Virus record (IMG/VR): IMGVR_UViG_3300027734_000186
Location: 1 to 34,738 of that record
Length of the DNA stretch: 34,738 bases
Reading direction: 5' to 3' (one strand)
From: a virus
A program made the position numbers and the translations under genes. Of this stretch, positions 1 through 34,738 are shown piece by piece. The first letter of the stretch is position 1. Each line of letters starts with the position of its first letter. The notes below the pieces were generated by a model. That model was not told the origin of the DNA. It did not search any database and saw nothing but the letters and a program-made list of their open reading frames with translations.

Positions 1-68
1 CGTTCATGGAAGTCTAAGAATACATCTCTTGGACAATAGTCCAATTCAATATCTAGGACTTCTTCCAA
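1..68 (-). CDS. Large terminase, N-terminal fragment (repeat copy)
   Basis: This is the first 22 or so codons of the large terminase gene, cut by the window start. It corresponds to 34516-34583 in the right-hand repeat, where the gene is complete. It starts at the TTG at 68-66, inside the end of the small terminase gene. It is not a second gene; it appears because the contig ends are redundant. Confidence 0.85.
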   Translation of the reverse strand, partial: MEEVLDIELDYCPRDVFLDFHE

Positions 69-223
69 GACACCACCATTCGTTGAGGAGCTTTAGCATC
101 GCCTACTACTTCAGTACGAGCTAGTTTAGGGACATGGTATTCAGATACTGCCATTAGGCAATCAAATGCAACTTTAGGGCCATGCTTAGGGTCACTAGCA
201 ATGGATTCTAGCCACTCTTGCAT
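1..223. repeat. Direct terminal repeat, left copy
   Basis: The first 223 bases are the same as the last 223 (34516-34738) except at one position, base 101 (G here, A at 34616). The repeat covers the 3' part of the small terminase gene and the 5' end of the large terminase gene. It is either the overlap of a circular or circularly permuted assembly or a true terminal repeat. The mismatch changes a glycine codon GGC to GGT without altering the protein, which favours population variation over a physical repeat copied within one virion. Confidence 0.95.
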
Positions 224-355
224 ACGCTCAGAGTTAGCATCAACGAAATTAGCAAACGCCTCTCGAGCCTTCGCAGTAGCTTTATTAGGCGTTCCTTTAG
301 GTCTGCCAGCTCTATTTAGATTGCCTTCTACAGATTTTGATACTTTATTTGTCAT
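53..355 (-). CDS. Small terminase subunit-like protein
   Basis: A 100-residue protein with an N-terminal basic segment (GRPKGTPNKAT at about residues 17-27) followed by predicted helices. The GRPKGxPNK start is common in DUF5681-type and small terminase-like phage proteins, and the gene lies directly upstream of the large terminase, overlapping its start by 16 bases. The small subunit would recognise the packaging site and load the large subunit on DNA. No helix-turn-helix is clear by eye, so the assignment rests mostly on gene order. The ribosome-binding site before the ATG is weak. Bases 53-223 are duplicated at the window's right end. Confidence 0.65.
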   Translation of the reverse strand: MTNKVSKSVEGNLNRAGRPKGTPNKATAKAREAFANFVDANSERMQEWLESIASDPKHGPKVAFDCLMAVSEYHVPKLARTEVVGDAKAPQRMVVSWKKS

Positions 356-403
356 ATAAACTCAAGGTGTTGATTTATAAGGACTTTATTCTACTACATA
401 TTT

Positions 404-628
404 TTATGCAATATCAGGGTCGTAAACTTTGTTCATTGCGTCATGTAATGCTTGTTTACGCCTCATTCTTGCGTTCTCTTTAGCATTAAGTGTTTCGCCC
501 TTACCGCCTACTGCTAGTTCTTGTGGCTTTGGCTTATTACGCTTCTTTTCTTGTTTTTCAAGCGTAGACTCTACATGGGGTCTAAGCATAGCGTTTTCTG
601 GCGGATAGCTTCTTGTCATGTGTTTCAT
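404..628 (-). CDS. Small basic protein, unknown function
   Basis: A 74-residue, strongly charged protein rich in Lys, Arg and Glu (for example EKQEKKRNKPKPQE at about 24-37), with no membrane segment. I do not recognise a family. Its ATG overlaps the stop of the upstream gene in a TAATG arrangement, so it is probably translated by re-initiation. It is the last of a run of short basic genes before the small terminase gene. A virion or DNA-associated role is possible but only inferred from charge and place. Confidence 0.65.
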   Translation of the reverse strand: MKHMTRSYPPENAMLRPHVESTLEKQEKKRNKPKPQELAVGGKGETLNAKENARMRRKQALHDAMNKVYDPDIA

Positions 629-798
629 TACATACCCTTCATTTTGTCAGTAATGATTTCTTTTCTTGTTTTGGCGGCTTGTTTAAAGTCTGATGCACTA
701 GGAGCGCCTTTAGAACCTACTTTACGCATCTTTTCGCCAGAGCCATTCTTAATCCGTTCTTGCTTTCGGTGGATATTGGCATAAAGTCCGTTTTTCAT
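628..798 (-). CDS. Small conserved phage protein (GLYANIH...GSGEKMRK type)
   Basis: A 56-residue basic protein starting MKNGLYANIHRKQERIK and containing GSGEKMRKVGSKGAP. This pattern is familiar from many environmental phage genomes, where it has no known function. The start at 798 is chosen over two in-frame upstream ATGs because it overlaps the preceding stop (TAATG) and has AGGTGG about eight bases upstream. It sits in the run of short Lys-rich genes leading to the terminase genes. It may bind nucleic acid, judged only from composition. Confidence 0.7.
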   Translation of the reverse strand: MKNGLYANIHRKQERIKNGSGEKMRKVGSKGAPSASDFKQAAKTRKEIITDKMKGM

Positions 799-1064
799 TA
801 GCATTTCCACCTTGCTCTAGCTGCCTTGCCTCGTTCCCCATTCCATCCTTTAGACCTTGCACAGAAACTATCGTGTCTTGGGCCGGATGATTGAGGTGCT
901 TGTAAATTACTATTGTTTTTAGCGTTATAAGCTGCTCGACCTTTAGCCGTCATTCCTGCACCTTGTTCGGTAGGCAAATAGTTCTTGCCTTTGCCGACTG
1001 TGGTCTTTGGAATAGGCTTATCGTGCTTTTCTACTGCGGCACGAATTTGGTCTTGTCTACTCAT
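798..1064 (-). CDS. Conserved phage protein, MTAKGRAAYN family (DUF6321-like)
   Basis: An 88-residue basic protein with the motif GAGMTAKGRAAYNAKNNSNL at about 36-55, then SFCARSKGWNGERGKAA near the C-terminus. From memory this matches the family listed as DUF6321, common in freshwater and marine phages beside other small basic proteins; the number is not checked. Function is unknown. Its ATG overlaps the stop of the gene before it (ATGA), and its own stop overlaps the next start (TAATG), so it is embedded in a coupled run of four genes. Confidence 0.75.
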   Translation of the reverse strand: MSRQDQIRAAVEKHDKPIPKTTVGKGKNYLPTEQGAGMTAKGRAAYNAKNNSNLQAPQSSGPRHDSFCARSKGWNGERGKAARARWKC

Positions 1065-1237
1065 TTCATGTACTTTTCGTAAGCAGCTTGTAATTTAGCC
1101 TTGCGTTTGCCTTTGGCATGGGTGCGTTCTTCGCTTAATGCTATTGCCAATGCTTGTTTCTTTGGCTTTCCTGCGGCAACTTCTGTCTTGTAGTTCTTAC
1201 CTACGCTCTGTGCCGAGCCTGATTTGTCCATTGGCAT
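1061..1237 (-). CDS. Small Lys-rich phage protein (DUF6496-like)
   Basis: A 58-residue gene reading MPMDKSGSAQSVGKNYKTE, then AAGKPKKQALAIALSEER and a Lys-rich tail. The GKPxKQAxAIAL pattern recurs in short phage proteins often labelled DUF6496; the label is from memory. AGGAAT lies upstream of the ATG at 1237. The stop overlaps the next start as ATGA. It has no membrane segment and no cysteine. Its place in the basic-gene cluster and its charge make a nucleic-acid or virion role possible, but nothing in the sequence proves this. Confidence 0.7.
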   Translation of the reverse strand: MPMDKSGSAQSVGKNYKTEVAAGKPKKQALAIALSEERTHAKGKRKAKLQAAYEKYMK

Positions 1238-1246
1238 AATGTATTC

Positions 1247-1606
1247 CTATTTTAAAAAGCGTAGCTTGTAAAGGGTAGAGTCTATTAATTGAGCTATTTC
1301 ATCAATAATATTCTGAATTTGGGTTTCTTGCGGCAAATCTTGGCGAGCAGCATCTACAAAATTCTTCAATGATTCCAAGTATTTAAGCGGTTCTTTGGGT
1401 TGATGGTAGGTAGATGGAAAGCTAGTCAGCTTGTCATAACAGCCCATATAGGCTTCTACTAAGTCATCTACCAATGGAACGATTTCATCGTAATAAGTGC
1501 CAAGCGCCATGTGTTTACTAAAGGAGTCGGTTGACCAATGAAAAAAGTGGGTATTTGTTGCGCTGTGCAATAAGGTTGAGGCAAACATAGCCATATTTTC
1601 ATTCAT
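1247..1606 (-). CDS. DUF5856-type protein, ferritin/Dps-like helical fold
   Basis: A 119-residue, mainly helical protein. Residues 20-51 contain a pattern like that of Dps and related ferritin-like proteins: HFFHWSTDSFSKHMALGTYY, then D47/D48 and E51. These His, Asp and Glu could bind metal. Phage proteins of this type are usually listed as DUF5856, with no proven function. GGAGTG precedes the ATG. It lies between a PD-(D/E)XK nuclease and the basic-protein run in the late unit. A role in protecting DNA or binding metal is inferred from the pattern only. Confidence 0.65.
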   Translation of the reverse strand: MNENMAMFASTLLHSATNTHFFHWSTDSFSKHMALGTYYDEIVPLVDDLVEAYMGCYDKLTSFPSTYHQPKEPLKYLESLKNFVDAARQDLPQETQIQNIIDEIAQLIDSTLYKLRFLK

Positions 1607-1609
1607 AAA

Positions 1610-1894
1610 TCACTCCATTTTTAATGATTTTAACACTTCAATAGCTTCTTCGCTAGAATCTACCCTGTATAAATGCCCACCTTTCCAACCAGCAATAAAC
1701 TTTAATTGGTCAGGGGTAAATTTTTTATTAGGCCCATCTTTAATTTCTATTAAAATAGTATGTCCTTCGTAAGCAACCAAAACATCTGGTATTCCTTTAC
1801 CAACCATGTGTAACAAGTAAACATCAGCTCCATTGTCTCGTAGCGCTTTAACAACAATGGCTTGATTTTTATCTACTTTCTTGTTATATGTCAT
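1610..1894 (-). CDS. VRR-NUC-type PD-(D/E)XK nuclease
   Basis: A 94-residue single-domain protein with the restriction-endonuclease-like core: Q11 in helix 1, P36-D37, E50-I-K52 and Q63. The spacing between PD and ExK fits VRR-NUC and Hjc-like resolvases, whose members cut branched or structured DNA during repair and packaging. It is the first gene of the long minus-strand late unit and is divergent from the DnaQ-like exonuclease at 1941, with a 46-base gap. No strong ribosome-binding site precedes the ATG. Resolving branched replication intermediates before packaging is a reasonable role, but the substrate is not shown. Confidence 0.8.
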   Translation of the reverse strand: MTYNKKVDKNQAIVVKALRDNGADVYLLHMVGKGIPDVLVAYEGHTILIEIKDGPNKKFTPDQLKFIAGWKGGHLYRVDSSEEAIEVLKSLKME

Positions 1895-1924
1895 GTTTTT
1901 CAGTTAGTATTTGGTAACTTATTG

Positions 1925-1930
1925 ATTATA
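1925..1930 (-). promoter_or_regulatory. Candidate -10 box of the late minus-strand unit
   Basis: The gap between the divergent genes at 1894 and 1941 contains a perfect TATAAT on the minus strand, placed to start a transcript roughly 25 bases before the nuclease ATG. No good -35 box is seen at 16-18 bases (the region reads ACAGGA), so an activator or an unusual promoter type would be needed. This gap is the only obvious place for a promoter serving the whole late unit. Confidence 0.35.
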
Positions 1931-1940
1931 GGGGAATAAA

Positions 1941-2687
1941 TTGAAAATCCTGTTGCTTGACATAGAAACCTCGCCCAATGTGGCTCATGTGTGGGGTATA
2001 TGGCAGCAAAATGTTGGGTTATCCCAACTTTTAGAGTCCTCTTACACAATGTGTTATTCAGCCAAATGGCTTGGGGAAAAAGACATTTACTTTGATTCTG
2101 TTTACGAAAGTACCCCTAAATCAATGTTAAAAGGCATACATGAACTTTTAGAAGAAGCGGATGGAGTTTGCCACTACAACGGCACAAAGTTTGATATGCC
2201 CACTTTAAACAAAGAATTCTTGCTGCATAAAATGACGCCACCGCCACCAATGAAACAAATAGATTTGCTCAGAGTGGTTAAAAGTCAGTTTAGATTCCCT
2301 AGTAATAAACTAGATTATGTAGCGCAGCGCTTAGGTCTTGGTAAAAAGAAAGAGCATGAAGGCCATACGCTGTGGATTAAATGTATGGCTAATGATAAAA
2401 AAGCCTGGGCAACAATGAAAGAATACAATATTCAGGATGTGTTATTGCTTGAAAAACTGTACAAACGCTTATTGCCTTGGATAAAACAACCAATAAATCT
2501 AAACATAATGATGAAAGATAGGAATGGGTTTAATTGTCCTACTTGTAGTAAACCATCATTACTTAGCAAAGGATTTAGATATACAACTACTGGAGCATAT
2601 CAGCGCTATCAATGTAAATCCTGTGGCGCATATTCTACAGATACTAGAACAGTCATTCCCCACGCAAAACTTAAACATTTAGCATGA
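1941..2687 (+). CDS. DnaQ-like 3'-5' exonuclease with C-terminal zinc ribbon
   Basis: A 248-residue protein in two parts. Residues 1-182 are an RNase H-fold exonuclease of the PolB-exonuclease/YprB type: D7 and E9 in LLLDIET (Exo I), N80 and D85 in HYNGTKFD (Exo II), and Y162 and D166 in EYNIQDVLLLE (Exo III). Residues 199-228 form a zinc ribbon (C199xxC202, C225xxC228) like those of some transposases and replication proteins. The start is TTG, supported by AGGGGA six bases upstream and by the conserved DIET motif right after it. It overlaps the SprT-like gene by four bases. It probably trims 3' ends in repair or replication. Confidence 0.85.
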   Translation: MKILLLDIETSPNVAHVWGIWQQNVGLSQLLESSYTMCYSAKWLGEKDIYFDSVYESTPKSMLKGIHELLEEADGVCHYNGTKFDMPTLNKEFLLHKMTPPPPMKQIDLLRVVKSQFRFPSNKLDYVAQRLGLGKKKEHEGHTLWIKCMANDKKAWATMKEYNIQDVLLLEKLYKRLLPWIKQPINLNIMMKDRNGFNCPTCSKPSLLSKGFRYTTTGAYQRYQCKSCGAYSTDTRTVIPHAKLKHLA

Positions 2688-3031
2688 AATTAACGCCTAA
2701 GATACTTGAAAACCTATACCTATGTATGGCTTCTTGCTATCCGATGCGTAATTGGGATTTGCCGCCACCAGAGCTAATTACATTTTCCGTAACTAGGGAA
2801 ACTGATGCTATGGCAAGCTATCGGCATGATGATGAGCTAGAAAAGCCTCATATCATTACTGTCAGCAGATTAAAAAATGAACATTTTGATACGGTTCAAA
2901 GAAGTTTGGCCCATGAAATTGTCCACATGAGCTTTTGGAAAACAGGGGCATGGGATAAGCATGGTAAAGCGTTTAAAACACGCACTAGACAAGTTGCTAG
3001 GGAGTTTGGCTGGGATAGCTTAGAGCTTTAA
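2684..3031 (+). CDS. SprT-like zinc metallopeptidase
   Basis: A 115-residue protein with the SprT-type active site HEIVH (H77, E78, H81) and a third ligand H93 in DKHGKAF. Family members include SprT and the SPRTN core, which cleaves proteins crosslinked to DNA. This copy is short and has no separate DNA-binding zinc region. It overlaps the stop of the DnaQ-like exonuclease gene (ATGA), whose product does carry a zinc ribbon, so the two may act as a pair on protein-blocked DNA. That link is inferred from gene order. It converges with the HNH gene, 33 bases away. Confidence 0.8.
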   Translation: MKLTPKILENLYLCMASCYPMRNWDLPPPELITFSVTRETDAMASYRHDDELEKPHIITVSRLKNEHFDTVQRSLAHEIVHMSFWKTGAWDKHGKAFKTRTRQVAREFGWDSLEL

Positions 3032-3064
3032 GTACCAAACGGTCTACCCCAACGAACCTCATCT

Positions 3065-3355
3065 TCACTCAGTAAATTTTCCAAGTTTTTGATTTTGTCG
3101 TTCCAACAACTCCTCACAGGATATTCCCCATTTTTTTTCAAAACCATTGACACCCATTCGGTGAATACTATCGTTTCCGTTCCGATGATGCTCAGGGCAT
3201 AGTGCAAGCACAGGGGATGCAGACCGAACATTTCCATGTCTGCGAACATGATGGAGTTCGCTCGGAGTGCCTTCAAACCCAAGGATTTCGGAGCAGAGAA
3301 TACATCCGAGTCCTGCAATTTTGTTAAGTGATTTCTTTTCATTTTTTGTAGCCAT
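3065..3355 (-). CDS. Ref-like HNH endonuclease
   Basis: A 96-residue protein with C18xxC21, H35-H36 (ELHHVRRHG), C53 and H56-H57 (CPEHHRNG), and H65. This order matches the phage P1 Ref / RecA-dependent nuclease family, in which an HNH fold with an added zinc site cuts DNA in RecA-coated complexes. It lacks the long basic N-terminal arm of P1 Ref. It overlaps the upstream PD-(D/E)XK nuclease gene by 17 bases and is the last gene of the early minus-strand block. RecA dependence is a family property, not visible here. Confidence 0.8.
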   Translation of the reverse strand: MATKNEKKSLNKIAGLGCILCSEILGFEGTPSELHHVRRHGNVRSASPVLALCPEHHRNGNDSIHRMGVNGFEKKWGISCEELLERQNQKLGKFTE

Positions 3356-3716
3356 TTGCTAGTGTGTACCAATCTCTATAAAATTGTTTTAATTCTGTAA
3401 AGCTAGTACCGCACTTCATAAACTCACCGTCTTTGGTAATTTGCCAATAGCTTTCTACAACGGTGTCATTATCGGTATTGCCAACAATGATAAGCACTAT
3501 AAAACCTTCTTTACTAGCTAAAGATTTAAGCATAATCTTTTGGCCTTCGCTTAACTTTTCGCCAGGGTTTTTCCATTCCATAATTAGGAATTGACCATTG
3601 CGCTCTACAACACCATCTATGTCACATGGTACAAAGCATGGGTTATCAAGTATAAGCCCTTTAAAATCAGAGTAATCTTGGTGTTTAGCCAAGATATTAC
3701 GCATTAGCTTAGCCAT
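3339..3716 (-). CDS. Putative PD-(D/E)XK nuclease
   Basis: A 125-residue protein with a plausible PD-(D/E)XK core: CDIDGVVERN with D34, a beta strand ending in E47-W-K49 (FLIMEWKNPG), and Q59 in the next helix, followed by a hydrophobic strand (FIVLIIVG). This suits a Mg-dependent DNA cutter of the restriction-enzyme fold. I do not recognise a precise family. It lies between the Ref-like gene and a small helical protein, overlapping both, so it probably belongs to the same repair or recombination set. Confidence 0.65.
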   Translation of the reverse strand: MAKLMRNILAKHQDYSDFKGLILDNPCFVPCDIDGVVERNGQFLIMEWKNPGEKLSEGQKIMLKSLASKEGFIVLIIVGNTDNDTVVESYWQITKDGEFMKCGTSFTELKQFYRDWYTLANGYKK

Positions 3717-3880
3717 TGCTTTCTTATCTGTTCGTATGTAGCAAACTCTAATTTAATGGTTTCATCTGCTAAATCATGGGCTATTCTTGTAGCTTTTTCG
3801 TATTGGTTTTTAAGTGTAGCGGTGTGATAGCACTTTAATAGTTTTTGTATACGCAAATAGTTTTCAGAGTAGTCAGTCAT
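3704..3880 (-). CDS. Small helical protein, unknown function
   Basis: A 58-residue gene starting MTDYSENYLRIQKLL and ending KQWLS. It looks all-helical, with alternating Lys/Glu and Leu/Ile and no membrane segment. It starts in an ATGA overlap with the upstream gene's stop and runs 13 bases into the nuclease gene, as expected for a real member of this coupled series. No family is recognised. Confidence 0.6.
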   Translation of the reverse strand: MTDYSENYLRIQKLLKCYHTATLKNQYEKATRIAHDLADETIKLEFATYEQIRKQWLS

Positions 3881-4200
3881 CTAGTCAGTCTTTCAATGTT
3901 ACGGTTGCTTGCTTCTGTTGTACGCCAGGCTTCAAATCTCATCTTAGCTGCTTCTAATTGCCATCTAAGCGCTTCTGTTTGCTCTGTGGCTATTCCAATG
4001 GCTTTGCATAAGTCTTGGTATTCTTGGCTTGCGTAGGCTTCCATTTCTTTTGCAGCAATGCTAGAACCTTTTGATTCGGTAGCTTTAATTGCTCTAAGAG
4101 AATGTCTAAAATTTTCCAACTCTGCCAATCTGCCTTTTGCAGCCGCATAATCTGGCGCTTTCTTGAAAATGAAGTCAATTGCATCATTTGGGTCTTTCAT
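3877..4200 (-). CDS. Conserved phage protein (MKDPNDAIDFI type), helical
   Basis: A 107-residue protein beginning MKDPNDAIDFIFKKAPDY, with long amphipathic helices and the tail WRTTEASNRNIERLTR. Proteins with this start, and with an EAxNR ending, are frequent in phages of Proteobacteria near replication genes. They have no known function. It is coupled to both neighbours by ATGA overlaps. It probably forms a coiled-coil oligomer. Confidence 0.75.
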   Translation of the reverse strand: MKDPNDAIDFIFKKAPDYAAAKGRLAELENFRHSLRAIKATESKGSSIAAKEMEAYASQEYQDLCKAIGIATEQTEALRWQLEAAKMRFEAWRTTEASNRNIERLTR

Positions 4201-4346
4201 TTAAGTGTCATCCATAAACCGACTTGAGCAAAGCTGTAGCCAATCCAAATCATTGCGTTAGGAATAGAGCCTTTAAAGTATTGGGCCAATCCTACAACTA
4301 GATAACCCAAACCAGTAGCTGCAACAATAATTTTTTCTATTTCCAT
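4197..4346 (-). CDS. Small two-pass membrane protein
   Basis: A 49-residue gene with two hydrophobic segments, about residues 6-24 and 31-47, separated by a short polar loop (QYFKGSIPN). AGGGGACAGGG stands before the ATG. The stop overlaps the next start as ATGA. It is in the early block rather than the lysis group, so a lysis role is less likely; superinfection exclusion or a membrane-anchoring role are possibilities not supported by any motif. Confidence 0.65.
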   Translation of the reverse strand: MEIEKIIVAATGLGYLVVGLAQYFKGSIPNAMIWIGYSFAQVGLWMTLK

Positions 4347-4510
4347 CCCTGTCCCCTATTTCCTTTAGCGTATTGGTCTATAAAATCATTAAGCAAATGG
4401 TGAATATTTGGTGATTTGCTTATGTATTCCCTAAACCATTTAAGACCTTTTTTGTGTCGTAAATTACACAAAAATCTTACTCCACAGCGATGCTTAACTT
4501 CCTCAGACAT
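4337..4510 (-). CDS. Small basic protein with C-terminal GNRGxGW
   Basis: A 57-residue protein with two cysteines (C9, C15), basic residues throughout, and the C-terminus YAKGNRGQGWK. The GNRG ending resembles short proteins found beside replication genes in phages of Burkholderiales. It overlaps the replication gene by 34 bases and the next membrane gene by 10. The long overlap is unusual but both ends fit the coupled style. Function unknown. Confidence 0.6.
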   Translation of the reverse strand: MSEEVKHRCGVRFLCNLRHKKGLKWFREYISKSPNIHHLLNDFIDQYAKGNRGQGWK

Positions 4511-4848
4511 TTTTCTTTAAGCGTTTGATAAGTGTCGTAACCATTGCCAATTACACCCAACTCTTTAGCTTTAGATTCAATACCTTCATTAGTAAACATC
4601 CACTTTTTGTCAATTTTCTCTCTCCTAGGTTCAATGACTAATTCATCTTCCCAGCGCTCTTGGTTTAGCCAGGTAGCTGGATGGGGTATGTATTCTAAAT
4701 CAGTTTCTTTAGCTTTCCAATACGCTAAATGGTCATCTATAGCCCTACAAGCGTCTAATTGTTGTTGTTCTGTTAACTTAGCAAATGCTTTACGAGCAAC
4801 TGCTTTGGCTATCTTTCTTGGGTATAAAGACCAGAATTCTTCAAACAT
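4477..4848 (-). CDS. Compact replication protein (O/DnaD-type C-terminal module)
   Basis: A 123-residue protein starting MFEEFWSLYPRKIAKAVARK and containing YIPHPATWLNQERWEDE at about 53-69. These two blocks mark the C-terminal part of many phage replication proteins, where they are thought to recruit the host helicase or its loader. The usual N-terminal origin-binding winged helix is missing, so this gene holds only the second half. The start at 4848 is preferred over the upstream TTG/ATG options because GGAGAGG lies just upstream and it overlaps the preceding stop. It probably recruits host DnaB; how it finds the origin is not clear. Confidence 0.7.
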   Translation of the reverse strand: MFEEFWSLYPRKIAKAVARKAFAKLTEQQQLDACRAIDDHLAYWKAKETDLEYIPHPATWLNQERWEDELVIEPRREKIDKKWMFTNEGIESKAKELGVIGNGYDTYQTLKEKCLRKLSIAVE

Positions 4849-5032
4849 CTTCCTCTCCGTCATCATCTGCAAATTCCATAATACCCACAATTACTTGCAT
4901 TAAATGAGGATATTTAACATGAAATGTACGCTGTTCTTCTTCGCTATACCAATCTGGGCCATCACACAAATCAGCTTCATAAGCATTTTTTAATTCTTTT
5001 GCGGCAACTGAAAGTATTTTCAAACTGTTCAT
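4841..5032 (-). CDS. Small acidic protein, unknown function
   Basis: A 63-residue protein with a helical N-terminus, a central aromatic stretch (PDWYSEEEQRTFHVKYPH) and the acidic end FADDDGEEDV. It starts in an ATGA overlap with the secreted-protein gene, and its last codons also carry the ribosome-binding site of the replication gene (GGAGAGG). This suggests that its translation opens the replication gene for ribosomes. No family is recognised. Confidence 0.65.
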   Translation of the reverse strand: MNSLKILSVAAKELKNAYEADLCDGPDWYSEEEQRTFHVKYPHLMQVIVGIMEFADDDGEEDV

Positions 5033-5352
5033 TGCAGCACCCTTGGGCTTGATGGTGTTGGTGGGCTTGGCGGTACTGTGTAGCTTGTGTTACCAACCAC
5101 CGAAGTTGTTATACCGCTTGGGGTTTGAATAACAACTTGACCTGGGTACAAAGTAGCTACTTGAGTAGTAACGCCCATAGGGTTTACAAACTGTGCTGTA
5201 TTGCCGTTTATTTGAACTGTGCCAACATTGTACCCAGCAGAGTTAGTTAGTTGTACAGTTTGAGCTTTAGAAGGTATTGCATATGCAAACAAACCTCCTA
5301 ATACTGCACCTAGTAAACAAGCGCCTAAAAAGTCTTTTACTGTAGTTTTCAT
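5029..5352 (-). CDS. Secreted or periplasmic protein with signal peptide
   Basis: A 107-residue protein with a clear signal peptide: basic start, hydrophobic core at about 8-26, and a likely cleavage after A30 (PSKA|QTVQ). The mature part has beta-strand-like repeats rich in Thr, Val, Gln and Gly and ends in a Pro/Ser tail (PPSPPTPSSPRVLQ). AAGGGGA precedes the ATG, and a 20-bp dyad lies just upstream. A host-envelope role early in infection, such as excluding other phages, is possible but not shown by a motif. Confidence 0.7.
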   Translation of the reverse strand: MKTTVKDFLGACLLGAVLGGLFAYAIPSKAQTVQLTNSAGYNVGTVQINGNTAQFVNPMGVTTQVATLYPGQVVIQTPSGITTSVVGNTSYTVPPSPPTPSSPRVLQ

Positions 5353-5369
5353 TTAAATCCCCTTAAATG

Positions 5370-5389
5370 TTTACTCGTTATTGAGTAAA
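5370..5389. promoter_or_regulatory. 20-bp dyad upstream of the secreted-protein gene
   Basis: A perfect inverted repeat, TTTACTC-N6-GAGTAAA, ends 18 bases before the ATG at 5352. Its half-site TTTACT resembles the half-sites at 5983-6000 near the Cro-like gene, so it may be a second operator for the same regulator. It could also act as a hairpin in the leader RNA. It is too AT-rich and lacks the T-run needed for a terminator. Confidence 0.4.
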
Positions 5390-5419
5390 TGTAGTTTCCC
5401 CAATAGTCTTGTAATAGTC

Positions 5420-5640
5420 CACTAGTATTTATCCCTAGTTGTTAAAATACAACTTCCAAGAGGTTTGAGCGAACCTAGCCTACCTAGGTTGCCTTCAAAG
5501 TTCTTCCATTGAGGAATCGCTTACCCATCAGTCTTGCGAGGCACAGGCACTAATTTCGCCACCTGTATTGCGCTGTTTCAGCCTCTTACCCTACTAGTAA
5601 CGCTATAACCTTATGCCGCTACGATGTCGTTAGAGCCGCC
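5420..5640. ncRNA. Candidate structured RNA (intergenic, many stems)
   Basis: The 312-base gap 5353-5664 has no convincing gene. It is visibly richer in GC than its surroundings and holds many inverted repeats: ACTAG/CTAGT (5421-5439), AGTTGT/ACAACT (5438-5455), AGGTT/AACCT (5461-5476), AACCTAG/CTAGGTT (5472-5490, 7-bp arms, 5-base loop), TTCC/GGAA, ACAGG/CCTGT inside GAGGC/GCCTC (5539-5585), and TAACG/CGTTA (5597-5632). The second AGGTT partner is shared, so two hairpins exclude each other. Strand is unknown; it could be a leader of the minus-strand operon or a separate RNA. No tRNA, tmRNA or known riboswitch was recognised. Confidence 0.4.
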
Positions 5641-5664
5641 AGCACAAGGGATATGAATTCTACA

Positions 5665-5928
5665 CTAAATTCTTTCTATGAAAGCGTTGTTTTTTGGCAC
5701 AAGCTCAGGCCATATCCAATGCCAACATTCTGGAAACATTTCTTGGCGTGTAATAAGCCCATGAGATTCTTTTTCTAGCAATGCTGCCAACATCATTAGT
5801 TTATCAACTGGAATGGTGCTATTGCGCCATTGGTATACCGCTTGTACGGTGACATTGGTTTTCATAGCCACTTTTTTAGCCCCACCAAGTAGCTCAATCA
5901 TTTGTTCTGCGGTAAATTTATTTTTCAT
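5665..5928 (-). CDS. Cro/YdaS-like transcriptional regulator
   Basis: An 87-residue protein with a helix-turn-helix at about 16-36 (GAKKVAMKTNVTVQAVYQWR) and the C-terminal block FPECWHWIWPEL. Small regulators with a helix-turn-helix followed by (Y/F)PxxWHxIWPEL are typical Cro or YdaS-like proteins of phages in Beta- and Gammaproteobacteria. It is divergent from the ERF operon and lies beside overlapping palindromes at 5983-6000, the likely binding site. No CI-type repressor with a peptidase domain is present, so the phage may be obligately lytic or may keep only half of a switch. Confidence 0.8.
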   Translation of the reverse strand: MKNKFTAEQMIELLGGAKKVAMKTNVTVQAVYQWRNSTIPVDKLMMLAALLEKESHGLITRQEMFPECWHWIWPELVPKNNAFIERI

Positions 5929-5956
5929 AGTAAGTTAAGTTTACCCTATTTGTTTT

Positions 5957-5986
5957 ATTTTAACGACACGCTTGCACTTTTTGTAA
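5957..5986 (-). promoter_or_regulatory. Candidate promoter for the Cro-like gene
   Basis: On the minus strand TAAAAT (5962-5957) matches five of six -10 bases. TTACAA (5986-5981) stands 18 bases upstream as a weak -35 box. The -35 overlaps the palindrome at 5983-5992, so the bound regulator would block this promoter and repress its own gene. Evidence is sequence match only. Confidence 0.35.
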
Positions 5987-6000
5987 ATTTACTTTAAAGT
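5972..6000 (+). promoter_or_regulatory. Early plus-strand promoter with overlapping operators
   Basis: TTGCAC (5972-5977) and TAAAGT (5995-6000) are spaced by 17 bases and form a fair sigma70-type promoter before the gene at 6042. The spacer and -10 hold two perfect 10-bp palindromes that share two bases: GTAAATTTAC (5983-5992) and ACTTTAAAGT (5991-6000). A Cro-like dimer bound here would cover the -10 and also the divergent promoter's -35. The palindromes are seen directly; promoter and operator roles are inferred. Confidence 0.5.
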
Positions 6001-6041
6001 AGAACTATAGCAATTTTGCTATGCCATTAAAGGGGAATTTT

Positions 6042-6236
6042 ATGGGTGAATTAAACCAATTAATGCTAGAGCATGAAGAATTTTTAGAGTCATCGCTCGA
6101 TGACATGGAATACGGTGGCGAGCTTACACAAGAGCAAGTCGACTGTATACGCCAGGCTTGTGGCAAACCAAAGCGCAATGTAGTCTTAAAAGAATTGTTT
6201 GATGACTTTGGCGCAATCTTTGGGGGTGCAAAATGA
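6042..6236 (+). CDS. Small acidic helical protein, first early gene
   Basis: A 64-residue protein starting MGELNQLMLEHEEFLESS, acidic and probably helical, with no recognised family. The ATG at 6042 is chosen over the in-frame ATG at 6021 because AAAGGGGA lies at the right distance before it. It heads the plus-strand early operon and overlaps the next gene by four bases (ATGA). As the first gene after the controlled promoter it may be a regulator or anti-host protein, but nothing in its sequence shows this. Confidence 0.7.
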   Translation: MGELNQLMLEHEEFLESSLDDMEYGGELTQEQVDCIRQACGKPKRNVVLKELFDDFGAIFGGAK

Positions 6237-6424
6237 AATCATTTTTAGAAATAAATGACTTTATTGGGCCTATAGAAATAAATTTTCGTGATTATATGGC
6301 AGCTAAAGCTATGCAAGGAATGATTGACAGTTCTATTGAATCAGGAGTGTCATTAGAGTTTATAGCTGAATCTGCTTACAGAATGGCTGACGCAATGATG
6401 GAGGCTCGCAATGAACCAATCTGA
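6233..6424 (+). CDS. Small helical protein, unknown function
   Basis: A 63-residue protein with the C-terminal pattern AYRMADAMMEARNEP, which is common in short phage proteins encoded before recombinase genes. GGGGGT precedes the ATG, which overlaps the previous stop. The end overlaps the ERF gene by 14 bases, and the ERF ribosome-binding site (GGAGG) lies inside it. No function can be given. Confidence 0.7.
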   Translation: MKSFLEINDFIGPIEINFRDYMAAKAMQGMIDSSIESGVSLEFIAESAYRMADAMMEARNEPI

Positions 6425-6833
6425 CTCTATTGCTAACCTTGCTTTAGCTTTATCTATCGTACAAGGAAAACTTACTTATGCGGTTAAAGACTCTGCTAAT
6501 CCTTTTTTTAAGTCTAGGTATGCTGACCTTGAGTCTGTTTGGGATGCTTGTCGTAGCCTTCTTTCTGAAAATGGGTTGGCAGTTTTGCAATTTCCAGGGG
6601 AATATTATGATGGGGCTATGTCCTTAACTACTATCCTAACGCACAAGTCTGGCGAATGGATAGGCCAAGAAGCATCTTTTCCTGTATCTAAACCTGACTC
6701 GCATGGATGTGCAAGTGCTGTGACATACATGAGAAGAATTTGTTTAGCAGCAGTAGTAGGAGTAGTACAAGCAGACGATGACGGTAATGCCGCTTCGTCA
6801 CCTAAACCAGTAGTAAAAGCAAAGGATATTTAA
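6411..6833 (+). CDS. erf: ERF-family single-strand annealing protein
   Basis: A 140-residue protein of the ERF family, whose members coat single strands and anneal them in recombination. Family blocks are visible: NPFFKSRYADLESVWDACR at 30-48, LTTILTHKSGEWIG at 72-85, and SAVTYMRRICLAAVVGV at 102-118 followed by DDDG. Strong GGAGG stands before the ATG. It is shorter than P22 Erf and ends soon after the core. It is encoded with an SSB-like protein and a Cas4/RecB-type exonuclease, which together form a complete exonuclease plus annealase recombination set. Confidence 0.88.
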   Translation: MNQSDSIANLALALSIVQGKLTYAVKDSANPFFKSRYADLESVWDACRSLLSENGLAVLQFPGEYYDGAMSLTTILTHKSGEWIGQEASFPVSKPDSHGCASAVTYMRRICLAAVVGVVQADDDGNAASSPKPVVKAKDI

Positions 6834-6835
6834 TC

Positions 6836-7084
6836 ATGGCTTATGTACCAAAAGAAGGCTCTGGGAGCTTATTTAAAAATGACCGCAAAACAACTGAAAA
6901 TCACCCAGATTACCAAGGTTCTATTATGGTCAATAACCGTGAACATTATCTTTCTGCGTGGGTTAAGGAAGGCGCAAAAGGCAAGTTTTTTAGCGTATCT
7001 ATTGGCAAAGAAAAACAACCTAAAGGCTTTACCGCTAAAGGTGCTGATGAAATGCCAAAAGACCTTGACGATGTCCCTTTTTAG
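6836..7084 (+). CDS. SSB-like protein with acidic SSB-type tail
   Basis: An 82-residue protein starting MAYVPKEGSGSLFKNDRKT, with beta-strand-rich middle (HYLSAWVKEGAKGKFFSVSIG) typical of short phage OB-like proteins of the DUF736 type. It ends PKDLDDVPF, very like the DDDIPF tip by which bacterial SSB recruits RecO, exonuclease I, PriA and others. It stands between ERF and the exonuclease, where a single-strand DNA-binding protein is expected. DNA binding is inferred; the tail is directly visible. It is much shorter than bacterial SSB and has no long linker. Confidence 0.65.
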   Translation: MAYVPKEGSGSLFKNDRKTTENHPDYQGSIMVNNREHYLSAWVKEGAKGKFFSVSIGKEKQPKGFTAKGADEMPKDLDDVPF

Positions 7085-7093
7085 GAGATAAGC

Positions 7094-7294
7094 ATGAAAA
7101 CCGCTATTAATGATGCTATCCAACAAAACATTGTTTCTATTCATACTGAGGAATACCATGTGGATGAAGAAAGACAGTTGATTTCTATGACCTTAGAAGG
7201 GTTGGTTGGTGTCATTAATACGGTTGTCAAAGCAGCGGCAGAAAAAGTAACAAACGAGGCTGAAAGAGCCGAAATTTTAAAGATGTGTAACTAA
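7094..7294 (+). CDS. Small helical protein between SSB-like and exonuclease genes
   Basis: A 66-residue, mainly helical protein, MKTAINDAIQQNIVSIH at the start and EKVTNEAERAEILKMC near the end. AGGAGA precedes the ATG, partly inside the stop of the SSB-like gene. No family is recognised. Its place inside the recombination operon suggests a partner of the exonuclease or ERF protein, but that rests on gene order alone. Confidence 0.65.
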   Translation: MKTAINDAIQQNIVSIHTEEYHVDEERQLISMTLEGLVGVINTVVKAAAEKVTNEAERAEILKMCN

Positions 7295-7315
7295 GATGCA
7301 AATAAGGGGATATTC

Positions 7316-8062
7316 ATGTCACAGCATTGGTATTGCGCCCAAACAGGCGCACCACGCTATACAACCATTGGCAAAAACGGTAAAGAAAGAAACACTACAC
7401 TTAGAGATGCCAAAGCAAACCCAGGTTCACTTGTCCCAAGCGTATCTACAATTAATGGACAATTATCAAAAGATGGCCTTAATACATGGTTGCAAACTGA
7501 AGCCATAAAAGCTGCCGCAGAAAACCCAAGGGGTCTGCAAGAAGAAGAAAAAGATTATGTAGCCAGAATATTAGAACTGGCAAAGCAAAAATCCCAAGAA
7601 GCCATGACTAGGGGTACTCTTATACATGACTTCATAGAAGCGTTTTACAACCAAGAATATATGCCAGAGATGCCTACCTATATCCGCAAGGTAGATGACG
7701 CCATAACAGCCCATTTTGGCACTCAGCTATGGATTCCTGAACAGTCTTTAGTTAACCAAGAAGGCTATGGTGGTAAATGCGATTTATATTGCAAAGCAAC
7801 ACATGACTTTGGTGGGGTCGTAATTGACTTTAAAACTACGGAAAAATCCCCTGGTGATTTAACACCCTATCTAGAGCATACACTACAGTTAGCAGCTTAC
7901 AGAGAGGTTTTAGCCCCTTCTGCACGATGCGCTAATGTTTACATTAATGGCACTACAAATGAAGTTGCCATTTACGAGCATAAAGAACAAGACATTAGAG
8001 ATGGGTATGAGATGTTTTTAGCCTTGCTCAAAATATACAAACTTAAAACTGGGTTAAACTAA
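7316..8062 (+). CDS. Cas4/RecB-type PD-(D/E)XK exonuclease
   Basis: A 248-residue protein with the RecB-nuclease motif series: H104 in RGTLIHDFIEAFY, D156 in GGKCDLYC, D171-F-K173 in VVIDFKTTE, and Q191xxxY195 in HTLQLAAYREVL. The Cas4 iron-sulphur cysteines are absent. AAGGGGA precedes the ATG. Phage enzymes of this type resect one DNA strand from an end, and the ERF protein then pairs the exposed strand. It ends the recombination part of the operon and is followed by a 320-base non-coding region. Confidence 0.85.
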   Translation: MSQHWYCAQTGAPRYTTIGKNGKERNTTLRDAKANPGSLVPSVSTINGQLSKDGLNTWLQTEAIKAAAENPRGLQEEEKDYVARILELAKQKSQEAMTRGTLIHDFIEAFYNQEYMPEMPTYIRKVDDAITAHFGTQLWIPEQSLVNQEGYGGKCDLYCKATHDFGGVVIDFKTTEKSPGDLTPYLEHTLQLAAYREVLAPSARCANVYINGTTNEVAIYEHKEQDIRDGYEMFLALLKIYKLKTGLN

Positions 8063-8066
8063 TCAA

Positions 8067-8278
8067 GAGGTGGTGGGTGTGCTATCCCCTTTGCACAACC
8101 ATACATCACGGAGTCCTGCCACCTCACCTTATTCGGGTCTGTGCATTTTCTGCCAGTTAAAGGTTTATAAACCGCCCATTCTTATTTTGGGCGTTAAGCC
8201 GTCAATGTAGGATGCAGTAATTGGGTACTTTTGCGGCTTTCTCGCCCATTGTCAGCAACTGCCAAATACAGCCCAATT
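8067..8278 (+). ncRNA. Candidate structured RNA with alternative stems
   Basis: The gap 8063-8382 has no convincing gene. Its first 216 bases hold many pairings: GAGGTGG/CCACCTC (8067-8125) enclosing GTGC/GCAC (8079-8096); CGCCCA/TGGGCG (8173-8193, 9-base loop); AAGCCG/CGGCTT (8196-8201 with 8234-8239); and AATTGGG/CCCAATT (8219-8225 with 8272-8278). The last two interlock as a pseudoknot. CGCCCATT also recurs at 8243-8250, so TGGGCG can pair with either copy. This could be an attenuator, a small RNA or part of an origin. No known RNA family is recognised. Confidence 0.4.
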
Positions 8279-8382
8279 TATATAAATACTTATATACATT
8301 TGCATAAATACAACACTTAGGGTTTTCACCTATATAAAAGTGCATGAAACTTTAAGAAACTGAATTTTTAAAGGGGAAAATC
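8279..8382 (+). promoter_or_regulatory. AT-rich leader with short direct repeats
   Basis: After the structured part the gap becomes very AT-rich. ATAAATAC occurs at 8282-8289 and again at 8304-8311, 22 bases (two helix turns) apart. TATATAAA at 8331-8338 is a possible -10 box for the gene at 8383, but no good -35 box is seen. The repeats might be protein-binding iterons; the region could serve as a promoter or an easily melted origin segment. Confidence 0.3.
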
Positions 8383-8568
8383 ATGGAAAAAGACGGTTAT
8401 CACATTTGCAGCGTATATATTGGCAACACTTCAGTTGACCTGTACGGCTACAACCAAGAGATAGAATACGCATACATTGGCGATGAAAACATAACAGAAA
8501 TGTTACATTACCTCGATGTTTGGCCTCAGGTTGAAGAATTGGCTGAAAACGAAAAGCCTTGGTCATAA
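8383..8568 (+). CDS. Small acidic protein, unknown function
   Basis: A 61-residue acidic protein rich in Tyr (SVYIGNTSVDLYGYNQEIEYAY is in part visible at 10-31). AAAGGGGA lies at the right distance before the ATG, the same signal used by the first early gene. It follows the structured gap and starts a second group of small plus-strand genes. Its stop overlaps the next start as TAATG. An inhibitor of a host protein is conceivable from size and charge, but no motif supports it. Confidence 0.65.
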   Translation: MEKDGYHICSVYIGNTSVDLYGYNQEIEYAYIGDENITEMLHYLDVWPQVEELAENEKPWS

Positions 8569-8828
8569 TGGATATTAGGAAAGTGTTTGAGGGGGAAGCC
8601 CCTTGTGATAAATGCGACCAAGCTCAAGATTGCAAAGAAAATGAATGGGCTTGTAGAGCGTTTTCTTTTTATGTATTAAATGGCAGATTTGAGGAATATA
8701 CAGTTAGGCAGCCAACCAGGTACATTTTTAACAAGGTGTTTAAAGAAGATGATACTGCCCTTAAAAATTACTTAAAATCTGTTAAAGCTAAAGAAGAAAT
8801 GGGGATACATGACCTCTTTGAAGAATGA
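8568..8828 (+). CDS. Small four-cysteine protein, possible zinc binder
   Basis: An 86-residue protein with CDKCDQAQDCKENEWACRAF near the N-terminus, giving a C-x2-C-x5-C-x6-C array that could hold one zinc or a cluster. The rest (FYVLNGRFEEYTVRQPTRYIF) looks alpha/beta. The start at 8568 overlaps the preceding stop (TAATG) and is preferred to the ATG at 8559. I do not recognise the family. Binding to nucleic acid or to a host protein is possible. Confidence 0.65.
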   Translation: MDIRKVFEGEAPCDKCDQAQDCKENEWACRAFSFYVLNGRFEEYTVRQPTRYIFNKVFKEDDTALKNYLKSVKAKEEMGIHDLFEE

Positions 8829-8991
8829 TATGTTTAAGATGTCTGGGCAAATTGACAGCGTTATAAAGATTAGCGGCACTACATTAGACGCTAAAAGACG
8901 CATAGTTTCTAACTTTAATCCATTGTTTTACATATTTGGGTATAAATTACAGCAAAAACCTTGGTTAACTTACGAGGAAATGTATGTTTAA
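8809..8991 (+). CDS. Small protein, unknown function
   Basis: A 60-residue protein with a basic middle (TTLDAKRRIVSNFNP) and an aromatic C-terminal half (LFYIFGYKLQQKPW). GGGGA lies four bases before the ATG at 8809, which overlaps the previous gene by 20 bases. An in-frame ATG at 8830 is a less supported alternative. The short hydrophobic stretch is not long enough for a sure membrane helix. No family recognised. Confidence 0.55.
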   Translation: MTSLKNDMFKMSGQIDSVIKISGTTLDAKRRIVSNFNPLFYIFGYKLQQKPWLTYEEMYV

Positions 8992-9139
8992 GCTATTCAT
9001 AGCGGTATTTTGGTTTATAGCGATTATGTTTTTAATGTGGTCGCATAGCGCACCTTCTACAGAGGTTTTTGCTTGTAGCGACCTTCCTAGTAATGCACCA
9101 GCAGATGTGAGGAATTTATGCAAATTGAAATTAAGATAA
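8984..9139 (+). CDS. Small membrane-anchored or secreted protein
   Basis: A 51-residue gene starting MFKLFIAVFWFIAIMFLMW, a strong N-terminal hydrophobic segment, followed by a short outer part with C31 and C46 (ACSDLPSNAPADVRNLC). The CSDLPxNAPxDVxxLC pattern recurs in tiny exported phage proteins. The two cysteines may form a disulphide in the periplasm. CGAGGAA precedes the ATG, which overlaps the previous stop. It runs 22 bases into the next gene. Confidence 0.65.
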   Translation: MFKLFIAVFWFIAIMFLMWSHSAPSTEVFACSDLPSNAPADVRNLCKLKLR

Positions 9140-9348
9140 CAAAAGAGCATAAAGATGGGTCAGCAGATGCAGCTGTTAACTTTGATAAAGAAGGGCTTGA
9201 GTTTTTAGTGCAAGAAGGCCTTATATCTGTATTAGAACAAGCAATAAAGCACAATAAAAACGCTCAAGAAGGCATTAAATTAAGAAAAGAGTTAGAGGTA
9301 GCCCATCATAAAAACGGCAAAGTAATCACTAAAAAGGTGAAATTATGA
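9118..9348 (+). CDS. Small protein, unknown function
   Basis: A 76-residue protein with two N-terminal beta strands (MQIEIKITKEHKDGSADAAV), an amphipathic helix (EFLVQEGLISVLEQAI) and a Lys-rich tail ending KKVKL. GAGGAA lies upstream within the preceding gene. Its stop overlaps the next start as ATGA. The layout resembles many short phage proteins of unknown role; no family is named. Confidence 0.65.
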   Translation: MQIEIKITKEHKDGSADAAVNFDKEGLEFLVQEGLISVLEQAIKHNKNAQEGIKLRKELEVAHHKNGKVITKKVKL

Positions 9349-9440
9349 CTATATTTATATCAGCTATGGCTTTAAGCGGAATAATAGCTTGGTCAATAAT
9401 GATTGTGATTGTTGTTCTAATTCACATGGAGAGCAAATAA
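9345..9440 (+). CDS. 31-residue single-pass membrane peptide
   Basis: A very short gene, MTIFISAMALSGIIAWS and onward, made almost wholly of one hydrophobic helix and ending HMESK. It starts in an ATGA overlap and stops in a TAATG overlap, so it fits exactly between its neighbours. That fit is the main reason to accept such a small reading frame. Function unknown. Confidence 0.55.
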   Translation: MTIFISAMALSGIIAWSIMIVIVVLIHMESK

Positions 9441-9646
9441 TGGATAACGATTACATTTACACGCCAACAGGCACAGACATTACGGTACGCTGGAGATTAA
9501 CTGGTTGGATTCCACCTTCTGAATTACCAGAATATTTGGCTAAATGGAAACACTTTCAAGAGCTGCCATTACGCAAATTAGATGACAATGCTAAAAAAGA
9601 GTACGAATTAGTAATGAAAAAAGCTAAAGTAATGCGTATTCGTTAG
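9440..9646 (+). CDS. Small protein, last gene of the plus-strand early block
   Basis: A 68-residue protein starting MDNDYIYTPTGTDITVRWRL and ending in a basic helix (KKAKVMRIR). The start at 9440 is fixed by a TAATG overlap with the membrane peptide gene; the in-frame ATG at 9389 lies inside that gene. It converges with the endolysin gene so closely that the two stops overlap (TTAG at 9643-9646). No terminator is seen between them. Family not recognised. Confidence 0.65.
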   Translation: MDNDYIYTPTGTDITVRWRLTGWIPPSELPEYLAKWKHFQELPLRKLDDNAKKEYELVMKKAKVMRIR

Positions 9647-10155
9647 CCGTTTTTAATCATATCTAGTGCTTCTTTTTCTTCTCTGTCTACCCTAGCAAGC
9701 CATCCCTTACCAAAAACAGGGAATGTTTTTAATGACTTGTAGTATTCACGCCTAGCGGTACAGAATTTCTCGATAAGATTTGCGCTAATACTGGCGGAAA
9801 TGAGTTCTCTTGTTCTAGGGCCAATAACTCCGTCAGGTACGCAGCCAATAGCAGACTGAAGAAGTTTAACGCTTCTTCCTGGGCCTGCGTTAACTGCCAT
9901 TGAAAATACAACAAAGTCGAGTCCCCTAGGTAATACTTCACAATATGCTGTTCTCCAATATTTAAGCTCATATAAGGGGGCTACATCGTCTTTGGTAAGG
10001 TTTTTCATGGTCTTAACAGAATGACCTACATATTCTTCCCAAACAGCCTTGGTGACCCCTAAATTTGTTTCACCACCAGGGTCGCTAGGATGATTAACCC
10101 AACCACCTTCAGACTGTAAAACTAAATCTAAACACTCTTGAAAATCATTTGCCAT
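9643..10155 (-). CDS. GH108-family endolysin (peptidoglycan hydrolase)
   Basis: A 170-residue protein with the glycoside hydrolase 108 signature SEGGWVNHPSDPGGETNLGV at 15-34; E16 is the expected catalytic acid. The C-terminal half (about 85-165) matches the usual peptidoglycan-binding domain of this family. There is no signal peptide, so release needs a holin, and a holin-like gene overlaps it upstream by 11 bases. It ends the late unit. The enzyme would cut the glycan strands of the host wall at lysis. Confidence 0.92.
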   Translation of the reverse strand: MANDFQECLDLVLQSEGGWVNHPSDPGGETNLGVTKAVWEEYVGHSVKTMKNLTKDDVAPLYELKYWRTAYCEVLPRGLDFVVFSMAVNAGPGRSVKLLQSAIGCVPDGVIGPRTRELISASISANLIEKFCTARREYYKSLKTFPVFGKGWLARVDREEKEALDMIKNG

Positions 10156-10543
10156 TCTTTTTATCCATAATCTTTTCTAATGTTCTGCCACCAAAGTACG
10201 CAGACATGATTAGCATACCCCATTGCCCAAGCAACTCAACATAAGCCTGTTTTACATTTAATTCAAATGCAGAAGATGTAGCAAATATAAAGTATCCTGC
10301 CAAAATAGCTATTAATGTCATTGGGCGAATATTCTTAGACAACCAAGAATCGCTTGACATATCTGATTGCCAGCGTTTTGTAATTTCTTGGGATTCAGCA
10401 ATATCAGCGTTAATTTGAGCTAACTCACCATTCTGTTGCATTTCCAACAATTTAAGTTTAGCTTGTTCTGCTTGTACAGGGTCAGGAAAGACTTTATCTA
10501 AAATCTTGCCACCAATGTCTAGTAATGCGGCTAATGGAAACAT
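10145..10543 (-). CDS. GTA-type holin (3TM family)
   Basis: A 132-residue protein with a charged helical N-terminus (PVQAEQAKLKLLEMQQNGEL), the family block RWQSDMSSDSWLSKNIRPMT at 57-76, and hydrophobic segments at about 74-90 and 103-120. This matches the holin family first noted in gene transfer agents. Canonical AGGAG precedes the ATG. It would form the inner-membrane lesions that let the adjacent GH108 endolysin reach the wall. Confidence 0.85.
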   Translation of the reverse strand: MFPLAALLDIGGKILDKVFPDPVQAEQAKLKLLEMQQNGELAQINADIAESQEITKRWQSDMSSDSWLSKNIRPMTLIAILAGYFIFATSSAFELNVKQAYVELLGQWGMLIMSAYFGGRTLEKIMDKKNGK

Positions 10544-10993
10544 TTAAAAAGCTCCTAAAACAAATTTAAGCCACAAAGTAACAATCAATGCAGCAATAAA
10601 ACACCATATTTGAACCCTTCTAACTGCTTTTAAATCATGCTGATATTCTTCATTTTCTTTGCGTTGCATATTTTCAATATCTAGCTTAATTTTTAATACT
10701 GCTTCCCACTCTTTTGCACCATATTTTTTTATAAATTCAGACTTTAATTTAAATTCTTCTTCAGTAATTAACCGTTTTTTTCTGTATTCTGCAAGGGCTT
10801 TATGTATTGCTAACTGCTTTTTTACTTCAGCTTCACGCTTGTTTATTTGTCTTTGTCTTGCTTGTCTTTGAGCAACATCCAATCCATCTTGCTGTATGTG
10901 TTCAATAGACTCAGACAGGCCCTTACTTGCAGCTCTGCTTGCTTCAATGCTGTCTGTAAGGCTTTTGACGCCTTCAGGTATTCCGTATGCCAC
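10544..10993 (-). CDS. Coiled-coil protein with C-terminal membrane anchor
   Basis: A 149-residue protein with a long charged helical region (about 40-122) and one transmembrane segment at about 127-148 (VQIWCFIAALIVTLWLKFVL). It is next to the holin gene. A tail-anchored coiled coil in a lysis group could be an antiholin or a spanin-like protein, but it has the anchor at the wrong end for an i-spanin and no lipoprotein partner is nearby. Function is left open. Confidence 0.7.
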   Translation of the reverse strand: MAYGIPEGVKSLTDSIEASRAASKGLSESIEHIQQDGLDVAQRQARQRQINKREAEVKKQLAIHKALAEYRKKRLITEEEFKLKSEFIKKYGAKEWEAVLKIKLDIENMQRKENEEYQHDLKAVRRVQIWCFIAALIVTLWLKFVLGAF

Positions 10994-10997
10994 ATTC

Positions 10998-11180
10998 TTA
11001 GCCCACCTTGATATGGCCTACGCCAGCAAGATAGGTAACCACTCCTATTGCTGCAACGCCAACAAACCAAAAAAACTTGGTAACAACAGACCTACCAACA
11101 GAGGTATAGACATTTTCAATAACTCTTTCTGTTACTTTTTCAACAATATCTTCTATTTCTTTGTCAGTTAGGTTAGGCAT
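10998..11180 (-). CDS. Small membrane protein of the lysis group
   Basis: A 60-residue protein with an N-terminal charged amphipathic helix (TDKEIEDIVEKVTERVIENV) and one transmembrane segment at about 33-54. It lies just upstream of the coiled-coil membrane gene and two genes before the GTA-type holin. It may be a second holin, an antiholin or a regulator of lysis timing. No family is recognised by eye. Confidence 0.65.
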   Translation of the reverse strand: MPNLTDKEIEDIVEKVTERVIENVYTSVGRSVVTKFFWFVGVAAIGVVTYLAGVGHIKVG

Positions 11181-11182
11181 GA

Positions 11183-11329
11183 TTAGGTTTTCTTTCGTAC
11201 AGTTTTCTTAGTTGCTTGTTTTTTAGCGGCTGGTTTTTTGGCAGCAGGTGGCTTAGCAACTGGTTTGTTTATTTCAAACTTTGGTTGCAAACCAAATTTG
11301 TCTAGTATCCATGTAAATGTAAAGTTCAT
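11183..11329 (-). CDS. 48-residue protein with histone H1-like Lys/Ala/Pro tail
   Basis: A short gene encoding MNFTFTWILDKFGLQPKFEI followed by a tail of KPAAKK-type repeats (residues 22-48: 12 Lys, 1 Arg, no acid). The tail resembles bacterial and phage H1-like or AlgP-like DNA-binding tails; the aromatic head may bind a virion or membrane partner. It fits between the S74 fibre gene and the small membrane gene with two- and three-base gaps. DNA binding is inferred from composition. Confidence 0.6.
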   Translation of the reverse strand: MNFTFTWILDKFGLQPKFEINKPVAKPPAAKKPAAKKQATKKTVRKKT

Positions 11330-11331
11330 AA

Positions 11332-12549
11332 TTAACCTTTCAATGCGGCAATTTCAGCGTTAGCTGCATCAAGACCAGCTTTTAGCTCTTTTACAGCGTT
11401 GACCAATAACCAAGTAATTTCTGTTGCATCAAAGCGTTTAATATCAATTTCTACTGAATCTTCTTTATTAAGTTTTGCTCTGTAAGTGTCAACCGATTCT
11501 GGCAATATGCTTAAAACTTCATCAGCAATAACACCTAAACCTTTAGTGCCAGAAGTTGTGCCACCTTTACCGTTATAAACCCAAGTCTTAGGGTTGATTT
11601 GAGTAAGAACATCTAAACCTTTATTAAACGCTGTAATATTGTCCTTTAAACGAACATCTGAAGGATTTGCCCAAGTTGTTCCTGAAGCCTTAGTAGCGGT
11701 AGCACCTGTAATTTCAAAATTACCGCTAGAAGTTAAAAAGGCTATATTAGAACCGACAGCAGCAAAAGTATATTGACCGCCAGAATAGTAAATACTGGTA
11801 TTAGAAGTAAAGTTATAAGCAGGGGAAAGAACTAACCCAGAAAATGTTTTATCTCCTGTAATTGTTTGAGTGCCAGTAGTATAAACACCGTTAGTTACAG
11901 TTGCAGCGTTACCTGTAATGTTAATACCCCAGTTACCAGAAGCGCCTGTACCTGTTGGGCTAGGAGCATAAGTAGCAATGTTGCCTGTATTAATAACGGT
12001 AGTGCCACCAGCGTTATATGGGGTATACCCTAATGCGGTAGTAACATCACCAGAAGATAAAGTAACTACGCCTGTACGAGTATTAAAGCTAGTAACACCT
12101 GAAGATACGGCAGAAATAGCTGACTGTACAAACGCTGTAGTAGCTATCTTTGTAGAGTTATCAGAGCCTGGAGTTACTGTAGGAGCTGTACAAGTGCCTG
12201 TAAAAGTAGCACCAGCATTAGCACTTAAAGTAGTAAATTTTCCTGTAGATGGGCTAATGTTACCAATAGGAGTTCCGTCAATAGAACCACCAGTAATATT
12301 GGGGTTAGAAATTTGATAAATTGTAGCTACATCAGTAGCTGCCGTGCCGTTAGCTACACCTGTAATCTTGTTATTACCCATAGCTAATGGGCCTGTCATT
12401 GGAGTCTGACCATCCGCAGCTACAGAGCCAGTTAAGGCTGTGGCTACATCAGAAAAAGTAGTATTAGCCCAGTTAGAAGTGATTGTAGTACCTGTGACTA
12501 CAGGGTTTCCTACTGGTAATACATAAGTACCGCTACCGTTTCTACTCAT
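11332..12549 (-). CDS. Tail fibre with C-terminal S74 intramolecular chaperone
   Basis: A 405-residue fibre protein. The N-terminus MSRNGSGTYVLPVGNPVVTG is a frequent virion-attachment start in podoviruses. The middle is rich in Thr, Gly and Asn beta repeats. About 105 C-terminal residues form a Peptidase_S74 chaperone: SDVRLKDNI contains the conserved serine where the chaperone normally cuts itself off after trimerisation, followed by GLGVIADEV and a helical end. GGAGAA precedes the ATG. It is separated from the main fibre cluster and stands just before the lysis genes. It probably binds the host surface. Confidence 0.88.
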   Translation of the reverse strand: MSRNGSGTYVLPVGNPVVTGTTITSNWANTTFSDVATALTGSVAADGQTPMTGPLAMGNNKITGVANGTAATDVATIYQISNPNITGGSIDGTPIGNISPSTGKFTTLSANAGATFTGTCTAPTVTPGSDNSTKIATTAFVQSAISAVSSGVTSFNTRTGVVTLSSGDVTTALGYTPYNAGGTTVINTGNIATYAPSPTGTGASGNWGINITGNAATVTNGVYTTGTQTITGDKTFSGLVLSPAYNFTSNTSIYYSGGQYTFAAVGSNIAFLTSSGNFEITGATATKASGTTWANPSDVRLKDNITAFNKGLDVLTQINPKTWVYNGKGGTTSGTKGLGVIADEVLSILPESVDTYRAKLNKEDSVEIDIKRFDATEITWLLVNAVKELKAGLDAANAEIAALKG

Positions 12550-12552
12550 TTT

Positions 12553-14193
12553 CTATTCTCCGACTGATTTTTGAGCCGCAGGTGCAGCTAGATAAGGGGC
12601 TAATTCACGAATTGCATCTGCTAATTTTTTAGCGCTTTCTGGTCGCTTTCCTACAGCAGATGTAACCAAATTTCTTACACCTGGCATATATGGTGTAGCG
12701 GCAGCGCCAGCTAAACCAGCACCTAAAGTAGTTATTGTAGGAAACGCTTGATAAGCACCAGCACCGCCAGCACCAGCACCAGCTCCCAATAAAGCATTAA
12801 CTAATGCACTTCTTCCAGCAGTACCAGAATCAGGTATTTTACTAGGCAATACTTGAACGCCAGCGTCTGTAAGGTCTTGCATTAATGCTTTTCCTGTAGC
12901 CGTAGCTCCTTTACCAGAAGATTCATCAGCAGCTTTTACTGCGGCTGCTAATTGACTAGGTGTAATCATTTCTTGTGTATTAGCCATAGAGCCAGCTCTG
13001 CGAATCCTTGCAAAATTAGCAAACGCTGTATTAATATTTCCTAATTCATCAGCAAATTCTGGATTACTTCTTTGTAAACCTTGCCTTACTTGGCCTAAAG
13101 CGTTTTTATAAGCATCATATACAAAAGCATCTGTGCCTCTACCACCTTTAAATGCAGAAGCTAGTTTATCTATATCTTGCTCAATAGCTTGATAAGATTT
13201 ACCAGTAATTACTCCTTCATCAGGCGTATGTTTTTTAATAATTTCTTTAATGTTATCAACAACTACTTTACCTTCAGTTTTTGGTAAACCAGTTACAGCG
13301 TTAGGTAAATTATTAATACCTTTTATTAAATCTTGGTCAGGCACAAATTTCATTTTTGGTAATAAAGTATTGTAAGCATCACTAATTTGTGTCTTTACAG
13401 CCTCTACACCAGCACGACCTGTTTCTTTAGGCATTATGCCGCCAATAGGCTCTAAAGCTCGTTTGTATGCGGCTTTATTAAATTCTTCAATTCCTTTGGT
13501 GCGAGAATAATCAATAATATCGCCAAGTAACGGAACGCTAGTTAATTTATCTTCTATTTTTCTAAGTGCGCCACCCATCATTTGACCTGGGGTTAAATTA
13601 ACACCTTCGCCAATTAACTTTTGAGCTGCTTCAGATAGTTTTGGAGCTACTATATTTCCTATTCCACGCCCAACAGCCGTTCCACCAACTCCACCCAATG
13701 CGCCCATGCTTAATTTTTGCGGTATTTCTTGAACCGCTTTTATACCACTAACGCCTGTTTCTGTAGGGGTTAATGCGCCAGTAGCGCCACCAATTGCTGC
13801 TCCTTGAATATAAGGGTTTGCCCTAGCAAAACTAGGAATCATGCCAGCGCCTTTCATTAAAGCGCCACCAGTTAATACTCCGCCACCAATTTGACCAGCT
13901 CCAAATGTCATTGGATTGGCTTCTTGAAAAGGCTTCATTTTATTCAAAACTAAATTAGACAATTCAGCAGGTTTGCCTCCCATATATTGACCAGCCGCCA
14001 ATAATGGGTCGGTTATACCTTTTCCAGCACCAACAATAGCTGATTGATAAGCTGGAATTTCTCTTAGCGTTTGCGCTTGTGGCTGTGCAGCAGGTTGACC
14101 TTTTAAAGCCATCAATCCAGCATCAGACATTTTTGATAAATCATTGGCTTTTAAAGCCATCAAATCAGCGTCAGATAGTTGAGATAAATCCAT
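12553..14193 (-). CDS. Putative DNA ejection (internal virion) protein
   Basis: A 546-residue protein starting with two copies of a short repeat, LSQLSDADLMALKAND and LSKMSDAGLMALKG, seen at the start of many phage ejection and pilot proteins. It continues with Ala/Gly-rich stretches (such as GAGAGAGGAGAYQ near 470) that could insert in membrane, separated by helical regions. It is the third of four large proteins between the tail hub and the S74 fibre, the place of the ejection genes in P22-like phages. It would leave the capsid with the DNA and help it cross the envelope. Start overlaps the previous stop (TAATG). Confidence 0.7.
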   Translation of the reverse strand: MDLSQLSDADLMALKANDLSKMSDAGLMALKGQPAAQPQAQTLREIPAYQSAIVGAGKGITDPLLAAGQYMGGKPAELSNLVLNKMKPFQEANPMTFGAGQIGGGVLTGGALMKGAGMIPSFARANPYIQGAAIGGATGALTPTETGVSGIKAVQEIPQKLSMGALGGVGGTAVGRGIGNIVAPKLSEAAQKLIGEGVNLTPGQMMGGALRKIEDKLTSVPLLGDIIDYSRTKGIEEFNKAAYKRALEPIGGIMPKETGRAGVEAVKTQISDAYNTLLPKMKFVPDQDLIKGINNLPNAVTGLPKTEGKVVVDNIKEIIKKHTPDEGVITGKSYQAIEQDIDKLASAFKGGRGTDAFVYDAYKNALGQVRQGLQRSNPEFADELGNINTAFANFARIRRAGSMANTQEMITPSQLAAAVKAADESSGKGATATGKALMQDLTDAGVQVLPSKIPDSGTAGRSALVNALLGAGAGAGGAGAYQAFPTITTLGAGLAGAAATPYMPGVRNLVTSAVGKRPESAKKLADAIRELAPYLAAPAAQKSVGE

Positions 14194-15374
14194 TATCTTT
14201 TTCCTTGTCTGCGAGCAATTTCAGCATCAATAGCAGATTGGTTTGGCATTGAATTGTTACCAATAGGCTGCATTGGAGGAACTTCAAAATAAGGAACTAA
14301 TTTAGCAGTTTCTTCATCAGAAGCCATATGTTTTAATTTGCGGTCATATTGCTGTTGTGTGTATTCGGCAGAGCGTTTTGCTGCATTAGCAAGTATTTTC
14401 AATTCTGTAGGAGTAAAGTTAATGTCACCAGAAATTGCTCTTTCAGCTAAATTACTTTCCTGCACTTGAATTGCGCCTTCACCTTTCATTTCTTTACGGC
14501 CTTGTAAGGTTAATTGAGCAAGACTTTGAATTCCAGTACGAGTATTTGCAATCTTTTCTTCTAATGTATTTCCACCAAATCCTGCTGTATTTGCTATTTG
14601 AGCAATACCTAGTCGAACATTTGCCCCTGAACCTGTATAAATTTTATTAGTATCTAAAGCTCTAGTTAAATTTGAAGCTGAATCATAAATTTTATTAGCA
14701 GCAAGAGTTTTTTCTTGTTCTTTTTCCATAATTGGGCCAACTCGTTCAGCAATAGATTTATTACCAACATAAGTAATATTTCTTCCAGCTGAAGCAGCTC
14801 CTTTAGATTCAACCAATTGTTTTGCCATAGCTCTTTGCTGGTCGTTCCATGTAGATGGATTGGCTGGCAATCCTCCAACGCTTATTGCATATTGAATGGC
14901 ATCTGGAATGTCTGGAGTGCCTTCCATTTTAGTAACGCCGCCACCTAAACTTGTGCGAGTAAATATATCGCCTTTTTTAAGTGTAATTCCTTTTAATTCT
15001 TCTTTAGCAATATCACGCAAAATAGGATTATCAGTAGATAATGCAAAACGCAAAGCAGCAGCTTTGTCAGATTTTTCTAATTCGCCATATTGTTGTATTT
15101 GTTCAGCTTGTTTGCCACGCAATGCTTCAGCCAATTTAAGTTGTTTTTCATCTAAAGATTGGCTTAATCCTGTGCCAATCGCTGCTTTAGCTAAAGGCGC
15201 AATCTGTTGACTCCAAGATGGAGCTACATAATGACCACTAATCATTTGACCTTGTGGTTGCTCAGTAGCTTGAGTCATAAGCAATTCAGCAATCTTGCGC
15301 TGACGAGCTAAATCAGCAGTTTCAGGGGTTTGCCCTAATACTTGTTGGTCTGTTAAATATGCTGGTTGTGCCAT
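14193..15374 (-). CDS. Putative ejection or internal virion protein, helical
   Basis: A 393-residue, mainly helical protein (MAQPAYLTDQQVLGQTPETA at the start) with many Gln, Ala and Lys and a Pro-rich segment near the end (VPPMQPIGNNSMPNQ). No membrane helix or enzyme motif is visible. Both ends overlap their neighbours as TAATG. Position among the ejection genes is the main evidence for a virion role; similar proteins occur at this place in other environmental podoviruses. Confidence 0.6.
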   Translation of the reverse strand: MAQPAYLTDQQVLGQTPETADLARQRKIAELLMTQATEQPQGQMISGHYVAPSWSQQIAPLAKAAIGTGLSQSLDEKQLKLAEALRGKQAEQIQQYGELEKSDKAAALRFALSTDNPILRDIAKEELKGITLKKGDIFTRTSLGGGVTKMEGTPDIPDAIQYAISVGGLPANPSTWNDQQRAMAKQLVESKGAASAGRNITYVGNKSIAERVGPIMEKEQEKTLAANKIYDSASNLTRALDTNKIYTGSGANVRLGIAQIANTAGFGGNTLEEKIANTRTGIQSLAQLTLQGRKEMKGEGAIQVQESNLAERAISGDINFTPTELKILANAAKRSAEYTQQQYDRKLKHMASDEETAKLVPYFEVPPMQPIGNNSMPNQSAIDAEIARRQGKR

Positions 15375-16264
15375 TATGCTGTCCTTACTAAATCTGCCAA
15401 TGTTGGCATTGGTTTACCTTCTTCTGCTAATTGAGCAAGAAAATCTTGTGTTTTACCAAATGGTGTTTGTATTGATGTAGGTTGCTGTGATTGTGCAAAT
15501 GGGTTTTGATTCATACGATATAAACCGCCAGATTGTTCTTGCAAAGGTTGATTTGCCTGTTGAAATTGAGCAAATTGTTGAGCATTTGGTTTGCCACCAG
15601 AAGGGCTTACAAGATTAGCCAATTGTTTTAAACGATTAGCATTAGTGTAAACATCTTTTGCGGTTGATAAACCGTTTTTTAATGAAGCCATTTGTGATGC
15701 AGCATCTGCTGCTGAAATAGCTTGTCCTTGATTTAATCCAGTAAAACCAAGTTCACCGTATGTTGGCCCAGCAAATCCACCTTCAACGCCTGTAACACCT
15801 AATTCGCCGTATGTTGGCCCCATTAATTCGCCAGTAGTAAAAGCTCCAGCGCCACCAAGAGCAGCATCAGCAGCTAATCCTGCATTTACAGCTTCTGTAC
15901 TACTAGCTCCTGCTGCTAACGCATCAAAAAAAGCGGTTGAACCAGCTTCAGTTGCAATAGCTCCAGCACCAGCTTCAGCGCCAGCAGCAGCAGCAGCTTC
16001 AGTTGCAAACAAACTAGGGTCAATATAACCAGTAGCATAAGCAGCGGCAATAGCTGCTGGTAATGTCCATCCACCAGGTATTTCACGGTTTACAAATGTA
16101 TCAACTTCAGATAATCCTTTACCAATAGCTTTGCTTGGGTCAGCGGAAGCAAAAGCGTTTCCAATAGCTTGGCTTGGGTCAATAGAAGATAAAAAACCTC
16201 CGCCTCCTCCATAAGGAGTGCGCTTCATTTCCCATGTCCAACCAGAATGTTTGCTTTTTAACAT
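15374..16264 (-). CDS. Putative ejection protein, Ala/Gly-rich
   Basis: A 296-residue protein with a very Ala/Gly-rich middle (about 85-140, including ATEAAAAAGAEAGAGAIA) that may be membrane-active, and two near-identical blocks GPTYGELGVTG and GPTYGELGFTG at about 150-175. The C-terminal third is Gln-rich. The start is uncertain: ATG at 16264 or MKRT at 16228. It belongs to the ejection group by place and composition. Confidence 0.6.
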   Translation of the reverse strand: MLKSKHSGWTWEMKRTPYGGGGGFLSSIDPSQAIGNAFASADPSKAIGKGLSEVDTFVNREIPGGWTLPAAIAAAYATGYIDPSLFATEAAAAAGAEAGAGAIATEAGSTAFFDALAAGASSTEAVNAGLAADAALGGAGAFTTGELMGPTYGELGVTGVEGGFAGPTYGELGFTGLNQGQAISAADAASQMASLKNGLSTAKDVYTNANRLKQLANLVSPSGGKPNAQQFAQFQQANQPLQEQSGGLYRMNQNPFAQSQQPTSIQTPFGKTQDFLAQLAEEGKPMPTLADLVRTA

Positions 16265-16266
16265 GA

Positions 16267-17727
16267 CTAACTTAATTTAAAAATATCACTAGCAAATGTT
16301 CCGCCAGAAGTAGGATTTGTAAAGAAATTATTAGTTGCTGTGTTGTAATTTCCTAATCCACTTAACCAATCATATCCTTGACCAATATTTTTTGCTAAAC
16401 CACTTATTCCACCACCACCTAACAATGCGCTAGAACCTAAACCAAACAAACCTGATTGCAGGTTAGCTGTTTTTGCGTTTGCAGCATTTTGTGCGGCAAT
16501 AGCAGCAGCTTGACCTGTTGTATATCCACCTAAATAATCAGGCCCAGATACAGCAGCTTGGCTATAAGGATTTACATAACCAGGTTGAGTAGCTTGGTTA
16601 AAAGCACCTAATTGCTGAATTGGTAAATTAGATTGTTGTAATTGCTGGTTAAATCCTTGCTGATTAGCTTGCAAACCAACATTAATTCCACCTACTTGAG
16701 CAGAAGTTAATAAATCATTTTGTTGTTGTGCTAATTGTGTTTTAGCACGGTTATAAGCCTCTGAACCAGGCATAATTCCCTGATTAGCTAACTGTGTTTC
16801 TGTAGCAGCAGATTGTTGTTGTAATTGAGGTTGCAATCTACGCATAATAGCGTCTGAATACATTTCACCAGGATTAATACCTGTTTGTGCCAATGTATTG
16901 GTATTAATGCCTTGACCAGCAGTATTAGCTAATTTATTTTGTAATCCACTCATTGCGGTTTGCAATGTTGGGTTTAATGATTGATTAGCAGACCAAATAG
17001 GGTTGCCATTAGCATCTGTACCTGTTTGTTGATACTGTAAATTTGAATAAGGAGTTTGTTGATTTACACGATTAGCAGCAGTAGCGGCAGTAGCACCTTG
17101 ATAGTTTCCTACAGCAGTTTGTTGCGCTGCTTGAATATAAGGGTTTGTACTAGTTTGATTTCCTGCTGCATTAGCACCAGTTAAACCAAATGGGTTATTT
17201 CCTGTAGTTGTGCCGATTGTTTTTAGCGCTTGGGCTTGTTGATACTCAGGCGAAGTTTGCATAGAGCTAAGAACTTGTTGCGGAGTTGAGCCAGAATTTA
17301 AAGAATTTTGCCAAAAGTCATAACCAGCTTGGTCAGGCGCTCTGCCAAACATTTGCTGATAAGCGCCAGTTAGAAATTTATTATCAAATTGACCAGCATT
17401 CATTTGTGGCTGAGTAGCTGATTGAGCTTGTGCTGTGCCTGAATTTTGGGCTTGATAAGATGGATTTTGTTGTTGACCGCCACCCATTAAACCTTGTGCA
17501 TTTGGGTTAGCGTTAACTCCATAAGGGTTTGGTTGATTGAATTGCATATCATTCCCAAATCCTTGAAAACCTCTACCTTCAAAATTACTTGCAACCATTG
17601 AATTACTTGGTTGAGAAGTCATATTTTGCATTTGATAATTAGGGTTTCCACCGCCTTGGGCTGGCTCACGATAAAGTGTAGGTTGATTGCCGCCACCGCC
17701 TAATGCACCGTTAAAATTAGCACCCAT
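16267..17727 (-). CDS. Gln/Asn-rich virion protein with DUF4214-like domain
   Basis: A 486-residue protein of extreme composition: Gln, Asn and Gly dominate. Residues 114-164 match the DUF4214 pattern (FLTGAYQQMFGRAPDQAGYD, then SPEYQQ), a small helical domain found in some surface-layer and phage structural proteins. The end (SSALLGGGGISGLAKN) is Gly-rich. AGGAG precedes the ATG. It is the first of the ejection group after the GNAT-like gene. A flexible internal virion protein or tail extension is likely. Confidence 0.65.
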   Translation of the reverse strand: MGANFNGALGGGGNQPTLYREPAQGGGNPNYQMQNMTSQPSNSMVASNFEGRGFQGFGNDMQFNQPNPYGVNANPNAQGLMGGGQQQNPSYQAQNSGTAQAQSATQPQMNAGQFDNKFLTGAYQQMFGRAPDQAGYDFWQNSLNSGSTPQQVLSSMQTSPEYQQAQALKTIGTTTGNNPFGLTGANAAGNQTSTNPYIQAAQQTAVGNYQGATAATAANRVNQQTPYSNLQYQQTGTDANGNPIWSANQSLNPTLQTAMSGLQNKLANTAGQGINTNTLAQTGINPGEMYSDAIMRRLQPQLQQQSAATETQLANQGIMPGSEAYNRAKTQLAQQQNDLLTSAQVGGINVGLQANQQGFNQQLQQSNLPIQQLGAFNQATQPGYVNPYSQAAVSGPDYLGGYTTGQAAAIAAQNAANAKTANLQSGLFGLGSSALLGGGGISGLAKNIGQGYDWLSGLGNYNTATNNFFTNPTSGGTFASDIFKLS

Positions 17728-18139
17728 TTTTTACTCCTAGTTTCAGCCATTTACATTGTTCTGGCCTCATTGTTAAAATTACCAAATTGCCGTCTTTATG
17801 GGCGTCAGCAATATTGGCTATTTCTTCAAAACCAAGGTGTCGGTCTAATTTCAGGGCTTTTTCATTATTCCCAGGAACTGCACCAATTATAACCTTTAGT
17901 TTCAATTTATTAAAAGGGTAGTCAAACGCAACTTTGAGAAAATCCTTTGTCATCCAATGACTTCCAGAGCTTGCAATGTGCATCTGGCAGGATTTACCTT
18001 CAAAATTACAAAATACAACTACCGCCCTTAATTCGTTACTTAATACATTACCTATACATTGACTATCGTATGGAAGTGGAATATTTAAGATTTTGGATGC
18101 CCAAGACTTTAATTGGTCTTGTGGTTCAACAATAATCAT
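17717..18139 (-). CDS. GNAT-like acyltransferase
   Basis: A 140-residue protein starting MIIVEPQDQLKSWASKI. The second half carries a GNAT-like strand-loop-helix: VIIGAVPGNNEKALKLDRHL, then GFEEI, close to the usual N-x2-A-x3-y-x-k-x-GF pattern after the acetyl-CoA site. The ATG at 18139 overlaps the tail hub stop (TAATG) and replaces a longer reading frame whose extra start lies inside the hub gene. Similar genes occur between tail and ejection genes in other podoviruses; substrate and purpose are unknown. Confidence 0.7.
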   Translation of the reverse strand: MIIVEPQDQLKSWASKILNIPLPYDSQCIGNVLSNELRAVVVFCNFEGKSCQMHIASSGSHWMTKDFLKVAFDYPFNKLKLKVIIGAVPGNNEKALKLDRHLGFEEIANIADAHKDGNLVILTMRPEQCKWLKLGVKNGC

Positions 18140-19896
18140 TAAATAACAGAACCTTTCTCCATAACATAGTCGGTAGAAAGCCAATGTACATCAATTCCTG
18201 CTGAAACCATATTCAAGTTAAGACCACCTGCGTAGCCTAAACCTGTTACTCCTTGCCAGTTTCTTGAAATAACCAAATTACCAGCCCATACATCGGCATC
18301 CCATTTGGCTACATCCCATACGGCTGTAGTAGTTGGATTTGTTTCAAAAGATACTTTGCCAAGGTTGTTTTGAGTCTGAAAGTCGGTATTGATACCGCAA
18401 TAAATACCAGGCGCTCCAACATCCACTAAGAATGTAGGGCGAACCAATGTAAAACGCTTTTGTTGACCTGGGGTGTCAAAATAGCTATAGGCTTGTTGAC
18501 AAGTAGCAGATATTTGAGCGCCATTATCTGCGTTAGTATCAAAAAACTTACCTACAAAGCCATTGCCACCAAAATACAAATCATCACCACTTAATTCAAA
18601 GCATTTGGCATTAATGCCTGTAAAGTTAGCCCAAGCCTTAGAAATAGTGTGCATAACATATTGCTCTGCACCATTTGGGTTAGGAATGTTAATAATCAAC
18701 ATATTAGGCTTGGCAAAATAAATAGCTTGCCAACCAAACTCAGTAGAATATGTATCTGCTGCTAAAGAAATTGCAAAGAAAATCTTATCGGTAAGGTTAA
18801 CCCTAGGGTCTAAACGGCTAGACTGCAATGCAGAAGCCAATGGTACTAGACCATCTTGGGTAAGCAATAGGATGTCACCAGCAAATTTGTAGAAACATCT
18901 ACGGCTAAATACATAACCTAATTGCCATACACCTTTAAGTTCCCATGTGGCTGGTGTATCAGGGTCTGTACCGTTATAGACAATAATCTCGCCCATGTTG
19001 GTAATAAATACTGCGTAATCATCAGCGCCTTGACCAGCATCAAGAGTCCATGTAGCCATTGCTTGCAAGAAGCCACCATTACGAGCAATACCGCCAAAAT
19101 CAAGAGAAGAAGCTGTGCCAGCAATTTGATTAACAGGCAAATACCATACTTTTAAACTGTCTTTTTCGGTAAAGAATAAGCGGTTTTTAAATAAGTTTAC
19201 TTGTATAAACTTGTTGCTGTTTACGCCTGTAATTGCATACAAAACAGTATAAGTGCCTACTGTTGTGGCATTAGCGCCAGGGTTACTAGCCATTGTGTAA
19301 GTAAAGGTATTAGCACCTGTTACTGTAATGGTATATGTGCCGTTATATGCGGCAGGACTTGCGCCAGCAATAGTTACTTTGTTGCCAGTTAATAAACCAT
19401 GAGCAATAGCGGTAGTTAATGTAGCTGTTGTAGTTACATAGGTAATTGAACTAATAGTCTGCGCTGTACTTGTTGGGGCAATACTAAACCAGCTAGTACC
19501 GTCATAAACCATAGTAGCGTCTGTACCATTACAAGCAACCAAAAAGTGACCACCACCTGTACTGATATTAATATGCTGAAGTTTGTCGTTAGTAATAGGG
19601 TAAACAACAGTAGCAGTAGCCGTATCAGCGTTATAAATGCTTGTCCCTGCGGCAGCAAATAGCTTTTGACTACTTGGGCCAGCATAGTTCATTAAACTGT
19701 TTACAAAACCAGTAATACCAATAGAGCGCTTGGAATACCCTTTTCTTAGCACTACATCAGTAGGTGTAGGGTATAAATTGGTCAATGTAACCGCATCAGT
19801 AGGAGGCATTGATGATACAGAATCCCTAGCGTTCCAACCACCAATAGGAGATGTAATGGAAGTAGTAAGGGCGGTTTGTGGTTTAACTACCGCCAT
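18139..19896 (-). CDS. Tail hub / packaged-DNA stabilisation protein (P22 gp10-like)
   Basis: A 585-residue beta-rich protein. SPIGGWNARDSVSSMPPTDA near 16-35 and LTNLYPTPTDVVLRKGY are typical of the gp10-type nozzle/hub of P22-like tails, with repeated WxxD/N and FGG blocks like a propeller. Residues about 150-215 (HGLLTGNKVTIAGASPAAYN) are an inserted Ig-like domain common in phage proteins. It follows the head-tail adaptor gene, as expected. It would close the portal channel and carry the fibres. Confidence 0.8.
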   Translation of the reverse strand: MAVVKPQTALTTSITSPIGGWNARDSVSSMPPTDAVTLTNLYPTPTDVVLRKGYSKRSIGITGFVNSLMNYAGPSSQKLFAAAGTSIYNADTATATVVYPITNDKLQHINISTGGGHFLVACNGTDATMVYDGTSWFSIAPTSTAQTISSITYVTTTATLTTAIAHGLLTGNKVTIAGASPAAYNGTYTITVTGANTFTYTMASNPGANATTVGTYTVLYAITGVNSNKFIQVNLFKNRLFFTEKDSLKVWYLPVNQIAGTASSLDFGGIARNGGFLQAMATWTLDAGQGADDYAVFITNMGEIIVYNGTDPDTPATWELKGVWQLGYVFSRRCFYKFAGDILLLTQDGLVPLASALQSSRLDPRVNLTDKIFFAISLAADTYSTEFGWQAIYFAKPNMLIINIPNPNGAEQYVMHTISKAWANFTGINAKCFELSGDDLYFGGNGFVGKFFDTNADNGAQISATCQQAYSYFDTPGQQKRFTLVRPTFLVDVGAPGIYCGINTDFQTQNNLGKVSFETNPTTTAVWDVAKWDADVWAGNLVISRNWQGVTGLGYAGGLNLNMVSAGIDVHWLSTDYVMEKGSVI

Positions 19897-19898
19897 AA

Positions 19899-20810
19899 TT
19901 AAGACCCATACCCTGTATCTGGAATGTTAGCGTAACCAATAAGCACCTTGCTTGGGTAAGGAGCAAATGATAGATTTGGAGAGCCTTTATCGTTAGCTTT
20001 GGCAACGGATAAATAGCGGTTGTAATCGGCTGTCAATGCAGAAGTGTCAAAAGACTTAATTTGGAAATATTTGAGCTTGGTAGACAAAACCATAATACGG
20101 TCATCTAAGACGGTAGTATCAGTATCAGCGGTAAAGCTATTCTTAATAGCACCAGTAGCGCTTCTTGCCCAACCTTTAGAACGATATTCCCACCCTAAAT
20201 ACTCGTTGGTATTCATTGGAGGCCATATTTGGAATTGATTATCCAATATGCGCCAACGGATTCTAGGGCCAGTTGAGATATAACCAGACTTTAGCCATTG
20301 CCATTGTTGGGCATCTTCAGGCCCCAACATTTCCCAACGCTTTGTCTTGTCCCATTGAGTACGGTCAGTAATTGTTTCAAAGTCATTAGGAAGGTCATAA
20401 GCAGTTTGGGCTAATACAATCGAGCCTGTGCCTGTACCATTAGCCATTTGGCTCATTACAATCTGTTTTGTAGTGTTATTGGCAGACACAACATAAGTGT
20501 CTTGGTTAATGTTAAAACCAGTAATTTGCCATTGTGTTGTAACGCCACTAATATCTGTGCCGCTATCAACCGTCAATGTAGTAGAACCATTGACTGTCGT
20601 AGCGTTTGTTGTAATAGCTTGAGTGTAAAAACGATACTGAACTTGTAGAGCTTGCCAATCGTACTCTTTTAACAACTCGTAACCAGAACCATTCATTAGC
20701 GCTAAAATCTGCTGTACATCTTGGTTAGGATTTCCGGCTACGGAAACTGGTACGGCTAAGTTAAGTTCACTTGCGGTTTGCTGCACAAGTTGTAGCATCG
20801 TTAATGACAT
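19899..20810 (-). CDS. Head-to-tail adaptor protein (P22 gp4-like role)
   Basis: A 303-residue protein with a helical N-terminus (TMLQLVQQTASELNLAVPVS), a Trp/Tyr-rich core (DLPNDFETITDRTQWDKTKR, then WRILDNQFQIWPP) and a C-terminal helical part. DLPxDFxxxxxxTxWD followed by W-rich motifs is characteristic of adaptor proteins that dock on the portal in podoviruses. It lies directly before the hub gene. It is longer than P22 gp4 and may combine adaptor functions. Confidence 0.75.
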   Translation of the reverse strand: MSLTMLQLVQQTASELNLAVPVSVAGNPNQDVQQILALMNGSGYELLKEYDWQALQVQYRFYTQAITTNATTVNGSTTLTVDSGTDISGVTTQWQITGFNINQDTYVVSANNTTKQIVMSQMANGTGTGSIVLAQTAYDLPNDFETITDRTQWDKTKRWEMLGPEDAQQWQWLKSGYISTGPRIRWRILDNQFQIWPPMNTNEYLGWEYRSKGWARSATGAIKNSFTADTDTTVLDDRIMVLSTKLKYFQIKSFDTSALTADYNRYLSVAKANDKGSPNLSFAPYPSKVLIGYANIPDTGYGS

Positions 20811-20811
20811 A

Positions 20812-21432
20812 TTAAGCCCTTGGTTCTACTTTGGTTTTGCGTGGTTTTTTAGTTCCAACAGCGGCAAGTAGAGCCGTCATCTGAGATTGCATCTCAGCCA
20901 GCTTTGCGTCTGTTTCAGCCTTGATTTTAGCATTTTCCTCACGCAGTTGTGTAATCTCCTCCTCACGCTTAGAAATATCGGCAGATTCTGACGCTAAATT
21001 TAAGAATGTTTTGGCTCTTTCACGGAAGTTATGAGGACTCATTCCTGCAATCATGCCAATCTTTTGTAGTTGTTGGTCAGAAGCATGGGCAATAGACTCT
21101 ACGGTATGGAACTTAATTCCTTTTAATTCTTCAGCTTGAGAAACGCTAATTTGTGGCCATTCTGTAATAGGAGTGCCACTAAAGCCAATTTCAGAACCTT
21201 GGCGGTTCATATAATTAGCCCATTGAATAGGAAACCGAGTTTTATGACCTTCTGACACATAAGTATCAATTTCAGTCAAAGCATCGCCTGGGACTAGGAT
21301 TTTAATAAAGTCAAACTCTTGAAATATCGGTCTGCCCTGTGCAATAGACTCATTTTCGAGCTTTACAGGTCTTTTATAGAACTTAACTGCTAATCGTGAA
21401 TCAGGGTTAGAAATATCGCTTTCAATCGCCAT
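20812..21432 (-). CDS. Conserved structural-region protein with C-terminal coiled coil
   Basis: A 206-residue protein: an N-terminal globular part (about 1-120, with IQWANYMNRQGSEIGFSGTP), then a helix, a coiled coil at about 148-190 (KREEEITQLREENAKIKAET) and a basic tail (KKPRKTKVEPRA). Proteins with this layout lie between capsid and adaptor genes in many environmental podoviruses and have no proven function. AGGAG precedes the ATG, just after the intrinsic terminator. Confidence 0.7.
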   Translation of the reverse strand: MAIESDISNPDSRLAVKFYKRPVKLENESIAQGRPIFQEFDFIKILVPGDALTEIDTYVSEGHKTRFPIQWANYMNRQGSEIGFSGTPITEWPQISVSQAEELKGIKFHTVESIAHASDQQLQKIGMIAGMSPHNFRERAKTFLNLASESADISKREEEITQLREENAKIKAETDAKLAEMQSQMTALLAAVGTKKPRKTKVEPRA

Positions 21433-21460
21433 TTTTAATGCTCCTAAGGAATTAGGGTTA

Positions 21461-21498
21461 ATAAAAAAGAAAAGGGACTCCCCTTGTGAGGAAGTCCC
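21461..21498 (-). terminator. Intrinsic terminator after the capsid genes
   Basis: On the minus strand a hairpin GGGACTTCC-TCACAA-GGGGAGTCCC (nine pairs, one G-T, with one extra base) is followed by TTTTCTTTTTTATT. It stands in the 86-base gap after the small decoration-like gene and before the coiled-coil gene. It would cut transcription after the capsid genes and so raise capsid output relative to tail proteins, while some readthrough supplies the rest. Confidence 0.85.
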
Positions 21499-21518
21499 AG
21501 ATTACTACAATTTACAAC

Positions 21519-21833
21519 TTAAACTGATGTAGCTGCAAACCACGCAAATTCACCAGCTGCTACAGAAGTAGCTGTTGGGCCTGCATAAGTACCAGCAGTA
21601 CCAGTAGTTACAACAAAAGTGCTTGCGTTAACGATACAGGTAGTTGCAGAAGCAGCAATAGCTACTCCAGCTTTACCAAATACATAACGCTTACCGTCTG
21701 AACCAAAGGTCTGTGTTCCCAATGGGCCAAAGTTAGGAATTGCAATATCAGTTGCAACTTCTGTGTAAGCAAAAGAAATTGGAGTTGTAGTATTTAAATT
21801 AACACCAGAGATAGGTAGTAATGAGTATGCCAT
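21519..21833 (-). CDS. Small capsid decoration-like protein
   Basis: A 104-residue beta-rich protein of Ala, Thr, Val and Gly (MAYSLLPISGVNLNTTTPIS at the start) with few charges. It lies directly after the major capsid gene and before the strong terminator, so it should be made in large amounts, as a head decoration protein would be. No family is recognised; the role is inferred from place, size and composition. AAAGGAT precedes the ATG. Confidence 0.6.
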   Translation of the reverse strand: MAYSLLPISGVNLNTTTPISFAYTEVATDIAIPNFGPLGTQTFGSDGKRYVFGKAGVAIAASATTCIVNASTFVVTTGTAGTYAGPTATSVAAGEFAWFAATSV

Positions 21834-21860
21834 GATAATTTATCCTTTCTAATCAATGGT

Positions 21861-22853
21861 TTAGGCTGCAACTGTCAAAACACCCTGGAGGAATGAGTTA
21901 CTTGTTGTCAAGTTACCAGCCCAGCCATAGAGTTTAACGATTGCGTCTTGGTTAATAGCTTGACGCTCGCCACCGATAGGAACGAAATTACGCTCTTTGT
22001 GTGGGCGGAAGAAGATGTAGTTAGTGTTCAAGAAGAACATAGTGTTTGAAGGAGCTTGTGCGCCATAACCACCACCTAATACCACATCAGCAGAAGTACC
22101 ACCACCGTAGAACTTCAATGAAGCAAAACCAGCAGCGCCTGATTCCTCAGAAGCGATACGCTGGATAGCTTGTAATGAAGCTACATAAGCGGCATACATA
22201 TTGTTGTCAGCAACAATAAGGTCAGCCTTGTCAGTACCACGAACCTGTTTGATTGCCAAAGCAGTCATATTTGCCAACAAAGTTGATGAACCAGGAGTAA
22301 TAACTACGCTACCAACCTTTTGGTTCTGCCAGAATTCCCAATTAGCACGGTTAATACCACCGTATGTGCCAGTTGTAGGAGTTGTTGAAACAGCAGCAGC
22401 CAAACCATCCAAGTTCTTACCACCGTTACCAGTACCGTCAAGATACAAGTCACCAGAGATACGGTTTAACAAACGAGCTTCAGAAACTTGCATACGACCA
22501 TCTAAAAGGTCAATGATTGCTTCTTTAGAACTGTTTTGTAGCATTTCCAAGCCAGACATAGTTACAGCGTCTGCGTACTGAGCAATTTTATATTGCGCTG
22601 CAGAAATTGGGCTATCTGGAGAAATATTTAATACTTCATATCCGCTATAAGAGTTAGCGTTGTTAGTATTTGGGTCGTTGTACATGATTTCTTCCAAAAT
22701 CACATTACCACCTGAGAATGGGCGTACATTGCCCTTCTGATTTAAACGCTGAAGAATTGCGTTGTTTTGTGTTAAGTTGTCTGCCAATTCACCGCTACGA
22801 CTTTGAATGGTTGTAGCGATAATATCGGTGATTGCTGAGTTAGCAAATGCCAT
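21861..22853 (-). CDS. Major capsid protein
   Basis: A 330-residue protein with the features of an HK97-fold capsid protein: N-terminal helix (SAITDIIATTIQSRSGELAD), an extended arm (GGNVILEEIMYND), the long spine helix region (SKEAIIDLLDGRMQVSEARL), DLYLDGTGNGGKNLDGLAAA, and a C-terminal block with RPHKERNFVPIGGERQAINQ. It follows the scaffold gene and has AAAGGAAAAT before the ATG. It assembles the icosahedral head around the scaffold. Confidence 0.88.
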   Translation of the reverse strand: MAFANSAITDIIATTIQSRSGELADNLTQNNAILQRLNQKGNVRPFSGGNVILEEIMYNDPNTNNANSYSGYEVLNISPDSPISAAQYKIAQYADAVTMSGLEMLQNSSKEAIIDLLDGRMQVSEARLLNRISGDLYLDGTGNGGKNLDGLAAAVSTTPTTGTYGGINRANWEFWQNQKVGSVVITPGSSTLLANMTALAIKQVRGTDKADLIVADNNMYAAYVASLQAIQRIASEESGAAGFASLKFYGGGTSADVVLGGGYGAQAPSNTMFFLNTNYIFFRPHKERNFVPIGGERQAINQDAIVKLYGWAGNLTTSNSFLQGVLTVAA

Positions 22854-22891
22854 GATATTTTCCTTTAAAAATTGTCCAAAATTAGACTAAG

Positions 22892-23959
22892 TTAAACCCT
22901 AGAGCTTCCATTGGCTTCCATTTGTTCTGCCAATAAAGCCCTTCTATCCTTTTTATCTGCGTTATTAGCAACTTGTCCATTAGGAGTAACGGAACGAGGA
23001 CTAACAGCAGCAGCCTTAGCTTTAGCTACCTGTTGCGACTTTGAGGCTTGTTGCTTTGCGGTAGAGATGAGTTTCTCTTGCTCAAGCGACCATGCTTCAT
23101 CGTTAATGCGAACAGCTATCTTATAAGCCGATTCAAGGTCTTGGGCCTTCCCTAGCTCAAGTAGTTGAGCCATTTCTTCCCTAACCAATTCAAAATGCGG
23201 TGCTTTACCACCACTTTTAAAACTTTCAATCTCACCCATTAGCCTTTGATTTTCCTCTTGGGCGAATCTACCTTTGATGGTCGAAACCTCTTGGTTGACT
23301 CTAGCAAGCTGACTCATTAGCTGTTGAGCGTAAGGGTCAACCTGTTGAGCCTGACCATTATTATTTAATTGTATACCATAATCTTGTGCAAGTTTATGAA
23401 ATAGTTGAACTTTTTGGTCGTACGGTGCTTTTGATAGCACCATATGCGCTCTACCAAGATTGTTAATCCATGCGGCAGGAGCAATACCTTGTTGCTCTAA
23501 TTCCGGCACAAAAGGGGCAATAGCGTTTTCATATTCCCTAGCACGGTCAGCTTCAGCCTTATAAGCGCTTACGCCTCTTTGGTATTCAGCTTCACGCTGA
23601 TTGGCATATAGGGCAAATTGAACAAAATCATCTTTATTTATTTGCTCGCCTTTCTCCATCTTGTCCCAAATCTCTTTGTATTCCTTTTTCCAAGTAGTAG
23701 GGCGTTTATAGGCTACTTGTTCCTCTGTATCCTCCTCTGGCGCTCTAGTTTCAAGTTCAACCTTCTCACTTGCAGGTTGTTCTTCTTGCTTAGTAAATTG
23801 CCCTTTTTCATTACGAGCTTTCTCTTGAGCAGATTCTTCGGAAATATCATCTTGTGCGACTTCAATCGATTTCTCCTCTGGTACTTCCAAAGAACCTTCT
23901 TCAGCCTGGTCTAGTGCAGCCATTAACGCATCTCTGCGGTCTAGTTTGTCATCGGACAT
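22892..23959 (-). CDS. Scaffolding protein
   Basis: A 355-residue acidic, helical protein starting MSDDKLDRRDALMAALDQAE. It has an acidic N-terminal third, RPTTWKKEYKEIWDKMEKGE at about 115, a Gln-rich coiled middle and a basic C-terminus (QVANNADKKDRRALLAEQ) as needed to bind the capsid protein. It lies just before the major capsid gene. The start at 23959 is preferred to 23971 because its GGAGAAAAC signal lies inside the first four codons of the longer form. It guides head assembly and then leaves. Confidence 0.85.
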   Translation of the reverse strand: MSDDKLDRRDALMAALDQAEEGSLEVPEEKSIEVAQDDISEESAQEKARNEKGQFTKQEEQPASEKVELETRAPEEDTEEQVAYKRPTTWKKEYKEIWDKMEKGEQINKDDFVQFALYANQREAEYQRGVSAYKAEADRAREYENAIAPFVPELEQQGIAPAAWINNLGRAHMVLSKAPYDQKVQLFHKLAQDYGIQLNNNGQAQQVDPYAQQLMSQLARVNQEVSTIKGRFAQEENQRLMGEIESFKSGGKAPHFELVREEMAQLLELGKAQDLESAYKIAVRINDEAWSLEQEKLISTAKQQASKSQQVAKAKAAAVSPRSVTPNGQVANNADKKDRRALLAEQMEANGSSRV

Positions 23960-23972
23960 CGTTTTCTCCAAT

Positions 23973-24347
23973 TTATCGGTAGTTTAATTTTTGGTATACC
24001 TGCTCTGCAAGGTGCTGTTTTCGAGCTTCTTTAGATTTGGTATTCATATCTGCTTCTTTGTGTTGCTGCGGTACATCATTACCTAATTCAATCATTCCAT
24101 GCTGTTTTAAGTGGCTTCTATGGTGGTTACGGCTCTTAATCCATGAACCATCAACCTGAGAAACATAGCCTTCAATGTCGCTCATTACCATGTGGGTTAA
24201 CTGTCTAGGTTGGTTTTGCTTTTCTAGCCATGACTTTTTAGCTTCTTCTAAACCTAGTGTCGGAGTCCATATTTCCATGAAATACTCCTCATCTGACTGT
24301 TTTGCAGCGTGATTTCCTTCTTCATATCCACAATTAGGACATTTCAT
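23973..24347 (-). CDS. Zinc-ribbon protein of the head gene region
   Basis: A 124-residue protein starting MKCPNCGYEEGN, a CxxC knuckle that would need extra ligands such as H13 for zinc. The middle, DIEGYVSQVDGSWIKSRNHH followed by HLKQHGMIELGND, is basic and conserved-looking, recalling proteins placed before the scaffold gene in other podoviruses. The ATG at 24347 is fixed by TAATG overlap with the glycosyltransferase stop and by AAGGAG; the longer TTG start lies within that gene. Function unknown; head assembly is possible. Confidence 0.65.
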   Translation of the reverse strand: MKCPNCGYEEGNHAAKQSDEEYFMEIWTPTLGLEEAKKSWLEKQNQPRQLTHMVMSDIEGYVSQVDGSWIKSRNHHRSHLKQHGMIELGNDVPQQHKEADMNTKSKEARKQHLAEQVYQKLNYR

Positions 24348-25141
24348 TACCAACTCCTTATGATTTCTGGGACTTTGTGATATTCGTCTGGTTTTAAAAG
24401 GGTTACTGAGTCATACCATGTTGCGTGTTTCCAACGCCAGCAATGAAACTGGGCTTTAGGAAGCAATACAATGACCTTTACGCCCATTGCGGCAGCCACA
24501 TGAGTGGTAGCAGTATCTACACAAACAACGCCTTTAAGAGCCTTTATATGCCTTGCAAACTTGTGCCAATCTTTCTTCCAGCCATCGTCAGGAAGGGGTA
24601 TAAATGGCCCATCTCCCTCAATAGTCAAGGAGTAAGCGTTTGAACCTGTTAATGCCAGCATTTCTTCCGGCAATATTGACCTAGAATAGTATTGATGAGT
24701 CCTAGCGCAGTTCCAATTTACCCCTATTTTGCTAGGAATAAAGCTAGGGACTACATCAAGGTAGCCTTCTGAGCCTACAACCTTGTCTTTTGACAGCGGA
24801 AATAGGTTTCTAACATAAGGAAGTGATAAAGATAGGTAATAAGGCAAGGAAAGTGACCCAATCCAGTAATCACATTGGGCAGCTTCGCCAGCATTAACTT
24901 CATTTGTAAATACATCGACACATTCCATTTGCCCAATAAGGTAATGGAGTGAGCTTTCTTGTATAACTACTAGCTTTTTAGCGCCTAATACCTTTAATGC
25001 AGGTAAAAACCTAGAAAATTGAATAATATCGCCAAATCCTTGCTCCATTTGGACACAAATAGACTTGCCCATCAAGGATTCACCTTGCCAGGCACGGACT
25101 TTTTCAGGGTTTTTTTGATAAGGAGAGGCTGATGCTTTCAT
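24347..25141 (-). CDS. TPR-type glycosyltransferase (GT9/heptosyltransferase-like)
   Basis: A 264-residue protein with the marks of TPR-linked glycosyltransferases: QGFGDIIQFSRFLPAL at 34-49, IGVNWNCARTHQYYSRSI at 139-156, and the nucleotide-sugar site CVDTATTHVAAAMGVKVIV at 207-225. The same frame runs upstream to 25258 with family-like coding (YEQGFKLLEYRW), but holds no ATG, GTG or TTG; the only candidates are ATT codons at 25258 and 25255, just after GAGGAA. The ATG at 25141 is the standard choice but probably loses about 38 residues. It may glycosylate virion fibres or host envelope sugar. Confidence 0.75.
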   Translation of the reverse strand: MKASASPYQKNPEKVRAWQGESLMGKSICVQMEQGFGDIIQFSRFLPALKVLGAKKLVVIQESSLHYLIGQMECVDVFTNEVNAGEAAQCDYWIGSLSLPYYLSLSLPYVRNLFPLSKDKVVGSEGYLDVVPSFIPSKIGVNWNCARTHQYYSRSILPEEMLALTGSNAYSLTIEGDGPFIPLPDDGWKKDWHKFARHIKALKGVVCVDTATTHVAAAMGVKVIVLLPKAQFHCWRWKHATWYDSVTLLKPDEYHKVPEIIRSW

Positions 25142-25239
25142 TACCTCTGGATGCCATCGGTATTCTAAAAGTTTAAAGCCTTGCTCGTATCTTCCAGCGT
25201 GTAAATGCTCGTAAGCTAATTTATATTGCTGTACTGGGT

Positions 25240-25902
25240 CTATAACAGTAGTAATAATGCTTCCTCATCGTCTAGATTCTGTACACGCTGAGCTTCTAAT
25301 ATGGCTAACTGGGTTTGAATTCTTGCCAGTTCGTTTCTATAAAAAGCTGCTTGTACCAGTTGTTCTTGTTCTTTAACAAGTCTAGCGATGGTATCGTCAA
25401 ATTTCGTTAAGTCTGACGGTATATCAGCGCTAACTTCTTGATTGGATTGTACTTTATTTTCTTTTTGCTTGCTCTTAGGAGTTGGGTCAATTAACTCTTT
25501 AATTCCAGCTTTACGAGATTCTTGGGCAGACCTGTAAGCATCTAGCTTCTTACGCTCAGCTTGAGCAATCTTCTTTTGTATGCGTTTTAGACGCTCATAT
25601 TCTTTCTTAGTAAATCCATCGTGCATATCCATTTCAGATGGAATTACACCTACTTGACCAGTAATATTAGCTGTATCATTTTGGTCTGTGGCGCTAATTG
25701 TGCCTGTAATGTTACCTGTAACAATATTGCCTGTAATGCTTGCAGTATCGTTTTGGTCTGTAACGCTGATTGTGCCAGAAGCTAACGCATACCCATCAAT
25801 ACTAGCGGTATCGTTTTGGTCAGTAACAGATATAACACCAGTAATAACTGGTAGTTGTATATCCGAAAACGGATTAGTAGAAAATGGTCTAAAGCCGAGC
25901 AT
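25240..25902 (-). CDS. SVTDQNDTA-repeat and coiled-coil virion protein
   Basis: A 220-residue protein in two parts. Residues 20-85 have three copies of a short beta repeat, G-x-I-S-V/A-T-D-Q-N-D-T-A-x-I, separated by variable spacers. Residues 95-215 form a Lys/Glu/Gln-rich coiled coil (KEYERLKRIQKKIAQAERKK), ending DDEEALLLLL. It is coupled to the gene before it (TAATG) and its last codons overlap the extended frame of the glycosyltransferase. Similar repeats are seen in environmental podovirus structural proteins. A fibre or spike adaptor is plausible. Confidence 0.6.
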   Translation of the reverse strand: MLGFRPFSTNPFSDIQLPVITGVISVTDQNDTASIDGYALASGTISVTDQNDTASITGNIVTGNITGTISATDQNDTANITGQVGVIPSEMDMHDGFTKKEYERLKRIQKKIAQAERKKLDAYRSAQESRKAGIKELIDPTPKSKQKENKVQSNQEVSADIPSDLTKFDDTIARLVKEQEQLVQAAFYRNELARIQTQLAILEAQRVQNLDDEEALLLLL

Positions 25903-26258
25903 TAGTCAGTCAATGCTGGTGTTTCTACCCATGAAGTTGTAGCTTCATCCCAACGATATAACTTGTCATCTGTTGGCATAGGTGTTGGTGCTTCCCATGT
26001 CCAAGTAGATTCATTTAATAACCAGCTTGCATAGGGTTTTGGAGCATAAAACACATCATTAGCTTGGTCGTATGTAAAACCAATACCAGCATAGTTTCCA
26101 CGCAAAGGTCTATTCTCTGGGTGTTGATTACCATGAGTATTGTATGAAGTTTGAATCCAAGCACCAGGGCTAGAGTCTACGAATGAGTTAAAGAAATCGG
26201 CTTCAGCCACAATTACTTGTGTTACTTTACCGTCTACTACTTTTGCATAATGTGACAT
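25902..26258 (-). CDS. Conserved fibre-region protein (LRGNYAGIGFTYD type)
   Basis: A 118-residue protein with strands such as MSHYAKVVDGKVTQVIVAEA, then RPLRGNYAGIGFTYDQANDV and FYAPKPYASWLLNESTWTWE. This string of motifs is very common in cyanophages and other aquatic phages, usually beside tail fibres, and has no proven role. It may be a fibre chaperone or small virion protein. AAAGGAAAC precedes the ATG; its stop overlaps the next start. Confidence 0.75.
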   Translation of the reverse strand: MSHYAKVVDGKVTQVIVAEADFFNSFVDSSPGAWIQTSYNTHGNQHPENRPLRGNYAGIGFTYDQANDVFYAPKPYASWLLNESTWTWEAPTPMPTDDKLYRWDEATTSWVETPALTD

Positions 26259-26274
26259 TGTTTTGTTTCCTTTG

Positions 26275-27336
26275 TTAAGCTGTATAAGAACCAGATGATG
26301 TAAATTTAATGATTGTGTTTGAACCGCTAGTAGTTACTGTTGGTGAACCTGATGTAGTGCCTGTGTAGTTGGCAGTTGGTACTGAGAGAATTACGACACC
26401 TGAACCGCCAGCACCACCAGTTTGCCCAGTACCAGCACCACCACCGCCACCTCCTGTGTTAGCTGTGCCAGCAGAACCAACAGAAAGACTGTTAGTTCCA
26501 TTTCCACCTCCACCACTACCACCTGTTCCGCCTGTTCCAGTAAAGTAAGCTCCACCACCTCCACCGCCAGCGTAAGTTACGCTTGAACCCGTAATAGAAG
26601 ATGCAACACCTGCACCACCATTACCATAATTTCCTGCTCCAGTTGATGTTGCTCCTACTGCAGAAGCTCCACCACCACCTCCTGATGAATAAGGTGCTGT
26701 AGTAAATCCGCCATTTCCACCTCCAGCAAATCCTTGACCAGAAGTGCCTGCTCCGCCAGCGTCATTTGCATTACCATCGGCTGCTGCACCACCTCCAGAA
26801 CCTCCACTTAAACCAACTTGAATTGTTCCACCGCTACTACTTGTTGTTCCTGCTCCACCGCCAGCAATAGCAATTAGTCCGTTAAATACTGAGTTATTTC
26901 CACTTGTTCTTGTACCACCATCAACTGCTGTACCAGCACCGCCAGCACCTACTGTGATTGTGTAAGTTGTACCAGATGCTAATGAACTTGTACCAGTTAA
27001 TAAACCACCAGCACCACCACCACCTGAACCACCAGCACCGCCTCCAGCAACTATAAGATAAGAAACAGCATAAGCCTGTGCTGCTAATGTTTGCCATGCT
27101 CCGTTGTAAACTTCGTAAGTATTTAAAGTAGTGTTGTATCTTGTTGTACCAGCTACAGGACTACTAGGTCTTTGTGCTGTAGTTCCGCTAGGCGGAATAA
27201 AGCCGCCTGTATTTCCAGCAGTAGTAACAATTCCTGAAGTAGAAACAAGTCCTAAAGTACCAGAACTATCAGCAGTAGATTTAAGTCCAGCTGAGCCTGA
27301 TACCGCACCATCATCCGCAGTTATTATAGTTGTCAT
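26275..27336 (-). CDS. Glycine-rich tail fibre/adhesin, paralogue 3
   Basis: A 353-residue protein. An N-terminal domain (about 1-90) ends in RYNTTLNTYEVYNGAWQTLA, a block found in many phage fibres. Residues about 95-305 are a glycine-rich region with runs such as GGGGAGGLLTGTSS, suited to polyglycine-II helix packing. The last 40 residues (GVVILSVPTANYTGTTSGSP then a Thr/Ser-rich end SGSYTA) are shared with the next two genes. It overlaps paralogue 2 by ATGA. It probably binds the host surface. Confidence 0.8.
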   Translation of the reverse strand: MTTIITADDGAVSGSAGLKSTADSSGTLGLVSTSGIVTTAGNTGGFIPPSGTTAQRPSSPVAGTTRYNTTLNTYEVYNGAWQTLAAQAYAVSYLIVAGGGAGGSGGGGAGGLLTGTSSLASGTTYTITVGAGGAGTAVDGGTRTSGNNSVFNGLIAIAGGGAGTTSSSGGTIQVGLSGGSGGGAAADGNANDAGGAGTSGQGFAGGGNGGFTTAPYSSGGGGGASAVGATSTGAGNYGNGGAGVASSITGSSVTYAGGGGGGAYFTGTGGTGGSGGGGNGTNSLSVGSAGTANTGGGGGGAGTGQTGGAGGSGVVILSVPTANYTGTTSGSPTVTTSGSNTIIKFTSSGSYTA

Positions 27337-28403
27337 GCTGTGTAGCTTCCACTAGAAGTAAATTTAATAATTGTGTTTGAGCCAGATGTTGTAACAGTTG
27401 GAGAGCCTGATGTTGTGCCTGAGTAGTTTGCTGTAGGTACAGATAGGATTACTACGCCTGAGCCACCAGCAGCACCAGCAGAACCGCTAGTATCATTTCC
27501 AGCACCACCTCCACCGCCACCTAAATTAGCAGTACCAGCAACAGCGGCAGGAGAATTAGCTCTATTTCCACCAGCTCCACCACCACCTGCTCCACCTGAA
27601 CCAGCGGTAGTAACAGCAGCTCCTCCGCCTCCGCCAGCATAGGTAACAGAAGAACCTGTTATAGATGATGCTGTCCCTGCGCCGCCAGTACCACCTCCTG
27701 AACCTGAGCCGTCTACTCCTACTGCACTAGCGCCACCTCCACCAGCACCACCATAGTTGGCTGCAGAGCCACTTCCAGTTCCGCCAGCAAATCCTTGACC
27801 ACTTGTGCCAGAGCCAGGAGTTGTTCCGCTACCACCTCCGCCTCCACCACCGCCGCCACCAGAACCGCCTGAAGCTCCAGCTATATTTGCATCACGACCA
27901 GGAGAACCTCCACCACCGCCAATAGCAGTTAAAGAATTAAATACTGAATTTGAACCATTAACTCCTACATTACTTCCAGATGCTCCACCAGCACCGCCAG
28001 CTCCAACAGTAATGGTATATGTTGTTCCTACATTTAATGTTGTTGTATTAGTAAGTAATCCGCCAGCACCACCGCCTCCAGCAATACCGTTTCCTGCTCC
28101 AGTACCTCCACCTCCAGCACCACCAGCAACAATTAAATAAGATGCAGAATATGCTTGTGCCGCTAAAGTTTGCCAGCTTCCGTTATAGACCTCATAAGTA
28201 TTTAAAGTGGTGTTATATCTTGTTGCTCCGTTAGACGGACTAGCTGGTCTTTCAGCGGTTGTTCCTCTTGGTGGATTAAACGCACCAGTAGCACTTCCAG
28301 CATCAACAATTCCACCTGTAGGAGCTAAAGCAATATTTCCAGTAGTGTCACCAGTTACTGAAAATGCTGTAGTCGAGGTAGTTCCAGCGTTTATTGTACT
28401 CAT
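27333..28403 (-). CDS. Glycine-rich tail fibre/adhesin, paralogue 2
   Basis: A 356-residue protein with the same plan as its neighbours. Its block RYNTTLNTYEVYNGSWQTLA is nearly identical to that of paralogue 3, and the start (MSTINAGTTSTTAFSVTGDT) differs. The Gly-rich core has different loop sequences, including a run of about nine glycines near 190. The C-terminal 40 residues match paralogue 3 almost exactly. Overlaps both neighbours by ATGA. Duplicated receptor-binding genes with varied cores suggest a host-range repertoire. Confidence 0.8.
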   Translation of the reverse strand: MSTINAGTTSTTAFSVTGDTTGNIALAPTGGIVDAGSATGAFNPPRGTTAERPASPSNGATRYNTTLNTYEVYNGSWQTLAAQAYSASYLIVAGGAGGGGTGAGNGIAGGGGAGGLLTNTTTLNVGTTYTITVGAGGAGGASGSNVGVNGSNSVFNSLTAIGGGGGSPGRDANIAGASGGSGGGGGGGGGGSGTTPGSGTSGQGFAGGTGSGSAANYGGAGGGGASAVGVDGSGSGGGTGGAGTASSITGSSVTYAGGGGGAAVTTAGSGGAGGGGAGGNRANSPAAVAGTANLGGGGGGAGNDTSGSAGAAGGSGVVILSVPTANYSGTTSGSPTVTTSGSNTIIKFTSSGSYTA

Positions 28404-29452
28404 GCTGTATAGCTTCCTGAAGATGTAAAAGTCATAATTGTATTAGAGCCTAAAGTAGTTACTGTGGGGCTACCAGAAGTTGTACCTGAATAGTTTGCTG
28501 TAGGTACTAATACTATAACCACACCTGAACCACCATTAGCACTAGTAATTCCGTTACAAGTTCCACCACCGCCACCACCTGTGTTAGCTGTTCCAGCAGT
28601 AGCTCCAGATGGACTACCACCAGTTCCTCCGCCTCCATTACCACCAGCACCTACAGTACCACCAGCATAAGTTCCGCCACCACCGCCTCCAGCACGATAA
28701 ACAGAAGTGCCAGTTACAGAAGATGCAACACCAACGCCACCAGCTCCAGCAACGCTTGTATTGTTTGTTCCACTACCGACTGCTCCAGCGCCACCGCCGC
28801 CTGCTGATGGATAATTTGGTGCGCCTGTACTACTGGTAGTTGAGCCACCAGCGTAGCCTTGTCCTGTAGTTCCTGAGCCACCTGTTGTAGCAATAGTGTT
28901 TTCTCCGCAACCGCCACCACCAGAGCCACCAGCAACTCCATTTGGTTGGTTTGCACCTGAACCTGAACCGCCTCCACCTCCACCGCCTGAACTAGTAATA
29001 GAAGCAAATACAGATGAACTTCCGTTGTTACCTGCATTACCACCTGTAACCCCAGCACCACCAGCACCGACAGTAATTGTGTAAGTAGTTCCAACAGCTA
29101 AACTAAGAGCTGATTCCGCAGATGCACCTCCACCAGAAGATTCTCCAGAAACTGAAGAACGATAACCACCAGCTCCTCCTCCTCCGCCACCTGATGAAGC
29201 AGAATTACCACCTCCTCCAGCTCCGCCACCGCCAATAACTAAATATGATGCAGAATAATTTCCATTTTGATTAGCAACAAGAATCCAAGAGCTTCCATTC
29301 CAAGTTTCTAAACCACCAAATGAAGTGTTGTATCCTGTTTGTCCTGTTACAGGTGAACTAGGTCTACCGCCTGTTGCCCAAGTAGCAAAACCAACGCCAG
29401 TAGAAGAATTTACTGAAGCTGTGCCAGATGTTCCAGTTAATGTAAGTGCCAT
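28400..29452 (-). CDS. Glycine-rich tail fibre/adhesin, paralogue 1
   Basis: A 350-residue member of the same trio, the most distant at the N-terminus (MALTLTGTSGTASVNSSTGV; GYNTSFGGLETWNGSSWILV). It keeps the Gly-rich core and the shared end, with IVLVPTANYSGTTSGSPTV and a final SGSYTA. It lies one base after the fibre-type gene at 29454-30563 and overlaps paralogue 2 by ATGA. The divergent start may mean it attaches at a different place or to a different partner. Confidence 0.8.
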   Translation of the reverse strand: MALTLTGTSGTASVNSSTGVGFATWATGGRPSSPVTGQTGYNTSFGGLETWNGSSWILVANQNGNYSASYLVIGGGGAGGGGNSASSGGGGGGAGGYRSSVSGESSGGGASAESALSLAVGTTYTITVGAGGAGVTGGNAGNNGSSSVFASITSSGGGGGGGSGSGANQPNGVAGGSGGGGCGENTIATTGGSGTTGQGYAGGSTTSSTGAPNYPSAGGGGAGAVGSGTNNTSVAGAGGVGVASSVTGTSVYRAGGGGGGTYAGGTVGAGGNGGGGTGGSPSGATAGTANTGGGGGGTCNGITSANGGSGVVIVLVPTANYSGTTSGSPTVTTLGSNTIMTFTSSGSYTA

Positions 29453-29453
29453 A

Positions 29454-30563
29454 TTAAATTACCACCCATCTTTGTCCAGAAGCTACGGTTACTGTAATAC
29501 CACTATTAATAGTCATAGGGCCTACAGAGAATCCATTGCTTCCGGCAGCTATTGTTTGATTTGTAGATACGATGTCTAGGTTTTGTGTAATTGGTGTGGC
29601 AGAACCAGAAAAAACAACACTAGACCAACCAGTACCTGTAGATGTCAATACATTACCTGCTGTGCCTGGGCTTGTAAGTCCTGTGCCTCCATTGGCGGCT
29701 GGTAATGCTGTACCGCTATAAGTCATGGCAATAGTGCCAGAACCTGTAATTGGTACGCCTGATACTGAGAATATAGAAGGTACTGTAGCGCTTACAGAAG
29801 TGACTGTGCCTGTAGTTGGTGTAGACCATGTAGGCGTAGCGCCTGTGCCAGCAGAAGTTAATACTTGACCAGCAGTTCCCTGGCTACCATCAAAACTGGT
29901 TGTGCCTGTTACGCTTAAATCTACAAAACTACCATTTTTAGGAGTTGTAGCTCCAATGGTCATATTATTTATTGTGCCTACGCTTGTAGGATTAATCTCA
30001 ACTGAGCCTGAACCAGAAGGGTTCATGTGTACATGACCTGTTCCAGTAGGGCTAATGTCTATTTGTGCGTTTGCACCATTTAAGTTAGTAGATACATTAA
30101 CTGACACATTATCGCCACCGCCAGCACCCATGCTTATTTGGGTTGTACCTGCGGAATTTTTAAGCGCTAAACCACCTGAGTTTGTAGCCTGGACAATAGG
30201 AGTAATGACGCTAGTTGTAGCGTTAAATGTAGCGTTGTTAATAACACCACTAGCATCTTGGTACGCTGCTTTGCCAGCAGGGTAATCGCAAAACACATAC
30301 AAAGTACCTGTAAAACTAACTAAAGAACCAGCGTTACTGGATGCAAGTACAGTAGTTCTAGCTAAAGTTCCTGCACCTACAGTACCAATACCCACTTCCC
30401 AATCTGAAGCCCCAGCGTTGTAGATAGTGTAATAAGTTGTATTGCCGTTACCAATTGCGCTAGAAAAAGTCTGAAACTGAGTAACAGCGCCAGCAAGGGT
30501 CAATGTCCCTGTGCCTGTCGTTGTACTTGTTTCTTGTACTCTGTCTTTAAGAATAAGAGCCAT
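29454..30563 (-). CDS. Fibre-type virion protein (MALILKDRVQETS start)
   Basis: A 369-residue beta-rich protein. The N-terminal 100 residues (MALILKDRVQETSTTTGTGT, then YTIYNAGASDWEVGIGTVG) are a widespread phage virion domain. The middle repeats Thr/Ser/Gly motifs such as GTAGQVLTSAGTGATPTWST and LPAANGGTGLTSPGTAGNVL, typical of fibre shafts. The end (NSGITVTVASGQRWVVI) may be a trimer cap. It is first in the fibre group after the portal and may be a collar or base fibre to which the Gly-rich proteins attach. Confidence 0.75.
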   Translation of the reverse strand: MALILKDRVQETSTTTGTGTLTLAGAVTQFQTFSSAIGNGNTTYYTIYNAGASDWEVGIGTVGAGTLARTTVLASSNAGSLVSFTGTLYVFCDYPAGKAAYQDASGVINNATFNATTSVITPIVQATNSGGLALKNSAGTTQISMGAGGGDNVSVNVSTNLNGANAQIDISPTGTGHVHMNPSGSGSVEINPTSVGTINNMTIGATTPKNGSFVDLSVTGTTSFDGSQGTAGQVLTSAGTGATPTWSTPTTGTVTSVSATVPSIFSVSGVPITGSGTIAMTYSGTALPAANGGTGLTSPGTAGNVLTSTGTGWSSVVFSGSATPITQNLDIVSTNQTIAAGSNGFSVGPMTINSGITVTVASGQRWVVI

Positions 30564-30571
30564 ATAAGCCT

Positions 30572-30976
30572 TTAAGCATTACCACGAATAAATGTACCAG
30601 CAGTAATGGCAACAGTTTGACCTGATGATATAACTGTGCTGTTTAAGTTCATATCAGCGCCAGAAGTGCCAACTGAGCCATCCATCACTACGGTTGTGCC
30701 ATCAGATTTAACTATGCGAAAAAAGGTAGCTGTGCTTGATGCTACGGCTGTTCCGCTTGTAACTGAGCCTAAAGTAATCGTACCGTTAGAATCTGTACCA
30801 AAAGAACCGGCAACCGTTAGGCTAACTAATAGGGTTTGGGTAGAGATAGCAGTATTAGCGTTAGCTGGTTGAGTGCCGTCATATAAGCGAATAATAGAAC
30901 CTGAACCAGCATAGGTAATTAACCCTGTTTGCTGGGCATCTCTAGTACCGTTTGAATACTTTAAGTTTGAGGCCAT
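30572..30976 (-). CDS. Small beta-rich virion protein after the portal
   Basis: A 134-residue protein (MASNLKYSNGTRDAQQTGLI) made of Thr, Ser, Gly and Val strands (FFRIVKSDGTTVVMDGSVGT) with few charges, like a single jelly-roll or fibre head. It overlaps the portal stop as TAATG. Homologue-like proteins occur at this place in many aquatic podoviruses. A head-fibre, collar or decoration role is likely but not proven. Confidence 0.65.
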   Translation of the reverse strand: MASNLKYSNGTRDAQQTGLITYAGSGSIIRLYDGTQPANANTAISTQTLLVSLTVAGSFGTDSNGTITLGSVTSGTAVASSTATFFRIVKSDGTTVVMDGSVGTSGADMNLNSTVISSGQTVAITAGTFIRGNA

Positions 30977-33237
30977 TAGTTAACTCCAATAATCTTACCG
31001 TTTTCATCACGGATAACTTGCTTAGGTTGGGATAGTTTCTGCATCAATGCAGCTACCATTTGGGTCAACTGAGCGTTGGTTTGTTGCATATTTTCCATTG
31101 CTGGCTGTAGTGGATGATTTGCCATTTGTGAGAATCCCATCGTATCTTGTAGGTTGCGAGCTTGCTCTACTGCCTCAATATAAGCATCTGAGCCGTCAGT
31201 TAATCCTTGACCAATTCGAGCAGTTTCTATTTTAGTCGAATTATCCAAGTAAGCTAAGAGGATAGCTTTATTATTCTCCAGCTCTAACTTCATTTTAGTT
31301 AATTGCGCTTCCATGTTCATTTCTTCCATGTTGCGCTTTTCTTCTAACTGGAACTTAAGCTGATTTTCTTGAGCCTGGTACTCTTGTTTGGCTTTCTCCA
31401 GCTCATTTTGCATCTGCATCTTCTGTTGCTCCATCTGAGCCTGTTGTTGCATCTTCTGCTGTTCAGCTTGGATTTGCATTTGCATTTTCTGAATTTCAGG
31501 AGGAGGCGGCTTAGGCTGACCCTTAGATTGCTGTGCTACTTCTCTAATTTGGTCTGCTGTTTCGTCAATAATGCCTTCTAATTGCTTGCCAGCTCTAAAT
31601 GCGGTAACGCTAAACTTGAGCATCTCCATAAGCATTGGAGCTAGTTCAGGCTGGGCAGAAGCCGCAGGTAATGCGGTTTGCATAAATCCACCGACTGCCG
31701 CCAAGAAAGCCATACGGTTATTCTTTTCAGCTTCCTCATCTTGGAAAATCATTGAATCAGTAGTAACCTCGATACGGAAGTTTGCCGCTGTTTCGTTTCT
31801 AAGCAGTTCTAAAGCCTGTGGAATCACTTGTTGGTCTTGTTGACTCAACTGTGATGCACCAGATATTTTTAATATTGTGTCATCGGTAAAATGATTGCAG
31901 ATAATCTGCGCTTTGATTTGCAACAGCTTAGTAGCAAAATCCACTACATTGTGCTGCATAGTCTTTAAACGACCGGCAGCGTTATTTGACTTAATAATTT
32001 GAGCGCCAAGCGTTTCATTGGGGTCAGTTTGACCACGCTGAATATCGGCAATACCCATGATTTCGTAAATTTGACCCTTAACCTGCTCCATAGCCTGATA
32101 GCAGGACACTAAAGCAGAAGCAAAAGGAGCGATGTCTACTAGGTCAATAGCGCCTTTCATGCCTTGCTTCTCAGCAAATGCACCCCAGTTTTTAACAGGG
32201 ATTAGGGTATTGTTTTCGCCTTCGGAGAATAAACGCTGTAGCTCAGAGTTAGAAGCATCGTATACACCACGCACTTTTAATGCGTTAATCAAGCCATCAA
32301 TGCGGTCTGCCAAGGTGTCAAGCTCTCTAGCTTGGTCTTGGTACATTGTAAAGTCAGGGATTGGCTCAAGACTATCTGTAGTAATTGTGGAATACAAAGG
32401 TTTTGGACAAGGCCAGAATCCTTCTAATTGCAATGGGTCATCACGCTCATCAAGAATCTTGCCTAATGACTTGCTAATCCACAGGACTTTGCCTGTTTCT
32501 TTATCCCAAATCTCATAGATAAGGGCTTCGTAAGAACCTTCTACTGGCTTTTCTGAACGCTTTAAATCTTCTGGCTTAGTGTCAAGTGGCACTTTACCGC
32601 CAACTTCTTCACCGAAACGCTCTACCAATGCAGGGCGGTTCATGTAAACCTTACGCCAGACTGCGGTTACTTCTTCCCAAGTTCTACCTACGGTATGACC
32701 AAAGTCACGCCAATGAACATAGTCTACAGGGCAGCACTCATACTCAATGCGCTCCTGGTTCTCATTCTCCATGCCGCCTTCAGTTTCAGCTTCATCGGTA
32801 TCTTCGGTAACTTGGTAGCCATCTTCAGGCTCATCCTCTACTTCACCAGCAATATGCGGCTCATAACGAACCCAAGCTGTGCCTCTGCCGCCTAATAAAC
32901 GGTCAAGTACAGCGTAGTTCATTGAGGCTTTGTAATCACCGTAATGCTCAATCTCAAACTCTAAAGCTCTTTCAAGCATCATTGATGCTACACGGCCTAT
33001 AGGGTCATTATCCCTAAATCTACGAGATACATCAGGTCTTGGAAGTCTAGCAAAGATAGCAGGTTGGATTGTTTGTACATTGCTCCATAGGATATTGAAG
33101 CGAGCATTAGGGTTGTTTTGGAAGCGACTATCATCTTTGTACCTACGAATTATGCGGTCTGTGCGGTTTTCCCACTTCTTATAGGTTCTTTCGTAACCCA
33201 TAATGGTGTTGTACCACTTTTCGTATGTATGCGTCAT
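30976..33237 (-). CDS. Portal protein (P22-like)
   Basis: A 753-residue protein starting MTHTYEKWYNTIMGYERTYK. The core (RFNILWSNVQTIQPAIFARL, then RPDVSRRFRDNDP, and a Trp-rich VHWRDFGHTVGRTWEEVTAV) is characteristic of large podovirus portals. The C-terminal 200 residues are a Gln/Met/Glu-rich coiled coil, like the barrel of P22 gp1. The start at 33237 is supported by TAATG overlap with the terminase stop and by AGGGAG; a longer frame to 33276 lies in the terminase gene. Twelve copies would form the DNA channel. Confidence 0.92.
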   Translation of the reverse strand: MTHTYEKWYNTIMGYERTYKKWENRTDRIIRRYKDDSRFQNNPNARFNILWSNVQTIQPAIFARLPRPDVSRRFRDNDPIGRVASMMLERALEFEIEHYGDYKASMNYAVLDRLLGGRGTAWVRYEPHIAGEVEDEPEDGYQVTEDTDEAETEGGMENENQERIEYECCPVDYVHWRDFGHTVGRTWEEVTAVWRKVYMNRPALVERFGEEVGGKVPLDTKPEDLKRSEKPVEGSYEALIYEIWDKETGKVLWISKSLGKILDERDDPLQLEGFWPCPKPLYSTITTDSLEPIPDFTMYQDQARELDTLADRIDGLINALKVRGVYDASNSELQRLFSEGENNTLIPVKNWGAFAEKQGMKGAIDLVDIAPFASALVSCYQAMEQVKGQIYEIMGIADIQRGQTDPNETLGAQIIKSNNAAGRLKTMQHNVVDFATKLLQIKAQIICNHFTDDTILKISGASQLSQQDQQVIPQALELLRNETAANFRIEVTTDSMIFQDEEAEKNNRMAFLAAVGGFMQTALPAASAQPELAPMLMEMLKFSVTAFRAGKQLEGIIDETADQIREVAQQSKGQPKPPPPEIQKMQMQIQAEQQKMQQQAQMEQQKMQMQNELEKAKQEYQAQENQLKFQLEEKRNMEEMNMEAQLTKMKLELENNKAILLAYLDNSTKIETARIGQGLTDGSDAYIEAVEQARNLQDTMGFSQMANHPLQPAMENMQQTNAQLTQMVAALMQKLSQPKQVIRDENGKIIGVN

Positions 33238-34583
33238 TAATATCTCCCTGTTGAGCGAGTGGGATTTGTTTTCCACATCTCGTTCAGCGTTACATCAGTT
33301 TTACCTACAAACAACCCTCTAATCTTGTCATCTTTGGGCAATGCTTTTTCTTCTTCACGCCAAGCAATACTCATCATTCTAAATGCGTCTGCACCGTGAG
33401 AAGTCCAATCGTGCCTAGGTTTATCCCTAAATACTTTTCTATCTTCATCGTACTCACGCTGATATTGCCGTAAACATTCAATGCCATCGTCACATTTTGT
33501 ATCGAACCAGCAACGCAGTAATGCAAGCCTACTTGCTTGAATTCCGTCTTGTAACGATAAACTTGGGACAATCTTCATCTTTTCTATAGGAATTTTAACA
33601 CTTAATTGCTCAATGATGCTTTTACCACCGCTTGCTAAAGTCTTTGCTCTTGCATCATGGGGCAGCCAATGCGTTCCATATTTGTATTTGTACTCTTGTT
33701 CTTTAGCTTGAATTAGCCCTGTGTAGTAAGCAATAGCCTGTCCATTGGATGAATGGTAGTCAAGAACCCTTATTTCGCCATGTACCACTTGATACCACCA
33801 AATGCTTGTATCGTCTGAGTAACCTAAGTCCCAGGCGGTATGTACAGGGAATAGTGGGTCATACTCTACCTCGGTAATACGACCAGCATCGGTCAAGGCT
33901 CGCATCTCTTTACCGTAATAAGCCCCTAAAATAGCGCTTTCAAAGTCACATTCAAACTCTTGTAAGTATTGGTCTTGAGTCATTGACTTAGCAGCATCGG
34001 CTAATTCTTCCGGCGGCAATAACCCTGTCTTACTAGCTCTTAGGGTTTTGGCGTACCAATCTGGTGACTGTAAAGCATTGCTATACACATCCCAAAAGGC
34101 ATTATGACCCTTTGGTGTACCAATAAATACTGCCCAACCTAGTCTGTCTGCGAGGAGTGGTCTAATAATTTCACCCCAAATACGAGGGCGCATATCAGCA
34201 TATTCATCAAGTACGATGCCATCAAGGTAAAGACCACGCAAGGAATCAGCATTGTCAGCACCAAACAGTCGAATCCTCGCACCATTAATGAGTTCGACCC
34301 AAAGTTCGCTTTGATTAGCCTTTGCCATAACAGGCTTAGAGAACCTAAGGAGATAGTCCCAAGCAATGTTTTTAGCTTGGCTGTAATAAGGGGCAACATA
34401 AGCGTATCTCCCATCCTCTTTGTTTTCAATAAGTGCTTTATATATCAACTCATTAATACAGGAAACAGTTTTACCACAGCGTCTATGCGCTACGATGACA
34501 GCCCAGCGTTCTTGGCGTTCATGGAAGTCTAAGAATACATCTCTTGGACAATAGTCCAATTCAATATCTAGGACTTCTTCCAA
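33237..34583 (-). CDS. terL: Large terminase subunit (packaging ATPase/nuclease)
   Basis: A 448-residue protein with both motor and nuclease domains. ATPase: Walker A AHRRCGKT (32-39), Walker B IVLDEYAD (123-130, D126-E127) and coupling motif FIGTPKG (153-159). RNase H-like nuclease: D252 in WDLGYSDDTSIWW and a C-terminal HDWTSHGADAFR. The start is a TTG at 34583 inside the small terminase gene; no ATG or GTG precedes the Walker A motif in frame. It pumps DNA into the procapsid and cuts the concatemer. Confidence 0.93.
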   Translation of the reverse strand: MEEVLDIELDYCPRDVFLDFHERQERWAVIVAHRRCGKTVSCINELIYKALIENKEDGRYAYVAPYYSQAKNIAWDYLLRFSKPVMAKANQSELWVELINGARIRLFGADNADSLRGLYLDGIVLDEYADMRPRIWGEIIRPLLADRLGWAVFIGTPKGHNAFWDVYSNALQSPDWYAKTLRASKTGLLPPEELADAAKSMTQDQYLQEFECDFESAILGAYYGKEMRALTDAGRITEVEYDPLFPVHTAWDLGYSDDTSIWWYQVVHGEIRVLDYHSSNGQAIAYYTGLIQAKEQEYKYKYGTHWLPHDARAKTLASGGKSIIEQLSVKIPIEKMKIVPSLSLQDGIQASRLALLRCWFDTKCDDGIECLRQYQREYDEDRKVFRDKPRHDWTSHGADAFRMMSIAWREEEKALPKDDKIRGLFVGKTDVTLNEMWKTNPTRSTGRY

Positions 34584-34738
34584 GACACCACCATTCGTTG
34601 AGGAGCTTTAGCATCACCTACTACTTCAGTACGAGCTAGTTTAGGGACATGGTATTCAGATACTGCCATTAGGCAATCAAATGCAACTTTAGGGCCATGC
34701 TTAGGGTCACTAGCAATGGATTCTAGCCACTCTTGCAT
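34516..34738. repeat. Direct terminal repeat, right copy
   Basis: Same as 1-223 except A at 34616 instead of G at 101. It joins the large terminase gene here to the small terminase gene at the window's left end and shows that the contig is circular or terminally redundant. Confidence 0.95.
34568..34738 (-). CDS. Small terminase, C-terminal fragment (repeat copy)
   Basis: The last 56 codons and stop of the small terminase gene, cut by the window end; the whole gene is at 53-355. The one base change from the left copy is silent (Gly GGT instead of GGC). Confidence 0.85.
   Translation of the reverse strand: MQEWLESIASDPKHGPKVAFDCLMAVSEYHVPKLARTEVVGDAKAPQRMVVSWKKS

Follow-up and report, generated by a model that had tools for sequence, protein, structure and literature searches.

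A predicted glycosyltransferase (GT) gene shared by a large group of phages appears to be translated from an AUU codon that lies within the end of the preceding gene. According to this reading, to which we assign a probability of about 0.89, the GT is made as a protein of its own from AUU 25255-25253, which would be selected by the Shine-Dalgarno (SD) core GAGG at 25266-25263, situated in the end of an upstream gene encoding a coiled-coil protein (coil gene); the AUU start would have been gained once from ATG and would be held in place by the overlap of the two genes. The evidence is comparative and comes from a 34,738-nt stretch of viral DNA (the window) and its relatives. The features concerned are listed in Table 1.

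Table 1. Features of the GT start region in the window.
Feature	Position	Strand	Evidence
GT coding sequence as proposed, AUU start, 302 aa	24347..25255	-	Open frame, relatives, Pfam, Foldseek
Proposed AUU start codon	25253..25255	-	ATT conservation, spacing to GAGG/GAGA, aligned ATG in L287
Shine-Dalgarno core GAGG, 7 nt 5' of AUU	25263..25266	-	Conserved in relatives
First ATT, not conserved, not the start	25256..25258	-	Preceding-codon counts
In-frame TGA closing the GT frame 5'	25265..25267	-	Sequence
First ATG (residue 39), choice of NTG-only gene callers	25139..25141	-	Not conserved as first NTG
ATA codon overlapping the coil stop, rival start; ATG here in ATGA-type clades	25241..25243	-	
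Coiled-coil gene, 220 aa, tail DDEEALLLLL, stop TAG 25242-25240	25240..25902	-	Sequence
16-nt overlap of coil and GT frames, GT in the -1 frame	25240..25255	-	Sequence

An NTG-free reading frame at the end of the coil gene

The GT frame (25264-24347, minus strand) begins GSIITTVIDPVQQYKLAYEHLHAGRYEQGFKLLEYRWHPEVM. As an earlier note on this sequence had observed, it extends upstream without a stop codon as far as the TGA at 25267-25265, its first ATG is at 25141, and the intervening stretch contains no ATG, GTG or TTG (NTG); GAGGAA and two ATT codons, at 25258 and 25255, also lie where that note had placed them. In the window sequence this NTG-free lead measures 41 codons. The next longest leads of this kind among the long minus-strand frames of the gene array span 25 and 23 codons, and leads of 43 and 56 codons are found in two plus-strand frames antisense to genes. 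The 3' end of the coil gene, GATGAGGAAGCATTATTACTACTGTTATAG, contains GAGG (25266-25263), followed after 7 bases by ATT (25255-25253) and later by the TAG stop codon (25242-25240); the GT frame opens about nine codons before this stop.

The protein encoded is predicted to be a glycosyltransferase similar to those of family GT9 (heptosyltransferases WaaC, TibC). The Pfam model Glyco_transf_9 (PF01075) scored 24.2 bits, above its cut-off of 22, over 33 residues only (235-267 of P0001), and the top Foldseek match was the GT9 structure 3tov (E 2.5e-5, TM 0.40). Matches to GT9 and heptosyltransferase structures headed the list, yet they were weak, with TM-scores of about 0.4 and 10-14% identity. 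Besides these low TM-scores and identities, the phage GT differs from GT9 by an N-terminal helical hairpin; in the AlphaFold2 model (mean pLDDT 78) helices 7-19 and 23-34, counted from ATT 25255, precede the residue encoded by ATG 25141. Among annotated phages the window GT had no match at 1e-5 and a sister-clade protein matched four distant records only; PHROGs contained no family for the GT.

Close to the GT gene, the region 26275-28403 (minus strand) encodes two adjacent glycine-rich proteins (353 and 356 aa) of near-identical layout, which judged by eye are likely tail-fibre paralogues. Elsewhere in the window, positions 5523-5649 (minus strand) matched Rfam family RF02932, Betaproteobacteria-1 RNA, with 84.6 bits (cut-off 49.4). 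The presence of an RNA of bacterial type in the genome of a phage hints at a betaproteobacterial host.

Conservation of the ATT codon and of its spacing to GAGG

Six IMG/VR scans with GT or coil proteins, in which each GT scan was confined to its top 80 among 386-445 confirmed relatives, yielded 326 records with a GT, the window among them. Twenty-eight loci without the HLHxGR motif used as anchor were set aside and read individually, and L100, cut by a contig end, was dropped. The remaining 297 loci form 142 clusters at 95% identity; the GT gene overlaps the coil gene in 139 of them, the exceptions being L287, L296 and L299. In the structure-prediction alignment the L065 row starts one codon late and the L356 row lacks its M, which leaves the counts below unaffected.

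An in-frame ATT precedes the coil stop codon in every overlapping cluster (139/139), and this conservation rules out the sequence error that the earlier note had listed among its explanations. Neither ATG nor GTG occurs between the upstream in-frame stop codon and HLHxGR in any of these clusters. TTG is present four residues before the motif in two of them, L313 and L367, too far into the frame for the conserved protein to begin there. In 131 of the 139 clusters the ATT follows GAGG (127 clusters) or GAGA (4) at exactly 7 nt, so that a conserved ATT is combined with an SD sequence at a spacing fit for initiation. The remaining eight clusters keep the ATT with a different spacing: GAGG is only 4 nt away in L306, L307, L309, L311, L314 and L329 and 10 nt away in L323, and L325 has no GAGG. 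In L169, GAGG and ATT are shifted together by one codon. Directly before the start, 43 of 131 clusters have ATT, and the others ACT, CAT, CGT or a different codon. Thus, of the two ATT codons that had been offered as possible starts, the one at 25255 is strongly supported, and the one at 25258, which is not conserved, is not the start.

Gene callers limited to ATG, GTG and TTG would choose an NTG further downstream, in the window the ATG at 25141; such a start would leave the preceding stretch untranslated and remove 38 residues from the window GT. However, these 38 residues are conserved as protein and are present in ATG-started relatives, in agreement with the earlier proposal that the region is coding, and they include the two predicted helices. 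Comparison of N-termini, which that note had called for, further revealed that none of the relatives read uses the equivalent of 25141 as its start, and that the position of the first NTG varies between -16 and +93 residues relative to HLHxGR (133 clusters). A start at the downstream NTG is therefore extremely unlikely.

The coil tail (DDEEALLLLL and similar) is kept both with and without the GT overlap. Changes in its codons were counted on a tree of 79 tips that were not selected for ATT, 73 of which carry GAG[GA]-N7-ATT. A single change was found at the coil third position from which ATT takes its A, and none at the third position after it, a constraint at silent sites that favours the AUU reading. 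The GAG codon changed five times at its third base, and all other coil third positions within the stretch 6-30 times each. The third base of c0 changed 24 times, and the first base of c1, which is expected to matter more to the coil protein, 35 times.

Control genes point in the same direction. ATT is found at its place in 137 of 139 overlapping clusters vs 1 of 26 coil genes that are unlinked or of the ATG type (Fisher 3.5e-26, a value that ignores relatedness). The coil codon at the SD core is GAG in 131/139 vs 6/26, and GAG and ATT occur jointly in 130/139 vs 0/26. A wider, separately parsed set gave ATT in 105 of 107 NTG-free pairs and in 7 of 40 NTG pairs; among the distinct NTG-pair tails with ATT that were listed, GAG is also present only in L313 and L367, both of the AUU type. 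ATG-type relatives encode the same upstream peptide without GAGG...ATT. Because ATG-type and unlinked coil genes spell similar residues differently, these sequence comparisons indicate that the ATT is not a mere by-product of the coil peptide. Its invariant TT is partly required by the coil residue at this position, which is hydrophobic in all classes. In two loci with a coil gene in which the GT was not found, L387 and L405, the tail peptide is kept, and GAGG and ATT are not.

The counts also bear on a programmed -1 frameshift in the last coil codons, which would generate a coil-GT fusion, with the SD-like GAGG inside the coil gene acting as a stimulator in the manner of dnaX. The GT does lie in the -1 frame, its frame opens only about nine codons before the coil stop, and SD-like sequences can stimulate -1 frameshifting, as in dnaX. 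However, an X-XXY-YYZ heptamer is found in the overlap in none of the 122 clusters with GAG[GA]-N7-ATT (of 133), and the bases at which the tRNAs would re-pair, the third of c0 and the first of c1, vary freely. Moreover, the existence of ATG-started orthologues indicates that the GT works unfused. In the downstream region, where a stimulatory structure would be expected, the mean minimum free energy (positions +6 to +96) was -16.3 kcal/mol, vs -15.6 kcal/mol for mononucleotide shuffles. The frameshift, another of the options raised from the sequence, is disfavoured and we consider it very unlikely.

A further possibility is that ribosomes start at the out-of-frame ATG 25268-25266, inside GATGAGG, and then shift by +1 into the GT frame. 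Most relatives do contain this ATG, as a by-product of their Asp-Asp-Glu codons. The sequence of L065, GACGAAGAGG, has no ATG at this point and yet keeps GAGG-N7-ATT, and the short frame from the out-of-frame ATG ends at variable places, which leaves this route with a negligible probability.

Relatives that start at ATG

In deeper sister clades the same two genes are joined by an ATGA stop-start overlap; for example, a coil protein ending in LLMLL (stop TGA) is followed by a GT beginning MTPYxQYKKG. Of the 28 loci without the motif, 26 have ATGA with the coil stop, and in L399 and L370 the GT lies behind an inserted ORF. This extra ORF, between the coil stop and the GT, is HNH-endonuclease-like by eye. 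A further scan of 80 loci, 14 of which lacked HLHxGR and were read separately, gave an ATGA start in 35 of 45 clusters, mostly with the coil stop and in some cases behind other short sequences, and ATGA with the coil stop in all 14 motif-less loci. One of the 45 clusters, L486, was classed as NTG on account of a TTG near HLH, yet it carries the GAGG...ATT stretch.

The three clusters without overlap are nested in the AUU clade. In L287 a gap separates the two genes, the coil tail has lost the ATT, and an ATG stands exactly in the ATT column (MSSNLNPHQQYKL / ITTNLNPHAEYKK). L287 is the single case of an orthologue with an ATG in that very column; the other ATG-type relatives begin 4-5 residues later. 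L299 shares 97% identity with one of the AUU members; GAGG and ATT are both gone from it, and its GT starts at an ATGA shared with the end of an inserted ORF (L299, 2522-3010), which is HNH-endonuclease-like by eye. Neither ATT nor ATG was found in the 600 nt available in L296. Here (L296, 1-640) a non-coding stretch of about 600 nt appears to interrupt the N-terminus of a GT that is 98% identical to the intact one of L292; the insert is possibly an intron, and its comparison with Rfam gave two sub-threshold matches only (E 0.064 and 0.32).

The position of the ATG in the sister clades and in L299 aligns with the NTA codon that overlaps the coil stop in the AUU clade (ATA 25243-25241 in the window), as would be expected if ribosomes terminated on the coil gene and reinitiated at this codon. 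However, the base before the coil stop varies among all four letters. In addition, the coil stop of the 139 overlapping clusters is TAA (100) or TAG (39) and never TGA, although TGA would create an NTG; the NTA codon is therefore never NTG, and the ATGA overlap is absent from the AUU-type clusters. Reinitiation would also leave the fixed GAGG-N7-ATT unexplained, and the probability that it accounts for GT synthesis is very small.

A first tree placed an ATGA clade inside the AUU clade. When 19 more ATG-type rows were included, the ATG-type sequences fell outside and the AUU rows, including L287, L296 and L299, formed one group. This extended tree requires three changes between AUU and ATG; provided that the ATG-type rows lie outside, AUU arose once and gave way to ATG twice. 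The direction from ATGA to AUU is thus likely rather than proven, because these are quick trees with long branches. The tree suggests an ancestral ATGA overlap, a single upstream move of the start by 12-15 nt (4-5 codons) to AUU and, where the overlap had been disrupted, at least two returns to ATG. Since these natural reversions occur where the overlap is broken, cause (the overlap) and effect (the start codon) can be separated by comparison.

Proposed initiation at AUU and known non-canonical starts

Read in the frame of the upstream gene, an NTG start in the -1 frame becomes TGN (Cys, Trp or stop), AUU becomes TTN (Leu, Phe), AUC becomes TCN (Ser) and AUA becomes TAN (Tyr, stop). Given the hydrophobic coil residue and the genetic code, AUU alone of the AUN set suits the neighbouring gene, and we infer that the overlap, which has no space for an NTG codon, is the reason for its use. 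The SD core would direct ribosomes to the AUU, and the product is expected to begin fMet-Thr-Thr-Val-Ile-Asp-Pro. The stretch from the SD to the AUU is predicted to be modestly more accessible than a control 100 nt downstream (0.56 vs 0.42 unpaired). Initiation would be weak and limited by IF3. Ribosomes that end the coil gene 10-16 nt further on may feed the AUU, so that translational coupling to the coil gene, also among the options of the earlier note, could be the source of its ribosomes. In E. coli, AUU initiates translation only weakly, and a long dependence on it is therefore surprising. A doubtful but conceivable explanation is that the phage lineage has kept AUU since a single switch, no better start codon fitting the overlap with its neighbour's Leu-rich tail, with expression tied to the level of the host's IF3 and the state of its ribosomes, the overlap constraint having turned into a regulatory device.

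Very few genes are known to start at AUU, a codon that is very rare as a start in bacteria. A literature search of titles and the beginnings of abstracts, with most subscription journals outside it, found no phage gene family with an AUU start. AUU starts as such are already known; as far as this search extends, a conserved AUU in a phage family, apparently forced by an overlap and with natural reversions, is new. The large phage AUU clade constitutes a testable case of non-canonical initiation, and NTG-free overlaps combined with a conserved SD sequence suggest a route to other hidden starts.

Two cellular genes invite comparison. The E. coli gene infC, encoding IF3, has an ATT start (PMC5472188), and IF3 represses non-canonical starts (PMC5472188, PMC2268962). 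It shares the AUU start codon with the start proposed for the phage GT; it differs in being cellular and in that its product discriminates against its own start, whereas the AUU of the phage GT is apparently forced by the overlap. Streptomyces sigR has a GTC start that is repressed by IF3 (PMC5472188). Like the GT start, it is non-canonical, conserved in a clade and overlooked by gene callers; in contrast to it, the sigR start is a GTC in a cellular gene and sets the stoichiometry with RsrA, and an overlap constraint is not among the features described in the available part of that source (PMC5472188). A third comparison is with the ATGA stop-start overlaps of adjacent genes, by which the coil and GT genes of the sister clades are joined. 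The AUU clade differs from these in starting 12-15 nt further upstream, with an SD sequence of its own and with TAA or TAG as the coil stop.
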